Below are positions 1 to 64,000 of a stretch of DNA of 64,000 bases, one piece after another. The translations under genes were made by a program, and so were the position numbers. Position 1 is the first letter of the stretch. Each line of letters starts with the position of its first letter. Below the pieces are notes generated by a model. The model was given only the letters and a program-made list of their open reading frames with translations. It did no database searches and was not told the origin of the DNA. The stretch comes from Dehalobacter restrictus DSM 9455 (lineage in GTDB: Bacteria; Bacillota; Desulfitobacteriia; Desulfitobacteriales; Syntrophobotulaceae), in the NCBI RefSeq assembly GCF_000512895.1, contig NZ_CP007033.1, positions 2,715,001-2,779,000 on the forward strand, read 5' to 3'.

Positions 1-521
1 GCCATGCTGGAAAAATCAGCTTCTTTAAGATTACCCGCAAGGCCTGTACCCTTTGCTTTAAAATAGCTTTCTTTAAGCGTCCAAAGTTTAAAAAAGTATT
101 CTTTTTTCCTGTCCAGGCTAAGCCCCGTTAAGAAAATGTTCTCTTGTTCGGTAAAATGCTGCCTGGCGATCTCTGGGTCAACCGGTCTGATTCGTTCGAG
201 ATCAACACCTACTTCTTGACTGCTTGTCGCACAAAGAACCCATTCTCCGGAATGGGCAACACTGAAATGAAATGCATCCAGGTCTTTGACATAAGGCTTG
301 CCATAATCGTTTACACCAAAAGAAATTTCATCATTTCCTCGAAAATAATTTTCCCTGACGATTTTGCGAATGAGCAGTTCTCCTAGTAAAGATCTTTTTA
401 CATCATCTATGTACTTCAACCTGGCCAAACTGCTTTTTCTTTTTCCCGAGATCAATTGCGTATAGGCATTAATCTCATTTTCGCAGATACATGCTAAATT
501 ACAACCAAATAGGTTAATCAT
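1..521 (-). CDS. Sfp-type 4'-phosphopantetheinyl transferase, C-terminus cut by window edge
   Basis: Transfers the 4'-phosphopantetheine arm of CoA to carrier-protein serines (acyl or peptidyl carrier proteins). Translating the minus strand from the ATG at 521 gives about 173 residues that run off the window without a stop. The hallmark motifs are present: a GVDLERI block (Mg2+-binding Asp and Glu), SVAHSGEW upstream of it, and WTLKESYFKAKGTGL near the window edge, which carries the WxxKES signature of the Sfp/EntD family. Missing sequence is only the last part of the domain. No neighbouring synthase gene is visible, so the target carrier protein is unknown. Family assignment is firm; substrate is not inferred. 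Confidence 0.9.
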   Translation of the reverse strand, partial: MINLFGCNLACICENEINAYTQLISGKRKSSLARLKYIDDVKRSLLGELLIRKIVRENYFRGNDEISFGVNDYGKPYVKDLDAFHFSVAHSGEWVLCATSSQEVGVDLERIRPVDPEIARQHFTEQENIFLTGLSLDRKKEYFFKLWTLKESYFKAKGTGLAGNLKEADFSSM

Positions 522-848
522 GGAACATTAATTCTTTATTTTTCCGGAAATTCCTTTAACAAAATCCATATTAGGTGTAATTTTTAAGTCATATAATTAG
601 GTAGTAAACTTTCTAAAAACCTGTAAATCAAAAAAATAGGACACCCTGAGTCATATTCTAACATTTGAAAATGTGATAAGCAATTTTTTTCGACAATATA
701 AGGCATTTTTTACATCTTCCTTGAATTTGCTGCAGAAGGTCAGAAAGACAGCGTGGCGCTTATGGCCCATGCTGTCTTTCTGTCTATCGAAGAATCGTTG
801 ATTGCCCAACCATCTTAGATTGAATAAGAAAAATGTTATTCAGATCAT
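522..848. other. Intergenic stretch between PPTase and tiny membrane-protein genes
   Basis: No coding region was found on either strand. The AT-rich sequence upstream of the PPTase start must hold its promoter, but no convincing hexamer pair was picked out. The only clear structure is the hairpin at 741-782, listed separately. Confidence 0.5.
741..782. terminator. 16-bp stem hairpin, probable terminator
   Basis: Arms CAGAAAGACAGCGTGG and CCATGCTGTCTTTCTG pair over 16 positions (one G-U) around a 10-nt loop. It lies downstream of the minus-strand YjcZ-like gene ending at 849. There is no long U tract, so it may be a processing or stabilising hairpin rather than a classical terminator. Confidence 0.5.
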
Positions 849-965
849 TTAGAAAACGATCCCCATTGCAATTAAGAGGAGAATGATAACCACTACGATC
901 GCGATGCCGCAGAGGCAACCGCCGCCGCCAAATGTTCCGCCGAAAGTACCTGCTCCAACTGCCAT
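849..965 (-). CDS. YjcZ-like tiny Gly-rich membrane peptide (38 aa)
   Basis: A 38-residue peptide: a Gly-rich N-terminus (AVGAGTFGGTFGGGG), a CLCG turn and a C-terminal membrane helix of Ile/Val/Leu ending MGIVF. This layout matches the YjcZ family of very short sporulation-associated proteins of Bacilli and Clostridia. The start at 965 is set by CAGGAGGTG seven bases upstream; a longer frame upstream has no ribosome site. It sits just downstream of a similar 34-residue peptide, suggesting duplication and joint expression. Molecular function is unknown; a spore-envelope or membrane role is inferred from the family only. Confidence 0.75.
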   Translation of the reverse strand: MAVGAGTFGGTFGGGGCLCGIAIVVVIILLLIAMGIVF

Positions 966-1026
966 GTTTTTCACCTCCTGGTCAAAGAATACTATACCTG
1001 ATAAATGCTGCATGCCAAAAATTGAT

Positions 1027-1131
1027 TTAGAAGATAACGCCCAGAGCAATCAGGATCAGTACTGCAATAGCGATTATGCCAACACCGGCACCCATTCCGC
1101 AGCCGCGGCCATAACCATAAGAACCGTACAT
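1027..1131 (-). CDS. YjcZ-like tiny Gly/Tyr-rich membrane peptide (34 aa)
   Basis: A 34-residue peptide starting MYGSYGYGRGCGMGAG and followed by one hydrophobic helix ending LGVIF. It has the same architecture as the 38-residue peptide at 849-965: a glycine-rich head with cysteine and an Ile/Val/Leu tail ending in I/V-F. A strong GAGGAGGGGG ribosome site precedes the ATG at 1131. The gene is short enough to be missed by most gene callers. It probably belongs to the YjcZ-type spore protein group; function is unknown. Confidence 0.75.
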   Translation of the reverse strand: MYGSYGYGRGCGMGAGVGIIAIAVLILIALGVIF

Positions 1132-1321
1132 ATTTTTTCCCCCTCCTCATATCTTAACTTCATAAGAACTGATTTCGAGATATCTTATTCAGAAGCCAGG
1201 CAAATTGCAACCTTAATTTTCCAATATTTCTATTAATTACTTTATGCATAACAAAAAAGGAAAGACATATGTCTCCCCCTATCTCCCGGGTTCGTGCTAT
1301 TGTAAATCACGTATTGTTGTG

Positions 1322-2746
1322 CTAGGAGAGCAGAATAATAAATTCAGAACCTTCTCCGACTTTGCTTCGGACTGTGATTCTACCATTGTGGCCCAGGATA
1401 ATGATCTTGGCAATCGCGAGTCCCAAGCCATAACCGCCCCGATCCTTCGTTCTGGACTGGTCGGAGCGGTAGAAACGGTCAAAGATGTGCTTCAACTCTT
1501 CATTTGTCATACCTGCACCGGTATCCTTAATACTTATCGCAATGGACTCCCCTTCTTTGCTAAGACGGACCGTAATCTGTCCGCCAGCCGGTGTATATTT
1601 CATCGCATTGTCCATAAAGATCCGACAGGCCTGTTTCATTAGGTTTCGATCGCCAAACATAGAGATTTCCTGATTGAGCTCATTATTGATTTGATGCCCG
1701 GAATCGATGATCTGGGTCTCTTTGATGACTTCCAGGAGCATTTCCGTGAGGCTGAATTCTTCCTTTTGATAGGCGAGCGTACTGTTGTCATGCCTGGCAA
1801 GAAACAGCAGTTTGTCAATCAGCTCCTGCATATTCCCGGCTTCATTTTTGATAGCCGTTATTGATTCCTGAAGAACTTCCTGATCGTTTTTTCCCCAGCG
1901 GTCCAGCATAACTGCATAGCCCTGTATCACGGCAATCGGTGTCCTTAGCTCATGCGAAGCATCGGATACAAACTGTTTCTGCCTATTATATTGGTCCTCT
2001 ATTCTGTTCATCATTTCATTAAAGGTAAGCGCCAGTTCCTTCAGTTCATTTTTTGACCCGCCTACATTCAGCCTTAAATTCAGATTCTGTTCTGAAATTC
2101 CCTTTACCGTCTGGGTCATTTCGCGTATTGGTTCAAAAATTCCTCTCCCTGATAAGGCAATCGCAATCAGAGCCAGGAACAAGGCCGGTAAAGAGACAAA
2201 GAGCATAATCCTGGTGATGAACAGGATATCTGTAATTTCATCCTGAATGTTGGAAAAGATAATCATTCTTCCTGAAGTTCCGGCTGTTTCAAAATCCCTG
2301 TTAACGGATATGTAGATGTTTCCTTGATCCTTGGCCAATCCGAGCCAGTACTCAGAACCATATTCCCTCAAATTCTGGTCCGTAGCCATGAGCGTCTGCT
2401 GGCCCCGTTCAAAGATACGAAGCGGGGTCTGATGCTCCCGAGAGTAGGTTTCCAGTTCGAAATAAATCCTGCTTTCCGTGCTGAGAATCTTCTGGATTTC
2501 CAAATAATCCTGCTTAACCGTTTCCTGGATTCTAAATCCACCATAGACCAAAATGACGATAAGGCCCGCTCCCAACACTGTCCGCAAAAGTATGCCTGTA
2601 TACCTCAAGGAAAGCTTTAAGCGAATTGAATAAGCGATCCTTTTCTGGATAAACGCATAAAGAAGCATAAAAAGATAAACCGGGAAAAAGATCACCTTTA
2701 AGATGTTTTTGAACATGCCCTTATCCGTTTTATTTTTGGTCATCAT
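1322..2746 (-). CDS. Membrane sensor histidine kinase (HAMP/HisKA/HATPase)
   Basis: Sensor half of a two-component system, 474 aa. Hydrophobic segments lie near residues 18-32, 50-71 and 174-199; the loop between the last two (about 100 residues) would be the extracytoplasmic sensor. A HAMP linker follows, then HisKA with the phospho-acceptor in SDASHELRTP (His265), an N-box (DNAMKYTP), G1 (DTGAGM) and G2 (GGYGLGLAIAK). The gene overlaps the end of the regulator gene by 17 bases and has a weak ribosome site, so translation is probably coupled. Overall it resembles ArlS/CssS-type kinases of Firmicutes; the signal sensed cannot be read from sequence. Confidence 0.93.
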   Translation of the reverse strand: MMTKNKTDKGMFKNILKVIFFPVYLFMLLYAFIQKRIAYSIRLKLSLRYTGILLRTVLGAGLIVILVYGGFRIQETVKQDYLEIQKILSTESRIYFELETYSREHQTPLRIFERGQQTLMATDQNLREYGSEYWLGLAKDQGNIYISVNRDFETAGTSGRMIIFSNIQDEITDILFITRIMLFVSLPALFLALIAIALSGRGIFEPIREMTQTVKGISEQNLNLRLNVGGSKNELKELALTFNEMMNRIEDQYNRQKQFVSDASHELRTPIAVIQGYAVMLDRWGKNDQEVLQESITAIKNEAGNMQELIDKLLFLARHDNSTLAYQKEEFSLTEMLLEVIKETQIIDSGHQINNELNQEISMFGDRNLMKQACRIFMDNAMKYTPAGGQITVRLSKEGESIAISIKDTGAGMTNEELKHIFDRFYRSDQSRTKDRGGYGLGLAIAKIIILGHNGRITVRSKVGEGSEFIILLS

Positions 2747-3419
2747 ATTTTAAAAGATACCCGACCCCTCTTACGGTATGAATAAGTACCACATCATATC
2801 TTTGGTCAATTTTATTGCGCAGATACTTAATATAGACATCGGTGACATTGGTGTCTCCATAGTAGTCATATCCCCAGACATGGTCGAGGATTTTTTCGCG
2901 CGACAATACAATGCCTTTATTCTCCATCAAATATTTCAGAAGTTCAAATTCTTTCTTGGAGAGGGATATGTCTATCCCCTGATAGGTAACCCGATATTCA
3001 TCCTTATACAAAATCAACGGCCCGGCTGCGATCACATTATTTTGATCTTCCTTTTTCCCTCTACGCTTCAGGATCACTCTGATCCTGGCAAGCAACTCTT
3101 CAATTGCAAATGACTTGGTCATATAGTCGTCGGCCCCGCTGTCAAGCCCCATTACTTTATCGGAAACATCATCTTTGGCAGTCAGCATGATGATCGGGAT
3201 GTCCGATTCACGCCTTACTCTCCGGCAAATTTCAATACCACTGAGGCCGGGAAGCATAAGGTCCAGAATGATCAAATCTGCCTTTCCCGAGACTGCTTTT
3301 TCATAGCCTTCTCTTCCGTCGTGAGCAAGTTCTACCTCATAACCTTCATGGGCAAGCTCTAGTTCCAGGAACCTGGCTATTTTCACTTCATCTTCAATGA
3401 CCAGAATTCTGGTTTTCAT
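2730..3419 (-). CDS. OmpR-family response regulator
   Basis: Partner of the kinase at 1322-2746; 229 aa. The N-terminal receiver carries the acidic pair in VIEDE, the phospho-acceptor Asp in LIILDLMLPG and the conserved Lys in MTKSF (Ser replaces the more usual Pro). The C-terminal winged helix is of the Trans_reg_C type (SREKILDHVWGYDY, ending HTVRGVGYLL). The ATG at 3419 is preferred over an in-frame start 18 bases upstream because GGAGGAAAGG sits directly before it. The promoter and a palindrome lie immediately upstream, consistent with autoregulation, which is an inference. Confidence 0.93.
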   Translation of the reverse strand: MKTRILVIEDEVKIARFLELELAHEGYEVELAHDGREGYEKAVSGKADLIILDLMLPGLSGIEICRRVRRESDIPIIMLTAKDDVSDKVMGLDSGADDYMTKSFAIEELLARIRVILKRRGKKEDQNNVIAAGPLILYKDEYRVTYQGIDISLSKKEFELLKYLMENKGIVLSREKILDHVWGYDYYGDTNVTDVYIKYLRNKIDQRYDVVLIHTVRGVGYLLKYDDQK

Positions 3420-3458
3420 CCTTTCCTCCGCCCTCAATCAAAGTATTGCGACGACTCC

Positions 3459-3487
3459 ATTATAATCGGAAATGAACCTGTAAACAA
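3459..3487 (-). promoter_or_regulatory. Sigma-A-type promoter of the two-component operon
   Basis: On the minus strand TTGTTT (3487-3482), a 17-base spacer and a perfect TATAAT (3464-3459) lie about 40 bases upstream of the regulator start. Confidence 0.6.
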
Positions 3488-3500
3488 CACAGGTTCATTT
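3470..3500. repeat. 11-bp inverted repeat overlapping promoter (terminator and/or operator)
   Basis: AAATGAACCTG and CAGGTTCATTT are perfect inverted copies 9 bases apart. As RNA it is a terminator-like hairpin for the minus-strand gene ending at 3548. The same sequence covers the -35 and spacer of the promoter reading into the regulator gene, so it could also be an operator. Confidence 0.6.
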
Positions 3501-3547
3501 CTCATCAGCTCCTATCTCATCACTGGCACCCAGTCCATTCATCGGTA

Positions 3548-4114
3548 CTAACCAATCGTGATCTCATTGTAGCCGTCTTCTTTTTTATCTTCATTCTTGG
3601 GGCCGGCTTCGGCCTGCGGACTGTTTTCTTGTTCCGCAGCCGGCTTTTCCCTCATTTTATCAGCCGCGGTTCTCACTTTGCTGCCAATACCGTCGACAAA
3701 CTCGTTGATATTAACATCCTGCCCCTTTTCCTTTCTGATCCTAATCCGGTAGCCCATTACGTACAGCAGGATAAAAGCTGCAACATACAGCCCTATGATC
3801 GGCATTGTGATCAACACCGCCACAATCAGAATAATGATCGGTATATTTAGGATAATGTTCTGATCCTTTTCAATTATAAATCTTGTGACGCAGCCTTTTT
3901 GAATCAATGCCTTCACTTTTTTGCCAAAGCTCTGTTCTTTTGGACAGGTTTTCTGATTGAAACTTGAATTTGATTTATTCCCATGCATTTTTTCAAAGGC
4001 AATGATCGCATCAATCAAATCCCCGTCATACTTTTCTAATAGTTCTTTGGCTTCCTGATAACTGCAGTTGGTCCTTTTTCTCATCTCATCAATTTGTTCC
4101 ATGCTGATACTCAT
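3548..4114 (-). CDS. UBA-like/DUF4342-type membrane-associated protein
   Basis: 188 aa. The N-terminal 45 residues form a UBA/TS-N-like helical domain (MRKRTNCSYQEAKELLEKY, then GDLIDAIIAFEK), the arrangement seen in DUF4342 proteins and elongation factor Ts. A hydrophobic stretch near residues 85-120 forms one or two membrane helices, followed by basic RIRIRKEKG and a charged, disordered tail rich in Glu and Lys. The ATG at 4114 is chosen because GGAG lies nine bases upstream. It is flanked by regulatory genes but has no evident operon partner. Its function is unknown. Confidence 0.7.
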   Translation of the reverse strand: MSISMEQIDEMRKRTNCSYQEAKELLEKYDGDLIDAIIAFEKMHGNKSNSSFNQKTCPKEQSFGKKVKALIQKGCVTRFIIEKDQNIILNIPIIILIVAVLITMPIIGLYVAAFILLYVMGYRIRIRKEKGQDVNINEFVDGIGSKVRTAADKMREKPAAEQENSPQAEAGPKNEDKKEDGYNEITIG

Positions 4115-4323
4115 AATTTTCATCTCCATTTCTAAACTATAGCTCTATTGTAATAACGTCAGATGAGACTGCGCTTAATTCAGGATTAAAACTTGATTAG
4201 AGTTTTGCATACACAGTATTATGGTTATGGTATAAACAAGGCACTTCGCTCATGAATGATCTTCGTTCGGCATTCGTTCAACCATGGACATCAAAATAAG
4301 ACAAAATAGTCTTCGAAATATAG

Positions 4324-4352
4324 TTGACAACGTTTTCCCGGATCAATATAAT
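4324..4352 (+). promoter_or_regulatory. Consensus promoter of the marR-ABC exporter operon
   Basis: Perfect TTGACA (4324-4329) and perfect TATAAT (4347-4352) with a 17-base spacer, 70 bases upstream of the MarR start. Confidence 0.85.
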
Positions 4353-4359
4353 AATTTCC

Positions 4360-4376
4360 ATGCGAAACATTTGCAT
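4360..4376. promoter_or_regulatory. Probable MarR operator
   Basis: ATGCGAAACATTTGCAT is an inverted repeat (6 of 7 positions per half-site) that begins 8 bases after the -10 element, across the expected transcription start. That position suits autorepression by the MarR protein encoded next. Confidence 0.55.
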
Positions 4377-4421
4377 GAGAAATATCAGTATTTTTATACG
4401 GGTTTAAGGAGGCCTGTTTCT

Positions 4422-4853
4422 ATGCAAAATAACCCCAGCGAAGTGGAAATTGTACAACTTTTTTCCGAAATTGGCAGATCTCTGAAGAAGACAATGCGTA
4501 AAAGTTTTGAATGCAACGGTTTAACGATGCCGCAAAGCATGGTGATGAGCACCCTGATAAAACGCGGTGAAATGAAGATATCCGAAATAAGCAGCGAACT
4601 GCATCTTTCCAACAGCACGATCTCAGGTATTATTGACCGTCTGGAAAAGCATGATTTGGTCATTCGGACCAGAAGCGAACAGGACAGACGCATTGTCTAT
4701 GTTAAAGTGAGTCCAAAGTATGTTGACTTTCACCGGGAATTTCATCACCAAGCCGAAAAAGACTTGCAGAAAATACTGAGCAGAGCTACCCCTGAAGATA
4801 TGAGAAAAATATTAGAGGGTTTGACTGCTTTAAAGAAGATCCTGGGTCAATGA
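4422..4853 (+). CDS. MarR-family transcriptional regulator
   Basis: 143 aa winged-helix dimeric repressor. The DNA-binding part reads MKISEISSELHLSNSTISGIIDRLEKHDLVIRT in segments, followed by the wing motif RSEQDRRIVYVKV with the conserved D-R-R. The start at 4422 is fixed by AAGGAGG eight bases upstream; a longer frame runs back through the promoter and operator and is rejected. Two ABC exporter genes follow on the same strand after 63 bases, the standard arrangement for a MarR repressor that senses a toxic compound and derepresses its export pump. The inducing ligand is unknown. Confidence 0.92.
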   Translation: MQNNPSEVEIVQLFSEIGRSLKKTMRKSFECNGLTMPQSMVMSTLIKRGEMKISEISSELHLSNSTISGIIDRLEKHDLVIRTRSEQDRRIVYVKVSPKYVDFHREFHHQAEKDLQKILSRATPEDMRKILEGLTALKKILGQ

Positions 4854-4916
4854 TGTACCTGACCTTCTTAAACAAAAGACACTCTAAACATTATAAGTGA
4901 GAAAGGATTTTGGGTT

Positions 4917-6644
4917 ATGCTGAAATTATACCGTTATTTAAAACCTTTTAGACATCTGGTTTACGGCGTATTCATCCTCATTTTTCTCCAAACGCTCGGT
5001 GATCTGTATCTGCCTACGCTGATGTCAGATATCATCAATGACGGCGTCATGAATGGTGATACGCAGAAGATTTTGCATATAGGAGGAGTCATGCTTCTGG
5101 TCGCCGGAGTAGCCGCTGTATTTTCCATCCTGGCCAGTTTTTTATCCGCCAAGGCTGCCGTAGGGTTAGGAACTGTTTTGCGGAGCAAACTTTTTGGGAG
5201 AATCGAAAGTTTTTCTTTACATGAATTTGATAAAATCGGCACCGCGACGCTCATTACCCGGACGACAAATGACATCAACCAGGTCCAGACGGTTACCATC
5301 ATGATTATGCGCATGATGATCAGCGCCCCGATCATGGCAATCGGCGGAATCATCCTGGCTTACCGGGAAGATAAGGCCCTTACTTGGGTATTTGCTGTCG
5401 CCATACCGGTTTTAGCAATTGTCATTGTGATGATTGCTTCCAAAATGATACCGCTGTTTCGATTGGTCCAGGGAAAAATTGACAGGATCAACCTGGTACT
5501 CAGGGAAAAACTTACCGGCGTCCGGGTCATCCGCGCCTTTAATACGATTGAACATGAAAAAAAGCGTTTTGATGCCGCCAACGTCGATCTCACAGACAAC
5601 TACATTAAAGTAAATAAAATCATGGCATTTATGATGCCGACGATTATGCTGATTATGAACTTAACTTCACTGGCAATTCTTTGGTTTGGAGGCATCCGCA
5701 TCAGTATCGGCGATATGGACCTGGGAGCCCTTTCCGCATTTACGCAGTATGCGATGCAGATCATGATGTCCATGTTGATGCTAGCCATGATGTTCATTAT
5801 GGTTCCCCGGTCTCAGGCTGCAGCTGTCAGAATCAATGAAGTCCTGGAAACCGTACCTGAAATTGAAGATGCCAAGGACCTGAAGGATACTTTCACCGGT
5901 AAAGGCTATGTGGAATTCAAAGATGTCACCTTTAGTTACCACGGCGCAGAAGAACCCGCTATCCGAGATATATCTTTCGCCGCACGGCCTGGTGAATTCA
6001 CAGCGATCATTGGCAGCACCGGTTCAGGGAAATCAACGCTTATCAACCTAATACCAAGGTTTTATGATGTCGACAGCGGCTCCGTCCTGATCGACGGTGT
6101 GGATGTCCGGGATATATCCCAGGAAAACCTTCGTCAAAAAATTGGTTTTGTGCCGCAAAAAGCGGTCCTCTTTTCGGGAACGATTGCCGAGAATATCCAG
6201 TTTGGCGGCAAACAGGCCACTGAAGAAGAAATTCAGCATGCTGCAGAAGTTGCCCAAGCCGCTGAATTCATCACCAAAATGGACGGTGGGTATGACCATG
6301 TCATCGCCCAAGGCGGCACCAATGTTTCCGGTGGTCAGAAACAGCGGTTGGCTATTGCGCGGGCCTTGGTCCGCAAGCCGGAAATCTATATTTTTGACGA
6401 TAGTTTTTCTGCCCTGGATTTTAAAACGGATGCGCGTCTGCGAGCAGCGCTGAAACAGGAGATTGCCGAGGCAACCGTCCTTATTATCGCCCAAAGAGTA
6501 GGCACCGTCATGGACGCGGATCGAATCATTGTCCTGGACAATGGTCAAATCGCAGGCATTGGGACGCATAAGGAACTGTTGAATAGCTGCGAAGTCTATC
6601 GTGAAATTGTCTCATCCCAGCTGTCAGAGGAGGAAATCGCATGA
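4917..6644 (+). CDS. ABC exporter half-transporter, degenerate-site subunit
   Basis: 575 aa: six-helix ABC transmembrane domain then an ATPase domain. Walker A is GSTGSGKST (about residue 366), the signature is VSGGQKQR. The catalytic Glu after Walker B is Asp (IYIFDDSFSALD) and the switch His is Gln (IIAQRVGTV). This makes it the non-catalytic partner of a heterodimeric exporter of the TM287/288, BmrCD or LmrCD kind. The next gene overlaps by four bases (ATGA) and supplies the complementary features. It probably exports drugs or other amphiphiles across the cytoplasmic membrane under MarR control; substrate is not deducible. Confidence 0.93.
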   Translation: MLKLYRYLKPFRHLVYGVFILIFLQTLGDLYLPTLMSDIINDGVMNGDTQKILHIGGVMLLVAGVAAVFSILASFLSAKAAVGLGTVLRSKLFGRIESFSLHEFDKIGTATLITRTTNDINQVQTVTIMIMRMMISAPIMAIGGIILAYREDKALTWVFAVAIPVLAIVIVMIASKMIPLFRLVQGKIDRINLVLREKLTGVRVIRAFNTIEHEKKRFDAANVDLTDNYIKVNKIMAFMMPTIMLIMNLTSLAILWFGGIRISIGDMDLGALSAFTQYAMQIMMSMLMLAMMFIMVPRSQAAAVRINEVLETVPEIEDAKDLKDTFTGKGYVEFKDVTFSYHGAEEPAIRDISFAARPGEFTAIIGSTGSGKSTLINLIPRFYDVDSGSVLIDGVDVRDISQENLRQKIGFVPQKAVLFSGTIAENIQFGGKQATEEEIQHAAEVAQAAEFITKMDGGYDHVIAQGGTNVSGGQKQRLAIARALVRKPEIYIFDDSFSALDFKTDARLRAALKQEIAEATVLIIAQRVGTVMDADRIIVLDNGQIAGIGTHKELLNSCEVYREIVSSQLSEEEIA

Positions 6645-9058
6645 GCGGCGAAAATAAAAACCAAAACACGATGCGCAATCGGCAGGGCCAAAGAGGACCG
6701 GGAGGACCGGGGGGACCGGGCAGCCACTTTGGTGCTCCCGTAGAAAAAGCTAAGAATTTCCGCGGAAGTCTGGCAAGGCTCCTTCAGTATTTAAAACCGC
6801 ATAAAGTCCATTTAATTGTTGTATTGATCTTTGCAATCGCCAGTACATCTTTTACAATTGCAGCTCCTAAGGTAAGCAGTAAAGCAATCAACAAACTGCA
6901 GGATGCTTATATGGCGAGAATGATGCTGCAAAAAATGTCTGAGGCGCAGGAAAAGGGCGTTGACAGCATTTATACCCAGATGGCCGATGCCCAGCTGAAG
7001 GCCGTCGACCAGATCAGCCAGCAGATGGCGGACGCCGGAACCAGTAAACCAACCAACCCTGAATCTTTGAATACAGTCAAAGCACTGATTGCGCTGCCTG
7101 CAATTAATACGCTCCAAGATCCGCAGGAAAAAGCCAATACCGTCATTAAAATGTTGGATCTCCTCAATGCACTGCCAAATATGGGGGGGAACAGCACCGA
7201 CAACAACACTCAGAACGGAACGGTGAAAAAGATCGATGCGGAAAGTATGAGTACAATCAAAACCTTCCTGCAATTACCGATGCTGAGTTCGGTGACGAAT
7301 GCCGAAGAAAAAGCGGTTGTTTGCCAAAAGATTATTGATTTAGGGGAAAAGATGTCCGCAACCAGCGCGACAGGCTTGGATATGCCGAATACCCAGCAAA
7401 ATGTCGAGTTTACCGATGATCAAATCAATGGCGCCATTACAGCGATCAGAGAAACGAACGGTGAATACGATTTCCATTATATCGGCATGATCGCCTTGAT
7501 CCTGATTGGCATGTATCTCATCAGCGCCTTGTTCAGCCTGATCATGGGTCTTGTGATGTCAGGCGTTTCCCAGCGTACAGTCCGGGATCTACGCCGGGTA
7601 GTAGATAACAAGCTGGCCAAATTGCCCTTAAAATATTACGATATGCACCCTTATGGTGATATCTTAAGCCGCGTGACCAACGATATCGACACCATTGCCA
7701 CTACCCTACAGCAAAGCTTAACCCAAATCATTACCTCCGTGATAACAATCATAGGTTATATTATCATGATGCTCACAATCAGTCCGGTTCTCACCCTGAT
7801 TATTATCGCCTCATTGCCGCTGTACATGCTGTCCACCACAATGATCGCCAAGAAATCCCAAAAATACTTTGCCGTCCAGCAAAAAGAGCTGGGGGACCTC
7901 AGCAGCCATGTCGAAGAGATGTACACCGGGCATAAGATCGTTAAGGCTTTTGGCCATGAAAAGGATGCCATCGAAAAATTTGAATCCATCAATAACCGGC
8001 TTTATGGTGCAGGTTGGAAAGCCCAGTTCGTTTCCGGGATTATGTTCCCGCTGATGAACTTTATTAGTAATCTCAGTTATGTCGGCATCAGCATTGTCGG
8101 GGGCATCTGGATCACGCGCAATCTGTTAGGATTAGGTGATATCCTGGCCTTTATCCAATATTCACGTTCATTTACTATGCCGATCATCCAAACTGCCAAT
8201 ATCGCCAACGTTATCCAGTCTACTATTGCCTGCGCTGAACGCGTCTTTGAAGTTCTAGACGAACAGGAAGAAATTCCTGACAGTCCTGAAGCTGTGATTC
8301 TGGATATGCCCAAAGGAAATATCCGCATCGACCATGTCAGCTTCCGCTATACAGAAGATGTCCCGCTAATTGAAGATATGAACCTTGAAGTGAGGCAGGG
8401 AGATACCATCGCCATCGTCGGACCGACCGGTGCAGGTAAAACTACTCTGGTCAACCTCCTGATGCGGTTTTACGAGATCAGCTCAGGCAAAATCAGTATT
8501 GACGGTGTGGACATCAAGGATATGCCGCGCAGCGAGCTGCGTAAACTCTTTGGGATGGTCCTTCAGGATACTTGGCTGTTTAACGGCAGCATTAAAGATA
8601 ATATCACCTACTCCAAAGAAGGCGCGACGATGGAACAAATCGTCCGCGCGGCCAAAGCAGCCCATGCCGACCATTTTATCCGGACACTTCCTGATGGCTA
8701 TGATACGATTCTGAATGAGGAAGCGACCAATATCTCGCAGGGACAGAAGCAGCTGCTCACTATCGCCCGGGCTATTTTGGCCGATCCGGCAATATTGATT
8801 CTCGATGAAGCAACCAGCAGCGTGGACACCCGGACTGAAGTATTGATCCAGAAAGCAATGAAGAACCTGATGAAAGGCCGAACGAATTTTGTAATTGCGC
8901 ACAGGCTTTCCACCATACGCGATGCTGAACTTATTCTGGTCATGAATAACGGCAGTATCATTGAAACAGGCAATCACAAAGAACTGCTGGCTAAAGGCGG
9001 ATTCTACGCCGAATTATATAACAGCCAGTTCTCAGAAGACACGGATATTGCGGGATAA
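6641..9058 (+). CDS. ABC exporter half-transporter, catalytic subunit with large extracytoplasmic insertion
   Basis: 805 aa, about 200 more than usual. The N-terminus has a GPGGPGGPG repeat. After the first membrane helix (about residues 50-72) there is a Gln/Ala/Asn-rich insertion of roughly 200 residues before the next helix (about 278-302), so it would lie outside the cell. The ATPase domain has Walker A GPTGAGKTT (about 594), a catalytic Glu (ILILDEATSSVD), the switch His (IAHRLSTI) and a changed signature, ISQGQKQ for SGGQ. Together with the first subunit this gives one consensus and one degenerate ATP site, as in other heterodimeric exporters. GAGGAGG precedes the start. Confidence 0.93.
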   Translation: MSGENKNQNTMRNRQGQRGPGGPGGPGSHFGAPVEKAKNFRGSLARLLQYLKPHKVHLIVVLIFAIASTSFTIAAPKVSSKAINKLQDAYMARMMLQKMSEAQEKGVDSIYTQMADAQLKAVDQISQQMADAGTSKPTNPESLNTVKALIALPAINTLQDPQEKANTVIKMLDLLNALPNMGGNSTDNNTQNGTVKKIDAESMSTIKTFLQLPMLSSVTNAEEKAVVCQKIIDLGEKMSATSATGLDMPNTQQNVEFTDDQINGAITAIRETNGEYDFHYIGMIALILIGMYLISALFSLIMGLVMSGVSQRTVRDLRRVVDNKLAKLPLKYYDMHPYGDILSRVTNDIDTIATTLQQSLTQIITSVITIIGYIIMMLTISPVLTLIIIASLPLYMLSTTMIAKKSQKYFAVQQKELGDLSSHVEEMYTGHKIVKAFGHEKDAIEKFESINNRLYGAGWKAQFVSGIMFPLMNFISNLSYVGISIVGGIWITRNLLGLGDILAFIQYSRSFTMPIIQTANIANVIQSTIACAERVFEVLDEQEEIPDSPEAVILDMPKGNIRIDHVSFRYTEDVPLIEDMNLEVRQGDTIAIVGPTGAGKTTLVNLLMRFYEISSGKISIDGVDIKDMPRSELRKLFGMVLQDTWLFNGSIKDNITYSKEGATMEQIVRAAKAAHADHFIRTLPDGYDTILNEEATNISQGQKQLLTIARAILADPAILILDEATSSVDTRTEVLIQKAMKNLMKGRTNFVIAHRLSTIRDAELILVMNNGSIIETGNHKELLAKGGFYAELYNSQFSEDTDIAG

Positions 9059-9064
9059 CGCATC

Positions 9065-9340
9065 CTAGTGGTCTGAAGTCCCCAATTCGAAATCTTTCAG
9101 GGAGATGGTTTCAAAGAAGAATTTTTGGATTTTTTCGAGATTGCATTCCGTAGAAAACCTGATTCTTAACCCTTCTTCCTTGATGATTCCTGCACTCTGA
9201 TGATTGCTGCCGATATCTTTCGGATAAAACTCAATGATGTTTGCGATCTTTTTCAAGCTGAAAATCACGGCTAGAGCTTTATAATCTTGTGTTCCGCTTC
9301 CCTCTTCAAAATAGATGACGACATCATGAACGCAGCTCAT
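9065..9340 (-). CDS. Small protein resembling a stand-alone CheA P2 domain
   Basis: 91 aa. The pattern of a short strand (VVIYFEEG), a helix (YKALAVIFSLKKIANIIEFYP) and a second half with RIRFST followed by a helix matches the fold order of the CheY-binding P2 domain of CheA. Similarity is by eye only. A GGGAGAAG ribosome site precedes the ATG. It is convergent with the ABC exporter (six bases apart) and lies next to signalling genes with receiver domains, which fits a response-regulator docking role, but this is inference. Confidence 0.45.
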   Translation of the reverse strand: MSCVHDVVIYFEEGSGTQDYKALAVIFSLKKIANIIEFYPKDIGSNHQSAGIIKEEGLRIRFSTECNLEKIQKFFFETISLKDFELGTSDH

Positions 9341-9430
9341 TTAGAACTTCTCCCGCCTTTCCTTGTAACTCGCTTCTGTCAATAGCATACCATGGCATTT
9401 TGTTCTGATGGACAATTTGCCGCAAAATGT

Positions 9431-9459
9431 AAAAAAACAACCTGAATGGTTGTTTTTTT
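9431..9459 (-). terminator. Rho-independent terminator of the HDOD/kinase/LytTR cluster
   Basis: AAACAACC and GGTTGTTT pair around a five-base loop, with A and T runs on both sides, so it can act on either strand. The stop codon of the receiver-HDOD gene is at its edge. Confidence 0.85.
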
Positions 9460-10651
9460 ACGATGGATGGCGAATCCCAGCCTCGTCCAAAAAACGATCA
9501 GGATCGTCTTTGTTAATACCCAGGAAACCAAGCACCTGCGGATCGACTTGTGCAGACTCCGCCTTGTGGATGCTTTTCCAGGAATAAATATCGGCAATAT
9601 GCACTAAGGCAACCATTTCCTTGTCGATAACCTTTTCATCAAGCGGACAGTGGTGAAATAGAGCGGACTCCACAATTGAATACGGAAGCTCCCACCAATC
9701 CAACAAATGGCCGCCAATCTCCCCATGGGATACATCCGTAAATTCGATTTGCTCATAATAGTGGAATAAATCCCGGTTACCCATGTTCTTCTCAACTGCC
9801 CGCATATATTCGTCCCAAAAATTATTCAGCAGAACCACTTTGCCGACATCATGCAGTAATCCGGCCATTGAACTCGATTCTGGCATTTTCTTGTGATGGA
9901 TCTTCTGGTAAAAAACATTCAGAATGGTATTGGTCGTTACGGCATGAAGCCAAAGCATCGCGATATCTCTTTGGTAACGCGCATTCTTTTCTCCTTTGGT
10001 TTCCTGATGCAGACAGGCACTCAAAACAATATTTTTGACATCCGTCAGTCCCAAATAATTGATAGCCTGGATGACCGAACCTGTTTTTACCCCTAAGTGG
10101 GCAGAGTTTGCTACCTGTAATACTTTCGCGGTTATGGAAGGATCACTTTCGATTGTTTTTGCAATTTCCTTCATGCCCGCATCCTGTTCGATCAGAGAAT
10201 TAAATTTATTGAAGACATTCTGTGGGGATGGCAGAAATTCGATTTTGTTGATCATTTCAAGAAGATTTCGGTTTTTCAAAATCTTTTCCACTTCCAAAAC
10301 CTGTTCAATGGTCCTGAGCAGGTCCTTGTTTTGCCACGGCTTAAACAGATAATGTTTTGCCAAACAATTCTGCTGTATTTTCAAAAGCATGCTTTTATCG
10401 ACATGCCCGCTTAAAACGAGTCTGATCGTCGACGGATATTTTTCTTTGACCCGTGTCAAAAGCTCAAAGCCGTCCATCCCCTGCATATTGACATCCGTTA
10501 CAATCAGATCAATTTTTTTTCTTCGAAGAATTTCCAGAGCCGCTTCACCGCTTTCTGCAGTAAGGATTTCATAGCTGCTGCCCAAAAAGGCCCTGTTCAG
10601 CGCCCGTAATATTGCTTTTTCATCATCAACAAATAAAATGGCTTCATTCAT
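9458..10651 (-). CDS. Response regulator with receiver and HDOD output domain
   Basis: 397 aa. The receiver has FVDDE, the phospho-acceptor in LIVTDVNMQG and Lys in LFKPWQ. The HDOD domain follows (about 145-345; IESDPSITAKVLQVANSAH, then AGLLHDVGKVVL), a degenerate HD phosphohydrolase fold used in bacterial signalling. It overlaps the 3' end of the kinase gene upstream and shares the transcript with it and with the LytTR regulator. The ATG at 10651 has AGGTGA correctly placed; a GTG three codons earlier is possible. The output target is unknown. Confidence 0.9.
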   Translation of the reverse strand: MNEAILFVDDEKAILRALNRAFLGSSYEILTAESGEAALEILRRKKIDLIVTDVNMQGMDGFELLTRVKEKYPSTIRLVLSGHVDKSMLLKIQQNCLAKHYLFKPWQNKDLLRTIEQVLEVEKILKNRNLLEMINKIEFLPSPQNVFNKFNSLIEQDAGMKEIAKTIESDPSITAKVLQVANSAHLGVKTGSVIQAINYLGLTDVKNIVLSACLHQETKGEKNARYQRDIAMLWLHAVTTNTILNVFYQKIHHKKMPESSSMAGLLHDVGKVVLLNNFWDEYMRAVEKNMGNRDLFHYYEQIEFTDVSHGEIGGHLLDWWELPYSIVESALFHHCPLDEKVIDKEMVALVHIADIYSWKSIHKAESAQVDPQVLGFLGINKDDPDRFLDEAGIRHPS

Positions 10652-12209
10652 TTTCTTCACCTGTTCCAGCTTCCAGCTGCTGCTTGATGGGCAGCTGGAT
10701 CATAAACCTCGTACTTACACCCGGCGTACTTTGAACTGAAATCTGCCCTCCGTGCGTATTAACAACAATATCGTAGGCAATACTGAGCCCAAGCCCCGTA
10801 CCCTGCCCCACAGGTTTTGTCGTAAAAAACGGATTGAATATTTCTTTCAAGTTTTCCTTATGGATCCCTGTCCCATTGTCTTCGATCTGACACTGTACAA
10901 AATCACCGGCGACTTCTGTACTAACCATGATAGAGCCAAGCGTCTCCGGTTTTTTTGCTTTGATGGCGTAAACTGCATTTAGGACAATGTTCAAGAGCAC
11001 TTGATTGACCTGATTACCCTTCGCCTGGATCAAAGGAAGCTCCCCAAACAGTTCGATCACCCTGGCATGGTGTTTAATCTCATTTCTAGCCACCAAAAGT
11101 GTATTCCTCAAACCGTTATTCAGATCATAATCTTCAAACTCATTGCCTTGATCCGCTCTGGAAAACGTTTTGAGTCCGGCTACAATTTCACTGATCCGTT
11201 TAAGACCATCCTCAATATCATAAAATAAATCTTCCAGGTCTGTTGAGATATGTTTCAGGTTGCTGGTTTCTTCAAGCTTTCTCAAATTCTCTATCTGCGG
11301 GGCAAGCCTATCCCTCTCACTTGGCGGCAGCTTCTCCAAGAAGCTGTGATAGGCACTGATCATATTGGTATACTGATCAAAATAAAGACGGGAGGTCTCA
11401 AAATTACTGGAAATATAACCAAGCGGATTATTGATTTCATGGGCAACCCCGGCAGCAAGCTGTCCAATCGCAGCAAGCTTCTCTTGTTGGACCAGCTGTT
11501 CCTGTGTCCGGTTCAGGCGGCTGATTGTGTTTTTCAATTCTTCATCTGAGGCAATATTTTGCTGATACAATCCGGTAATTTTCTCATTCTGGCAGACTGC
11601 TTCCTGAAGCTGTATTCCCAGTTTGCGGTAACGGCCGATATTGACACTATATACAGCCGCCATAACGATCGTCAAGACTACAAATAAAAACAGCTGGATC
11701 ACATAAGACAACATCGTCATCTGATAATATCCAGCAAGATAAGAATGAAAAATGATATAGACCATGGATAGTAATACTGTAACGGTAGTCGTAGCCATCA
11801 TGATGCGGGTAACCCTCATCATAGCCAGCATGAGCAGAATATAAGCAAATGTTAATAAAGCCTGTCCAATAATATCATATAGTCTGACAGTTAAGAACAG
11901 AAGTGTCACAGAGGACAGCCCCGAGATCATCCAGGTTACCCGCTCCATATCCAAGTCCATTTTCGGGACAACGTGAAATCCCAGCGCTAAAACCAGCAAG
12001 ACCAGACTATCTATGGAACATGCCTGCCAGTCGGTGGCAAGATAGAAATAACGGAAAACAAAATTAACAAGTGCTGCCAATAAGAGCAGCACAGAAGTAT
12101 ACATACTGACTATGATATTTTCATAATAGCTCATCAGATTTGCATCTTGCGTTTCGCGAAGCGAGGACAGAACATCAGGTATCGTTCTCATTTTAGAGTA
12201 TCGGTTCAT
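10644..12209 (-). CDS. Multi-membrane-span sensor histidine kinase
   Basis: 521 aa. The N-terminal 210 residues hold about six membrane helices with little extracytoplasmic sequence, then a coiled-coil (NRTQEQLVQQEKL) and the catalytic core: H-box GVAHEINNPLGYI, N-box LNAVYAI, G1 DNGTGI, F-box NPFFTTK and G2 GQGTGLGLSI. The HEINNPL form and long helical insert between dimerisation and ATPase parts are typical of NtrB/ZraS-like kinases. GGGAGCGACT precedes the ATG. The two flanking regulators (HDOD and LytTR) are the probable partners, giving a branched phosphorelay; which one is phosphorylated cannot be told. Confidence 0.9.
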   Translation of the reverse strand: MNRYSKMRTIPDVLSSLRETQDANLMSYYENIIVSMYTSVLLLLAALVNFVFRYFYLATDWQACSIDSLVLLVLALGFHVVPKMDLDMERVTWMISGLSSVTLLFLTVRLYDIIGQALLTFAYILLMLAMMRVTRIMMATTTVTVLLSMVYIIFHSYLAGYYQMTMLSYVIQLFLFVVLTIVMAAVYSVNIGRYRKLGIQLQEAVCQNEKITGLYQQNIASDEELKNTISRLNRTQEQLVQQEKLAAIGQLAAGVAHEINNPLGYISSNFETSRLYFDQYTNMISAYHSFLEKLPPSERDRLAPQIENLRKLEETSNLKHISTDLEDLFYDIEDGLKRISEIVAGLKTFSRADQGNEFEDYDLNNGLRNTLLVARNEIKHHARVIELFGELPLIQAKGNQVNQVLLNIVLNAVYAIKAKKPETLGSIMVSTEVAGDFVQCQIEDNGTGIHKENLKEIFNPFFTTKPVGQGTGLGLSIAYDIVVNTHGGQISVQSTPGVSTRFMIQLPIKQQLEAGTGEENE

Positions 12210-12232
12210 AGTCGCTCCCGTTTCTGGCTATT

Positions 12233-12964
12233 TTATAACCCAAATAAATTTTTCAGTTTTTTTGTGGAATTTCTGCTCACAGGAATATATTCTTTGGTAT
12301 CTTTTAACTTTAAATTATACGCACTGTTGAACCAGGGACTGATTTTTTCAATTTTATCGATATTGACAATATAGCTTCGATGACACCGAAAAAAGCTGCC
12401 GGATCCAAGCTTCTTCTCCCACGAATTTAAAGAGTCAGGACTTTGATATTTTCCTTTTTCGGTGATAACAACAATATCCCCTTCAACTGCCGTTAAATAA
12501 ATAACCTCCGACAGGTCAATCAGAATAATGGTTTCATCTTCCCATACAGGGATTTTTTTGATCTCCTGTTCCATTTTGCGTTCCGGATAGAAGTGTTCAG
12601 GTTTATCGGCAAGGGCTTTTTCTACCACTGAAATAACTTCTTCGTTTTCCCAAGGCTTGGTGAGGTAATAATAAATACTGCCTTCATTAATCGCTGAAAT
12701 TGCAACATTAATGTCTGACGAACCAGTGATCAAAATTCTGACGGCATCCGGGTACTCTTCTCTTGAACGTTTTAACAGATCAATACCCAGCATTCCCGGC
12801 ATATTTTGGTCACAAATGATCACGTCTATCGCGCTTTTTTGCAGAAAATCCAGCGCTTCTTCCGAGTTCGTTGCGGCAAACAGCTCGTATCCCCGGGAAT
12901 GTAGGATACGCTTTAAAGCGTTGAGCACCATCGGTTCATCATCAACCAAAAGTATTCTTGCCAT
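12233..12964 (-). CDS. LytTR-family response regulator
   Basis: 243 aa. The receiver carries LLVDDE, the phospho-acceptor in VIICDQNMPG and Lys in YLTKPW. The C-terminal LytTR DNA-binding domain (about 140-240) includes FFRCHRSYIVNIDKI and ends IPVSRNSTKKLK. First gene of a three-gene minus-strand set with the kinase (24 bases apart) and the HDOD regulator. GGAAGAT precedes the ATG. LytTR proteins bind paired direct repeats upstream of target genes; no such pair was recognised here. The receiver closely resembles that of the HDOD protein, suggesting both accept phosphate from the same kinase. Confidence 0.92.
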   Translation of the reverse strand: MARILLVDDEPMVLNALKRILHSRGYELFAATNSEEALDFLQKSAIDVIICDQNMPGMLGIDLLKRSREEYPDAVRILITGSSDINVAISAINEGSIYYYLTKPWENEEVISVVEKALADKPEHFYPERKMEQEIKKIPVWEDETIILIDLSEVIYLTAVEGDIVVITEKGKYQSPDSLNSWEKKLGSGSFFRCHRSYIVNIDKIEKISPWFNSAYNLKLKDTKEYIPVSRNSTKKLKNLFGL

Positions 12965-13176
12965 ATCTTCCTTTCTATTTTATCTGTCCGGACCAGAAAA
13001 TGAATAATTTTCCTTTTTATTCTCGGGTATATTCGACATTTTCTTTTTTATTCCTTTTTTGAGTTCTTTTTTTAGCTTTATTTATTTCCCTTTTCATCTT
13101 AAACGACCAATGGCAAATATTCATTCTAGTACTGCGTATTTTAAATAAATGGGCAACATATACAGTATGCTTTATA

Positions 13177-14070
13177 TTAATTTTTATAAAGCTGGATTGT
13201 GTTTCTGCCCTGATATTTGGCCTGGTAAAGGGCAGCATCAGCCTGGGTAATCAGTTGATCTTTATTTTCCGCCAGATCAGGAAAAATTGAGAAACCGACC
13301 GAAAGCGTTAAAGTTCTTGTAACGTGACAATCCGGGAAAGAAAATCGCAGACTGTAAAATGCTTCTTTAAGTCTTTCCATGACAAAATGGACTTCTTCGA
13401 CGCCGGAATCAGGCAAAATTACTGCAAATTCGTCCCCGCCGTAGCGGCAGGCAATATCTGACTTTCTCGTTGTGTTTTGGATCAGCCTGGCTGTTTTTCT
13501 TAGTATTTCATCACCGAAATAATGGCCATAGGAATCATTGTACATCTTAAAGTTATCAATATCGATCATACACAAGACAAGCGTACGATTGGCTCTGGTC
13601 GCCCTCGCAATCTCTTCGTCAAGCCTTTGCTGAAAATACCTGTGATTGTAGATCTCTGTCAGACCGTCTGTTACAGAAAGGGTCTCAAGTACTTTCTGGG
13701 TCTTTTTGTTGCGTTCAACTTCAATGGCAATAATCGCAGATCCCAAAAAGTTAGCCAGGATGAACACGGCAATAGCAAAATAATATGGGTCACCTTGTAT
13801 TATTCCGAATCTGAATGGAGCAGTGATCCCTATGATGCTGTATATCAGCGTAACCACAAGGCCGGTATACCCAAAGATCAGCGGCATCAGCAACGTGACG
13901 ACAGCCATTATACTCCCTATAATAATTCCCGGAGCTGTATTTAAATTACCAAAAAACAGCACCAAAACCAGGATCCCAATAAATAACAAGCAGATGATAA
14001 ATTTGTTTTTCTGACTCAGTCTATGTTTGTCTAAAAAATCATGATCATCTTTTCGATTAACTAAATTCAT
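13177..14070 (-). CDS. Membrane diguanylate cyclase (GGDEF)
   Basis: 297 aa. Five to six hydrophobic segments in residues 25-125, then a GGDEF domain that makes cyclic-di-GMP. The active-site loop is intact (CRYGGDEFAVILP), and RKSD lies five residues before GGDEF, giving a full product-inhibition I-site. The ATG at 14070 has AGGGGG upstream; a longer frame begins in the leader and has no site. It stands alone between the LytTR regulator and the CorA gene, ahead of a 212-base gap in which nothing else was seen. No EAL domain is present in the window. Confidence 0.93.
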   Translation of the reverse strand: MNLVNRKDDHDFLDKHRLSQKNKFIICLLFIGILVLVLFFGNLNTAPGIIIGSIMAVVTLLMPLIFGYTGLVVTLIYSIIGITAPFRFGIIQGDPYYFAIAVFILANFLGSAIIAIEVERNKKTQKVLETLSVTDGLTEIYNHRYFQQRLDEEIARATRANRTLVLCMIDIDNFKMYNDSYGHYFGDEILRKTARLIQNTTRKSDIACRYGGDEFAVILPDSGVEEVHFVMERLKEAFYSLRFSFPDCHVTRTLTLSVGFSIFPDLAENKDQLITQADAALYQAKYQGRNTIQLYKN

Positions 14071-14194
14071 TATATGACCCCCTATATAAACCTTACTTTT
14101 CAGCAAAAGCCGTTGTATGATTCTTTCAATTACATTGCGATAACATAAGATTATCTCATTAAGTCTTCTGTTGGGAGAATCTTCTACAGAATGT

Positions 14195-14223
14195 AAAAAA
14201 AACAACCTCAATGGTTGTTTTTT
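14195..14223 (-). terminator. Terminator downstream of the CorA-type gene
   Basis: AAAACAACC and GGTTGTTTT around a TCAAT loop with flanking A and T runs. It is nearly identical to the hairpin at 9431-9459. Confidence 0.85.
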
Positions 14224-14263
14224 CTCAATGAATGGATTTGGTTTTCCATGCGTGCATCGGATT

Positions 14264-15193
14264 TTATCTCAGCCAGTGTTTACGCCAAAACAGGATAAGT
14301 ACTGCTGTCACAATTAACACGGATACACCGAAAAAGAGCGGCATCCCCAAAGGCGAGTGGATCAGCGGCATTGCTTCAAAATTCATTCCAAAGAAGGAGG
14401 TAACCAGATTAATCGGCAGCAGGATCGTGGCCAGAAGCGTCAGAACTTTCATGATATCATTGGCCCGGTTGTCAATGGCCTGCTGGTAGGCTTCCATTAG
14501 GATTTCAATCAGCTCATGAGTCTGCCGTGCATTCTCAAGTTTCTGCTGGGTATCGGCAACCAGGTCTTTCCATGATGGCTTCCCCTGATCATGATTATCC
14601 ATGGCTGCCAGTCTGCTGAAAATCGTCTGATGCGCATTCAGTGACTTCTTTAATCCGAGTATTTTTTTGTGAAGGTTAATTATTTCACTTCTTTGCCATC
14701 TTTCAGGAGTTTCCAGGATATTTTCTTCAATCCGGTCCACATCATCTTCCAGTAATTCCAGCTGGCGCTGATGATGTTCCAGTATTTCCATGCCGAGGAG
14801 CTGCGCCAGATCGGAAGGTGTCGTAAGCAGCCCTCTCCGGGCCCAGTCATTGATCTGCGACAGCTCAAGCCGGTCATTGCGCAGTATCGTCATATCATTC
14901 GCCGACAGAAAAAAGTAGATCGCAAATTCTTTGGTGTCATCAGCAAAATCGCTGTAACCAATAAAAAACAGAGAAGGGTGCAGACGTTCAAATCTTTGAT
15001 TAAAGCTATTCCCCTGCGGATTCAGATTTCCCAGAACACGGTCGATCTCTGCAGATCCGGCAAATGCCAAGTGCCCGTTCAGGAGCTTCCATTCCTCAGC
15101 ATTGAAGAGGGTTATGCTAAACTTTCCCTCTGCCGGAATCTGTTGTGATTCTATTTCTTTCAGGCCCTCCGGAGAGACAAGATAGTGTTGCAA
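14264..15193 (-). CDS. CorA-family divalent cation (Mg2+) transporter
   Basis: 309 aa. Large N-terminal cytoplasmic domain rich in charged helices (LELLEDDVDRIEENIL), then two C-terminal membrane helices separated by the pore signature FFGMNFEAMP; GMN defines the CorA family, which carries Mg2+, Co2+ or Ni2+ as a pentamer. The start is a TTG at 15193, six bases after a good GGGAGGT; no in-frame ATG is better placed. It is a single-gene unit with its own terminator. Which metal is carried is not visible. Confidence 0.92.
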   Translation of the reverse strand: MQHYLVSPEGLKEIESQQIPAEGKFSITLFNAEEWKLLNGHLAFAGSAEIDRVLGNLNPQGNSFNQRFERLHPSLFFIGYSDFADDTKEFAIYFFLSANDMTILRNDRLELSQINDWARRGLLTTPSDLAQLLGMEILEHHQRQLELLEDDVDRIEENILETPERWQRSEIINLHKKILGLKKSLNAHQTIFSRLAAMDNHDQGKPSWKDLVADTQQKLENARQTHELIEILMEAYQQAIDNRANDIMKVLTLLATILLPINLVTSFFGMNFEAMPLIHSPLGMPLFFGVSVLIVTAVLILFWRKHWLR

Positions 15194-15287
15194 GCCCTTT
15201 ACCTCCCTTCACTTGACAATTCTCTGTAAACAGATCATCGGATAACCACGGTTATATCATTCTTACAATTTATGTATTCTAGCACAA

Positions 15288-17036
15288 TCAAACCATCAGG
15301 TCATTAATCAGGGTGAAGACTTCCGCTTTGACACGTGCCAAGGTAGCATCCGCTTCAGCTCTGGTAGAACCTTTGATACAGAAATAAAAACGTATTTTTG
15401 GTTCCGTACCGGAAGGTCTTGCCATGACATATCCTCCCCCTTCAAAGGAAAAGCGAAGCGCATTCTCCCGAGGAAGATTGGTTTCTTCCGTCTTATTCTC
15501 CAGCGCATCCCACCGGACATTTTGCTGATAGTCATCAATAAACCGTACGCTGAGCCCCGCAACAGAAAGCGGCTTTGCCATCCGCAGTCTGTCCATTACA
15601 GCGGCAATCCGTTCCCGGCCTTCTTTGCCGCTCAGCGCAAAAGCGACCTGTTCATCGAGGAAAGTGCCGTAACGCGCAAAAAGTTCCGCCAGTATATCCG
15701 GTAAGGTTTTGTTCTCTATCTGCTTGTAATACAATGCCGCCTCAGCCAGCAGCGCAGAAGCCTGGACTGCATCCTTATCTCTGGCATACGTACCGGCCAG
15801 GTAACCATGGCTTTCTTCAAAGCCAAACAAAAATGTCCCCCAGCCCTGTACGTCCATCTCTTTGATCTTTTCTCCGATATATTTAAAGCCGACCAGCACA
15901 TTCACTGTTTTGACGCCAAAATCAGCCGCAACTGCTTCGGCCAGGTCCGTAGAGGCTATCGTCTTGACGATCACGCCATTGTCCGGCAGTCTGTGGTTTC
16001 GTCTTCTTTGATCCAGGATATAATACGCCAGGATTACGCCAATCTGATTACCGGTAAAACGGCAATACTGACCATTTCTGTCCAGGGCATATGCTCCGAG
16101 GCGGTCTGCATCCGGATCGGTGGCCAGTACCAGGTCCGCCTGTGTCTTTTTTGCCAGTGTTAAAGCAAGCTCAAACGACTCCGGATCTTCCGGATTCGGG
16201 GATTTCACCGTCGGGAATTCCGGATCAGGTTGTTCCTGTTCTGCAACCATCCGGAAAGCCGTAAAGCCCATTTTGTTAAGGATGCTTTGAACAGGGATGC
16301 CGCCGGTTCCATGAAGCGGCGTGCAGACAATGTTCAGCTTTGTACCGTAAGTTTGTGTTAGTTCTGTATTCAGCAGACTATGAAGTATCTCAGCCTGATA
16401 GGCAGCATCCACCTGATCTCCTACCATCTGAACCATCCCTTCCTCCAGGGCTTTGATTCGGTCTGCCGGCACAATTCTCCAGTCTTCTCTTTCAGCCATC
16501 TTGGTAATGATCTGCTTAGCAGGAGCAGGCGGCAGCTGCCCGCCATCCTCCCAGTAGACCTTATAGCCGTTGTATTCCTTTGGATTATGGCTGGCCGTGA
16601 TATTTACGCCGGCAATTGTCTGAAGATACCTGACAGCAAATGAAAGCTCAGGCGTCGGCCGCAGACCTTCAAACAGATAGACTTTAATCTGATTCACTGC
16701 CAGTACCAACGCTGCTTCCAGTGCAAAATCTTCGGAAAAATAGCGGCTGTCATACGCAATGACAACCCCTCGCTGACACGCCTCTGGTCCATGCTCCAAG
16801 ATCGTGTCGGCCAATCCCTGTGTAACTTTGCGAATAACATAACGATTCAGGCGATTGGTTCCTGCGCCGAGAACCCCTCTGATGCCGCCGGTTCCAAACT
16901 CCAGAGTCGTATAGAATCGGTCCTCCAGCTCCTTCAGGTCGGTTATTTCCGCCAGTTCCCTTCTGCTGAGTTCGTCAAAGTAATCATTCTCCATCCAAAA
17001 TTTCAAGGTGCTGTCATACTTTTGCTCTGAATACAT
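15288..17036 (-). CDS. Phosphoglucomutase/phosphomannomutase
   Basis: 582 aa alpha-D-phosphohexomutase. It interconverts sugar-1- and sugar-6-phosphates. The active-site serine is in GVNITASHNPKEYNG, the Mg2+ loop is DPDADRLG, the sugar-binding loop is GFEESHGYL and the phosphate-binding loop is RPSGTEPKIRF, all intact. Length and motif spacing match the PgcA/PGM2-like Firmicutes group. The ATG at 17036 has GAGGAG upstream; an earlier in-frame start would overlap the isomerase gene. It is 13 bases downstream of glucose-6-phosphate isomerase, so the two form a hexose-phosphate operon that links glycolysis to glucose-1-phosphate. Confidence 0.92.
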   Translation of the reverse strand: MYSEQKYDSTLKFWMENDYFDELSRRELAEITDLKELEDRFYTTLEFGTGGIRGVLGAGTNRLNRYVIRKVTQGLADTILEHGPEACQRGVVIAYDSRYFSEDFALEAALVLAVNQIKVYLFEGLRPTPELSFAVRYLQTIAGVNITASHNPKEYNGYKVYWEDGGQLPPAPAKQIITKMAEREDWRIVPADRIKALEEGMVQMVGDQVDAAYQAEILHSLLNTELTQTYGTKLNIVCTPLHGTGGIPVQSILNKMGFTAFRMVAEQEQPDPEFPTVKSPNPEDPESFELALTLAKKTQADLVLATDPDADRLGAYALDRNGQYCRFTGNQIGVILAYYILDQRRRNHRLPDNGVIVKTIASTDLAEAVAADFGVKTVNVLVGFKYIGEKIKEMDVQGWGTFLFGFEESHGYLAGTYARDKDAVQASALLAEAALYYKQIENKTLPDILAELFARYGTFLDEQVAFALSGKEGRERIAAVMDRLRMAKPLSVAGLSVRFIDDYQQNVRWDALENKTEETNLPRENALRFSFEGGGYVMARPSGTEPKIRFYFCIKGSTRAEADATLARVKAEVFTLINDLMV

Positions 17037-17049
17037 GTTACTTTTCTCC

Positions 17050-18654
17050 TCACTGTTGATCAGACGCAACCTGGTATAAAGCCTCAAATTCACTGCCGCT
17101 CTTTTGACTTATAATCCTGTTTCCCCGATTCGCTTCAAGATGCTTAAGAATTTTATAGAGCATTTCGCGGTCTACTACAGACCCGTCTGCTTCAATTTCC
17201 AATGCAATTTCTTCAACCGTTAACCCTCCGGTTTTACATGCCCTTAGAACACGCAGGGCCAGGTTCTTTAATTGAATCATTTCCTGCGCACCTTTTTTAG
17301 CCATTTCTACAGCCGGTTGGTGATAAGCATTAACATGCACAAGCTGGGCATACATACTCACCGTACGTTCGTATAGGGCAATTAATACTCCGATCGTTAC
17401 GGGGCTGAGGTCTCTCACTGTCAGCGTAATTGATTTTCGGCCCTTGTTTGACAGGGCATTCCTCGTGCCGAGCAGAAAAGCCTGTAAATAATCACCGCTG
17501 GTGCTTTCCTCGGCAATCAGGATTGAGTCTCCATCCCTGTCCTTCAGTACTTCGATGAAGGTCACAAAAAAGTTACTGGGCCCATCCAGCAGCTGCTGGA
17601 TATAGGAATGCTGATCACTTGTTCCTTTATTTCCAAGTACTGTAATTCCCTGATGGACAATATTTCCGTCCAAGTCCTTTTCTTTTCCCAGAGACTCCAT
17701 GATCAATTGCTGAAGATATTTCGGGAAAAGCTCCAAACGGTCTTTATAAGGAAGGATAACCATCTGCTGCCCGCCTTTGCCGCCTGTCAGAACGTACCAC
17801 GCCAAGGCAGTCAGGGCTGCAGGGTTGCTTTTCGTATCCGTGTTCCTGGTTAGGGAGTTGCATTTCTTGGCCCCGTCCAAAAGGCCACAAATATCAATTC
17901 CCTGTAAAGCCAGCGGCAGCAGCCCCACAGCGGACAAGACAGAAGTCCGCCCGCCAACCCATTCCCAAACCGGGAAAGCGTCCAGCCAATCCTCTTTAAT
18001 CCGTATCTGATCCAGTCTGCTTCCTGGTTGGGTGATACTGACCGCATGACGGCTGAAGTCCAACCCCCGGCTTACGTAAAAATGACGAACTTCTTCCATT
18101 CCGTTGCGGGTTTCAACCGTGCCGCCGCTTTTGGAGATTACGATCGTTAATGTTGCATCCGCCTTAGCATCCAGCTCAGCAAAAATACGATCCATACCGT
18201 CAGGATCTGTGTTATCGATAAAGTACAGCGAACAGGGATCACCTTTGTTTCCGAGCGCCTCGGAAACAAAACGCGGTCCTAAGGAAGATCCGCCAATGCC
18301 AACAATAATGACGTTCCGGAAAGGGCGTCCTTTTTGACCACATATAGTACCCGCATGAACATCCTGCGCAAAGTATAGAATACGGCGCAGGGTATCTTTG
18401 ATTGCCGCGCCTATTTCCGGCTGCGGAGCTAATTCCGGATCACTCAGCCAATAATGCCCAACCATCCGCTGCTCGTCCGGGTTGGCAACCGCTCCCTGTT
18501 CCAAGGCCTGAATCTGGCAATACATGTCCTGCAGGCGTATTTCCATGTCATCCAGATACGTATCCGGAAATCCTGAACGGCTAACATCCACCTGGATTCC
18601 CAGTTCATTATCGAAATAAAAGTATTCCCGGAATTTCTGCCATTGTGACGTCAC
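17050..18654 (-). CDS. pgi: Glucose-6-phosphate isomerase
   Basis: 534 aa. It interconverts glucose-6-phosphate and fructose-6-phosphate. Sugar-isomerase motifs are clear: IVGIGGSSLGPRFVSEAL, a phosphate-binding ISKSGGTVET and GGRTSVLSAVG. The protein is longer than the 450-residue Bacillus form; the last 80 residues (ALEIEADGSVVDREMLYKILKHL) look like a small winged-helix-like extension. The start is a GTG following GAGGTGATT. Operon partner of the phosphohexomutase downstream. The extension's role is unknown. Confidence 0.9.
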   Translation of the reverse strand: MTSQWQKFREYFYFDNELGIQVDVSRSGFPDTYLDDMEIRLQDMYCQIQALEQGAVANPDEQRMVGHYWLSDPELAPQPEIGAAIKDTLRRILYFAQDVHAGTICGQKGRPFRNVIIVGIGGSSLGPRFVSEALGNKGDPCSLYFIDNTDPDGMDRIFAELDAKADATLTIVISKSGGTVETRNGMEEVRHFYVSRGLDFSRHAVSITQPGSRLDQIRIKEDWLDAFPVWEWVGGRTSVLSAVGLLPLALQGIDICGLLDGAKKCNSLTRNTDTKSNPAALTALAWYVLTGGKGGQQMVILPYKDRLELFPKYLQQLIMESLGKEKDLDGNIVHQGITVLGNKGTSDQHSYIQQLLDGPSNFFVTFIEVLKDRDGDSILIAEESTSGDYLQAFLLGTRNALSNKGRKSITLTVRDLSPVTIGVLIALYERTVSMYAQLVHVNAYHQPAVEMAKKGAQEMIQLKNLALRVLRACKTGGLTVEEIALEIEADGSVVDREMLYKILKHLEANRGNRIISQKSGSEFEALYQVASDQQ

Positions 18655-18797
18655 AATACAATCACCTCACCCGCTGGTAATGATACTCTACCCTGGACAT
18701 TCCGATTCTATACCTCGCACGATGTGAGGCATAATATTTTAATTATAGCTGAAATGAATGAAAAAGTATTGCGCAATTTGTCGTGTCAAAAGCTCAT

Positions 18798-19457
18798 TTA
18801 TTTCATTCCGCTGCAATATCTTTGATATCCCTTTTTCCGCAGTAGACACGCAGGACATTCCCCACACCCATCACCTTTGATACCGTTATAACAGGTCAAT
18901 GTCTCTTCTTGAATCATTGCAAGCACACCGAGATCGTCAGCCAGTTTCCAGGTTTCCGCCTTGTCGATCCACATCAGAGGGGTATGAATCACAAATTCGT
19001 AATCCATGGCGAGATTAAGGGTTACATTCAGGGACTTAACAAAAATATCCCGACAGTCCGGATAACCGCTGTAATCACTCTGAGAAACGCCGGTGATCAA
19101 ATGTCTTACTCCCCTCTGTTTGGCAAAAACAGCTGCAAACGACAGAAAGAGCATATTCCTGCCGTCCACAAATGTGTTCGGTAACCGGTCGGGCGGCGAA
19201 TTTTTCTCAACTTCAATCTCCGGCCTGGTCAACGAATTCGGTGCAAGCTGATTTAATAAACTGAGATCCAGCAGATGATGCTCAATCTGGTGCTTAGCAC
19301 ATATTTCTCTGGCACAATCCAATTCCAGCCGGTGTTTTTGCCCATAATCAAAGGACAGGGCAATGACTTCTGCAAATAACTGTCTGGCCCAAAAAAGACA
19401 GGTCGTACTGTCCTGGCCGCCGCTAAAAATGACCAAAGCTTTTTCATTTTTTTGCAT
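18798..19457 (-). CDS. queC: 7-cyano-7-deazaguanine synthase QueC
   Basis: 219 aa. It converts 7-carboxy-7-deazaguanine to preQ0 with ATP and ammonia in queuosine biosynthesis. The PP-loop is [16 protein letters not shown]. The C-terminal zinc-binding cysteines lie in [20 protein letters not shown]. Last gene of queDEC; it starts three bases after queE and has GAGAGGAG upstream. No queF was found in the window. Confidence 0.95.
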
Positions 19458-19460
19458 GGC

Positions 19461-20129
19461 TTATACTCCTCTCTTTTCCGGATCCCAGATCACTTTATGT
19501 AGCTGAAGCTGCAAGCACACCCCCTCCATTTGATGCACAATCATAAATTTAACGATCTCAGACGGCGCAATGTGTGCAAAAACAGGACTGATAAATACCG
19601 CAGTTTTCTTGATCAGGCCGTAGGCACTTATGATTTCGCACGCCCTTGCCAGATCGTTTTGATCGCCAACCACGAATTTCACGGCATCCCGGCATGTCAG
19701 GACCTCAAAATTTGCTAAAACCATCTTGTCCTCCATACCGCTCGAAGCAAGTTTGTAGTCCATCGTAAATCCCGGACGGCGGTCAGCCTCTGTGCAAAAG
19801 GGCTTCAGACTGACGCTGCCATTCGTTTCAATCTCGACGGAAAGTGCCGGATCCTGGCACAGCAAGTCGGTCAGCGCTGCAATACCAGGTTGTATCAACG
19901 GCTCCCCGCCTGTCAGCGTGACGTTCTTTATACCTGTGGCCAGGACCTGTTTATAGAGCTCCGCTCCCGTCATTTCCCGGTAAGAAACACCCCCTTCATT
20001 AGCCCAGCGGGTGTCACAGTAAGTACATTGCAGATTACACCCGGCAAATCTGACAAAAACAGCCAGTTCTCCTGCCCGCGGTCCCTCTCCGTTAATGCTT
20101 GAAAAAATTTCTGCAACCCTGTATTTCAT
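19461..20129 (-). CDS. queE: 7-carboxy-7-deazaguanine synthase QueE
   Basis: 222 aa radical-SAM enzyme. It contracts 6-carboxytetrahydropterin to 7-carboxy-7-deazaguanine. The [4Fe-4S] cysteines are in AGCNLQCTYCDT (C31, C35, C38), followed by the glycine-rich SAM motif TLTGGEPL. The N-terminal FSSINGEGPRAGELAVFVR is the usual QueE substrate-binding opening. It lies between queD and queC with six- and three-base gaps and shares their riboswitch-controlled transcript. Confidence 0.95.
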   Translation of the reverse strand: MKYRVAEIFSSINGEGPRAGELAVFVRFAGCNLQCTYCDTRWANEGGVSYREMTGAELYKQVLATGIKNVTLTGGEPLIQPGIAALTDLLCQDPALSVEIETNGSVSLKPFCTEADRRPGFTMDYKLASSGMEDKMVLANFEVLTCRDAVKFVVGDQNDLARACEIISAYGLIKKTAVFISPVFAHIAPSEIVKFMIVHQMEGVCLQLQLHKVIWDPEKRGV

Positions 20130-20135
20130 CTTAAA

Positions 20136-20561
20136 TCACCATCTGCCTTCGTAGACTGCGCAATTCGCGGGCGTTTCAAACACACTGACCCTGGTCATTT
20201 GATATCCTTTACCCGTCAAAGCCTCGTAAAAGCACCTGGCAAAATTTTCGGCTGTTGTCCTGAAAGGCACCTCAATGACCCGGAAGCCGTCCTGAATAAG
20301 ATGTTCCAGCGTACTTTTTCGCAGCGTTCCGTCTTCCACAAGCAAGGCATGATCATAGTCATCCGTCAGCTGTTTGAGATCCGCTTTCAGCTGGCTGAAA
20401 TCAACAATCATCCCCCTGGCTTCTCCTTCATCTGCGAGTGTTTCAGATTCAATTTCCACAACCACTCGCCAGCTGTGGCCATGAATGTTCCGGCACTTGC
20501 CTGGATGGCCTGCCAGAAAGTGCGCGCTGTCAAAACTGTTTTCCACCTTCAACATGTACAT
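20136..20561 (-). CDS. queD: 6-carboxy-5,6,7,8-tetrahydropterin synthase QueD
   Basis: 141 aa PTPS-fold enzyme. It makes 6-carboxytetrahydropterin from dihydroneopterin triphosphate. Zinc-binding histidines are in DSAHFL and NIHGHSWRV; the catalytic Cys is in GKCRN, and the late Glu in VFETPANCA is present. The ATG at 20561 is chosen from GGGGAGG nine bases upstream; a longer frame would run into the riboswitch. First gene of queDEC. Confidence 0.94.
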   Translation of the reverse strand: MYMLKVENSFDSAHFLAGHPGKCRNIHGHSWRVVVEIESETLADEGEARGMIVDFSQLKADLKQLTDDYDHALLVEDGTLRKSTLEHLIQDGFRVIEVPFRTTAENFARCFYEALTGKGYQMTRVSVFETPANCAVYEGRW

Positions 20562-20584
20562 ATCATGCAACCTCCCCAAGAAAC

Positions 20585-20605
20585 AAAAAAAGAGCTGCTG
20601 CTCTC
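20585..20605 (-). terminator. Second terminator hairpin in the queDEC leader
   Basis: On the minus strand GAGAGC-AGCA-GCTCTT followed by a run of T, between the first terminator and the queD ribosome site. Confidence 0.65.
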
Positions 20606-20606
20606 C

Positions 20607-20633
20607 AAACAAAAAACTACCCAAGACGGTAGT
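20607..20633 (-). terminator. First terminator (expression platform) of the preQ1 riboswitch
   Basis: ACTACC-GTCTTG-GGTAGT followed by TTTTTT on the minus strand, directly after the aptamer's last helix. A regulated terminator controlled by ligand binding is the natural reading. Confidence 0.75.
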
Positions 20634-20636
20634 GGT

Positions 20637-20678
20637 CCTAGTTTTGTTTAGAGACAGGATGGATTTCGAACTGTCTTT
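20637..20678 (-). promoter_or_regulatory. PreQ1-I riboswitch aptamer
   Basis: Minus-strand RNA: helix P1 is AGACAG/CTGTCT; the loop is TTCGAAATCCATC; the tail CTAAACAAAACTAGG is the typical A-rich strand whose GGA pairs with the loop UCC to close the pseudoknot. Size, order and tail match class I preQ1 aptamers, and the genes downstream make preQ1 precursors. Ligand binding would be expected to reduce queDEC expression. Confidence 0.8.
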
Positions 20679-20695
20679 ATTTTATTCATAAATTA

Positions 20696-20724
20696 AGCAT
20701 ATCATGCTAACGTTGATCTGTAAA
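20696..20724 (-). promoter_or_regulatory. Probable queDEC promoter
   Basis: TTTACA (20724-20719), 17-base spacer, TATGCT (20701-20696) on the minus strand, about 18 bases before the aptamer. Confidence 0.5.
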
Positions 20725-20864
20725 TGAGCTTTGTTGGTATTTGGGGAAGACGGCTTTTGAAGATTGCTTTGAAGATTGCTTCTTTTGAATTTATACTTTT
20801 TATTATACAATGATAGGATAGAATTTAGGGAAATAGATTCGGATAAAGAATAGGAGAATAAAGG

Positions 20865-22502
20865 ATGGATAAATTAGTATTTGTCACCGGGCATAAGAAT
20901 CCGGATACAGATTCCATATGTTCTGCAATCGCCTACGCGGAACTTAAAAAAAAGCTCGGTGTGAATGCTGTGCCCAAAAGGCTCGGTGATATTAACCGGG
21001 AAACTGAATTTGTTCTGAAGCATTTCGGCGTTGAAATTCCGGAACATCTTTTTACAGTCAAAACCCAGGTGGCAGATTTAAACGTTGATCAGGCTTTTCC
21101 CGTATCACCGGATATTTCGATTAAAACAGCCTGGCACCTTATGAAAAAAAACAATATCAAAACGATTCCCGTTATTGATGATCATGAGCGACTTTTAGGA
21201 ATTGTAACCCTATCCGATATTACCAATAATTATATGGATGCCTTGGACAACAACACCATCGCTTCAACGAGAACGACCCTGCGCAATATCGCCGAAACGC
21301 TGAATGCGACATTGATCTGCGGTTCCCAGGAAGATTTCGAGACGACCGGCAAGGTTGTGGTTGCTGCTGTTGAACCCGATGATTTGCATTCGTTTGTTGA
21401 GCCGGGTGATATTGTGATCACGGGAAACCGGCTGGATATCCAGTTGAAAGCTCTGGAATACGGTACCACCTGCCTGATCCTCACCTGCGGCGGGGATCCG
21501 TCACAAGAGTTGATCGAAGAAGCCCGCAGCAGGAATATTGTTTTGTTGACGACTCCGATTGACACCTATACGACCGTAAGGCTGGTGAATCAGAGCATAC
21601 CGGTAGGTGCCGTCATGACCAGCCAGAACCTTATATCGTTTAACATTGATGACTTTATTGATGATATTCAGGATAAAATGTTAAAAACCAGATACCGGAG
21701 CTATCCAATTGTTGATGACAACAACCGGATCCAAGGATTCATCTCCAGATATCATTTGATTTCACAGAGAAAGAAAAACGTTATTCTGGTGGATCACAAT
21801 GAAAAATCCCAGACTGTCAATGGCATTGAAGAGGCAGAAATCCTTGAGATTATCGATCACCATCGACTCGGTGATATTCAGACGGCCAGTCCGATTTTCC
21901 TTCGCAACGAACCGGTAGGCAGTACCTCGACCATTGTTGCCAATATGTTTTTTGAGATGGGAATTCGTCCTTCGAAGAGCATCGCCGGGATTCTTTGCTC
22001 CGCCATCCTGTCCGATACGCTGAAATTCAAATCTCCGACCAGTACCTACGTCGACAGGATGACGGCCGAAAAGCTGGCCGAAATAGCCGGGATTGACGAT
22101 ATGGACAAGTACGCCAATCAAATGTTCAAAGAAGGCTCTTCTCTGCAGGGAAAAACACTCAAGGAGATATTCTATCAGGATTTCAAAGATTATACCTTTG
22201 GCAAATACAGGATTGGAATCGGGCAGGTCTTCACCATGGACAAGGAAAAGATCTCGGAGATGGAAGATTCACTGATTGCGTTCATGAAACAGCTTTGTGC
22301 CGAAAGAGGCTATCATTTGCTGATGCTTTTTGTGACCGATATTCTTGACCAGACCTCAGAAGTCTTATTTTCCGGAGAAGAAAAAGAATTAATCTCGCTT
22401 GCTTTTAACGTTGATCTGGGTGAAAACAGCGTTTGCCTGCCCGGCATCGTTTCCAGAAAGAAACAGGTTGTTCCTTTAATTTCAGTGGCTGTCGACAAAT
22501 AA
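20865..22502 (+). CDS. CBS/DRTGG-domain manganese-dependent inorganic pyrophosphatase
   Basis: 545 aa family II (DHH) pyrophosphatase that hydrolyses cytosolic pyrophosphate. The catalytic DHH part is split: VTGHKNPDTDSICSA at the N-terminus and VDHNE ... IIDHHR, GSTSTIVA later, with a DHHA2 domain at the C-terminus. Inserted between them (about 70-300) are two CBS repeats around a DRTGG domain, the arrangement of nucleotide-regulated CBS-pyrophosphatases (AMP/ADP inhibit, diadenosine polyphosphates activate in characterised members). AGGAGAATAAAGG precedes the ATG. A membrane pyrophosphatase is also encoded in this window, so the cell has both soluble and ion-pumping routes. Confidence 0.93.
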   Translation: MDKLVFVTGHKNPDTDSICSAIAYAELKKKLGVNAVPKRLGDINRETEFVLKHFGVEIPEHLFTVKTQVADLNVDQAFPVSPDISIKTAWHLMKKNNIKTIPVIDDHERLLGIVTLSDITNNYMDALDNNTIASTRTTLRNIAETLNATLICGSQEDFETTGKVVVAAVEPDDLHSFVEPGDIVITGNRLDIQLKALEYGTTCLILTCGGDPSQELIEEARSRNIVLLTTPIDTYTTVRLVNQSIPVGAVMTSQNLISFNIDDFIDDIQDKMLKTRYRSYPIVDDNNRIQGFISRYHLISQRKKNVILVDHNEKSQTVNGIEEAEILEIIDHHRLGDIQTASPIFLRNEPVGSTSTIVANMFFEMGIRPSKSIAGILCSAILSDTLKFKSPTSTYVDRMTAEKLAEIAGIDDMDKYANQMFKEGSSLQGKTLKEIFYQDFKDYTFGKYRIGIGQVFTMDKEKISEMEDSLIAFMKQLCAERGYHLLMLFVTDILDQTSEVLFSGEEKELISLAFNVDLGENSVCLPGIVSRKKQVVPLISVAVDK

Positions 22503-22503
22503 T

Positions 22504-23403
22504 TTATTTTAATAATAAGTTCAACAGCCCAATCACGAAACCAATCAAGGCTCCCAGATTAACAACAGCGTTCAACTCGTTTTTCATTACCGAAAGCACA
22601 AGTCTCTCAATCTCCAGAACATCCATATCATTTACCTTTTTTTCGACAACACCGGCTATATCAAACTGTTGGATATAGCCTCCAAGCTTTTTCTGCACGA
22701 ATACCGAATAGATTCTGTCAACCATACCGGTAAGATGTCTTTCCTCAATCTCAATTTTTTGCATGAATGCCGCTAAGGGTTGATTCTCAAGAACCGCCAG
22801 TTCTTCTCTCACGATGGACTGGATCATATCCTGGCCGTTTTCCTGGATGTATGCGTCAACCTTTGCTCCGATCGGAGCAGCCACAGACATAATTAATTGG
22901 TCATTGACCATCAGCGCGAGCATTGTGCCATGAACCTTTTCCTTAATCGCGCGTCTGCCCTCCCGCACAATGACTGTGCCGATATCCATCTTAGAGACTC
23001 CGGACATGATCTTGCTGCAAATGATGTTTTCGGCTTGTTCTCTCAGAACCTGATAGGCATCCTGTGAAACAAACCCAGCGAAGATATTTTTTAGGGTATG
23101 ATGCTCATCCATTTCATAAAGTGAGCTGCCAATTTCCTGAACGATTGCGTTTTTTATGTTTTCTGACAAGAACATATTCTCTACATCTTTACTGGTTAAA
23201 AGGTTGTTCCCGACCGCATTGCCCAATGCTTTGGCAAGCTGCCCCTTTCTCTTTGGAAAAATGCCGGGAGTAAACGGCAATGCCCAATTCCCAATTTTAA
23301 TTGGGTTGATGGGCCGAAAGAGCATCTTAACCGCAATGTAGTTTGTGACATAACCGATGATAGCGCCGATAACCGGGCCTGCTGCAATTTGAATTAGATT
23401 CAT
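22504..23403 (-). CDS. DUF445-family membrane protein (YheB-like)
   Basis: 299 aa. A hydrophobic N-terminus (AAGPVIGAIIGYVTNYIAVKMLFRP) with the family-typical motif TNYIAVKMLFRP-IK and LPFTPGIFPKRK, a long amphipathic helical middle and a C-terminal membrane helix (LGALIGFVIGLLNLLL). This is the DUF445 pattern seen in Bacillus YheB. It converges with the pyrophosphatase, one base apart. The start has GAGGAG. Function is unknown. Confidence 0.85.
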   Translation of the reverse strand: MNLIQIAAGPVIGAIIGYVTNYIAVKMLFRPINPIKIGNWALPFTPGIFPKRKGQLAKALGNAVGNNLLTSKDVENMFLSENIKNAIVQEIGSSLYEMDEHHTLKNIFAGFVSQDAYQVLREQAENIICSKIMSGVSKMDIGTVIVREGRRAIKEKVHGTMLALMVNDQLIMSVAAPIGAKVDAYIQENGQDMIQSIVREELAVLENQPLAAFMQKIEIEERHLTGMVDRIYSVFVQKKLGGYIQQFDIAGVVEKKVNDMDVLEIERLVLSVMKNELNAVVNLGALIGFVIGLLNLLLK

Positions 23404-23541
23404 TGATGATTCTCCTCTTAAATAAATCGGAATAAATAAGTACGGATTCGCAATACCAATGTATATTTTAGCGATTATTCAATTATTTGTATAGCTATAA
23501 TTGTACATCCTGTAATTGTTGACAAACAAAGGGAATTTAAC

Positions 23542-23584
23542 GTGTACTTCTTATATACCCCCTTGGGGTATATAAGAAGTACAC
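23542..23584. repeat. Perfect 20-bp inverted repeat with 3-base loop
   Basis: Two 20-base arms (23542-23561 and 23565-23584) are exact reverse complements around CTT. It lies 26 bases before the start of the RACo-like gene. There is no U tract, so it is more likely an operator, attenuating or mRNA-protecting hairpin than a terminator. Confidence 0.8.
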
Positions 23585-23610
23585 TCAATAACTGGGGAGG
23601 GTTTCAGCAA

Positions 23611-25506
23611 ATGAGTCAGGATAAGCATCGTTCCAAGATGGTGAAAATGGTCAATGTCACTTTTCAAAAATCCGCCTGCCAAGCGGACGAATGCGTCGTG
23701 AAAGTTCCATCCGGCAGTACCATACTTCAAGCGGCAATCACTGCCGGCGTAGATCTTCATAGTGCCTGCGGCGGCAAAGGAACCTGCGGCAAATGCCGCG
23801 TCATCCTGCCCCCGGAAGACCGTACTGAACCGCTGCCGGAAGAAAAAAAATTCTTAAGTGCTGAACAAATTGACGCTGGTGTTGTCCTGGCCTGCAAACG
23901 AACTGTCGAATCCGACAGGCAGATCATCCTGATCGAACAAAAAGATGTGTTTGACCGCAAAACACGACTTGAAGATGACAACCGTGTCTTTGAACTTGTA
24001 CCGCTGGTACACAAACATGCTGTACACGTGAGTGTTCCAAGCACTTCAGATCAGCGTTCCGATTGGGAACGTTTGGCCGCAGGGCTTCCCGCATCGGCTG
24101 CTTCGCTGCGTTTTAACCGCGGGATTGCCGCCAAATTGCCCAGAATTCTGCGTGATGCTTCTTTCCAGGTTACGGCTGTTACTGCCGGAAATGACCTGCT
24201 GGCTGTCGAATCCGGAAATACGCTGGACCGAACCTTCGGCTTGGCCATTGACATTGGAACTACGACCGTGGTGGCTTATTTGATGAATCTAAACAACGGA
24301 AAAATTATTGCGCGTGAGGCAATAACCAATCCTCAGCAGGGCGCGGGAGCTGATGTCATTTCCAGAATCAACTATGCCTCAGATCACCCCGACGGCTTGG
24401 TTCAACTGCAGATACAGGTTGTCGAAGGTTTAAATCAGATCATCGCCAATATGTGCAGGCAGAAAGGCATTGCCCCCGAGGAGATTTACCAAGCTGTTGT
24501 CGTCGGCAATACCACAATGAGCCATTTATTCCTCGGTATTGACCCAACCTATCTGGGTCCTGCACCTTTTATCCCGGGTTTCCGCCAGGCGGTTACCGTC
24601 AAGGCTTCCGAGCTGGGACTCCGGATTCTAAGCGATTCACCAGTCACCGTCCTGCCGATTGTCGCGGGCTATGTCGGTTCCGATACGGTCGGTGTCATGC
24701 TTTCGGGGAAGATTGACCAATTGAAAGGCATTCATCTCTTTATCGATATCGGAACGAATGGGGAAATGGTTTTAGCTGGAAAGGGAAGAATTCTGACCTG
24801 TTCTACTGCAGCCGGTCCGGCCTTTGAAGGTGCCGGAATCAAATTTGGCATGCGAGCTGCCGACGGAGCAATCGAACGTGTTAAGATTACGGACGACGTG
24901 GAACTTGGGGTCATCGGCAAAGAAAATGAATCTGTACGTGGCATCTGCGGCTCCGGTTTGATTGATGCTATTTCCGAAATGCACAAAGCCGGGATTATCA
25001 ATTCGCGGGGACGCATCATCGACCACGCAAGCGCCTCTGAACTACCACCGGCACTTCGGGACAGAATCCTGAATGACAATGGGATCCGAGAGTTTGTCCT
25101 GGCCTGGAAAGAATCGGCCACTGGGGAAAATATCACGATCACCCAAATGGATATCCGCGCACTTCAGCTGGCCAAAGGTGCCGTGCTCGCAGGGGTCCGG
25201 ATCCTGATGATCCATCTCGGTGTCAAACCGGACGATCTTGAAATGATTCATTTGGCAGGCGCGTTTGGCAACTATATCGCCAAAGAAAGCGCCCTTGGCA
25301 TTGGCCTCCTGCCGCAGGTCCCCGTCGAAAAAATCCAATCTATCGGCAACGCTGCAGGCAACGGTGCCCAGATGGCCCTGCTTTCGACCATTGAAATGAG
25401 CAGAGCAAATCGTCTCGCCCGGGATGCCGAACATATCGAGCTGTCCACCGAAGAGCTTTTCCAGGATGAATACATGGAATCTCTCGCTTTAGGACAGCGT
25501 TATTGA
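23611..25506 (+). CDS. [2Fe-2S] ferredoxin/ASKHA-domain protein, RACo-like
   Basis: 631 aa. The N-terminal plant-type [2Fe-2S] domain has cysteines in SACGGKGTCGKC (C53, C59, C62) and LACKRTV (C95). After a linker comes a large actin-like ATPase domain (AIDIGTTTVVAYL, VVVGNTTMSHL, FIDIGTNGEMVL, GAFGNYIA). This is the layout of RACo and RamA-type proteins, which use ATP to reactivate Co(II) corrinoid proteins of methyltransferase systems. The ATG at 23611 has GGGGAGGG nine bases upstream; an earlier GTG lies inside the hairpin and is rejected. No corrinoid protein gene is adjacent, so the client is unknown. Confidence 0.9.
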   Translation: MSQDKHRSKMVKMVNVTFQKSACQADECVVKVPSGSTILQAAITAGVDLHSACGGKGTCGKCRVILPPEDRTEPLPEEKKFLSAEQIDAGVVLACKRTVESDRQIILIEQKDVFDRKTRLEDDNRVFELVPLVHKHAVHVSVPSTSDQRSDWERLAAGLPASAASLRFNRGIAAKLPRILRDASFQVTAVTAGNDLLAVESGNTLDRTFGLAIDIGTTTVVAYLMNLNNGKIIAREAITNPQQGAGADVISRINYASDHPDGLVQLQIQVVEGLNQIIANMCRQKGIAPEEIYQAVVVGNTTMSHLFLGIDPTYLGPAPFIPGFRQAVTVKASELGLRILSDSPVTVLPIVAGYVGSDTVGVMLSGKIDQLKGIHLFIDIGTNGEMVLAGKGRILTCSTAAGPAFEGAGIKFGMRAADGAIERVKITDDVELGVIGKENESVRGICGSGLIDAISEMHKAGIINSRGRIIDHASASELPPALRDRILNDNGIREFVLAWKESATGENITITQMDIRALQLAKGAVLAGVRILMIHLGVKPDDLEMIHLAGAFGNYIAKESALGIGLLPQVPVEKIQSIGNAAGNGAQMALLSTIEMSRANRLARDAEHIELSTEELFQDEYMESLALGQRY

Positions 25507-25629
25507 TGTAAAACTATATACCTGTATATACACTTATTCACAATTGTGTGTAGGCTGTGGATAACTTTGTGGAAAAATATCCCTCTATGCGAATTGATTT
25601 ATCATTCAACATCAATCATTGCAGATTGA

Positions 25630-26307
25630 TCATTCCATATCAACAAGATTATCATCATTCAGGTCTTTTCTTTTGCCGCTAGCCAGATAGATGGTCCATT
25701 CACCCAGGTTTGTCACATGGTCGGCTACCCTTTCTAAGGAAAGCGCAACGAGCAGCAGATTGATACCCTGTGAAATATTTTTTTGGTCTTTTTGCATTAA
25801 ATGCAATAGATCTTCATAGACCAACCTGTATAGTTGGTCTACCTCTTTTTCTTTCACTGCCAGGCTTTGCGCCATTTTTAAATCTTTATTCGTATACGCA
25901 ATGATACTGTCTCTGAGCATCTCCCGCGCCAGTTTTGCCATCTTAGGAATATCGACCAGCGGCTTCACCAAAGGCTCATCGCTTAATTTAATCGTTACTT
26001 CCGCGATATCGACAGCGTGGTCGGCGATGCGTTCGAGGTCGGTAACAATCTTCAGCGCGGTCCCGATGGTTCTCAAATCACCGGCCATAGGCTGCTGCAG
26101 GGCTAGCATGGTTAAACATTTGTCTTCGATCTCAAGCTGAAAATTATCCACAATATCATCGTCCGCCAGAACCTTCTCTGCCAGTTTCAAGTCTCTTTCC
26201 TCAAGTGATTTCATTGCGGAGCTGATGACGTTTTCCACGAGATTACCCATCATGAGGACATCATGGCTCAGTTCTTCCAACGATGTTGCAAATGAATTTC
26301 GGGTCAT
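25630..26307 (-). CDS. phoU: Phosphate transport regulator PhoU
   Basis: 225 aa. Two PhoU repeats of three helices each, each with a metal-binding acidic motif (DLERIADHAVDIAE near 90 and LERVADHVTNLGE near 195). PhoU transmits the transport state of PstSCAB to the sensor PhoR and limits phosphate uptake. It ends the pst operon, 14 bases after pstB, with AAGGAGG before the ATG. Confidence 0.95.
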   Translation of the reverse strand: MTRNSFATSLEELSHDVLMMGNLVENVISSAMKSLEERDLKLAEKVLADDDIVDNFQLEIEDKCLTMLALQQPMAGDLRTIGTALKIVTDLERIADHAVDIAEVTIKLSDEPLVKPLVDIPKMAKLAREMLRDSIIAYTNKDLKMAQSLAVKEKEVDQLYRLVYEDLLHLMQKDQKNISQGINLLLVALSLERVADHVTNLGEWTIYLASGKRKDLNDDNLVDME

Positions 26308-26321
26308 AATACATTTCCTCC

Positions 26322-27098
26322 TTATCCGAATCTTCCAGTGACATAGTCCTCAGTCCTTTTGTCCAGAGGCTTGGTAAACAGTTCTTTCGTAACGCCGTAT
26401 TCTATGACTTCCCCGTTCAGGAAAAATGCCGTGTAGTCTGAAATCCTGGCGGCCTGCTGCATGTTATGGGTAACAATAACGATGGTGTATTGTTCTTTAA
26501 GATCAAGGATCAGGTCTTCCAGCTTTGCCGTGGAAATCGGATCCAAAGCCGATGCCGGTTCATCCATCAGCAGTACTTCAGGCTGCACAGCCAGTAAACG
26601 CGCAATGACAAGCCGCTGCTGCTGCCCGCCGGATAATTGCAGCCCTGAACGGTTCAGCCGGTCCTTGACTTCATCCCAGAGAGCTGCTTCCTTAAGGCTC
26701 TTCTCAACAATTTCACTCAGTTTCTGCTTATCTTTCAGGCCATGGGCCCTCGGTCCATAGGCAACATTATCAAAGATCGACATCGGGAACGGATTCGGCT
26801 TTTGAAAAACCATTCCAATTCGTTTGCGGAGTGTTACCGGATCAATATCCGAGGTATAAATATCTTTATTGTCGAGATATACATTTCCTTTGACGGTTGC
26901 TCCTTCGACCAGGTCATTCATACGGTTTAGCGTTTTCAGGAAGCTGGACTTGCCGCACCCTGAGGGTCCAATCAGCGCAGTAACCTGATTCGCAAGGATT
27001 GGTAAGCTTATTGCGTGTAAAGCGTGAAAGCTTCCATAATACAATTCCAGGTCTTTGGTTACCATTTTATTATTTGTTTCTGTTAAGTTAGCTAACAT
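26322..27098 (-). CDS. pstB: Phosphate ABC transporter ATPase PstB
   Basis: 258 aa. ATPase of the high-affinity phosphate importer. Walker [10 protein letters not shown], signature LSGGQQQR, Walker [13 protein letters not shown] and switch [14 protein letters not shown] are intact; [16 protein letters not shown] is the PstB-specific Q-loop region. It lies 19 bases after pstA. The ribosome site is weak (GAGAG), so it may depend on coupled translation. Confidence 0.96.
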
Positions 27099-27117
27099 TG
27101 ATTACCACATCTCTCTG

Positions 27118-27963
27118 TCAGTGACTCTGGCCGTTTCGTCCTGCAAGCCTTCCCATAAGACTATTGGCCAAAAAATTTATGATAACGATCACGATAATGA
27201 GCACGGTAGCACTTGCATAGGCATTCTTGGCCGATATTCCTTCCGACGCTAAAATATAGAGATGAACGGAAAGCGTCCGGGTTGGTTCAAGTATTGAAGT
27301 CGGCAATCCTAAGGAACTGCCTGCGGTCAGGATGACTGCCGCTGTTTCTCCGATTGCCCTCCCAATCCCCAAGATAACACCGGTTGCAATTCCGGGAAGC
27401 GCCGAAGGCAAAACAACTTTTCGTATGGTATACCATTTAGTTGCACCAAGCGCAAGACTGCCTTCACGGTATGAGTCCGGCACTGTTTTAATGCCTTCTT
27501 CAGCAGCTCTGATAATGGTCGGCAGGACCATAAATGCCAGTGTCAGCGCACCTGATAGAATGGACCATCCCATCTTCAGGGTAATGACGAACAGGACAAA
27601 TCCAAATAAACCGAAAATAATTGAAGGTACAGCAGCCAGTGCTTCTGTGGCAAAACGGATGATTTGTACCAGCCGGCCCTTTTTTACGTACTCCGTCAGG
27701 TAGATGGCTGCACCAACCCCTATAGGTGTTGCCAGAACAATGCCTGCTACTGTCAGGTAGATGGTGCCGATAATGATGGAAAAAATCCCGCCTTCCTTGC
27801 CCATCCGCTTCGGTTCCTGGGTGATAAAATCCCAGCTTAGCCCGCTGATTCCGTTGATCAGAATATGCGCGATAATACTGAACAAAACCAGAAGCGTACA
27901 GATCGCAAACAACCAGAGCAATAATTTTGCTATTTTTTCTTCCAGCCGGGCTGATGCTTTCAT
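27118..27963 (-). CDS. pstA: Phosphate ABC transporter permease PstA
   Basis: 281 aa, six membrane helices; the permease loop EAA-like motif is RPSA... in the segment EGSLALGATKWYTIRKVVLPSALPG read in parts (ALGATKW, LPSALPGI). It forms the phosphate channel with PstC. The start overlaps the pstC stop as TAATG, indicating coupled translation; a GTG three codons upstream is less likely. Confidence 0.95.
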   Translation of the reverse strand: MKASARLEEKIAKLLLWLFAICTLLVLFSIIAHILINGISGLSWDFITQEPKRMGKEGGIFSIIIGTIYLTVAGIVLATPIGVGAAIYLTEYVKKGRLVQIIRFATEALAAVPSIIFGLFGFVLFVITLKMGWSILSGALTLAFMVLPTIIRAAEEGIKTVPDSYREGSLALGATKWYTIRKVVLPSALPGIATGVILGIGRAIGETAAVILTAGSSLGLPTSILEPTRTLSVHLYILASEGISAKNAYASATVLIIVIVIINFLANSLMGRLAGRNGQSH

Positions 27964-28829
27964 TATTGCCACCTGCCTTTTGCACCAAACTGTACGATCA
28001 GGTTTAAGATCATGATAAAGATAAATAGGATGATACCGGTGGCAAATAGCGCTTGTTGATGTTCCCCTGAGGCATATCCCATTTCCATCACGATATTTCC
28101 TGTGAGCGTACGGATCGGGTCAAATAAAGTTCCGGGTATACGCGTCACGTTGCCTGTGACCATGATGACAGCCATGGTCTCCCCGATTGCTCTTGACATG
28201 CCAAGGACGACCCCTGTGATGATGCCCGAACGGGCTACAGGCAGTGATATCCATTTGATAGTCTGCCAGTAATTGGCCCCCAGCGCATAGGATCCGTCTT
28301 TATATTCGCTGGGAACCGCGCGCAGCGCAGTCTCGGAGAGATTCAGGATGGTAGGCAGGATCATGATGGCCAGAATCAGGGATCCTGCCAAAATGCTAAA
28401 ACCTGTTCCGCCAAAATGGTTCCGGATTAAAGGAACAATGACTGCCAGGCCATAAAAACCGTAGACAACGGATGGAATCCCAGCCAGCAGTTCGATTGCA
28501 GGTCTTATCAGCTTAGCAGCTTTAGGCGGGGCAATCTCAGCCATAAAGATGGCTCCTGCGACCCCGAAAGGAATTCCCAGGACAAGCGCTCCCAAAGTTA
28601 CAAGTATGGACCCGACCACCATCGGCAGGATCCCGTAGATGCCATGGGTTGGATCCCATGTTGTTCCGAGGACAAAATCAAAAAATCCTGTTTTCTGCAA
28701 AACAGGCCAACCCGAAATGATGACAAATACGGCGATCAGCGCAATGATAAAAATAGCAGCGACAGCGCTGAGAAGGAGTATTTTTTCAACGATGATTTCA
28801 CTTTTTTTAAGGTGAATGCTTTTCTGCAT
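27963..28829 (-). CDS. pstC: Phosphate ABC transporter permease PstC
   Basis: 288 aa, six membrane helices with the permease loop ALGANYWQTIKWISLPVA. First gene of the pstC-pstA-pstB-phoU operon. GGAGGAG lies before the ATG. A Pho box at 28900-28916 and a TATAAC -10 lie in the leader, so the operon can be driven by PhoP separately from pstS. Confidence 0.95.
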   Translation of the reverse strand: MQKSIHLKKSEIIVEKILLLSAVAAIFIIALIAVFVIISGWPVLQKTGFFDFVLGTTWDPTHGIYGILPMVVGSILVTLGALVLGIPFGVAGAIFMAEIAPPKAAKLIRPAIELLAGIPSVVYGFYGLAVIVPLIRNHFGGTGFSILAGSLILAIMILPTILNLSETALRAVPSEYKDGSYALGANYWQTIKWISLPVARSGIITGVVLGMSRAIGETMAVIMVTGNVTRIPGTLFDPIRTLTGNIVMEMGYASGEHQQALFATGIILFIFIMILNLIVQFGAKGRWQ

Positions 28830-28899
28830 GGATTGGTCTCCTCCGACGATTTTCCTAGTTATACAATAGCAATTATTTGTTGAGAAGACTTTGCGGAAT

Positions 28900-28916
28900 T
28901 GTAACGATTTTGTAAA
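28900..28916 (-). promoter_or_regulatory. Pho box upstream of pstC
   Basis: Minus strand TTTACAAAATCGTTACA holds two TTACA half-sites 11 bases apart, the classical PhoP direct repeat. About 20 surrounding bases also match the pstS upstream region. Confidence 0.75.
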
Positions 28917-28949
28917 TGTATGCTATCGAAATATCCGCATTAAATAACA

Positions 28950-28978
28950 AGAGATGCCTTAATAATCAAGACATCTCT
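28950..28978 (-). terminator. Hairpin downstream of phoR
   Basis: AGAGATG and CATCTCT arms, extended by CTT/AAG after one mismatch. No strong U run, so termination is probably partial. Confidence 0.55.
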
Positions 28979-29017
28979 AATATTTTCGATATATTTGATT
29001 TTATTAAAACTTAATAG

Positions 29018-30787
29018 TCATAGCTTGTTCCTCAGCATAAAATAGAATCGTGAGCCCCGCCCCAGCGTACTCTCCACTTGTATCCTCGTGCCATGGGTCT
29101 CCAGAATATGTTTGACAATCGCCAATCCGAGTCCCGTCCCCCCTTGTTTACGATTCCTGCCTTTATCAACCCGGTAAAACCTTTCAAAAACCCGGGGTAA
29201 ATCATGCTCCGGAATTCCAGGCCCGGAATCAATCACCTCAAACAGTATTCCGTCAGACTTTTCGGAAGCGACGATTTTGACCTTTTCCCCTATTGCGGAA
29301 TATTTTATAGCATTGTCCGTCAAATTTGTCAGCACCTGCTCGATCATGCTGTAATCTCCCCAGGCATATGGCAACTTCTCTGGACAAACGACAGTAAGTT
29401 CGATTTGCCTGGCTTCAAGCTGAGGCCTTAACTTTACCTCCAGTGAGTGCAGTAAAGCACTCACATCAATTTTCTGCCATTCCACCGAATCTTTCCCGGA
29501 TTCAATTCTGGATAATTCCAGCAGGTCATCAACGAGCATCCGCAGCCGTTCTGATTCTGTCAAGATGATTCTGACAAATTCTCTGGCCGTCTCAGGGTCA
29601 TCAAGCGCACCATCGAGCAGCGTTTCCGCATATCCTTTGAGTGAAGTGACAGGCGTTCTTAATTCATGGGATACATTGGCAACAAAATCCCTGCGCATTG
29701 TTTCCAGTTTCCGGAGATCCGTAATATCATGAAGCACCATGACGGCCCCGATGTTGGTATTCCCCTTTCCGAGAATCGGCGTAATATTAACTTCAATATT
29801 TTTCTCGTGCGGGGATAATATTAATAAATCATCCTTGGCGGCCTTATGCGTTTTTAGTGCCGTGTCAATCAGTGTACTTAATTGGTAATTGTTGATAATC
29901 TCAATTTGATGCCGATTGACATTTTTCGGTTCGATCTCCAGAATCTTCAGGGCTGCCGGATTAATCAAATCGATCTTACCATCTTCTCTGAGAAAAATAA
30001 CGCCACTGACCATATTCGCTAAGACTGTTTCAAGCTTGCTTTTTCCGGTTGAGACTTCGTCAATCATTTCTTTCAGTTGCTGGGCCATTTGATTTAAAGC
30101 CTGCCCAAGTTTCCCGATCTCATCCTGACTGGTCGTGTAGGTACGCAGGCTGAAATCACCCCCAGCAATATTTTGAGCTGCGGCTGTCATTTCCTGAATC
30201 GGCCTTGTCAGACGCTGCGATAGCTTAAACCCTAAGATGCCGGCGATTACTGTAGCCATTAAGAGAGCTATGAACAGCATGCTCCACAGTTTGGATAGGG
30301 CCGTCGTAATTTCGGGCATCGGAAGCGCCAGGCGAACAAAGCCCTTAATTTCCCCGTCTTTCTCAACAGGCAGCGCCAGATACATCATTTGCGTATTAAG
30401 CGTTGTACTTTCTCTCTCCGCTATCCCGACACCTTCGCTGATCGCCTGGTGGATTTCGGGACGCCCGAGATGGTTCTCCATAAGCGTCGGCAGCTGCTCA
30501 GAATCACCCAGAACAACGCCATTTGCATCGATCACCGTAACCCTGGTGCTAGTAACGTTTGCAAGATCACCGGTAATTTTTTCAATATCCGAGACCATAT
30601 TCAGCGAACCAAATTCATCAATAACCATTTCTCTGACCAATTTCGCCTCAACCAAAAGTTTAGCCTGCAGATTTTCAATAAAATAGTTATCGAGCACCTT
30701 GATAAGATAAACGCCTGATACAAGCATTGAAAGCAGTGCTAGTGCAATAAAGCCAACTGTGAATTTCATTTTCAGACTTTTCAACAT
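29018..30787 (-). CDS. phoR: Phosphate sensor histidine kinase PhoR
   Basis: 589 aa. TM1 near 10-30, an extracytoplasmic single Cache-like domain (30-165), TM2 near 168-190, HAMP, PAS (about 245-350), HisKA with FVANVSHELRTPVTSLKGY, and HATPase (TDNAIKYS, DSGPGI, GGTGLGLAIVKH). This TM-Cache-TM-HAMP-PAS-HisKA form is the Gram-positive PhoR/ResE/WalK architecture. It overlaps the phoP stop as TGATG and sits inside the pst locus, so it is called PhoR by context. Confidence 0.92.
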   Translation of the reverse strand: MLKSLKMKFTVGFIALALLSMLVSGVYLIKVLDNYFIENLQAKLLVEAKLVREMVIDEFGSLNMVSDIEKITGDLANVTSTRVTVIDANGVVLGDSEQLPTLMENHLGRPEIHQAISEGVGIAERESTTLNTQMMYLALPVEKDGEIKGFVRLALPMPEITTALSKLWSMLFIALLMATVIAGILGFKLSQRLTRPIQEMTAAAQNIAGGDFSLRTYTTSQDEIGKLGQALNQMAQQLKEMIDEVSTGKSKLETVLANMVSGVIFLREDGKIDLINPAALKILEIEPKNVNRHQIEIINNYQLSTLIDTALKTHKAAKDDLLILSPHEKNIEVNITPILGKGNTNIGAVMVLHDITDLRKLETMRRDFVANVSHELRTPVTSLKGYAETLLDGALDDPETAREFVRIILTESERLRMLVDDLLELSRIESGKDSVEWQKIDVSALLHSLEVKLRPQLEARQIELTVVCPEKLPYAWGDYSMIEQVLTNLTDNAIKYSAIGEKVKIVASEKSDGILFEVIDSGPGIPEHDLPRVFERFYRVDKGRNRKQGGTGLGLAIVKHILETHGTRIQVESTLGRGSRFYFMLRNKL

Positions 30788-31482
30788 CAGCCCCGCTCCT
30801 TAAACCTGTATCCGATCCCTCGAACCGTCTGGATATAAGACGGATTTTTAGGGTCGGGCTCAATTTTTTCTCGAAGCCTGCTGATATGAACATCAACAAT
30901 CCTGGTATCACCCGCGAAATCATAGTTCCATACTCTGTCTAACAGCTGATCTCGACTTACCACTTTTCCTCGATGGCGGATTAAATACTCCAGTAGTTCA
31001 AACTCCTTTGGCGTAAGCGGTACAATCTGATCATTCACGCTAATTTCACGTCCGGAAAAATCAACAGCCAGCCTGTCGATCAAAAAAGTCTCGTGGTCAG
31101 GTGCTGCCTGAGTCGTTTGGGCCCGCCGCAATAAAGCGCGTACCCGGGCAATAAGCTCTCTCGGACTGAATGGTTTTGTCAGATAGTCATCCCCGCCAAG
31201 TTCCAGACCAAGAATTTTATCCAGCTCATCATCTCTCGCCGACAACATAATAACAGGGAGAGAACTGTCTTCTTTCCTGACTGCTTGGCAAATTTCATAG
31301 CCATCCATTCCAGGAAGCATAATATCAAGGATAAGCAAATCGGGTTTTTCAGAGCGAATTTTCCGCAGTGCGTCAAGTCCATCTCCTGAAACCTGAACTT
31401 CATATCCTTCTTTTTGAAGATTATAACTGATCAAGCGGGCAATCGCTTCCTCATCTTCCACAACCATAATTCTTTTGCTCAT
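30787..31482 (-). CDS. phoP: Phosphate response regulator PhoP/PhoB
   Basis: 231 aa OmpR-family regulator. The receiver has VVEDEEAIARL, the phospho-acceptor in LLILDIMLPGMDG and Lys in YLTKPFSPRE. The winged helix has LLDRVWNYDFAGDTRIVDVHISRLREK in parts and ends RGIGYRFKERG. GGGAGGACG precedes the ATG. It would bind the Pho boxes upstream of pstS and pstC. Confidence 0.93.
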   Translation of the reverse strand: MSKRIMVVEDEEAIARLISYNLQKEGYEVQVSGDGLDALRKIRSEKPDLLILDIMLPGMDGYEICQAVRKEDSSLPVIMLSARDDELDKILGLELGGDDYLTKPFSPRELIARVRALLRRAQTTQAAPDHETFLIDRLAVDFSGREISVNDQIVPLTPKEFELLEYLIRHRGKVVSRDQLLDRVWNYDFAGDTRIVDVHISRLREKIEPDPKNPSYIQTVRGIGYRFKERG

Positions 31483-31604
31483 ATCGTCCTCCCTTAGGAA
31501 AACCTTTTTTATTCAAAAATTAATGTCACTCCAATAAGTACAAGCTGTGTTTATTTCATATTATATAACAGAGTAATAGGTATTTCATCTTTCTGGCAAA
31601 ACCA

Positions 31605-31637
31605 ATTAAACAGGGTGGTAAGCCAACCCTGTTTAAT
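31605..31637. terminator. Hairpin between pstS and phoP
   Basis: ATTAAACAGGGT and ACCCTGTTTAAT are perfect 12-bp arms. It follows the pstS stop by 38 bases; it probably allows high pstS expression with reduced readthrough into phoPR. Confidence 0.7.
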
Positions 31638-31674
31638 CAAAATGAACTATCTTCATATTTTTTTGCCAAATTAC

Positions 31675-32511
31675 TTATTTGACCAATACAAGACCTTCTT
31701 TTTGAATGACGCTTTGTCCTTCATCCGACATGACAAAGTCAATATAGGTCTTCACTGCACCCGCAGGCGCCGCTTTGGTCAGATAGAGGAACGGACGCTG
31801 GATTTTGTACGAGCCATTCAGGACATTCTCCGCATTGGCCTCAATACCTTCTACGGTTACTGCTTTCACCGTGTCATCAATGTTTGCCATAGAAATATAG
31901 GCAATCGCATTCACATCACCGGCTACAGAAGTTCTCGCAGCACCAGTGGAGTTCTGGACAATCGCTTTGTCACTGATCGGATTATCTTTGCCCATGACCA
32001 GTTCTTCAAATGCTCCGCGTGTTCCGGAACCCGCTTCTCTGGTAATCACATTGATTGTCTGGTTAGCTCCGCCAACTTCTTTCCAGTTGGTGATTTTGCC
32101 GCTATAAATCTTTTTAATCTGCTCGATGCTCAGATCTTTGACTACGTTTTTAGAATTGACTACGATAGCAACGCCATCCTTACAGATAACGGTTTCCGTC
32201 AGACCGGTCTCTTCAGGTTTCAGCTCACGGGAAGAAGATCCGATATCCGCGGTGCCTTCCTGGGCAGCTTTGATTCCTGCTCCGGAACCGCCTCCCTGGA
32301 CGTTAACTTTTATGTTCGGGTTTTTCGCCATGAATGCTTCTGTGAGTGCTTCAGAAATTGGCTGAACCGAGGTGGACCCTGCGATGGTAATTTCTGCGGA
32401 CTCAGTCTGTGCCTGCTGTTGGTCGGATTGGGAAGTGCTGTCTTTGCTTCCGCAGCCGGTGAAAGCTAAAGCCAGAATACCTACCAATATAAGCGTAAAC
32501 AATTTTTTCAT
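31675..32511 (-). CDS. pstS: Phosphate-binding lipoprotein PstS
   Basis: 278 aa. Lipoprotein signal peptide with lipobox LAFTGC (Cys at residue 21), a Ser/Gln-rich linker, then the periplasmic-type phosphate-binding fold with the ligand loops ITIAGSTSVQPI and REAGSGTRGAFEEL. It captures phosphate outside the membrane for PstCAB. AGAGGAAGAA lies before the ATG and a Pho box about 110 bases upstream. Separate transcription from pstCAB fits the higher demand for the binding protein. Confidence 0.95.
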   Translation of the reverse strand: MKKLFTLILVGILALAFTGCGSKDSTSQSDQQQAQTESAEITIAGSTSVQPISEALTEAFMAKNPNIKVNVQGGGSGAGIKAAQEGTADIGSSSRELKPEETGLTETVICKDGVAIVVNSKNVVKDLSIEQIKKIYSGKITNWKEVGGANQTINVITREAGSGTRGAFEELVMGKDNPISDKAIVQNSTGAARTSVAGDVNAIAYISMANIDDTVKAVTVEGIEANAENVLNGSYKIQRPFLYLTKAAPAGAVKTYIDFVMSDEGQSVIQKEGLVLVK

Positions 32512-32619
32512 TTTTTAGTTCTTCCTCTCATTATTAAAGTTTTCAGTATAAACTGATCTCCTTCAATGTTTTTGCTATATATACAATAACAATTTATTAT
32601 TGCGTAGACTTTGCGTAAT

Positions 32620-32636
32620 TGTAACAATTCTGTAAA
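32620..32636 (-). promoter_or_regulatory. Pho box upstream of pstS
   Basis: Minus strand TTTACAGAATTGTTACA: two TTACA half-sites 11 bases apart, followed downstream by a TATATA -10 candidate near 32580. Confidence 0.75.
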
Positions 32637-32644
32637 TATTGCAT

Positions 32645-32677
32645 AAAAAAAATGCCTCCGGTTTATTCTGAGGCATC
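32645..32677 (-). terminator. Terminator of the nuclease-helicase gene
   Basis: ATGCCTC/GAGGCAT stem followed by eight T on the minus strand, 55 bases after the stop codon. Confidence 0.85.
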
Positions 32678-32730
32678 TTTATTATGTCCTATATTTATGT
32701 CTTATTACTTCTCTCATTCTTTCCTGCTTT

Positions 32731-35088
32731 TTAGGGATTACCTTTACTGCCTGTCTGCCAGAACAATCCGAGGTTTTTCTCAAGAGACTTGCTGTCTTTG
32801 ATGTTTCTGCGCCGCATCCAGTGTTTTGGAAACAGCTTTATATATTTCTTGTTGCTGTACCGCTCGTCAATAAGCAAAACGGCACCGATATCGTTTTCGC
32901 TGCGAATCACCCTGCCGGCAGCCTGCATCACCTTGTTCATTCCGGGATACATATACGCATATTCATAGCCGAGACCGTTTTTGCTGTTAAAGTAATCCCG
33001 AATGATATTCTGCTGAACACTTAGCTGGGGCAGTCCCACGCTTACAATCGCCGTACCAATCAGCCTGCTTCCCTTCAGATCAATGCCTTCGGAGAATATT
33101 CCGCCGAGCACGCAGAAAGCTACATAGGTTTTCTCAGGATTCTCTTTGAAACTTAGCAGGAAACGTTCCCGTTCTTCTTCAGCCATTGAAGCTTCCTGGG
33201 CCACAGCGGTGATATCGGGACAGGCCGAAGCAAACTCGGCAAAAACATCGTTCATATATTTATACGATGGAAAATAAACAATGTAATTCCCCATTTTCTG
33301 GGCGACAAAGGAACCAATCATCCGGGTAATCTGGTGAGCGCTTTGTTCTCTTTCTTTATACTTGGTCGAAACAGAGTCAGCCGTCAGCACGCAAAGCTTC
33401 CGATGATCAAATGGGGAATCGAGAGAGAGAATATGGTCTGCTTCACCTCCGCCAAGTACCTCCCGGAAATATTCCAGCGGAGACAGCGTCGCTGAAAACA
33501 TCACCGCCGAACTGCCCCTTTTAAGAGCCTCTCCCAGCAAAAACGATGGATCAAGGCAGAAAAGCTTCACGGTTACCTCATCCCGCTTGGTTTCCACAAA
33601 AGTAACGTATCTTTCATCGTAAAATTCAGTGATTGCTGTAAAACCCAGCACATCAAAATAGAGCTGAAGAAAAGCACTATCCTCGCTTAAGCTTCTGTTT
33701 TCCTTAAGCATCAATTCACAAGTTCCTGTGTATTGCTGAAGAAGGCTCAGAAAATCCGCGGGCATTTCCGTCGTAATCAGATAGCCCTGCTCCCCGCATT
33801 GATGACGCAGGTCAATCATCTTTTTATTGATGCGGTTCAGGATTTTATCCAACGCTTTATTTCTACCCTTATACGCTTTTTTCACCTGGTAAAAAGCAGT
33901 TTTGTCAAGCTTTGCTGAGAACATTTCCCGCGCTCTGTCCACAAGGTTGTGGGCTTCATCGATCAGAAACACATAATCGCCGCTGTTGTCTGCAAAAAAG
34001 CGTCTGAGATGTGCTCTCGGATCAAAAACATAGTTGTAGTCACAAATGACGCAGTCCGCCAAAAGCGAAAGATCCAGGGAAAGTTCAAACGGACAGACTG
34101 TATGCTTCTGGGCGTATTTCTCGATTACACTTCTGGACAAATCATCAGACTCTTTGATCGCATCTAAAATGGCTGCATTAATTCGGTCGTAATGTCCTTT
34201 GGCATATTTACAATACTCGGGATGGCAGACCGGCTTTTCACAAAAGCAGATTTTTTCTTTAGCAGTCAGCGTCAAGGTCTTCATTTTCAGACCGCCTTGG
34301 CGCATTCTTTCGAATGCCTCTTCCGCAACCTGACGCGTTATCGTTTTAGCCGTCAAATAGAATAGTTTAGAGGTTTTTGCCTCTCCCATCGCTTTGATGG
34401 CTGGAAACAGCACCGAGATGGTTTTTCCGGTTCCTGTTGGGGCCTGCACAAACAGCTTCTTTCGTCCGGCTATGGCCCGGTAGGCCTGTACAGCCAACTC
34501 CCGCTGCCCCTGCCGGTAGACCGGGAAAGGAAATTGAAGCGCCTTGATCGAGGGGTCCCGAATCTCTGCCCATTCGGCAGAAAAGCTTGCCCATACCGAA
34601 TACTTTTGAATAAGACTGCCGATAAATTCCGTCAGTTCACTGATTGCAAAAAAATTAAGCCATTGTTTGGTTTCATTGGTCTCCAGATTGAAATACGTCA
34701 GTTGAACGACGGCTTCTGTCAGAGCGTTCTGGACAGCGTAAATATACGCATAGCACTTAGCCTGCGCCCAATGAGCGCCGCTGAAATCCTTGTCAATAGA
34801 ATCCAATGGCAGTACCGTGGTTTTTATTTCTTCAATAACGGTCCGGCCTTCACAGCTGAAAATGCCGTCAGCACGTCCCTCCAACGTATAATCAATGCCA
34901 TTGTAACAATATGCTTCAGAAAGTGAAACTTCGCTTCGATAGTCCTCATAGGTTTCACGGTTCCTCTTCTGCAGGATCCGGTGCGCTTTAGCCCCTTCCG
35001 CCATCCTGTCCTTGGAAGCATACCTGCTGTCAATGTCCCCGCAGCGCATTATTAATTCAACCAGCTGTCTGATCGGAAGCTTAATCAT
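32731..35088 (-). CDS. PD-(D/E)XK nuclease fused to XPD/DinG-type Fe-S helicase
   Basis: About 785 aa. Residues 20-165 look like a RecB/Cas4-type nuclease (LEGRADGIF ... VIEEIKTT, then AQAKCYAYIYA). From about 190 follows a superfamily 2 helicase: RQGQRELAVQAY, Walker A VQAPTGTGKTIS, DEAHN box, and four clustered cysteines (KICFCEKPVCHPEYCKY, later CPFEL) that would hold the [4Fe-4S] cluster of XPD/DinG helicases. Motif VI is QAAGRVIRSEND. It probably acts in DNA repair. The start is uncertain: the ATG at 35088 is preferred on homology-like grounds but its ribosome site is distant; 35121 is the alternative. Confidence 0.85.
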   Translation of the reverse strand: MIKLPIRQLVELIMRCGDIDSRYASKDRMAEGAKAHRILQKRNRETYEDYRSEVSLSEAYCYNGIDYTLEGRADGIFSCEGRTVIEEIKTTVLPLDSIDKDFSGAHWAQAKCYAYIYAVQNALTEAVVQLTYFNLETNETKQWLNFFAISELTEFIGSLIQKYSVWASFSAEWAEIRDPSIKALQFPFPVYRQGQRELAVQAYRAIAGRKKLFVQAPTGTGKTISVLFPAIKAMGEAKTSKLFYLTAKTITRQVAEEAFERMRQGGLKMKTLTLTAKEKICFCEKPVCHPEYCKYAKGHYDRINAAILDAIKESDDLSRSVIEKYAQKHTVCPFELSLDLSLLADCVICDYNYVFDPRAHLRRFFADNSGDYVFLIDEAHNLVDRAREMFSAKLDKTAFYQVKKAYKGRNKALDKILNRINKKMIDLRHQCGEQGYLITTEMPADFLSLLQQYTGTCELMLKENRSLSEDSAFLQLYFDVLGFTAITEFYDERYVTFVETKRDEVTVKLFCLDPSFLLGEALKRGSSAVMFSATLSPLEYFREVLGGGEADHILSLDSPFDHRKLCVLTADSVSTKYKEREQSAHQITRMIGSFVAQKMGNYIVYFPSYKYMNDVFAEFASACPDITAVAQEASMAEEERERFLLSFKENPEKTYVAFCVLGGIFSEGIDLKGSRLIGTAIVSVGLPQLSVQQNIIRDYFNSKNGLGYEYAYMYPGMNKVMQAAGRVIRSENDIGAVLLIDERYSNKKYIKLFPKHWMRRRNIKDSKSLEKNLGLFWQTGSKGNP

Positions 35089-35137
35089 GGTTTCAGTCCA
35101 TTCTCCCAAAAATAGGTGCAAATTGTGCGAATCCTAT

Positions 35138-35773
35138 TTATTCATACTTAAAAACGGCAAACTTAATCTTGATCCCCTGACCTGTAAATTTTGTTTCGTA
35201 TTCGGTCATGATATTTTCTTCAAAACCACTTTGATGCAAATCGTATGTCCGGTATAATTCCTGAAAACCGGTCTCCTGAAAATACTGCAGACTATCCTCA
35301 AAAAGTAGTTCATCGTCCGTTTTGAACCAAACCTCCGATCCTTTCTTTACAAAGGTCTGGTACTTCCTCAGAAAGTTAGGATGCGTCAACCTGCGTTTAT
35401 GGTGCCGTTTGCTGGGCCATGGATTGCAGAAATTAATATAGATTTTATCAATTTCATCCTGTCCGAAAATACTGTCGGTATCTTCAATACGCATGGAAAC
35501 CAATCTGACGTTAGGCAGCTTGCTTTGATTAAGTTTCCTTAACACACAAACCAGCACTTCCGGGTAGGAATCAATTGCAATATAATTGATATTTTTAGTT
35601 TTGCCTGCAAGAGATGCGATAAAATCCCCCCGGCCGCAGCCCAGTTCCAAATGAACCGGATCATTATTGTCGAATACTTCATTCCACTTCCCTTTGCATT
35701 CCGCAGGGGCTAAAATGGTCTTGGTGTCTTTCTCTAGTTCGGGCTTTGCGCTCCGTTTTCTCCTAAGCCGCAA
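35138..35773 (-). CDS. trmB: tRNA (guanine-N7-)-methyltransferase TrmB
   Basis: 211 aa. It makes m7G46 in tRNA with SAM. The opening MRLRRKRSAKPEL is typical of TrmB. SAM motif HLELGCGRGDF, and the tRNA-binding and catalytic region INFCNPWPSKRHHKRRLTH with the conserved PWPKxRHxKRR pattern. The start is a TTG (35773) with AAGGAG eleven bases upstream. It lies between citrate synthase and the nuclease-helicase, same strand. Confidence 0.94.
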   Translation of the reverse strand: MRLRRKRSAKPELEKDTKTILAPAECKGKWNEVFDNNDPVHLELGCGRGDFIASLAGKTKNINYIAIDSYPEVLVCVLRKLNQSKLPNVRLVSMRIEDTDSIFGQDEIDKIYINFCNPWPSKRHHKRRLTHPNFLRKYQTFVKKGSEVWFKTDDELLFEDSLQYFQETGFQELYRTYDLHQSGFEENIMTEYETKFTGQGIKIKFAVFKYE

Positions 35774-35817
35774 TTATACACTGTCTCCTTCCAATGCTTA
35801 TCAATCGAATAGAGGTC

Positions 35818-37182
35818 TTACCGTTCCTGCATTACCCTATAATCCTTATCAATAAGGGGACTTTCATAGGCCGGTCTGATGATTTTATCTGCATTGACCA
35901 GTTCTTCCAAACGGTGAGCACTCCACCCGACAATTCTGGCCATCGCAAACAACGGCGTATACAGTTCCAGCGGAATATCCAGCATACTGTAAACAAAGCC
36001 GCTGTAAAAATCCACATTGGCACTGACACCTTTATAAATTTTCCGTTCCTTAGCGATGACCTGAGGAGCCAGTCTCTCAATCATTGCATATAATTCAAAA
36101 TCACTTCTTCGGTCTCTGTCATCCGCCAGCTTCTCGACAAAGCCTTTGAAGATTTGGGCCCTTGGGTCGGAAATGGAATAAACAGCATGTCCCATCCCAT
36201 AGATAAGACCTCTTCGGTCAAACACTTCCTTGTTCAAAATCTTCGTTAAATAGCTTTTGACCTCTTCTTCATCCCTAGGGTTGGCAACGTGGGATTTGAT
36301 ATCAGCCACCATCTCGACAACTTTGATATTTGCTCCGCCATGTTTTGGCCCTTTCAGAGAGGATAAGGCCGCCGCAATGACGGAATACGTATCCGAGCCG
36401 GAAGAAGAAACAACTCTGGTCGTAAACGTAGAATTATTTCCCCCGCCATGTTCCATATGCAGCACAAGCGCGATATCAAGCACCTTGGCCTCAAGTTCTG
36501 TAAATTGTTTATCCGGTCTTAACATTTTCAGGATATTTTGAGCTGTGGAGAGCTGGTCATCAGGTCTGTGGATATAAAAGCTTTCGTTGCATTCATAATG
36601 ATTATAGGCATGATACCCATACACGCACAGCATCGGAAAAATGCTGATCAGCATCAGACATTGCCGCAAAACATTATCTAAAGACACATCGTCTATGGTC
36701 TCATCATAGGATGCCAGGGTAAGAACACTCTTTGTCAGAGAATTCATGATGTCCCTGCTCGGTGCTTTCATAATCACATCACGCACAAAATTTTTAGGAA
36801 GATTTCTGCTTTCCACTAAAATGTCTTTAAAGTGGGCTAATTGTTCTTCATTAGGCAGTGATCCAAACAGAAGCAGATAAGTTATTTCTTCAAAGCCATA
36901 TTGCTGATTATGTGCAAATCCTTTGACCAAATCGGTGATATTGTATCCCCGGTAAAGAAGTTTTCCGTCACAGGGAATCCGTTTTCCATCAACTTCGTCA
37001 TGAGACTTGATTAAAGAGATATTGGTTAACCCGGCAAGTACACCTTCCCCGTTCTTATCTCTTAAGCCGCGTTTTACGCCATACTCATTATAGAGGCTTG
37101 GATCAATCCAGCTGTTTTCCTGACAGATCTTGCTGTACTTATGTGTAAAAGAATCAATTGTTTCCTTTTTATTGCTGGTCAT
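35818..37182 (-). CDS. Citrate synthase (Si-type)
   Basis: 454 aa. It condenses acetyl-CoA and oxaloacetate. The catalytic set is present: His in LHMEHGGGNNS, His in GMGHAVYS and Asp in NVDFYSG; GPKHGGANI is the other family signature. Length and a 60-residue N-terminal extension are those of the clostridial/archaeal-like long form. GGAGGAG precedes the ATG and a good promoter lies about 95 bases upstream. It is separate from any other citric-acid-cycle gene here. Confidence 0.94.
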   Translation of the reverse strand: MTSNKKETIDSFTHKYSKICQENSWIDPSLYNEYGVKRGLRDKNGEGVLAGLTNISLIKSHDEVDGKRIPCDGKLLYRGYNITDLVKGFAHNQQYGFEEITYLLLFGSLPNEEQLAHFKDILVESRNLPKNFVRDVIMKAPSRDIMNSLTKSVLTLASYDETIDDVSLDNVLRQCLMLISIFPMLCVYGYHAYNHYECNESFYIHRPDDQLSTAQNILKMLRPDKQFTELEAKVLDIALVLHMEHGGGNNSTFTTRVVSSSGSDTYSVIAAALSSLKGPKHGGANIKVVEMVADIKSHVANPRDEEEVKSYLTKILNKEVFDRRGLIYGMGHAVYSISDPRAQIFKGFVEKLADDRDRRSDFELYAMIERLAPQVIAKERKIYKGVSANVDFYSGFVYSMLDIPLELYTPLFAMARIVGWSAHRLEELVNADKIIRPAYESPLIDKDYRVMQER

Positions 37183-37275
37183 TTTCTCCTCCGATTCTTA
37201 GTTAATCCTGTCTCATTTACCTTATTTGATTGATTATCCTTAAAATAGGATATGGCCGTTCTTTCAAACAACTTT

Positions 37276-37304
37276 ATTATACTATCAGGGTTGTTTGTTG
37301 TAAA
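37276..37304 (-). promoter_or_regulatory. Citrate synthase promoter
   Basis: TTTACA (37304-37299), 17-base spacer and perfect TATAAT (37281-37276) on the minus strand. Confidence 0.7.
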
Positions 37305-37327
37305 TATCATTTATTTACCCTAACAAG

Positions 37328-37367
37328 AAGGCCAACAAAGAAAGAACCGCCTCTCTTCGTCGGCCTT
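37328..37367 (-). terminator. Terminator hairpin downstream of the CheY gene
   Basis: AAGGCCGACGAAGA pairs with TCTTTGTTGGCCTT (two G-U pairs), 30 bases after the cheY-like stop. Confidence 0.7.
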
Positions 37368-37396
37368 ACATCATCTTTGATTCACATGGATAACTA

Positions 37397-37762
37397 TTAT
37401 TTTAAACCCAGGACCTGGTTTATAATATTGATTACCTTGTCTTCCTCAAAAGGTTTAATAATGTAATTCTTGGCGCCCAATTTAATTGCCTCGAAGACCC
37501 TGTCTTTTTGGTTAATTGCGCTTATCATAACCACCCTGGCATCAGGGTACCTGCCGAGCAATTTACCAAGCGCCTCGATGCCGTCTGACAGAGGCATCGT
37601 AATATCCATTGTCACAATATCCGGATGCAAATTTCCATATTCAGCCAGGGCCTGCATGCCATTGAGCGCTTCGCCTATGACTTCATGCCCGCCTCTCCCC
37701 ATGATAGCAGCTAAATTTCTCCTCATAATTGCAGAGTCATCAACGATTAATACCTTAGCCAT
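37397..37762 (-). CDS. CheY-like single-domain response regulator
   Basis: 121 aa receiver only. LIVDDSAIMRRNL at the N-terminus, phospho-acceptor in IVTMDITMPLSDG, conserved Lys in IIKPFEEDK. GAGGAGG precedes the ATG. It lies 243 bases downstream of the CheA-like kinase on the same strand, and no flagellar or receptor gene is near, so it probably serves that kinase in a non-motility output; this is inference. Confidence 0.92.
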   Translation of the reverse strand: MAKVLIVDDSAIMRRNLAAIMGRGGHEVIGEALNGMQALAEYGNLHPDIVTMDITMPLSDGIEALGKLLGRYPDARVVMISAINQKDRVFEAIKLGAKNYIIKPFEEDKVINIINQVLGLK

Positions 37763-37837
37763 TTTTCCTCCTCAGTTGTAACTAGTACAACGTTCCTGAA
37801 ATAAATTCTCAAATAGAGGATTGCGTTAAACTCCCGG

Positions 37838-37944
37838 GTTGGCCTGTGCGCCACAATTCCGCTTTCGGCTGTTGCGCCATCCGTGGCGCAAACAGCCGCG
37901 CTCCGCCTCCATGCTTCGCTTAACGCTGGAATTGTGACCCCCAG
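37838..37944. repeat. Nested palindromic element between kinase and CheY genes
   Basis: Outer arms CACAATTCC (37852-37860) and GGAATTGTG (37928-37936) enclose an inner, nearly perfect 13-bp hairpin, GGCTGTTGCGCCA with TGGCGCAAACAGCC (37867-37897). It is GC-rich compared with its surroundings and could fold as a cruciform. It resembles a REP/MITE-like unit; no second copy was found in the window. Confidence 0.65.
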
Positions 37945-38005
37945 ACCTCATTGTGGGTAATCAAGCTTTATGAATGATTTGAGCAGGGAATTTGAGAACC
38001 TTGTA

Positions 38006-40117
38006 CTAGATAGCGCCACCTTCCATTGGCAGCAGAAAATTGAATTCTGTTCCGGTATCAGGGTTTGTCACAATGTCCAAATGACCGCCTATTTTTTCAA
38101 GTTCTTGTTTAACGATCGCCATGCCGATGCCGCGTCCCGAAATCATCGATGCACTGTCTTTGCTGGAAAGCCCGTCTTCAAAAATAAGTGGGATAATATC
38201 TTTATCGTCCAGCTCTGCCAGTTGTTCTGCGGTAAATACCCCAAGCTCAAGCGCTTTTTGTTTGATTCCTTCCAAGTCTAAGCCTTTGCCGTCATCAGCG
38301 ATCTTTAATAATATTTGATCTTGAACTAATTTCATTTCGCAGACAACGCGGCCCTTTTCTTCTTTTCCGGCTTTGATTCTGTCTTCCCTGTTTTCAATGC
38401 CATGATCTACGCAGTTCGCAAAAATATGAATCAGTGATTTGGTAAAGGCCTGATACCTTTTTGTATCTACAGGAAACTCTCCGCCTTCTAGTTCAAGAGG
38501 ATACAACGATTTCTCCAAGCCCTGAGCTAAGCCTTCTATAGTATTAGGGTAAGCAGCTAAAAGCTCTTTGAACGAGCGGTAACGCAATTGCCTGACTTTG
38601 GTAATCAAAATATTGGCCTCCTGCGATGGAATAAGCGTCGCTATTTGATCTTCCAATTCAAGCAGTTTTGCTTCCGGAATCTCGATGATTTTATCTCTGA
38701 CAATAAAATTCTCCCCTAGTGTTGACTGCAGAATACGCAAACCTTCATTCAGAGCATGTTCAAGATTCAAATTTTGCAGGAGCATACCTAAACCAGTACT
38801 GGTTGCTGAATCCCTTTGTTCAAAAGATTTGATCTCTTCTTCAAGATGGTGAAGAGAACGAACCATATGCATCATCTCAAACTGGCCAAATTCCCCTTTA
38901 AAGGTATGAATCCTTCGTTTGACATCGACAATTACCCGCTGAAGCGGTTCTTTGCAAATAACCAGCTGCGGTACGGTCATCTGGCAAAAACGCTGGTAAT
39001 CTGAAATAAGTTCCAAAAGGTCATTACGGCTGATAACAGCCTTAACAATCATTTTAAGTGTTTTGCGTTCATTTTCCATTTGTTCCTGCAAAGCGCGTTT
39101 TTCCGTAGCATCCGTTAAGATAACCATCAAAGCTTGTGCTTCTTCCTGACACTTATCCACGATAAACTTGTATTCGATTTTTATATAGTAGTTATTCAGG
39201 AAAATGACATCCGGCAGAAAAGAAAGGAATACCTCCCTGCGTACCGGGTCATTCTCCTGAAAACATTCCAGAAGAACTTTGTTCACAAAGTCTCTTTGTT
39301 CCTGGTCCTCCGGATAAATTAAGTCCGAAAAGTTACGTTTATCTAAGTCAGGACCCAATAATCTCTGGCATTCAATGCTGTATTCAGGTTCAATACACAG
39401 GTCTGATCCAAAAGACAGGAAGCCCTGCCCGGCATTATTGAGTAAATTTTTCACAGACTGCATACTTTGTTTAAGATTTTTTTCGACGACGCGCCGTCTT
39501 CGTATTTCTTCACTGAGCGTGAAATAAATAAGCAAGCCGAAGAGAACGACCATGGCTGCTGTATAAAGAATGATCTGCCCGACGCGTTTGGCCAATTCCT
39601 GATAAATATATTGGATATCTACATCTGTTCCGACTGCGCCTATGACCTGACCCTCGGCATTGACCAATGGTGCATAGCCGGTAATCAAAGTACCCCAAAG
39701 CGTTGAAGTCTGCGCTCTCGTGTGAAAAGCTTTGGTATGCGTATGTGCTGCCGGTGTAGACAGTTCATCGGTCTCTCCTAAAGACACCTTCTCCGAATCG
39801 AAAATGTATTCAATTTGGCTGGGTGATATTCGATGCTCGACATATACATACTTTACTCCGGTTTCAGCTTGAATACGCTGAAAATATGCCTGCATCTCTC
39901 TAAAATAATCATTAGGCTCTTTCTCCGCAAGTAACTTTTCATATTCAGCAATATTAACACTGTCAGCAACAACCCGAGAGATGGTCATCGCGTTGATGCC
40001 GATATCATCAAGGGTCTTATTATACCAGGACCTGATCAAGAGAATTTGAATTAATACCAGCAAAGCAAGAATAAGAACGTTAACCGTTCTTGCCAGTCTT
40101 CTCCGATTATTTTCCAA
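38006..40117 (-). CDS. CheA-like membrane kinase with HPt and HATPase domains
   Basis: 703 aa. TM1 near 12-30, an extracytoplasmic Cache-type sensor (30-185; YVYVEHRI, GAVGTDVDI), TM2 near 190-212, a PAS-like region, then an HPt helix bundle with HTFKGEFGQF (His about 404) and a CheA-type ATPase (IFANCVDHGIE, DDGKGLD, GRGIGMAIVKQ). There is no HisKA domain: phosphate goes on the HPt His, as in CheA. The start is TTG at 40117, preceded by an in-frame stop. An IS element begins three bases upstream and has separated the gene from its native ribosome site and promoter. The downstream CheY protein is the probable acceptor. Confidence 0.85.
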   Translation of the reverse strand: MENNRRRLARTVNVLILALLVLIQILLIRSWYNKTLDDIGINAMTISRVVADSVNIAEYEKLLAEKEPNDYFREMQAYFQRIQAETGVKYVYVEHRISPSQIEYIFDSEKVSLGETDELSTPAAHTHTKAFHTRAQTSTLWGTLITGYAPLVNAEGQVIGAVGTDVDIQYIYQELAKRVGQIILYTAAMVVLFGLLIYFTLSEEIRRRRVVEKNLKQSMQSVKNLLNNAGQGFLSFGSDLCIEPEYSIECQRLLGPDLDKRNFSDLIYPEDQEQRDFVNKVLLECFQENDPVRREVFLSFLPDVIFLNNYYIKIEYKFIVDKCQEEAQALMVILTDATEKRALQEQMENERKTLKMIVKAVISRNDLLELISDYQRFCQMTVPQLVICKEPLQRVIVDVKRRIHTFKGEFGQFEMMHMVRSLHHLEEEIKSFEQRDSATSTGLGMLLQNLNLEHALNEGLRILQSTLGENFIVRDKIIEIPEAKLLELEDQIATLIPSQEANILITKVRQLRYRSFKELLAAYPNTIEGLAQGLEKSLYPLELEGGEFPVDTKRYQAFTKSLIHIFANCVDHGIENREDRIKAGKEEKGRVVCEMKLVQDQILLKIADDGKGLDLEGIKQKALELGVFTAEQLAELDDKDIIPLIFEDGLSSKDSASMISGRGIGMAIVKQELEKIGGHLDIVTNPDTGTEFNFLLPMEGGAI

Positions 40118-40119
40118 TT

Positions 40120-41782
40120 AGGGGCTGCTGAACAGGATGTTATTTTCTCAATAAGCTAACCTGATCAGCCCGAAATTCTCTCTAATAAAATTGAGTATAA
40201 GAATCCGGAGCCTGCGCTCCAGGTTCATTACCAACAGCTGCATGGCGATAACAGTCTCACTGGTTTCTTTGAGACGTGCCATGATACGTCCGAGCCCATA
40301 AAACCGCTTACCTTCTCCGAATTTTCCTTCAACAGCGTTTCGTATTCCAGCATCCAGCCGTTCTTGTTTCTTTTGTTCTCTTAATAGTTCCTGATCTTTG
40401 GCTGGTCTGCCGAGCGGTGGACCGCTCAATCGAATGCCCAGTTTCTTGCAGTAGTTAAGGTTATCTCTGTTCCGGTAGATCTTGTCTGCCATCACGGCTT
40501 CTGGATAAAAACCATACCTTTGGTAGTAGTTTTCAACCGATTGCATGAGTGTCTTGCTTTCATTGAAAGCGTCAAAGCTCAAGCTCTCCATATAACTGAA
40601 TCCGTTCACAACACTGATGGCAAGCTTAGCTCCAAATTCTACATCTGCGTTTGACTTGCCTCGTACTATGGGTCTGACAAAAGGCATATGCAGGCTGACG
40701 ATGCGATCTTCTACCGAATGTTTACCCTGTTTGTACATTTCCAGCTGTTGCCGGTAGATTTCTTGACTGACGAGCAGATTGCGGTATTGGCGTTTAGTTA
40801 AGAGAGTCAGTCGAACTTTTTTCAGCAAGAGTCTTAATGTTTTTCAGATCCCGTCGAATATATCGCAGCTGTCCTCCGATTCCTTTGCGGATCATCTTAG
40901 CAGTCTTATGTTTCTTTTATCAATGTTCAGATAGCTTTTGCGTGCATTGCGACGGTAGGATCTGGGTTTCTTGAGAATCCCGGCATGCGGTGCATGCAGT
41001 ACATCAATGATTTCTTCCAAAGCCTGCCGGGTTGTGTTCAAAAGCCAGATATCTGTAGGATAGTGAATATCCGCAGGGGTGCAGGTTGCATCCAGGATCA
41101 GCTTGCCTGAGTTCTTGGTTTCTGAAGGTTCTTCATTCGTTTTCTCTTCTTGTCCTGTATCATCAGAGTCTTCACCATCAGAAGGAGGGGTGTCGTCTGA
41201 GCCATCTGAGTCATCTGGGTCATCTAGGTCATCTGGGTTTTCTGGATATTCATGTTCTCCGGCTAGTCTGCTAGTAATCTCGTTGATTTCGTTGATAATA
41301 TCCTTGTCCAAACGTTTGCGGAAATGGGTCATGAGTGAATGATTGAATGGCGGTTTATCTACAAATGCACTTAGGCCAATGAAATATTGCATGTACGGAT
41401 TTTCTGTGATCTCTTCGACCGTGTCACGGTCAGATAATGATTTCACATTTTGAATGATCAGAGATCCGAGTGCCAAACGCACCGAATAGGCTTTTTGTCC
41501 GCGACTGACAGGAAAACTTCTGGCATACTTCTTCTCAACTTCGGCCCAGGGGATCATTAATGCGAGCTTACACCATTTATTGTCCGGGTTTAAGTTCCCG
41601 CCAAAAGGCAGAAAGAATTCGTGCGGAAATGTAATCTGCTGTTCGGTAGGTTTGTACATGAAAACACGCTCCCAAGTGCAAGGTTTTTTAACATAATATT
41701 TATGTTTACATGTACTATTTTACCAAAAGTCGGGGTTAAAACCCAGTGTTTATGCTGATTTTACCGTTATTCAGCAGCCCCC
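40120..41782 (-). mobile_element. Complete IS (IS5/IS1182-like DDE group), 1,663 bp, with decayed transposase
   Basis: Terminal inverted repeats (A/G)GGGGCTGCTGAA match at 12 of 13 positions (40120-40132 and 41770-41782). The flanks carry a 4-base duplication AATT (40116-40119 and 41783-41786). It contains one transposase gene on the minus strand, broken by frameshifts. It separates the CheA-like kinase from its upstream region. Confidence 0.85.
40148..41659 (-). pseudogene. IS transposase, interrupted by two compensating frameshifts
   Basis: DDE transposase in two in-frame pieces, 41659-40892 and 40828-40148. Between them the original frame has stops, while the -1 frame reads sensible family sequence (KTAKMIRKGIGGQLRYIRR, KNIKTLAE). 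The shift out is near GATAAAAGAAAC and the shift back at an A6 run near 40833. The N-terminal piece has the substrate loop ILDATCTPADI and a low-complexity Asp/Ser/Pro linker; the C-terminal piece has VEFGAKLAISVV, VMADKIYRNR and AVEGKFGEGKRFYGLGRI. As it stands no full-length protein can be made without frameshifting. Confidence 0.8.
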
Positions 41783-41864
41783 AATTAATATCCCTACTTA
41801 TAAAAATTGTTTCTGGGAAAATTCTACATAAATCTACAAAATACCTTTTTCCATTATATCAAAT

Positions 41865-41895
41865 AAAAAAGCAGACTTAAACTGTCTACTTTTTT
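41865..41895 (-). terminator. Terminator of the aldolase gene
   Basis: AGTAGAC/GTCTGCT stem with T run on the minus strand (one G-U pair), about 65 bases after the stop. Confidence 0.75.
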
Positions 41896-41958
41896 CGCAA
41901 TATTTCGTATTTCCACTAAGTATACTCTTTTATTTGTCGTTCGCTCACTATACTATTC

Positions 41959-42885
41959 TTAGAGCTGATTACTGCAGTTTAAGACATTAGCAATCTTATG
42001 CTTAACCATATTTTTGATGGCTTCTCTAGCCGGTTTTAGATACTGACGGGGATCAAAATCAGCAGGACTATTCGCCAAATACTCGCGGATTGAAGCCGTC
42101 ATGGCAAGGCGCAGATCGGTATCAATATTTATTTTGCAGACTCCCATGGTCCCAGCCTTATGAAGCATGTCTTCGGGGACACCCTGCGCTCCCTTGATAT
42201 CTCCTCCGTATTCGTTGCATTTTGCCACAAATTCCGGCAGTACCGTAGACGCGCCGTGTAAAACTAATGGGAAGCCAGGAAGCAGAGAGGCTATCTTTTC
42301 AAGACGCTCGAAATCAAGCATCGCTTCTCCCTTGAACTTATACGCTCCGTGACTGGTGCCAATCGCAACAGCCAGGGAATCACAGCCAGTTTTATGGACA
42401 AATTCGGCAGCCTGCTCCGGATCCGTATAGCTGCTGTCCTTAGCACTGACATTTACTGCATCTTCAATGCCGGCAAGTCTGCCTAATTCGGCTTCCACGA
42501 CGACGCCTTTCGCATGGGCGTACTCTACAACCTTTTTGGTAACCGCAATATTTTCGGCAAAAGACAGCTTAGAACCATCGATCATCACCGATGTGAAACC
42601 GCCGTCAACACAAGCCTTACAAATCTCAAAGTCTTCCCCGTGATCCAAATGCAGGCAGATCGGCAAACCCGTATCCTCCACTGCAGCCTCTACCAGCTTC
42701 ATTAAGTAAATATGTTTGGCATATTTCCGGGCACCCGCAGAAACCTGTAAAATTAAAGGTGCTTTTTCTTCCTTCGCAGCATCAACAATTCCCTGAATAA
42801 TTTCCATATTGTTAACGTTAAATGCTCCGACAGCACATTTTCCATAGACTTTTTTAAACATTTCAGCAGAAGTTACCAGTGGCAT
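41959..42885 (-). CDS. fba: Class II fructose-1,6-bisphosphate aldolase
   Basis: 308 aa zinc enzyme that cleaves fructose-1,6-bisphosphate in glycolysis and runs the reverse step in gluconeogenesis. Zinc and catalytic residues are in LHLDHGEDF, VEAELGRLAGIED, GTSHGAYKF, VLHGASTV and INIDTDLR. Length and motifs match the Gram-positive FbaA-type. GGAGGG before the ATG. It is monocistronic and ends at its own terminator, next to the IS insertion on that side. Confidence 0.94.
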   Translation of the reverse strand: MPLVTSAEMFKKVYGKCAVGAFNVNNMEIIQGIVDAAKEEKAPLILQVSAGARKYAKHIYLMKLVEAAVEDTGLPICLHLDHGEDFEICKACVDGGFTSVMIDGSKLSFAENIAVTKKVVEYAHAKGVVVEAELGRLAGIEDAVNVSAKDSSYTDPEQAAEFVHKTGCDSLAVAIGTSHGAYKFKGEAMLDFERLEKIASLLPGFPLVLHGASTVLPEFVAKCNEYGGDIKGAQGVPEDMLHKAGTMGVCKINIDTDLRLAMTASIREYLANSPADFDPRQYLKPAREAIKNMVKHKIANVLNCSNQL

Positions 42886-43095
42886 ATTAATTCCCTCCAG
42901 ATATTTTTTATATGTATGCTTTTGTATAGTATTACCCAGTTGAAAAATTATTTTTACCGTTTTAGTGACGGCTTTAGTTTATATTAATTGCCTGAAAACT
43001 TCAATAGTCCTTATAAACTTACTTATTCATTCGACATCATTTGCCTACATTTTCATTATATCGATATGTCATATCATGCTTTCCCTTTTGACATC

Positions 43096-43125
43096 TTGAC
43101 ACTGTTTTGCTTGATCAATTATAGT
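43096..43125 (+). promoter_or_regulatory. Promoter of the NusG-II gene
   Basis: Perfect TTGACA, 18-base spacer, TATAGT, 93 bases before the start codon. Confidence 0.6.
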
Positions 43126-43217
43126 ATGTTTGAATGAAGAAAGTTATGTTCTGTTTTTCTTGTGCTGTTCAGTCAGACATCCATAAGGAGAATGCTCAAG
43201 GAGGACCTACAAATACC

Positions 43218-43568
43218 ATGAAGAAACATGATATTATCCTAGTTGGCATCATTATCTTAATCGTGCTCATCGGTTTAGGTAGAATAAAATTCTATCAATC
43301 CCAAAATGAAAAAGACCTCAGGTTTGCCGAAATCACACAGAATAACGTGCTTATCGAACGTATTGATTTAAATGCGGTTCAGGAACCGCGGGAAATTACC
43401 CTTCCAGGCAAATACCATGAGATTGTTCTGGTGGAAAAAGGCCGCATCAGATTTAAAGAAACCAACTGTCCCGACCAGATTTGTGTCCGGACAGGCTGGC
43501 TGGAAAACCCAGGGGATTATGCTGTTTGTCTGCCCAATAAGGCAATTATCAATATTACTGAGAACTAA
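43218..43568 (+). CDS. NusG domain II-containing membrane-anchored protein
   Basis: 116 aa. One N-terminal membrane helix (IILVGIIILIVLIGLG), then a small beta-rich domain with the conserved TNCPDQICVRTGW and the closing CLPNKAIINI typical of the NusG_II (formerly DUF1312) family. In many Firmicutes this protein is encoded near electron-transport or heptaprenyl synthesis genes; that context is absent here. AAGGAGG lies 13 bases before the ATG, slightly far. The exact function is unknown. Confidence 0.85.
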   Translation: MKKHDIILVGIIILIVLIGLGRIKFYQSQNEKDLRFAEITQNNVLIERIDLNAVQEPREITLPGKYHEIVLVEKGRIRFKETNCPDQICVRTGWLENPGDYAVCLPNKAIINITEN

Positions 43569-43611
43569 ACTTGCGTTCATCTACCGGAATAAATGCAATA
43601 ACACGACAATA

Positions 43612-43639
43612 ACACCCCCAGCCAAAGGACTGGGGGTGT
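43612..43639. terminator. Bidirectional terminator between NusG-II and purL
   Basis: Perfect 10-bp arms ACACCCCCAG and CTGGGGGTGT around eight bases, between two converging genes. Confidence 0.85.
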
Positions 43640-43658
43640 ATGATTTGAATAGGAACTT

Positions 43659-46600
43659 TTACTTGAAATAATGGATGCCGCCCTCAAAAATGGGCTGGTA
43701 TTTGTTGCCGGGGACGTTTACAGCAACACCGGTTCCGGTCCGTTCGGAATGCGCCATTTTGCCCAATACCCGTCCGTCAGGGCTGGTGATCCCTTCAATG
43801 GCGTCAAAGGAACCATTCGAATTATCCTTGCTATCGTTGCTTGGTGTTCCATTCAGATCGACATATTGGGTAGCGATCTGCCCGTTCTGGATCAGCTTGC
43901 TGATGACTTCAGGACTCGCGACAAATCTTCCTTCGCCATGCGAAACCGGAATGGTATGTGTCTCGCCCAATTCAATACCGCTAAACCAGGGGGAAAGTGT
44001 GGAAACAACCTTGGTCCGAGCCATGCAGGAAACGTGGCGTCCGATCTTGTTATAGGTCAACGTAGGATCTTCTGCGTTTATTTCTTTGATTTCCCCGTAG
44101 GGGACCAGTCCCAGCTTAATCAAAGCCTGAAAGCCGTTGCATATTCCGAGCATCAGGCCGTCCCGCTGTTTCAGAAGGTTCATGACGGCATCTTTGATGC
44201 GCGGGTTATTAAACAAGGTGGCAATAAATTTTCCCGATCCGTCCGGTTCATCTCCGGCGCTAAAACCGCCCGGAAGCATGATGATCTGGGAGTTATTGAT
44301 TATTTTGACCATTTCTTTGATCGAACCTTCAATATCTGCGGCGCTGAGATTTCGAATAACCATGGTTTCGACCAGACCACCGGCTTTCGTGAAAGCTTTG
44401 GCAGAATCATATTCACAGTTTGTGCCCGGAAAAACAGGGATAAATACCCGTGGTTTTGCTGCTTTAATCGCCGGTCTGAAAGTACTGCGCTTGTCAAAGC
44501 TGACTGCCCGGGGTTTTTCGGTATTTTCGGCATTCTCAACCTTGCTTGGAAAGATTTTTTCCAGCGGCATTTCCCATTGGCTCAGCATATCCGTCAGCAG
44601 CAACTCGACTCCGTTGACAGCGATTGCTGGTTTCTCCTGCGTGCAGCCGAGTAATTCGTATTCGACATCGCCAAACAAAGCAGGCAGGTCAGCTTTCTCA
44701 TCCAATTCCAACAGAATCGAACCATAATCTGTCTGGAACAGGTCTGAAGACTCTATTTGTCTGCTGAAATGGAAACCAATCATATTGCCGAAAGCCATCT
44801 CGCTGACAGCGCCGGCAATCCCGCCCATTCTGATCGAACGTGAAGAGCGCACCCAGCCTAACTGAATCAAGTCCAAGACCTTTACAAAGTTTTTTGCCGC
44901 CATAGTAAAGTCAGGGATTTCCTGTTCGTCCCGGGTCAGTTTCAGCAGGACCACGTTGCTTCCGGCCTGTTTAAATTCCTGGGATACGACTTTGCGGGCA
45001 TCTGCAGTACAAACGGCAAATGCGACCAGGGTGGGCGGGACATTCAGCTCCATAAAGCTGCCCGACATACTGTCTTTTCCGCCTATAGCGGGAATGCCCA
45101 GCTGCTTTTGAGCATAATATGCGCCCAATAAAGCACTGAAAGGTTGCCCCCATTTGCCGGCGTCGTTGAGTTTGCCAAAATACTCCTGCAAGGTAAGGCG
45201 TATCTTGCGGTAATCTCCGCCTATGGCCACTGCTTTCGCAACGGCATCCAGCACCGCATATAAAGCCCCGTGAAACGGGCTCCATTTGGCCAGTTGCGGG
45301 TTATAGCCATACGTCATGATCGTAGCTGTCGTCGTATCACCTTCAAGTACCGGCAGTTTGGCAACCATGCCTTCAGCCGGGGTCAGCTGGTATTTCCCGC
45401 CTAACGGCATGAGTACCGATGCCGCGCCGATCGTACTGTCAAATCTCTCGATCAGTCCCTTTTTACTGCAGACATTCAAATCGCCTAAATTAGCATTCCA
45501 GGCTTTACGTAAATCCGGCAGTTCCCGGGTCACTGGGCTGGGGATAGCGTTAAAGTAATTTTGTGTTTCCAGCGGTGCTGCCACTTCAACCTTCGTCTTT
45601 TGTTTGACCCCATTGGTATTCAGAAAGTCACGGCTGAGATCTAAGATCGTCTTGCTCCGCCAGGACATTTTAAGCCGATGATCGCCGGTTACCCGGGCAA
45701 TAATGGTTGCTTCAAGATTTTCTTCGGTTGCCAGGCATTTAAATTTATCCCAATCCTCAGCTGCCAGGACGACAGCCATGCGTTCCTGGGATTCGGAAAT
45801 CGCCAGTTCTGTCCCATCCAGACTTTCGTATTTTTTTGGCACGGCATCCAGACAGATATCAAGGCCGTCAGTCAGTTCCCCCACGGCAACAGAGACACCA
45901 CCGGCGCCAAAATCGTTGCATTTTTTAATAAGCGTACTGACTTCCGGGTTGCGGAACAGCCGCTGAATCTTTCTTTCATTCGGCGGATTGCCCTTCTGAA
46001 CTTCGGCGCCGCAGCTGGTCAGCGATTCCAGCGTATGTTCTTTGGAAGAGCCCGTCGCTCCGCCGCAGCCGTCCCGGCCTGTCCTGCCGCCAACCAGCAC
46101 GATCACATCACCTTCTTCAGGAGGTTTGCGGATGACGTTTTTTCTGGGGGCAGCACCGATAACCGCACCGATCTCCATTCTTTTAGCGATAAAGCCTTCG
46201 TCATAGACTTCGGCGACCTGACCTGTCGCCAGTCCGATTTGATTGCCGTAAGAACTATATCCGGCTGCAGCAACGGTGGTAATCTTTCTTTGAGGCAGTT
46301 TACCGGATAAAGTATCTTCGACCTTTGCCCGTGGATCGCCGCTGCCGGTGACCCGCATCGCCTGATAGACATAGGTCCGGCCTGACAACGGGTCTCGGAT
46401 CGCACCGCCCAGACAGGTGGCAGCACCGCCAAACGGTTCGATTTCTGTCGGATGATTATGCGTTTCGTTTTTAAACATTACCAGCCATTCTTCTTCCCGG
46501 CCGTTCACCTCGGCAGTCACAACAATACTGCAGGCATTGATTTCATCGGATTCATCCAGATCATCAAGGAGGCCTGCCATTTTAAGCTCTTTCATCCCTA

Positions 46601-47447
46601 TTGTAGCGATATCCATCAGACAAATGTCCTTAGTGGGCAGCTTGTCCTGATATACCTTAGCTCTGGAAGCCTTATAGCAATCGAAAGCCGTTTTGATAGG
46701 CCCGGAAAAAATTCCATCCTTAATATCGACTTCTTCAATTTCAGTCTGGAATGTCGTGTGCCGGCAGTGATCGGACCAGTAAGTGTCAATCGTTTTAATT
46801 TCAGTCATGGTCGGGTTTCTTTTTTCCGTATCCCGGAAATAGGACTGACAGAACAGCAAGTCTTCGACGCTCATGGCAAGATTCATGTGCTGCTGCATCG
46901 CAGTAATTTCTTCCGGTGTTTTGGTGATAAATCCTTCCATCGTTTCAACGTCGGCCGGTTCTGCTGCTTCAAATTCTAGACTCTGCGGTTTTGCCAGCGA
47001 AGCTTCCCGCGATTCGACCGGGTTAATGCAGTATTGTTTGATTCTTGCAAAGTCCTGATCCGATAGTTTTCCTTCCAGGATAATCACTTTGGCTGAAGCA
47101 ATCAGCGGACGCTCTTTCTGGGTCAGCATCTGGATACATTGGGCTGCCGAATCCGCCCGTTGATCGTACTGACCTGGCAGATACTCCATCGCAAAGACCC
47201 TGTCCCCTGACGAGATGTCCAGCGTTTCCTCGTAAAGGATATCCAAGGGAGGCTCGGCAAAAATAATCGTACGGGATTTCTCATATTCTTCATCGGTAAT
47301 CCCGGAAATATCATAGCGGTTGATCGTTCTGACCCCCTGCAGTCCTGCAATGCTTAAATTATCCCGAAGATCTGCAAAAAGTCCCTGAGCTTCGATATTG
47401 AACCCCTGTTTTTTCTCCACATACAATCTTTTTACAGCTTGTAACAA
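43659..47447 (-). CDS. purL: Phosphoribosylformylglycinamidine synthase, fused large form
   Basis: 1,262 aa. It makes FGAM from FGAR, ATP and glutamine in purine synthesis. The synthase part has YWSDHCRHTTFQTE and FKNETHNHPTEIEPFGGAATCLGG; the C-terminal glutaminase has LMLGICNGFQALIKLGL (nucleophile Cys), with His/Glu in VSHGEGRF. PurL and PurQ are thus in one chain with the clostridial/proteobacterial-like large PurL; no separate purS or purQ is near. The start is TTG with GGAGGT eight bases upstream. The gene has its own promoter and a leader of about 175 bases. Confidence 0.94.
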   Translation of the reverse strand: MLQAVKRLYVEKKQGFNIEAQGLFADLRDNLSIAGLQGVRTINRYDISGITDEEYEKSRTIIFAEPPLDILYEETLDISSGDRVFAMEYLPGQYDQRADSAAQCIQMLTQKERPLIASAKVIILEGKLSDQDFARIKQYCINPVESREASLAKPQSLEFEAAEPADVETMEGFITKTPEEITAMQQHMNLAMSVEDLLFCQSYFRDTEKRNPTMTEIKTIDTYWSDHCRHTTFQTEIEEVDIKDGIFSGPIKTAFDCYKASRAKVYQDKLPTKDICLMDIATIGMKELKMAGLLDDLDESDEINACSIVVTAEVNGREEEWLVMFKNETHNHPTEIEPFGGAATCLGGAIRDPLSGRTYVYQAMRVTGSGDPRAKVEDTLSGKLPQRKITTVAAAGYSSYGNQIGLATGQVAEVYDEGFIAKRMEIGAVIGAAPRKNVIRKPPEEGDVIVLVGGRTGRDGCGGATGSSKEHTLESLTSCGAEVQKGNPPNERKIQRLFRNPEVSTLIKKCNDFGAGGVSVAVGELTDGLDICLDAVPKKYESLDGTELAISESQERMAVVLAAEDWDKFKCLATEENLEATIIARVTGDHRLKMSWRSKTILDLSRDFLNTNGVKQKTKVEVAAPLETQNYFNAIPSPVTRELPDLRKAWNANLGDLNVCSKKGLIERFDSTIGAASVLMPLGGKYQLTPAEGMVAKLPVLEGDTTTATIMTYGYNPQLAKWSPFHGALYAVLDAVAKAVAIGGDYRKIRLTLQEYFGKLNDAGKWGQPFSALLGAYYAQKQLGIPAIGGKDSMSGSFMELNVPPTLVAFAVCTADARKVVSQEFKQAGSNVVLLKLTRDEQEIPDFTMAAKNFVKVLDLIQLGWVRSSRSIRMGGIAGAVSEMAFGNMIGFHFSRQIESSDLFQTDYGSILLELDEKADLPALFGDVEYELLGCTQEKPAIAVNGVELLLTDMLSQWEMPLEKIFPSKVENAENTEKPRAVSFDKRSTFRPAIKAAKPRVFIPVFPGTNCEYDSAKAFTKAGGLVETMVIRNLSAADIEGSIKEMVKIINNSQIIMLPGGFSAGDEPDGSGKFIATLFNNPRIKDAVMNLLKQRDGLMLGICNGFQALIKLGLVPYGEIKEINAEDPTLTYNKIGRHVSCMARTKVVSTLSPWFSGIELGETHTIPVSHGEGRFVASPEVISKLIQNGQIATQYVDLNGTPSNDSKDNSNGSFDAIEGITSPDGRVLGKMAHSERTGTGVAVNVPGNKYQPIFEGGIHYFK

Positions 47448-47629
47448 AATATAGTACCTCCATTTCTGGTGTGCAACATAATTCTAACTTCTGTCTTGTA
47501 CATTTTACGCTCATGCAGTCCATATCACAATACCTGTTTTATTGGTAGACCCACTGCGTCGATTTTGTGATCCGCAGCATAAATACCGAATGGCTGTGCA
47601 TATTGAGTCGAATATATTCGTTTAGTATT

Positions 47630-47657
47630 AGTATAATTCGAAAAGACTGGCCGTCAA
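47630..47657 (-). promoter_or_regulatory. purL promoter with palindrome at start site
   Basis: Minus strand TTGACG, 16 bases, TATACT. CGAATATATTCG, a perfect 12-bp palindrome (47608-47620 area), lies at about the transcription start and may be an operator. The leader also folds CTGCG/CGCAG near 47550-47580; it does not match the purine riboswitch consensus. Confidence 0.5.
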
Positions 47658-47739
47658 GGGAAAACAGAATGTTCTGCAATTATAAAGTTGCCTATTCGAA
47701 ATAGTTCCTTTACATGTATTTTATAGTAGAATTAACTAA

Positions 47740-48940
47740 GGGAAACACTGATTAAATCGCCCCCCGGACAAAAAAATGGTAAAATTAAAGAAAACAGTAA
47801 CAGGTGGTAAAAATGGGGCAACAAACCTTTTCGGATATAGAATACTCAAACCGACGGAAGAAAACGAAACGAGAAGAATTTCTTGAAATAATGAACGAGA
47901 TCATCCCCTGGGACGAATGGGTGGCGCTTATACAGCCGCACTATTTTGACGGTAAGCGCGGTCGTCCACCGCTCGGGATTGAAAAAATGCTGAGAATGTA
48001 TCTGCTGCAGATATGGTTTAGCCTTTCTGACGAAGGTGTAGAGGATGCCATTTACGACAGTTACGCCATGCGAAAATTTATGGGAATAGACTTCATACAT
48101 GAGCAGGCGCCGGATGCGACCACCCTGCTCAAATTCCGTCATTTGATTGAGGAAAGCGGCTTAGGGAAGGCATTCTTTGAGGCGATCAACCGTTGTTTGG
48201 AACAGTGCGGACATATCATGAAAGGTGGAACCATTGTTGACGCCACACTGATCAGCGCGCCATCCTCAACGAAGAACGCAAGCGGTAGCCGCGATCCGGA
48301 GATGCACCAAACAAAGAAGGGTAATCAGTGGTATTTCGGCATGAAATGCCATATCGGTGTGGACGCAGGGACCGGTTATATTCATGGTATAGCGGCAACA
48401 GGCGCAAATGTGCATGACATAGCCGAAGCGTCAAAGCTAATGAGGCCGGAAGACGAGGTTTTCTACGGTGACGCCGGATATTTGGGACTAAATAAACGAC
48501 CGGAAATCACAGAGGACCCTCACAAATCACAAATTGATTACCGTATCGCTGAGCGTCCCGGAAAGAAACGCAGCATGGACAATGGCCCTGCACGGGATTT
48601 TTATTGCCATATAGAGTTTCGGAAAGCGTCTGTCCGAGCCAAAGTGGAGCACGCCTTTCATATCATTAAGAACATATTTGGCTTCAAAAAGGTTTGTTAT
48701 AGAGGAATTGCCAAGAATCTGAATAGACTGTATATGCTGGCCGCCAGCGCAAACCTGCTGATGTGCGCCCGAAGCGGCGGCTGGCGAAGCCAATGCGCGT
48801 AATCCGGGGATAAGTACGCCTTTTTTCGAGAATTACTCGGAAAAGGCAGCTGAAATCGGCGGCGATAGGGCCGCTAACTTGGGATTATCCCACTTTATTA
48901 TTTATTGGGATGATAAAAAACGTTATTAATCAGTGGTTCC
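47740..48940 (+). mobile_element. Intact IS5-family insertion sequence, 1.2 kb
   Basis: Terminal repeats GGAAACACTGATTAA (left) and GGAACCACTGATTAA (right, inverted) match at 14 of 15 positions. CTAAG flanks both ends, consistent with the 4-base CTAA-type duplication of IS5. It carries one intact transposase and lies between purL and the HD-domain gene. Confidence 0.88.
47813..48802 (+). CDS. IS5-family transposase
   Basis: 329 aa DDE transposase, full length. N-terminal DUF772-like domain (PLGIEKMLRMYLLQIWFSLSD), catalytic Asp in GTIVDATLISAPSS, second Asp in VFYGDAGYLG and Glu in VRAKVEHAFHIIKNIFGF (the YREK-like block). The ATG at 47813 has AGGTGG upstream; a GTG three codons earlier is possible. 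All catalytic residues are present, so the element may be active. Confidence 0.93.
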   Translation: MGQQTFSDIEYSNRRKKTKREEFLEIMNEIIPWDEWVALIQPHYFDGKRGRPPLGIEKMLRMYLLQIWFSLSDEGVEDAIYDSYAMRKFMGIDFIHEQAPDATTLLKFRHLIEESGLGKAFFEAINRCLEQCGHIMKGGTIVDATLISAPSSTKNASGSRDPEMHQTKKGNQWYFGMKCHIGVDAGTGYIHGIAATGANVHDIAEASKLMRPEDEVFYGDAGYLGLNKRPEITEDPHKSQIDYRIAERPGKKRSMDNGPARDFYCHIEFRKASVRAKVEHAFHIIKNIFGFKKVCYRGIAKNLNRLYMLAASANLLMCARSGGWRSQCA

Positions 48941-49019
48941 TAAGGTCTTTTAAAGGTGCTCGTAGGCTGCTGACGAATGCCGAACTGTTATCTACGACAG
49001 AAAATTCTGGAGGTGCGGA

Positions 49020-49514
49020 ATGAATGATATCGGGCAGGTTATCAACGCTATGATCCATTATTTTATGGGTGACGCGCGGCGCATCAACCATTTTATTAAG
49101 GTCTATGGCTTTGCCAAGACCATTGGCGTGCTGGAAGGGCTGGATGAAAGCACGCAGGAAATTCTTGAAATTGCGGCTGTCACTCATGACATTGGGATAA
49201 AAAACAGTGAAAAAAAATACAACAGTGCTTCCGGAAGTCATCAACAAGTCGAAGGACCTCCTGAAGCCAGAAAGCTATTGGAAGATTTAAACTTTCATCC
49301 TGCGGTCATTGGTAGGATTTGCTGGTTGATTGCGCATCACCATACCTATGATAAGATTGACGAACTTGATCACCAGATATTGATAGAGGCTGATTTTATT
49401 GTTAATGCTTTTGAAGATGACCTGTCAGAGATCGCCATTCAAAATGTTTCTGAGAAAATATTCAAGACTGAAACCGGACGAAGATTCCTGAACAAACTAT
49501 ATTTTTCAAAATAG
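49020..49514 (+). CDS. HD-domain phosphohydrolase-like protein
   Basis: 164 aa. The HD motif is THDIGIKNSEKK, with further metal-ligand histidines in LIAHHHTYDKID and an Asp in IEADFIVNAFED; the Asn/Phe positions match HD proteins related to hydrolases of uncharacterised phosphates. TGGAGGTGC precedes the ATG. The IS5 element ends 80 bases upstream, so the gene may have lost or gained a promoter. Substrate is unknown. Confidence 0.85.
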   Translation: MNDIGQVINAMIHYFMGDARRINHFIKVYGFAKTIGVLEGLDESTQEILEIAAVTHDIGIKNSEKKYNSASGSHQQVEGPPEARKLLEDLNFHPAVIGRICWLIAHHHTYDKIDELDHQILIEADFIVNAFEDDLSEIAIQNVSEKIFKTETGRRFLNKLYFSK

Positions 49515-49574
49515 CTTGATGATCATAGATGTACTGTAATTCTCATTCAGCTCGATAATATTTGAATGTCAATT

Positions 49575-49602
49575 AAGGGAAGAGTTAACGAACTCTTCCC
49601 TT
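49575..49602 (+). terminator. Terminator downstream of the HD gene
   Basis: Perfect 12-bp arms AAGGGAAGAGTT and AACTCTTCCCTT with AACG loop. Confidence 0.8.
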
Positions 49603-49677
49603 CTAGCGCGAGCAAGGGCGAAAAAGAAATATCCGGGAATGATCTAGAATAACCAATCCTAGAAATATTCTAATGTG

Positions 49678-50616
49678 TTATAACTGTAAATCCCGTTTTA
49701 ACCTGTTTAATATTCTTAGGTAATGATTAGCTTCTCTCAATACATGATCTGCTAAGAGTGGAATGATTATTGATTTTATCTTACACGTTAGTATCCCTTC
49801 TGTACCGGCTGCTTTAAAATCTCTAAACGCTCGGGTCGCCGTAATCGTTGACCGTGTTAAACCGCCAATATCTGTTTTAGTTAGGGATGCTTCCGGCACC
49901 TTTTGTTCAAGTGTATTGAATTGCTTGTCAAAGCCTTCTGCTTGAACAATTAGGCCAGATTCAGTTGGATCTAATAATTGACGAATAAACTGTGCGTGTT
50001 CCGCCATTTGCCTGTTCCAGAACTTTTCTTCTTCAATAGCCTCCTGAATAAAATCAACCGCCATGTGCCTTTGCAATCGCTCTAAATGATTTATGTAAAA
50101 TAATGCTTCTCTTCGGATATGGATTATTAATAAAGGAAAATTAAAAGTGAACAATTTACATTGAAGCATTCCGTTAAGTATATTGGTTTTAAACTGGACC
50201 AAAGCATTGGTCAAACCAATGGCTTTCTGATTTAAGGCAGTGACTTGTGCCTCAAGTTGTGCTGGATTTACTCCGCCATTTGGGGTTAGTCCGAATTCTT
50301 CATTAGTAATAACTGATTCAATCGTGATCCCAGATAGCTCCTCAGTAACTTGTTCAGCTCGTAGCGTTTTATCTGTTATGGATTCCCCTGATCTTAATGT
50401 TTCTTCGCTGACAACCCCGTTTGCCAAAAATACAGCCTCCCTTAATACTTCAGCAAATTGGGTCTTAAACATATCCGCTTGTTGCGCAAATGCTGCATCC
50501 TTCGTCACAAAACCAGCTTCGAGGAATATAGAATGCTCCTTCATAATTCGTCCAAAAAACAGGTGTAATTCCAAGGACTCCCGAACAAAATCTCCAGGCA
50601 GTAATATTGCTTTCAA
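49678..50616 (-). CDS. DUF2935 protein (duplicated four-helix bundle)
   Basis: 312 aa. Two related halves of about 140 residues, each starting with a HxxFxxR/HxxFWNRQMAEHAQF-type helix (HLFFGRIMKEHSIFLEAG in the first, EEEKFWNRQMAEHAQFI in the second), which marks DUF2935. The conserved His and Glu residues suggest a metal-binding bundle. The start is TTG with AAGGAGGG upstream. The stop lies in TATAACAC, similar to the TAACAC ends of the SDR cassette-like unit. Function is unknown. Confidence 0.75.
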   Translation of the reverse strand: MKAILLPGDFVRESLELHLFFGRIMKEHSIFLEAGFVTKDAAFAQQADMFKTQFAEVLREAVFLANGVVSEETLRSGESITDKTLRAEQVTEELSGITIESVITNEEFGLTPNGGVNPAQLEAQVTALNQKAIGLTNALVQFKTNILNGMLQCKLFTFNFPLLIIHIRREALFYINHLERLQRHMAVDFIQEAIEEEKFWNRQMAEHAQFIRQLLDPTESGLIVQAEGFDKQFNTLEQKVPEASLTKTDIGGLTRSTITATRAFRDFKAAGTEGILTCKIKSIIIPLLADHVLREANHYLRILNRLKRDLQL

Positions 50617-50974
50617 TTAAATCCCTCCTTCGTTAACGCTTACGCTAAAACGTATTTTTAAAAGAACTCATTTATTCCATTATCTCTAGAAATCTACTCA
50701 CGTCTCTATTAATGTTAGCCCTTCTTAACTACGGATGAGAGTTTAACCGGGTCATGTTCAGTTCGTTATAATATTCAGCGCCATTATTGCCAACGATATA
50801 TTTTTAACGTCCAGCGGTGTTCTGACCGATATACCACAAAAATCAAAACCACTAAATGCTGTAACATAGCATTTAGTGGTTATTAAAATGGACAATCGGA
50901 CAATGGGCAATAGCCGATCCTATGAGAATTCATCACTCGGATGGAAGAAGTCAATATCGCAGCGCTGCCTTGCT
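50617..50974. other. Non-coding stretch with hairpin and cassette-like motif
   Basis: No gene seen. It contains the 14-bp hairpin at 50847-50881 and, at 50805-50815, the motif TAACGTCCAGC that matches 10 of 11 bases at 52647-52657 beside the SDR gene. Confidence 0.5.
50847..50881. terminator. 14-bp perfect hairpin, probable terminator
   Basis: AACCACTAAATGCT and AGCATTTAGTGGTT around GTAACAT, 94 bases after the small membrane-protein gene. Confidence 0.65.
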
Positions 50975-51136
50975 TTAATAAGGATTTATCGAGTATAAAT
51001 ACGAATATACTATCCAAATGATTGCAATAATAATCAATGCAATAACTGAAGACACTATTAGGGGTTTTTTCTTATTTATTATTCCGTAAATTAAACCTGT
51101 AAGCGAAGCTACAATAAGAATAATACCCAAGGCCAT
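50975..51136 (-). CDS. Small membrane protein (53 aa)
   Basis: 53 aa, two membrane helices (ALGIILIVASLTGLIYGII and LIVSSVIALIIIAIIWIVY) separated by a basic NKKK turn. GGAGGTG lies six bases before the ATG, and the frame is intact, which supports a real gene despite its size. It lies 95 bases after the 106-residue membrane protein, probably on one transcript. No family was recognised. Confidence 0.7.
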   Translation of the reverse strand: MALGIILIVASLTGLIYGIINKKKPLIVSSVIALIIIAIIWIVYSYLYSINPY

Positions 51137-51231
51137 ACCGTTACACCTCCGAAATTTAAATATCCCTCATAATTTTACCTCTTGAAGTTATAATATTCTA
51201 CTACTACGAAGGAATAATACATCAATTCCTT

Positions 51232-51552
51232 TCACCCGCGATTGCCTATCAATAACATTAAAACACCAATAAGAAATACAATGCCAAGAGGTATTGATAG
51301 ATAGACCAAAACAGAGTGTTCATTATGTTTTTTGACAGCTATTAGTCCAATGGCAGAAGCAATGATTATTGCTGAAAACATAAGATAAATGACCGTTCCC
51401 AGAAATGGACTATTAATAGGATTCGGATATTCGAGCGTGTTCCCCTGTGTTGAAGAAATTATACCCCCTGCTACTGCTAAAGCAATAAAAGCAATAAATA
51501 ATCCTACTGACCATCTCCCAGCACGAGTTTCGGGCAAAAGTACCGTTTTCAT
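51232..51552 (-). CDS. Hypothetical three-helix membrane protein
   Basis: 106 aa with three predicted membrane segments (WSVGLFIAFIALAVAGGII, LGTVIYLMFSAIIIASAIGL and LSIPLGIVFLIGVLMLLIG). The ATG at 51552 is chosen from GAAGGTG upstream. It is followed by the 53-residue membrane protein. No functional motif is visible; the family was not recognised. Confidence 0.7.
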   Translation of the reverse strand: MKTVLLPETRAGRWSVGLFIAFIALAVAGGIISSTQGNTLEYPNPINSPFLGTVIYLMFSAIIIASAIGLIAVKKHNEHSVLVYLSIPLGIVFLIGVLMLLIGNRG

Positions 51553-51656
51553 GAGATACACCTTCTTTCAAATTTAGATTGCATTAGTTTGCAATTGTAT
51601 ACTAATGCGAAGAAATATCCGACTATTTTCGTCCGCACCAGGAGGGCGCGGTTGCG

Positions 51657-51714
51657 TCCCAACCGCATGCATATCGGCAAAGTCGAGGTAATGCCGTGTT
51701 AGACGACGTTCCGG
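51657..51714 (-). other. Candidate attC-like end of the SDR cassette
   Basis: Minus strand: GTCGTCTAAC, where GTCTAAC fits the integron R'' consensus RYYYAAC and contains the SDR stop codon, followed by a CGGCA/TGCCG stem and GTTGGGA. The last 16 bases of the unit are the inverse of its first 16 (one mismatch). The opposite end of this site is poorly defined. Confidence 0.4.
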
Positions 51715-52622
51715 TTCCCCAAAGCATCCTCTAGAGCAGACTTTAAATCAGGAAATTTAAACTCGAAACCAATATCACTAATTTTTTGGGGAATAGCCCT
51801 TTGACCATGTAATAACATTTCAGACATCTGGCCTAATGCGATTTTCAATACAAATTCGGGAACTGGAAACCATGATGGTCTCTTTAAGACTTCTCCTAAA
51901 ATCTTTGAAAAGCCTTTCATTCTTACTGGTTCTGGTGCTGTTCCATTTACAGGACCAGTAACCTCATCATGTTCGATTATAAATCTAAACATCCTGATTA
52001 GATCTTGAATGTAAATCCACGGAAGCCACTGATTTCCTTTACCTAATGGACCACCGATGTAATATTTAAAGGGTATAACCATTCTTGTAAGAGCACCTTG
52101 ACTACCCAATACTACCCCAATACGAATAGTAACGACTCGTGTAAATTCATTTTGGACCTTGTAAGCTTCATCTTCCCATTTCTTGCAAACTTCCGCAAGA
52201 AAATCCTGTCCAGGACCTTCACTCTCGGCTATCTTATCATCCTGACGAGGCCCATAGTATCCTACAGCTGAAGCATTTATTAGAACTTTTGGATTCATAG
52301 TCCCATCGTTTATAGCGTTAACAATGGAACGAGTAGTATTTATCCTACTATTCAATATCTCTTGCTTAACTAAATTGGACCAACGACGGTTACCGATTGA
52401 TTCTCCTGCAAAATTAATAACTACATCAAATTCCTTAAAATCATAAATTGCAGATAGAGGAGAAATGTTATCCCACTCTATTAAATCAACATTACTTTCA
52501 ACTTTGTCTGCTGTGAATTGCCGATTTCTTGTTATAACAGATACTTTATAACCACTAGACATTAACTCCTTGGTTAAGTTCCTTCCTAAAAAACCTGTTC
52601 CACCAATAATCAAAACATTCAT
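51699..52622 (-). CDS. TIGR01777-type SDR (NAD-dependent epimerase-like) protein
   Basis: 307 aa. Rossmann opening IIGGTGFLGRNLTKEL, VINFAGESIGNRRW, active-site-like SAVGYYGP and the family-typical LLHGQRAIPQKISDIGFEF at the C-terminus; this is the YfcH/TIGR01777 group, a branch of atypical short-chain dehydrogenases of unknown substrate. GGAGGT lies seven bases before the ATG. The stop TAA is inside GTCTAAC. The gene fills a unit bounded by inverted 16-base ends that resemble integron cassette ends. Confidence 0.9.
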   Translation of the reverse strand: MNVLIIGGTGFLGRNLTKELMSSGYKVSVITRNRQFTADKVESNVDLIEWDNISPLSAIYDFKEFDVVINFAGESIGNRRWSNLVKQEILNSRINTTRSIVNAINDGTMNPKVLINASAVGYYGPRQDDKIAESEGPGQDFLAEVCKKWEDEAYKVQNEFTRVVTIRIGVVLGSQGALTRMVIPFKYYIGGPLGKGNQWLPWIYIQDLIRMFRFIIEHDEVTGPVNGTAPEPVRMKGFSKILGEVLKRPSWFPVPEFVLKIALGQMSEMLLHGQRAIPQKISDIGFEFKFPDLKSALEDALGNRNVV

Positions 52623-52633
52623 ATTTCATACCT

Positions 52634-52717
52634 CCGGAATGTCGTCTAATGTCCAGCCGTTCCCGAAGCGTCATATTACATTTATATATTCTAAGTTTTG
52701 GGAACGGCGTGTTATCT
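52634..52717 (-). other. Candidate attC-like site before the SDR gene
   Basis: Minus strand: AGATAAC, a 9-bp stem CCGTTCCC/GGGAACGG region (52700-52708 with 52656-52664), a loop of about 35 bases and ATTAGAC, then the SDR ribosome site. The stem layout is that of an attC site, but the outer boxes deviate from consensus (ATT for GTT). Confidence 0.4.
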
Positions 52718-53057
52718 GCCGTGTGGCACCCTCAAGCTGGGTTGCCATGGACGGCAACCGACCGCAACAACTTCTTAATGCAATTGGCATATCCTCCATT
52801 TTATGTTACATTTTACCACGTCCTAGACAATAAATCATTATATTATGAATATTATCAGGTTAAGCCTTCCAGCCTCATAGACAGTTTGATCCGAAGCATT
52901 GTAAACAATATTGTTAAGGGTTCGCTGTTTGGTTAGCGGAGCGCCGGATGATGCTGAAACAACGGCCATTCCCATCATCCCCTTTCCCTTTTATTGGACA
53001 GCTTACGGCTGTCTTATACATACTATGCTTGGCTTGTCCAAAGGTTCCAAAAAAAAA
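52718..53057. other. Non-coding stretch with two hairpins
   Basis: No convincing gene. GGTTGCC/GGCAACC near 52738-52758 and an imperfect hairpin TTGGACA...TGTCCAA at 52994-53041, the latter probably the terminator of the DUF3102 gene. Confidence 0.45.
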
Positions 53058-53891
53058 TCAGGAATTAACTCTAAGCGGCTTCTTGGGGGGCGGCCACTCT
53101 TTAATCGTCCCTGCCATATATTCAATCAGCCGGTTAGCCTCTTTTCTTTTCTCTTCTTTCAGCTTCGGATCGATATGGGTCAGATTGGTGAGTGCTGTTG
53201 TCAGATCGAAGAAGGTATCGGCGATCGTTTTGCAGCAAGCGTCGCATTTTTCTACATACTTGATGTGAGCGTCCGGGTCATGTTCGGTTTTAAGGTTGTG
53301 GGTCGGCAGGGCGGGTTGACCGGCAGAGAAGGCTTCTGCTTTGACATTCTCCGGATTTGTTGGCATTGACGGGGTCTTAGCCTGCTCCTTTTTTAATTCG
53401 GAGATGGTGCTGTCGATCGCCTTCAGTCCTTTTTTAAATGCTTGATTCTCCTGAAGCGCCTGTTCCTTTTCCTGATTGGCCTTGTCTCTGTCCTGAAGTG
53501 CCTGCTGCAGCTTCTTGGTGGTCATACCGCCGACATCATTCTGCTCGATGAATTCCTCCCGCTCCTCTGCCGGTAAACCCAGAAGGAGGAGGGCCTGGGT
53601 GTAAGTCATATTCGACATTGATGTCGATTTTGACGTGTCCAATCCGTCAGAGAAGTTTGGCCCGTACTCTTGGTAGAGCTTTATCAGTCTTTCGGCAGTT
53701 TTCTGGGAATAGCTCACAGACTCTGCCAGCCAATTACCCCATTCCCCGTGTTTGACCAAATCCTTGGCTTCCAGCAAACGACGGCCGATTTCAATGGCAC
53801 CGGCAAGCAGGATTTTTTTGGTTTGGCAAGTTATCATATTTATTTCAGCCGCAATGATAAGCGGCGTGCGTTCGGTGACCGGATTATCCAT
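53058..53891 (-). CDS. DUF3102 protein, mobile-element type
   Basis: 277 aa. The N-terminal 100 residues match DUF3102 (EIGRRLLEAKDLVKHGEWGNWL read in parts, then SQKTAERLIKLYQEYG), a domain common on phages and conjugative elements and thought to act in DNA binding or replication. A long coiled-coil (about 120-180, ALQDRDKANQEKEQALQEN) and a region with CDACCKT follow. The ATG at 53891 has AAAGGAT upstream. It sits in the mobile-element-rich tract. Confidence 0.7.
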   Translation of the reverse strand: MDNPVTERTPLIIAAEINMITCQTKKILLAGAIEIGRRLLEAKDLVKHGEWGNWLAESVSYSQKTAERLIKLYQEYGPNFSDGLDTSKSTSMSNMTYTQALLLLGLPAEEREEFIEQNDVGGMTTKKLQQALQDRDKANQEKEQALQENQAFKKGLKAIDSTISELKKEQAKTPSMPTNPENVKAEAFSAGQPALPTHNLKTEHDPDAHIKYVEKCDACCKTIADTFFDLTTALTNLTHIDPKLKEEKRKEANRLIEYMAGTIKEWPPPKKPLRVNS

Positions 53892-54139
53892 ACCGCCCAT
53901 CCTTTTATTATTCGTCTAAATACAGCATACGCAGATAGGCTTCAGATGGTGAGGGCTTAGTTTCTACTTATTAATGAAGCAGAACCCCGGCCAATTTTGA
54001 TATGCTCCTCCTTGCACTAAACAGTTTTTGTTATTTGAACTGTCTACTACGAAGGGAGCATATCAATTGGGACGGTCTTTTTATTGCAGGAAAATACTTC
54101 CTTTCATCGAATATTAACAGAACAAGGGAGGGATTTATC

Positions 54140-54343
54140 TTGTTGTGCGAAAAAGATTATTTTGACGCTGCCGCAGTAATCTTCGCAGGTATGCTAAAAA
54201 ATGATGCTATCGAAATGGAGTTTGTGCAAAACCCAAATCATCAACTCGAGATAAGATTTAAGACTGAAGGTTCAAAAGATTTTGTTTCATCAAGCGGAAT
54301 TATGTCGGCGATTATTCGAAGCATAAAAACAACTGAAACCTAA
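54140..54343 (+). CDS. Small hypothetical protein
   Basis: 67 aa from a TTG at 54140 with AGGGAGGG seven bases upstream (CEKDYFDAAAVIFAGMLKND ... IRSIKTTET). A longer reading of the frame back to 54002 has no ribosome site. A strong terminator follows the stop by seven bases. No family was recognised. Confidence 0.5.
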   Translation: MLCEKDYFDAAAVIFAGMLKNDAIEMEFVQNPNHQLEIRFKTEGSKDFVSSSGIMSAIIRSIKTTET

Positions 54344-54349
54344 ACGGAA

Positions 54350-54375
54350 AATAAGAGCTTTCGGGCTCTTATTTT
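54350..54375 (+). terminator. Terminator of the small hypothetical gene
   Basis: AATAAGAGC/GCTCTTATT stem followed by TTTTATTT. Confidence 0.85.
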
Positions 54376-54474
54376 TATTTCTCCAAAACAAACGAAGACC
54401 TCAGAGATACAGTATTAAATTATAAATATTAATATACTAACGAATGAAATCTTTTTGAATAAATCGAATGGTAA

Positions 54475-55146
54475 TTAGTTTAATATCAAATCTATACCAA
54501 TTATTTGATTATTTTTTTTGTTTTTAATTAAGATTATATCGTCGCATTTTTTAATAAAATACCTTATTGCAATTGATTCACGTAACTTGTCTGTGTATGT
54601 CCAACCATATGGAGTGAGGCAAATTTTTCGTTCTCTCGCATAACATCTCAGTAAAAGATCCCAAGTTGAATCAAAGGATGGGCAATTGATAGGTTTTATC
54701 ATCTCAGGATTAACTTTATAACAAAGTGAGCCTTCGGTAGGCGGATCAGGATAGGCTGGATTATCCAGATACAAGTCCAAAATAGTCGGTTCTAAATTGC
54801 TATTTTTAAATAATAATTGCATTAATTGGGCAGAATCGGGCTTCACTTGCCGAAAAATTAAAGTTCTGATCTCTCCTTGTTTACTTTTTATTGCTTGAAC
54901 CTTTTCATAATGAGGCGCCAATTCCGTCAAAACATACTGACAAATTTCCTCGTCAGGAACTGGGATAGACGTATATAAATTTAATATACCAGCTGCAGTT
55001 GGGCCGAGAAAAAATTGACAAAAAGGAGAGAAGGATTCTGGTACTTCATTTTGATTAATTGCTAAGTCAACTAGATCTCTGGAATCGCTAGTATTAATTA
55101 CGTTTTTCATAAGAGTTTCTTTGTCTATCTCAACTGTCCAACTCAT
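54475..55146 (-). CDS. Hypothetical protein
   Basis: 223 aa, soluble, AT-rich. GGAGG lies nine bases before the ATG at 55146. The sequence has no signal peptide, membrane helix or recognised catalytic motif; it contains an acidic, Pro-rich middle (YLDNPAYPDPPTEG). It may be co-transcribed with the secreted protein upstream. Not recognised. Confidence 0.55.
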   Translation of the reverse strand: MSWTVEIDKETLMKNVINTSDSRDLVDLAINQNEVPESFSPFCQFFLGPTAAGILNLYTSIPVPDEEICQYVLTELAPHYEKVQAIKSKQGEIRTLIFRQVKPDSAQLMQLLFKNSNLEPTILDLYLDNPAYPDPPTEGSLCYKVNPEMIKPINCPSFDSTWDLLLRCYARERKICLTPYGWTYTDKLRESIAIRYFIKKCDDIILIKNKKNNQIIGIDLILN

Positions 55147-55166
55147 ATAATTAAACCTCCGCAATC

Positions 55167-55197
55167 TGCCAGGCTAGGATATTAATCTAGCCTGGCA
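55167..55197. terminator. 11-bp perfect hairpin between two hypothetical genes
   Basis: TGCCAGGCTAG and CTAGCCTGGCA. The T-rich side precedes the hairpin on the minus strand, so it would terminate better on the plus strand; it may be an attenuator. Confidence 0.5.
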
Positions 55198-55230
55198 AAA
55201 ATTATATCCACGTAGTATAAGTATATACTA

Positions 55231-55872
55231 TTAATTGACGTAAACGGGACTTAAATCTACCAGTTGGATTAACTCATAATTAGCATACCTACCCATAGCT
55301 ATACCACCAAATGTCGCTGTGTAATATCCTCCTGATGATACCGTGGTTGATACTTGGTCTAAAAATTGAGACACAGATGGATTAAACCATAAAGTATTAG
55401 CTCTTGTTACTAATGGTATTTCAAGTTCTAAGTTAGGATTTACATAATAGAAGGTAGCAGCCCATTCCGCGTAACTTACCATATCAATGAAAAAATGAGC
55501 TGTAATGTTACAATTCACGGTTCTGCCAGAGTGAGTCATGCCTCCGGTAACATATCCTCTTACTCCACTTAACGGTAGCGAGGCAAGAGATTTTACTGGA
55601 TCGCTAGACTCTAACGAATTAGTTGATGTTGTTGTGTCTTTTTCAACAATAAGGGCTAACCCTTCGTTGGGATCTAGTCCATACTTCTTTAATACTTTAC
55701 GGTCTTTTGTCTTGGAGTAATCTTCTACTAATTGAGTAACTTGATCTTGTGTTAAGACTGCATGTTTTGATGACGTATCAACAGTTTGTGCACTTGCAAA
55801 ACAAGGTATAGAAAGTGTGAATATAAGAGTTAAAACTACAGCGATAAACTTTTGGGAAAACATTTTAGGCAT
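55231..55872 (-). CDS. Secreted hypothetical protein
   Basis: 213 aa. Clear Sec signal peptide (KFIAVVLTLIFTLSIPCFASAQ, cleavage after ASA). The mature part opens with a helical region (DQVTQLVEDYSK) and continues as a Ser/Thr/Tyr-rich probable beta domain (GVRGYVTGGMTHSG). AAGGAGG precedes the ATG. No family was recognised; it is exported and probably not membrane-bound. Confidence 0.65.
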   Translation of the reverse strand: MPKMFSQKFIAVVLTLIFTLSIPCFASAQTVDTSSKHAVLTQDQVTQLVEDYSKTKDRKVLKKYGLDPNEGLALIVEKDTTTSTNSLESSDPVKSLASLPLSGVRGYVTGGMTHSGRTVNCNITAHFFIDMVSYAEWAATFYYVNPNLELEIPLVTRANTLWFNPSVSQFLDQVSTTVSSGGYYTATFGGIAMGRYANYELIQLVDLSPVYVN

Positions 55873-55937
55873 AATGGAACCTCCTTAATTGGATAACTCA
55901 TACTACGTTGATAATAGCATTAATTGGTGGTGAAGGT

Positions 55938-56297
55938 GTGGCAAAAGAAAAAAATCCTCTAAGAGGTAAAGCTCTTGAGATATTCCAAGAGTCTGAAGGA
56001 AATATAACCAATCGTGAGATTGCAAATATACTTGAGATACCCGAACGTACCGTCAGCGTATGGAAGCTACGGGACAAATGGAACGATCAAATAGGTTGTA
56101 GTACTTCAATTTCAAAAAACTGTAGTACTACAAAATGTAAGCACGGCGGCCAGCCGAAAAATAAAAACGCCAAAGGCCATGGGGCTCCGGTCAAAAACAA
56201 GAATGCGGAGACTCATGATTTTTTTAGTAAATACCTCCCGGATGAGACACTGGAGATCATGCAGGTGATCCAGGAGAAGCACCCGCTGGACATCCTT
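55938..56297 (+). pseudogene. Phage terminase small subunit, truncated by deletion
   Basis: N-terminal part of a TerS protein: KNPLRGKALEIFQES, the helix-turn-helix NREIANILEIPERTVSVWKLRDKW, and PDETLEIMQVIQEKHPLDIL. It starts at a GTG after GGTGAAG. At about 56297 the family sequence stops and a different phage gene begins; the frame ends at 56321. The intervening late genes of the prophage are gone. Confidence 0.75.
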
Positions 56298-56688
56298 TGC
56301 CAATCTGGCCGATGCCAATAAACAAATTGAGGCCTTTAAGGGCATGGATATTGAGGGCATTAAGGGTGCAGCTGACGAGTGGAAAACCAAGTATGAGACT
56401 TCCAAGACAGAAGCAGACAAAGAGCTTAATAAGCTGAGGTTGGACGATGCGGTCGAACGAGCTCTAATGGCCGCAAAGACCAAGAATCCGAAGCTGGCCA
56501 AGGCGGCTCTGGACATGTCTCTTATTAAATTGGACGGGGAGACCATCCTCGGGCTGAATGAACAGCTTGAGAAGCTTAAAGCGAGTGACGGGTACCTCTT
56601 TGAAGAAGTCGGCAATGAAGACAAAGGCGGCTCATCCTTCAGGGTTGAAAGTGGCGGAAAGAGTACAGCTTTGGAACAGCCAGAGTAG
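56298..56688 (+). pseudogene. Phage scaffolding protein (Gp20-like), C-terminal fragment
   Basis: From about 56299 the frame reads ANLADANKQIEAFKGMDIEG and on to a stop at 56688; coiled-coil and Lys/Glu-rich sequence (EWKTKYETSKTEADKEL) and MAAKTKNPKLAKAALDM match the C-terminal half of Gp20-type capsid scaffold proteins. There is no start codon with a ribosome site; it is fused at DNA level to the terminase fragment. Confidence 0.7.
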
Positions 56689-56692
56689 AAGT

Positions 56693-56731
56693 AAAAAAAG
56701 CCTCGAGGGAGAGATCCTTCGGGGCTTTTTT
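56693..56731 (+). terminator. Terminator after the scaffold fragment
   Basis: AAAAAAAGCCTCGAGG ... CCTTCGGGGCTTTTTT, GC stem with A and T runs. Confidence 0.85.
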
Positions 56732-56763
56732 GCGTTTATGGCTACATTTAGGGCTGTAATATC

Positions 56764-57077
56764 TTATTTTATGCTTTCAACATCTAATGAATAACCAATT
56801 ACTTCTCCAACATCGGTAATAGTTCCAATCACGGTGACTTTTTGTTTGTTTGTAAATTTGGCTACTGTAGCTTTCTGTTCTTCAGTTATGTAACACATGA
56901 CATTGAATAACGAATAACTATCATCCAAAGGGCCAATGGAAAAATATTTACCACTACTATCAATATTCGATAATTGACCGGTTATCTCAACATATTTTCC
57001 TTCCTGTCTAGTTCTCATCATACTAGACTTTACGCTCTGGGTGTACTGATCAATATCAAGGCCATGGTTGCCGGTTG
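56764..57077 (-). pseudogene. OB-fold (tRNA_anti-like) protein, C-terminal fragment
   Basis: The frame ending at 56764 reads KYVEITGQLSNIDSSGKYFSIG ... TNKQKVTVIGTITD in parts, an OB-fold of the tRNA_anti-like family. The first Met (57021) has no ribosome site, and the frame continues upstream without a start into the sigma-factor remnant at about 57077. It has lost its N-terminus. Confidence 0.55.
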
Positions 57078-57659
57078 CTCGAGTTGAGAATACCCTTCAA
57101 GCCTTGCCTGTATAACCGCGCGCTGTCGTTCCGGAAGCGTTGAAATGATCTCATGTAGTACAACCTTTAGCCGATTTCTGACCATTTCGTCACTGATTTC
57201 ATCTTCGAAATTGGCTGTCGGGTCCGGAAGCGTATCAATAAGCAGAATTGTATTTCCGTCGTTCCTGTTTATGGGGGTGTCAAGGCTGATCATACCCTTT
57301 TCGTGTTGGCTTTGTGCGGTTCTGCGGCGGTCTTTATAACCCCATATAATTTGTTTAACGATGTATGTCGCCAGGCTGGCCGAACCTTCTTCACGGAATT
57401 TGTTTACCTTTTTTATCATCATAAAAAAGGCTTCCTGCATTTCATCATCAAAATCTTGTTCACGACCACGACATAAACGGCGGACAGTATAGCGAATCAG
57501 TCTATGATTTTGCAAATACAGAGCTTCCAGGGCGGAAGGATCGCCATCATGGTACAGCTTGACCAGTTCTTCGTTCGTCAGATAGTTTTCACGATCCCGA
57601 CCCCCTTCCTGTTTATGGTGAAGCACCACCTGACCCCAGGAAGTCTTCGTCGTCGTCAT
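57030..57659 (-). pseudogene. Sigma-70-type factor, truncated in region 4
   Basis: 209 aa open frame. Region 2 is intact (ALEALYLQNHRLIRYTVRRL, DEMQEAFFMMIKKVNKFR) and region 4 begins (EIISTLPERQRAVIQARLEGYSQLE), but at CTCGAG (57078-57083) the family sequence ends and 20 unrelated residues follow. The DNA-recognition helix of region 4.2 is missing. Phage or small ECF-like origin; it overlaps the replication-protein fragment upstream. Confidence 0.7.
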
Positions 57660-58080
57660 AGTCCTTAAATATGGGAACGGCTGTCTTTGTTGCTTTATAG
57701 CCGCCGCGATCCCGTTCCTTTGACAGCCAGTTATTTACAAACCTAAGAATCCCGCTTCTGGTCTTTCTCTTTGAAGGATTGGCGTCCAGCCATCCCTTCA
57801 TTTTCCGAAGCTCCTGTTGAACATCTACGGCAGGATACAGCTTCGACCATTCCGCGATTTTTGCTTCCGCGATCCCGTATTCGCTCTTATCATTTAAGAT
57901 CAAGGAAATAACGTGATCAGGCGCCGGCCGGCATGAAGCGGCTTCCGCTCCGTGCAAACATTCTTCTTCTGGTTCGGAATCCTGATTTCTGGTTTCTGGT
58001 TCTTTATTCGGGAACCCTTTCGGGAATCGTTTCGAAACTATTTCAGTAAGGGTTTCTAAAGGCTTTTCAATGCTTGTATG
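57613..58080 (-). pseudogene. Phage replisome-organiser protein, C-terminal fragment
   Basis: The frame reads without start from the IS fragment at about 58080: hinge rich in Pro/Glu, then LILNDKSEYGIAEAKIAEWSKLYPAVDV and KMKGWLDANPSKRKTRSGILRFVNNWL in parts, the C-terminal helicase-loader-binding-type region of phage replication initiators. The N-terminal winged-helix domain is gone. Confidence 0.65.
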
Positions 58081-58255
58081 CCTCTCAGAACATCCTTTTG
58101 GTACGGTTAAGTGGTACCATGGAGCCCATTATCTTTTATGCAAGGGTATAGAAAAAACCACAGGCGAGCTGGGGCTTAGTTTCCTTGCATATAATTTGAA
58201 AAGGGCAATTAATATGGTAGGAACAAAGAAATTAGTGGCAGCAATGAAGGCTTGA
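58081..58255 (+). pseudogene. IS1182-type transposase, C-terminal fragment
   Basis: LSEHPFGTVKWYHGAHYLL ... ELGLSFLAYNLKRAINMVG is the C-terminus of IS1182-family transposases. Nothing upstream of 58081 belongs to it, so only the last 58 residues survive. Confidence 0.75.
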
Positions 58256-58337
58256 TGGCCTTCTTTTTTTTGTATTTTTCTAACTATAAACAAAAAAACG
58301 GTCAGAAAACCGTTAAAAATTTGCTCCGGAAAATTTC

Positions 58338-58362
58338 AAACCCGCATGAATAGCGGGTTTTT
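58338..58362 (-). terminator. Terminator of ssrA
   Basis: AACCCGC/GCGGGTT stem directly after the CCA end of the tmRNA. A second small hairpin (AACGGT/ACCGTT) lies at 58295-58313. Confidence 0.7.
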
Positions 58363-58372
58363 GGACGAATTT

Positions 58373-58723
58373 TGGTGGAGGCGAGGGGACTTGCACCCCT
58401 GTATCGAAAGACAATACCAAAAGCATCTACGTGTGTAGCTCTCATTTTAATTCTCGCTTCGCGGGACTCCTGAAAGCGGGATTCCTTTGAAGCCAGTCTG
58501 GTTAATCCTTGTTTTGGCCTCAGACGGTGGCCGCACAAGTTTTCCTGCTAATTTGACACCCTGGCCCTTCCCCGCAGGTTAAGAAGGCAGGATGTAGCAG
58601 CTTAAGCTGCTAAAGCGTAATTTGTTTTGTCAGTTATTGTTTGTCCGCTGTTTAACGAGGTCAAGCGGGATCTCGACACGCGACTCTTGCCATTGCTCCC
58701 CCGAGCGAGTCTAAAACGCCCCC
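58373..58723 (-). ncRNA. ssrA: tmRNA (transfer-messenger RNA)
   Basis: About 351 nt. The 5' GGGGGCG pairs with the 3' CGCCTCC, followed by encoded ACCA. The tag frame (58646-58602) starts at GGA and reads GQTITDKTNYALAA then TAA, ending in the ALAA degradation signal. A 3' domain with GGGG-TGCAAGT-CCCC T-arm is present; the loop has G where the canonical T-loop has U55. tmRNA with SmpB frees stalled ribosomes. The minus-strand TATAAT at 58748-58743 is an extended -10 promoter (TGG before it). The gene borders the block of phage and IS fragments, as expected of a common integration site. Confidence 0.93.
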
Positions 58724-59068
58724 GAGAAAGTGTAGCGATATCATTATACCATATCTCAACATTTTGACTAGTACCAACTTGAAAATCTTATTTAATGTTT
58801 ACAGAAAATACAAATATCTTTCTTAAGAAGCATGATTCAGCCTATAGAACTTTATTTTTAATTTTAATTTAATTCTCTACTTAACAATTAATTTAAAAAA
58901 CGATCTTAATTGTTAGATTTTTATTTTTGTCATCTCATGCTATCTTAAGCATCTTATTTTAAGGTATAATATTAGATGGTAATTTAACCATAGAGACTAT
59001 GAATTTGTATAAAATTACTCGAGCAAAAATTCTTAAAAACACATTTTGCTGAGCTTAACTGAGGTAAT
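58724..59068. other. AT-rich intergenic region between ssrA and PIG-L gene
   Basis: No gene seen. It carries the ssrA -10 element at 58743-58748 (minus strand) and, toward the PIG-L gene, TATAAT at 58965-58970 (plus strand) without a good -35. Confidence 0.55.
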
Positions 59069-60511
59069 ATGAAAAAGATCTTGAAAAGAAGAATTTTTCT
59101 GGCTGCTTCGACTCTGATTATTGTATTCGCATTTGTCTTTATCCTATCGGATCAGATGGTTGCCAATTATATGGTCGACACAACTCCGGAGCATATCGAT
59201 GCGCCTGGGGCGGGCTCCCGGGTCCTGATCATTGCGCCGCACCCCGATGACGAGACGCTGGGGGCGGGTATGCTCATCAAAAAGACGCTGGCTAACGGAG
59301 GTAAAGTAAAAGTGGTCCTTATGACCAATGGTGATGGTTATAGGGTTGCAGCCCATTTAGACTATACAAAAATAACGCTTACACCAAAAGAATATATCAA
59401 TTTTGGCTATACGCGCCAGCAGGAATCAGTGAAAGCTTTGGCATCATCGGGAGTTTCTGAAAGCGATATTATCTTCCTGGGTTATCCTGACGGCGGACTT
59501 GCCTCACTATGGTCTTCCAACTGGAATTCAACGAATCCGTACACCAGTCCCTATACCCAAGCAGACCGGTCACCCTATACCGACAGTTTTAAGAAAAACC
59601 GCCTGTATTGCGGGCAAAATGTTGTCGCTGATTTATCACAGATTATTCACGATTTTCAGCCAACCGATATTGTCATGCCGCACCCGAATGATAAACATCC
59701 GGATCATTGGGCTAGCAATGCTTTCACGAAATATACGCTGACTGTGCTGAACTATTCTCCGCAGAAAGAGTGGCTTTATCTAATTCACCGCGGTTTATGG
59801 CCTAGCCTGGAAGCCGGCTCACAGCATAAAAAGGATCTTGCGCCGCCGGCCAAACTGCTTAAAACCGGCACCAAGTGGTATGCACTCGACCTAACTGATC
59901 AGGAAATAAGATTAAAGACCGAAGCGATCAAGCTGTATCATTCGCAGCAAAAAACACTGGGATTCCAGATGTCCTGTTTTGAAAAGCAGAGCGAATTATT
60001 CGGTCAGTATACAGATGCTAAACTAATCAGCGGCATGCGTATGGATTCGGACATTACGCCAAATGCCGGCAATATATTGATTCAGGACCCGGTTCAGGAT
60101 AAACTGCTTTTGGATGTAGACAAAGGAGGCGATATCTTAGCTGTCCATGCAGAAATCTCCAAGGAAGGCAATTTGCATCTTATTATACAAACAGATCAAA
60201 AAATGATTAAGGAATTAAATGAATATCGTTATAATCTGGTCTTTATTAATAAAGAAAAGTCCTCGCACCTGACCCTCATCGTCAAAGGAAATGAGGTCTA
60301 TGCGCAGGACCCAACTACAAATACAATCACAAGGGAGACTGTAAATATTTGTGTTTCAAATCAGGGCGGTATGTCTCATCTTATTATTAATCAATCAGCA
60401 TTTCAGCAATTAGAATTTGGCCATTATGATCATGTCTTTATGGATGCGGAGTCCGCGTTTAATAACCACCTGATAGACAAAACTGCCTGGCGGATGATCG
60501 ATACACGCTAG
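59069..60511 (+). CDS. Exported PIG-L family deacetylase
   Basis: 480 aa. An N-terminal membrane anchor or signal (RRIFLAASTLIIVFAFVFIL), then a PIG-L/LmbE domain with zinc ligands in IAPHPDDETLGAG and MPHPNDKHPDHWASN (residues 52-260). Such enzymes remove N-acetyl groups from sugars (GlcNAc-PI, mycothiol or bacillithiol precursors, cell-wall glycans). The last 180 residues are a separate beta-rich part (LIIQTDQKMI, MSHLIINQSAF). GAGGTAAT precedes the ATG. The anchor suggests action at the outer face on an envelope sugar. Confidence 0.88.
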   Translation: MKKILKRRIFLAASTLIIVFAFVFILSDQMVANYMVDTTPEHIDAPGAGSRVLIIAPHPDDETLGAGMLIKKTLANGGKVKVVLMTNGDGYRVAAHLDYTKITLTPKEYINFGYTRQQESVKALASSGVSESDIIFLGYPDGGLASLWSSNWNSTNPYTSPYTQADRSPYTDSFKKNRLYCGQNVVADLSQIIHDFQPTDIVMPHPNDKHPDHWASNAFTKYTLTVLNYSPQKEWLYLIHRGLWPSLEAGSQHKKDLAPPAKLLKTGTKWYALDLTDQEIRLKTEAIKLYHSQQKTLGFQMSCFEKQSELFGQYTDAKLISGMRMDSDITPNAGNILIQDPVQDKLLLDVDKGGDILAVHAEISKEGNLHLIIQTDQKMIKELNEYRYNLVFINKEKSSHLTLIVKGNEVYAQDPTTNTITRETVNICVSNQGGMSHLIINQSAFQQLEFGHYDHVFMDAESAFNNHLIDKTAWRMIDTR

Positions 60512-61497
60512 CTGCCGCTGGATGCAGCCGTTGCGGCACACGCAGCGCCGATCATTGCTGCGTTTTGAGCTGCGATGAGTGCTTCAATCGTCACAAAAGC
60601 ATTGGTATAGATCACATCATTGCTGTTTTTGAGGCTTTCCAACATCGTGCAAGAAACGAGCGACGCTGCTGTAAGAAAAATAGTCTCCTTGCCCAACCAG
60701 CGGATATTTCGGTCTTCTCGGAGAACTTCACTCATTCCGAGCACCTCACGCGCAGCTCTCTGGCTTTTATCTTCAAGCAAGGTAAGCAGACCGAGTGTTC
60801 CATAGTTATTGGCGTAGACTTTTAATTTATTTTGACCGAAGAAATCATACAGGATGCGGCATCTTGCAGCTTTTGCCTTACTGTTCTCCTCACTCAGACT
60901 TAAGATGTGCGACAAGAATTGGAGTCCGTTTCCACGGCTAAAACCACATTCATGAAGTTCTTTGTACAGCTCTTCCATTTTAGCTATGATACTCTGTACG
61001 GGTTTATCCGAAGCTGCAAGCAGGATTGAGACAGCATAGTCGTCACCGGAAGTCAGCCAAGGGTGATGTTTCTTCATTTCGGTGAAAATCTCATAGGCTT
61101 TGGCAATCCGAATATCGGCTTTGCGCGGTTCGCAATTCAAGAGCAGTGTATAGGCGGTCACAGGCCTGTATGTGTAACTGCGAAACCCGTTTTCTTTAAG
61201 TCTTTCATCATAAGCAAGAAGAATATCCAGTTTTGTTTCCGGATCGGGAGAATTGACGAGCAGCAAGGCTGAATACAGAATGGATCTTTGTCTGAAACTC
61301 GAAAAAGAACCCAAATTCTTTTTGATATAGTCATTGACCCTTTCGATTTCTTTCCTGTCATAAACCTTGTCTTTGGCTACATAAGACAAAGCAATCAGCG
61401 TATTGATACTGCTTGAATTTTTCCAGCGAAAGTCCTTGGCAACCTGCTGATAGATGCTGATCAGATTTTCAGCTTTTTTCCGAAGATTACTGTCCAT
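60508..61497 (-). CDS. DUF4003 family protein
   Basis: 329 aa, all-helical, no membrane anchor. The order of motifs (RKEIERVNDYIKKNLG, RQRSILYSALLL, LLAASDKPVQSIIAKMEELY, GFSRGNGLQFLSHILSL) matches the DUF4003 family of Firmicutes; it ends in an Ala-rich tail. It converges with the PIG-L gene with a four-base overlap of ends. Function is unknown. Confidence 0.82.
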   Translation of the reverse strand: MDSNLRKKAENLISIYQQVAKDFRWKNSSSINTLIALSYVAKDKVYDRKEIERVNDYIKKNLGSFSSFRQRSILYSALLLVNSPDPETKLDILLAYDERLKENGFRSYTYRPVTAYTLLLNCEPRKADIRIAKAYEIFTEMKKHHPWLTSGDDYAVSILLAASDKPVQSIIAKMEELYKELHECGFSRGNGLQFLSHILSLSEENSKAKAARCRILYDFFGQNKLKVYANNYGTLGLLTLLEDKSQRAAREVLGMSEVLREDRNIRWLGKETIFLTAASLVSCTMLESLKNSNDVIYTNAFVTIEALIAAQNAAMIGAACAATAASSGS

Positions 61498-61520
61498 TTC
61501 CCCATCCCCTTTCCCGCGAA

Positions 61521-61986
61521 CTAACCCTTGTTTCTGTCTCTTAAATCCCGTTCCATTTGCCTTTTGGCATCCCGCTCAGCCAGATCATCCCGCTTGTCAT
61601 AAGTTTTTTTTGCCTTTACACAGCCCAAGTTCAATTTTGGCCATGCCGTGCTTGAGATAAATCTTTAACGGGACAAGGGTCATTCCCTGTAGTTTGACCT
61701 TATCCCCCATCTTAATAATCTCGGTGCGATTAAACAGCAGTTTTCTCTTCCGCAGCGGATCATGGTTGAACCTGTTCCCTTGTTCATACGGGCTGATATG
61801 CATCTGATTCAGCCAGACCTCACCCTTGATAATTTCAGCATAACTGTCTTTGAGATTCACACGGCCGGCCCGGATTGACTTTATCTCGGTCCCCGTTAAG
61901 ATGATCCCGGCTTCATAACTGTCCTCGACAAAGAAATCGTGCCTGGCTTTTCTGTTTTCAGCGATGACCTTAATTCCCTCAGCCAA
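61521..61986 (-). CDS. smpB: SmpB, C-terminal tail out of frame (A8 run)
   Basis: tmRNA-binding protein that brings ssrA to stalled ribosomes. The first 127 residues are normal ([21 protein letters not shown] in parts, [32 protein letters not shown]). At GGC followed by eight A (61605-61614 area) the frame ends early at 129 aa. With seven A, it would continue [31 protein letters not shown] to a stop at 61521 (154 aa, the family length). The lost tail is the part that enters the mRNA channel. The start is a TTG with AGGTGG upstream. Either a sequencing error, a real mutation, or an A8 slippage site. Confidence 0.9.
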
Positions 61987-62093
61987 TCTATTTCCACCTC
62001 GCTGCTTTATCTATTAATAATATTACCCGTTGTTGACCGCTCAGGCAATGGGTATTTCCTTTAGATTATTTTGAAAAAAATCAGTAAACCGAC

Positions 62094-62858
62094 CTATGGG
62101 ACCAGCAGCTGACGCTTTTCTATAAATTCCCGTATTTTTTGGGCCAATTCGTCCCGCGCTGCGCTCAACGGCAGATAGTGATCCTCATCTTTCCAGTAAA
62201 CTGCATCGCAATAGCGGTCTCCGATGTTCTTCTGAATAAATTCACCGCTGGACGGATGGACTGTCCCGTCAGCCATGCTCTGGACCATAAGCGTCGGACA
62301 GCTGATTTGGGGCAATTTTCCTTTCATTCGTTCAATGGCTTGGTTTAAAGAAATAAAAGATATCACCGGTACCTGAATATAGGAAAAATGGGGGAGTCCC
62401 TCGCTGTTCAGGCTGATCTCAGCGGTTTTATGCGGTTTGCCAACATATTCTATTTTTCCTATCAAGCTTTCGGCCTGATGCAGCTTTTCATCAACATAAA
62501 TAATCGGGGCATTGATGGAGACTGCACCGTCGATCCTGCCCTGAGCAGCCAGAGACAGTGCCAGCAATCCGCCCATGGAATGTCCGACGGCAAGGACTTT
62601 CTGATACGTTTTCTTTAATTGCTCAGCTGCTTCGGCAACAGCTCGCTCCCAATCCTGCCAGGATGTCTTCTTCAAGTCTTCTATTGAAGTTCCATGGCCG
62701 GGAAGAAGCGGGGCCTGGACTGTATATCCCCAATTTTTCAATCTCTCACCAAGTGGCTTCATATCAATCGGGCAGGCTGTAAAGCCGTGAATCAGAAGGA
62801 TCGCCGTGCTTCCGCCTGAAAAGTAAAAAGGTTTGGCCAGCTCTTCTCGTGTAAACAT
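62094..62858 (-). CDS. Alpha/beta hydrolase, Est30-like carboxylesterase
   Basis: 254 aa. Oxyanion motif LLIHGFTACPIDM, nucleophile elbow VGHSMGGLLAL, acid in MADGTVHPSSG and catalytic His in DEDHYLPLS. Length and motifs match Geobacillus Est30-type monoglyceride/carboxylesterases. The ATG at 62858 has GGAAGGGAG upstream. It is a cytoplasmic enzyme (no signal peptide) for short or medium esters. Confidence 0.9.
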   Translation of the reverse strand: MFTREELAKPFYFSGGSTAILLIHGFTACPIDMKPLGERLKNWGYTVQAPLLPGHGTSIEDLKKTSWQDWERAVAEAAEQLKKTYQKVLAVGHSMGGLLALSLAAQGRIDGAVSINAPIIYVDEKLHQAESLIGKIEYVGKPHKTAEISLNSEGLPHFSYIQVPVISFISLNQAIERMKGKLPQISCPTLMVQSMADGTVHPSSGEFIQKNIGDRYCDAVYWKDEDHYLPLSAARDELAQKIREFIEKRQLLVP

Positions 62859-63033
62859 GCTTCTCCCTTCCACTTGCCAACATCAGGCAATAATGTCCTT
62901 ATCGGTTTATTTAAACAGATTTTTTTGCCGAATGCAATGTCTTTGATTTTATGATGGTAAATTAAGCTTTGATGATAGTCTTAAAGAATAAATAAAAAGA
63001 TTTAAGATAAATAAAATTCATACAAAAATAGAA

Positions 63034-63060
63034 ATGGAGATGCTTTAAAGGCATCTCCAT
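63034..63060 (-). terminator. Terminator of the membrane pyrophosphatase gene
   Basis: Perfect 10-bp arms ATGGAGATGC and GCATCTCCAT, 40 bases after the stop. Confidence 0.8.
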
Positions 63061-63099
63061 ATATTTCACTTGAAAACGATGTTTGACGGACCTAACCTC

Positions 63100-64000
63100 T
63101 TAGTGAAGGAAAGGAGCAATGATCAGGGAAATCGTTCCCATAACTTTAATCAAAGCATTCAGGGAAGGACCGGCAGTATCTTTGAACGGATCGCCAACAG
63201 TGTCGCCGATAACAGCTGCAGCGTGAGCAGGAGTCCCCTTGCCGCCATGGTGTCCGGATTCAATATATTTCTTGGCATTGTCCCAGGCCCCGCCGGCGTT
63301 GGCCATGAATACGGCCATCAGGAAGCCGGCAAATGTACCGCCTGCGAGCATTCCACCCATGGCACTCTTGCCTAAAATAAATCCAACAAGTACCGGTGTG
63401 CATACGGCCAGTAAACCAGGAGCGATCATTTGTCTGATTGCCGCTTTGGTCGAAATATCAACGCAGGCCGCATAATCAGGTTTCGCTTTGCCTTCCATCA
63501 GTCCGGGGATTTCTCTGAACTGACGGCGGACTTCAGCAATCATGTCAAACGCAGCTCTTCCGACCGCCTGCATCGCAAAAGCGGAGAACAGGAACGGCAG
63601 GGCAGCACCAATAAATAGACCGATAATCGTCGTCGGCACAAGAATGTCAATGACCTGAAGGTCGGCAAGTTCAGCAAACGCGTTGAACAGAGCCAGCGCG
63701 GTAATTGCAGCTGATCCAATCGCGAAGCCTTTAGCTACGGCAGCTGTGGTATTTCCAACAGCGTCAAGTTTATCTGTTGTTTTACGCACACTCGGATCGA
63801 GTTCAGCCATTTCGGCAATACCGCCGGCATTGTCAGCCACCGGTCCGAAAGAGTCAATCGCAACGATGATTCCCGCTGTGGAAAGCATCGCCATTGCAGC
63901 CATCGCAATGCCATATATACCCGCAACCTGATAAGCCACCAGGATCGCAGCACAAATCGTAATGACCGGCAAAGCTGTACTTTTTAGACCGACAGCCAAA
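63100..64000 (-). CDS. hppA: Membrane-bound ion-pumping pyrophosphatase, C-terminal part (5' end outside window)
   Basis: About 300 residues of the C-terminal half, open at the window edge. It uses pyrophosphate hydrolysis to pump H+ or Na+. Membrane helices alternate with the conserved [35 protein letters not shown] and the C-terminal [21 protein letters not shown]. Ala (not Lys) after GNTT places it with K+-dependent enzymes, by established family rules. Together with the CBS-pyrophosphatase it would allow recovery of pyrophosphate energy. Confidence 0.93.

Follow-up and report, generated by a model that had tools for sequence, protein, structure and literature searches.

The SDR unit described here is very probably a cassette of a sedentary, integron-like gene-capture system native to Dehalobacter and its relatives. 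The sequence basis for this reading is the anatomy of the arrays, the cassette boundaries, a rule that ties the head of each cassette to its tail, covariation, a bias towards folding of the bottom strand, linkage to a recombinase, and movement of the unit between genomes. This gene-capturing system is common in Dehalobacter and its relatives and has probably escaped notice because its recombinase is missing the feature by which integron integrases are defined.

The prevailing view is that the Firmicutes have almost no integrons, for reasons that are unclear (PMC9024848). The additional domain of IntI is regarded as a requirement for integron recombination (PMC9668308, citing Messier and Roy). 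Both views are challenged by arrays in which dozens of cassettes adjoin a recombinase without the insert, and such arrays open a natural way to examine how tyrosine recombinases acquired the ability to work on folded single-stranded DNA. They would also give the dehalogenating anaerobes a route of gene acquisition of which we found no mention in their genome papers. The words integron, integrase and recombinase are absent from the main text of the PER-K23 genome paper (PMC3910700). Our search of open full texts gave no account of integrons in Dehalobacter or Desulfitobacterium, nor of integron integrases of the type described here; the subscription literature lay outside this search, so an earlier description is possible.

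The SDR cassette in the window

The window is a 64-kb stretch of the 2,943,336-bp genome of Dehalobacter restrictus PER-K23. The features that matter here all lie on its minus strand:

51654..52649, minus: SDR gene cassette, from the recombination point 52650/52649 to the remnant of its own attC
52634..52649, minus: cassette head TTAGACGACATTCCGG, complementary to its own tail by the rule followed in 193 cassettes
51699..52622, minus: SDR gene, a TIGR01777/YfcH-type NAD-dependent epimerase of 307 aa
51698..51714, minus: cassette tail CCGGAACGTCGTCTAAC, which holds the R'' box GTCTAAC as well as the stop codon of the SDR gene
51654..51704, minus: the cassette's own attC with the L'-R' half gone (weak profile match 51652-51709)
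52644..52717, minus: complete attC-like site, R'' AGATAAC at 52711-52717 and R' ATTAGAC at 52644-52650

The SDR protein scores 349 bits with NCBIfam TIGR01777, over the cut-off, and matches Epimerase and DUF1731 in Pfam. A first-pass annotation of this DNA had described the gene as packaged between 16-base inverted ends with one mismatch, and these are present at 51699-51714 and 52634-52649 (16 nt, 94% complementary, 919 nt between). Its attC-type R'' box GTCTAAC, with the stop codon inside it, is confirmed in the cassette tail. Taken alone the pair of ends is borderline: with uniform base frequencies, a 64 kb window should contain about 0.2 pairs of 17 nt that differ at no more than one position, and further pairs of comparable quality are present. 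The ends become decisive because 193 cassettes have the same kind of head/tail complementarity and the same mismatch at position 11. The one mismatch of the SDR unit is an A opposite a C at position 11, which is the fixed mismatch of those cassettes.

The annotated stem GCCGTTCCC/GGGAACGGC (52656-52708) is also real. It is the inner stem of the attC-like site at 52644-52717, which our covariance model R1 finds with 67.9 bits (E 3e-13, search of the PER-K23 genome), and a whole-genome search with its 60-bp stem region finds three more copies, at 318652, 319436 and 2440699. An Rfam search gave tmRNA as the sole match here. We read this site as the remnant of a preceding cassette that is otherwise lost. 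The complete attC belonging to the SDR cassette itself is retained in a 98% identical copy (L198, genome G002).

Relatives have the unit in three or more further contexts, one of them a 19-site array in which intact attCs flank it. Its identity to the units of relatives is 98% (G002), 90% (G001), 81% (G003) and 72% (G004, inside an array). The homology stops at 52646-52648 on the head side and at 51654 or 51692-51708 on the tail side, that is, at the cassette boundary, and the flanks differ. The first-pass annotation had proposed looking for the unit elsewhere and had named conserved synteny with the same flanks, along with the lack of an attC covariance match above threshold, as the result that would speak against it; synteny is not conserved, because the SDR unit occupies other contexts in relatives. 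We regard the SDR gene as an integron-type gene cassette, movable between genomes.

The suggestion of a CALIN-like remnant in a Firmicute describes the locus well: there is one cassette, an attC upstream of it, an incomplete attC of its own and no adjacent integrase. The remark that no integrase is in view is correct for the window, but the same chromosome has one at 2442130-2443382. Two smaller suggestions fell away. The adjacent DUF2935 gene had been taken as a cassette-like neighbour, and it is out as a second cassette since relatives carry it without the SDR gene or attC. The motif noted upstream of that gene, at 50805-50815, has no match to the covariance model. Separately, the gene at 53058-53900 of the window belongs to a family with many DNA-similar copies across Dehalobacter genomes, which also occurs next to another cassette cluster (near 323 kb); the gene is perhaps a repeated one of mobile or phage origin.

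Cassette arrays and the folded site

Model R1 finds 15 attC-like sites in the D. restrictus genome. Such DNA is present in 29 of 61 relatives, and an iterated profile finds 276 sites in the loci fetched from them. The largest array has 52 sites in one 60-kb stretch of a 4,321,753-bp genome, all in a single orientation, and others have 31 and 27. Sites keep one orientation within arrays, and several genomes have the same recombinase, often intact, ahead of the array. The 193 intervals between neighbouring sites (median 827 bp) are our cassette set, and the longest open reading frame is in sense in 166 of them. Homologous cassettes in different genomes have no common neighbour in five out of five testable pairs, with up to 97% identity between genera.

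Of the two attC sites that bound a cassette, the head that follows G^TT is complementary on the R'' side to the one at the cassette's own end, not to the one at its start. Leaving out head positions 1-3, which are partly set by the search pattern, 7.9 of 11 positions pair with the cassette's own end, against 5.0 with the R'' of the head's own site and 4.7 at random (p 1e-23). Across the 193 cassettes the pairing reaches about position 19. Position 11 is complementary in only 5% of them because an A faces a C, and this fixed A.C mismatch reads G.T on the bottom strand. The idea that the extended pairing is wholly novel is weakened by a class 1 cassette control, which pairs over 12 nt too.

It is at this point that a mobile unit unrelated to integrons has to be weighed. 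A gene flanked by inverted repeats, MITE-like or IS-derived, that resemble attC by chance would account for the SDR unit taken by itself, which shows just 16-nt inverted ends and no recombinase alongside. It would not account for end sequences that vary among cassettes yet stay self-complementary, or for arrays where as many as 52 units point the same way, and the junctions can be explained without target-site duplication. We give such a unit next to no probability: the array structure and the own-head/own-tail rule refute it, and the array statistics rule out a chance palindrome or a MITE.

The fold was tested as a two-helix structure on 37 diverse sites. Double-sided changes fill 112 cells against 43 in shuffles, and the signal collapses when the structure is slid. 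The inner 13-bp stem aligns without indels in all 37 and therefore has no extrahelical bases. The central spacer is unpaired, 1/5 nt, and loop length varies between families. The top strand has 173 A.C mismatches against 35 G.T, and each A.C becomes a G.T pair on the bottom strand. The bottom strand is the more stable in 175 of the 193 cassettes folded in circular form (mean -23.6 vs -20.2 kcal/mol, p 2e-30). The simplest reading is selection for bottom-strand folding, consistent with known integron chemistry.

Several observations in the PER-K23 genome are recorded here for their own sake. A third cassette cluster lies at 1771134-1775541 (G000:C1) with attI-like repeats near 1776980 (L082), and no recombinase of the type described below was matched at this cluster. 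Lone attC-like sites are found at 396183, 729926, 738297 and 1675030. Beside the cassette cluster at 315259 is a protein with a match to ADPrib_exo_Tox (PF03496; L008:9370-9984, minus strand).

The recombinase and a proposed mechanism

The tyrosine recombinase at 2442130-2443382 adjoins an array 324 kb from the window locus and is on the same strand as the attC-like copy at 2440699, some 1.3 kb away. Its similarity to an intact relative spans three frames, so the D. restrictus gene is broken by two frameshifts. Sequencing error in the 454 and Illumina assembly is a possible cause that we do not favour. A profile search of the same genome gives no other long match to this type of recombinase, and a separate scan of genome contigs with the recombinase gave one match, which is unrelated. 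The first cassette after the broken gene holds a small protein and an acetyltransferase-like gene, antisense to the array (L010:16152-16912, plus strand), and the pair has the look of a GNAT-type toxin-antitoxin.

Elsewhere the gene is directly upstream of the first sites and co-directional with them (G003, G004, G011, G015, G032 and G046), and in G005 an intact copy stands at the end of a contig. The intact enzymes have 363-366 aa and conserved catalytic residues. For the N-termini of these HARP-type enzymes, HARP (PF07443) is the best or only match in seven of eight, and one of the eight passes the Pfam cut-off (36 vs 25 bits). In the AlphaFold model of a metagenomic relative (L209) the N-terminal part has a pLDDT of 30-55. 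By sequence, the closest PDB entry is VchIntIA (2a3v, E 4e-40), matched in two blocks that skip residues 184-239. Where both landmarks are matched in HARP-type enzymes, the spacing from GKGxKDR to RHxFAT is 68-69, compared with 109 in all six IntIs examined (covering class 1 and class 2 as well as a cyanobacterium and Firmicutes). The HARP-type recombinase is without the 41-residue insert specific to IntI. The NCBIfam integron model TIGR02249 gives it 207-218 bits, under the cut-off of 265, and the XerA model scores it equally high. A tree places the HARP-type enzymes in one group (94/91, one short member included) with an IntI clade (100/100) beside them, and two Dehalobacter Xer-type proteins fall outside both groups, with thin outgroup sampling.

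Could the sites instead be the work of XerC/XerD or another recombinase of the host, with the HARP-type enzyme as a passenger? Several genomes have attC matches and no full-length HARP-type match, and the parity of the XerA and integron models would fit this as well. Against this, the enzyme sits at the head of arrays, co-oriented with them, in many families, and the HARP-type clade is separate from the two host Xer-type proteins tested. We attach very little credence to the passenger reading and take the HARP-type enzyme as the one that acts on the sites.

The system would then work as follows. The recombinase, composed of an N-terminal HARP-like domain, a SAM-like core-binding domain and a catalytic domain without the insert, is encoded upstream of the cassette array and in line with it, with a presumed attI directly past its stop codon. 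Each cassette is a short unit, usually one sense gene with an attC downstream. In the single-stranded bottom strand of a circular cassette the attC is predicted to fold into one long hairpin, the likely substrate, in which about 20 bp from the cassette ends and an inner helix of 13-18 bp are separated by the 1/5-nt unpaired spacer. Cleavage by the recombinase would be at G^TT, and the cassette would be joined either to attI or to a further attC. Human HARP (SMARCAL1) binds tightly to forks, to single/double-strand junctions and to Holliday junctions (PMC4035279), and we infer that recognition of the hairpin junction, the role of the missing IntI insert, has passed to the HARP-like domain. The SDR copy in the window is now probably fixed, unless a recombinase acts in trans, because that of PER-K23 has the two frameshifts.

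The presumed attI is placed by position just behind the recombinase stop codon. A cassette-head motif occurs 70-210 bp past the stop (within 230 bp) in 14 of 19 loci fetched around matches in other families, with a background of 0.06 per region. Perfect inverted repeats in this region, as putative binding sites, are only modestly enriched (13 vs 7.1, maximum of 12 in 20 shuffles).

Relation to known integrons and spread in the phylum

The closest comparison is the superintegron of Vibrio cholerae (VchIntIA, 2a3v). Both systems have a tyrosine recombinase at the head of the array, tandem cassettes and imperfect palindromic attC sites; in both the R'' and R' boxes end in AAC and begin with GTT, respectively, the head is complementary to its own R'', and there is a bottom-strand bias. 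The Dehalobacter-type recombinase differs by having no IntI insert and by its N-terminal HARP-like domain. Its attC differs in the 1/5 spacer, the uninterrupted stem without extrahelical bases, and the head/tail pairing, which reaches about 19 nt and includes a fixed mismatch. The recombinase and the details of the attC are what appears to be new in this integron-like system. The window locus also resembles a CALIN, being a cassette and attC with no nearby integrase (taken as at least one attC and a cassette); it differs in having one cassette only and in that the genome holds a matching, non-canonical recombinase. Smyshlyaev et al. 2021 (PMC8138268) describe an integron-like subgroup of simple tyrosine recombinases, like ours in being simple, and in its main text we found no arrays or attC sites described for members without the insert. 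Limnochorda pilosa HC45 (PMC9024848) is likewise an integron in the Firmicutes; it was called by an IntI-domain criterion.

It is important to separate the definitions. The cassettes share one orientation, each ends in an attC, and the head that completes R' is complementary to its own R'', as in integrons. A strict definition asks for the IntI-specific additional domain, which this recombinase lacks. Canonical attC sites have two or three extrahelical bases (PMC2727003); here the L stem has none, while the unpaired central spacer and variable terminal structure are as in canonical sites. On all sequence evidence, then, the system is integron-like, yet it stands outside the strict definitions of IntI and canonical attC. 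The IntegronFinder method requires the IntI-specific domain (PMC9668308), so HARP-type recombinases would be missed and their arrays called CALIN at best. IntegronFinder 2.0 reported one complete Firmicute integron (Limnochorda pilosa) and a few CALINs (PMC9024848).

Model R1, which is tuned to sites of the Desulfitobacteriaceae type, finds sites in 26 of 398 genomes of the phylum, and the recombinase profile has strong matches in 38, some of them to enzymes without the HARP part. Nine of the 26 have both (Fisher p 2e-4); many of the attC-bearing genomes sampled have no full-length recombinase match. More sites obeying the head/tail rule with the same mismatch are present in other families and on the metagenomic contig L209, and in distant families the rule holds from the first head to the first attC. 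This architecture recurs in many families of the phylum.

Of the 398 genomes, two have a canonical IntI over the cut-off, and neither belongs to the order. These enzymes have the insert (G363, L108 and L114; G182, L109), the landmark spacing in G363 is 109, and the G182 frame extends far upstream of the usual start. One might argue from them, and from sites and cassettes that look like those of integrons, that the window locus is an ordinary CALIN, the residue of an integron with a canonical IntI that the genome has since lost. We consider this very unlikely: no canonical IntI over the cut-off was found in the sampled order, arrays of the same type stand directly behind an insert-less recombinase in several genomes, and the attC-like stem has no extrahelical bases. 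The Dehalobacter-type system is most likely a distinct, overlooked integron clade. We also think there is a reasonable case, held with less assurance, that this Firmicute clade is ancient and never acquired the IntI insert (or lost it), that a HARP-like structure-binding domain and hairpins free of extrahelical bases let it read folded attC, and that its integrase escapes searches for the IntI domain. The IMG/VR contigs L212, L225 and L226 carry recombinases without the N-terminal HARP part near weak, opposite-strand matches to the attC-like model, and these are possibly further variants.
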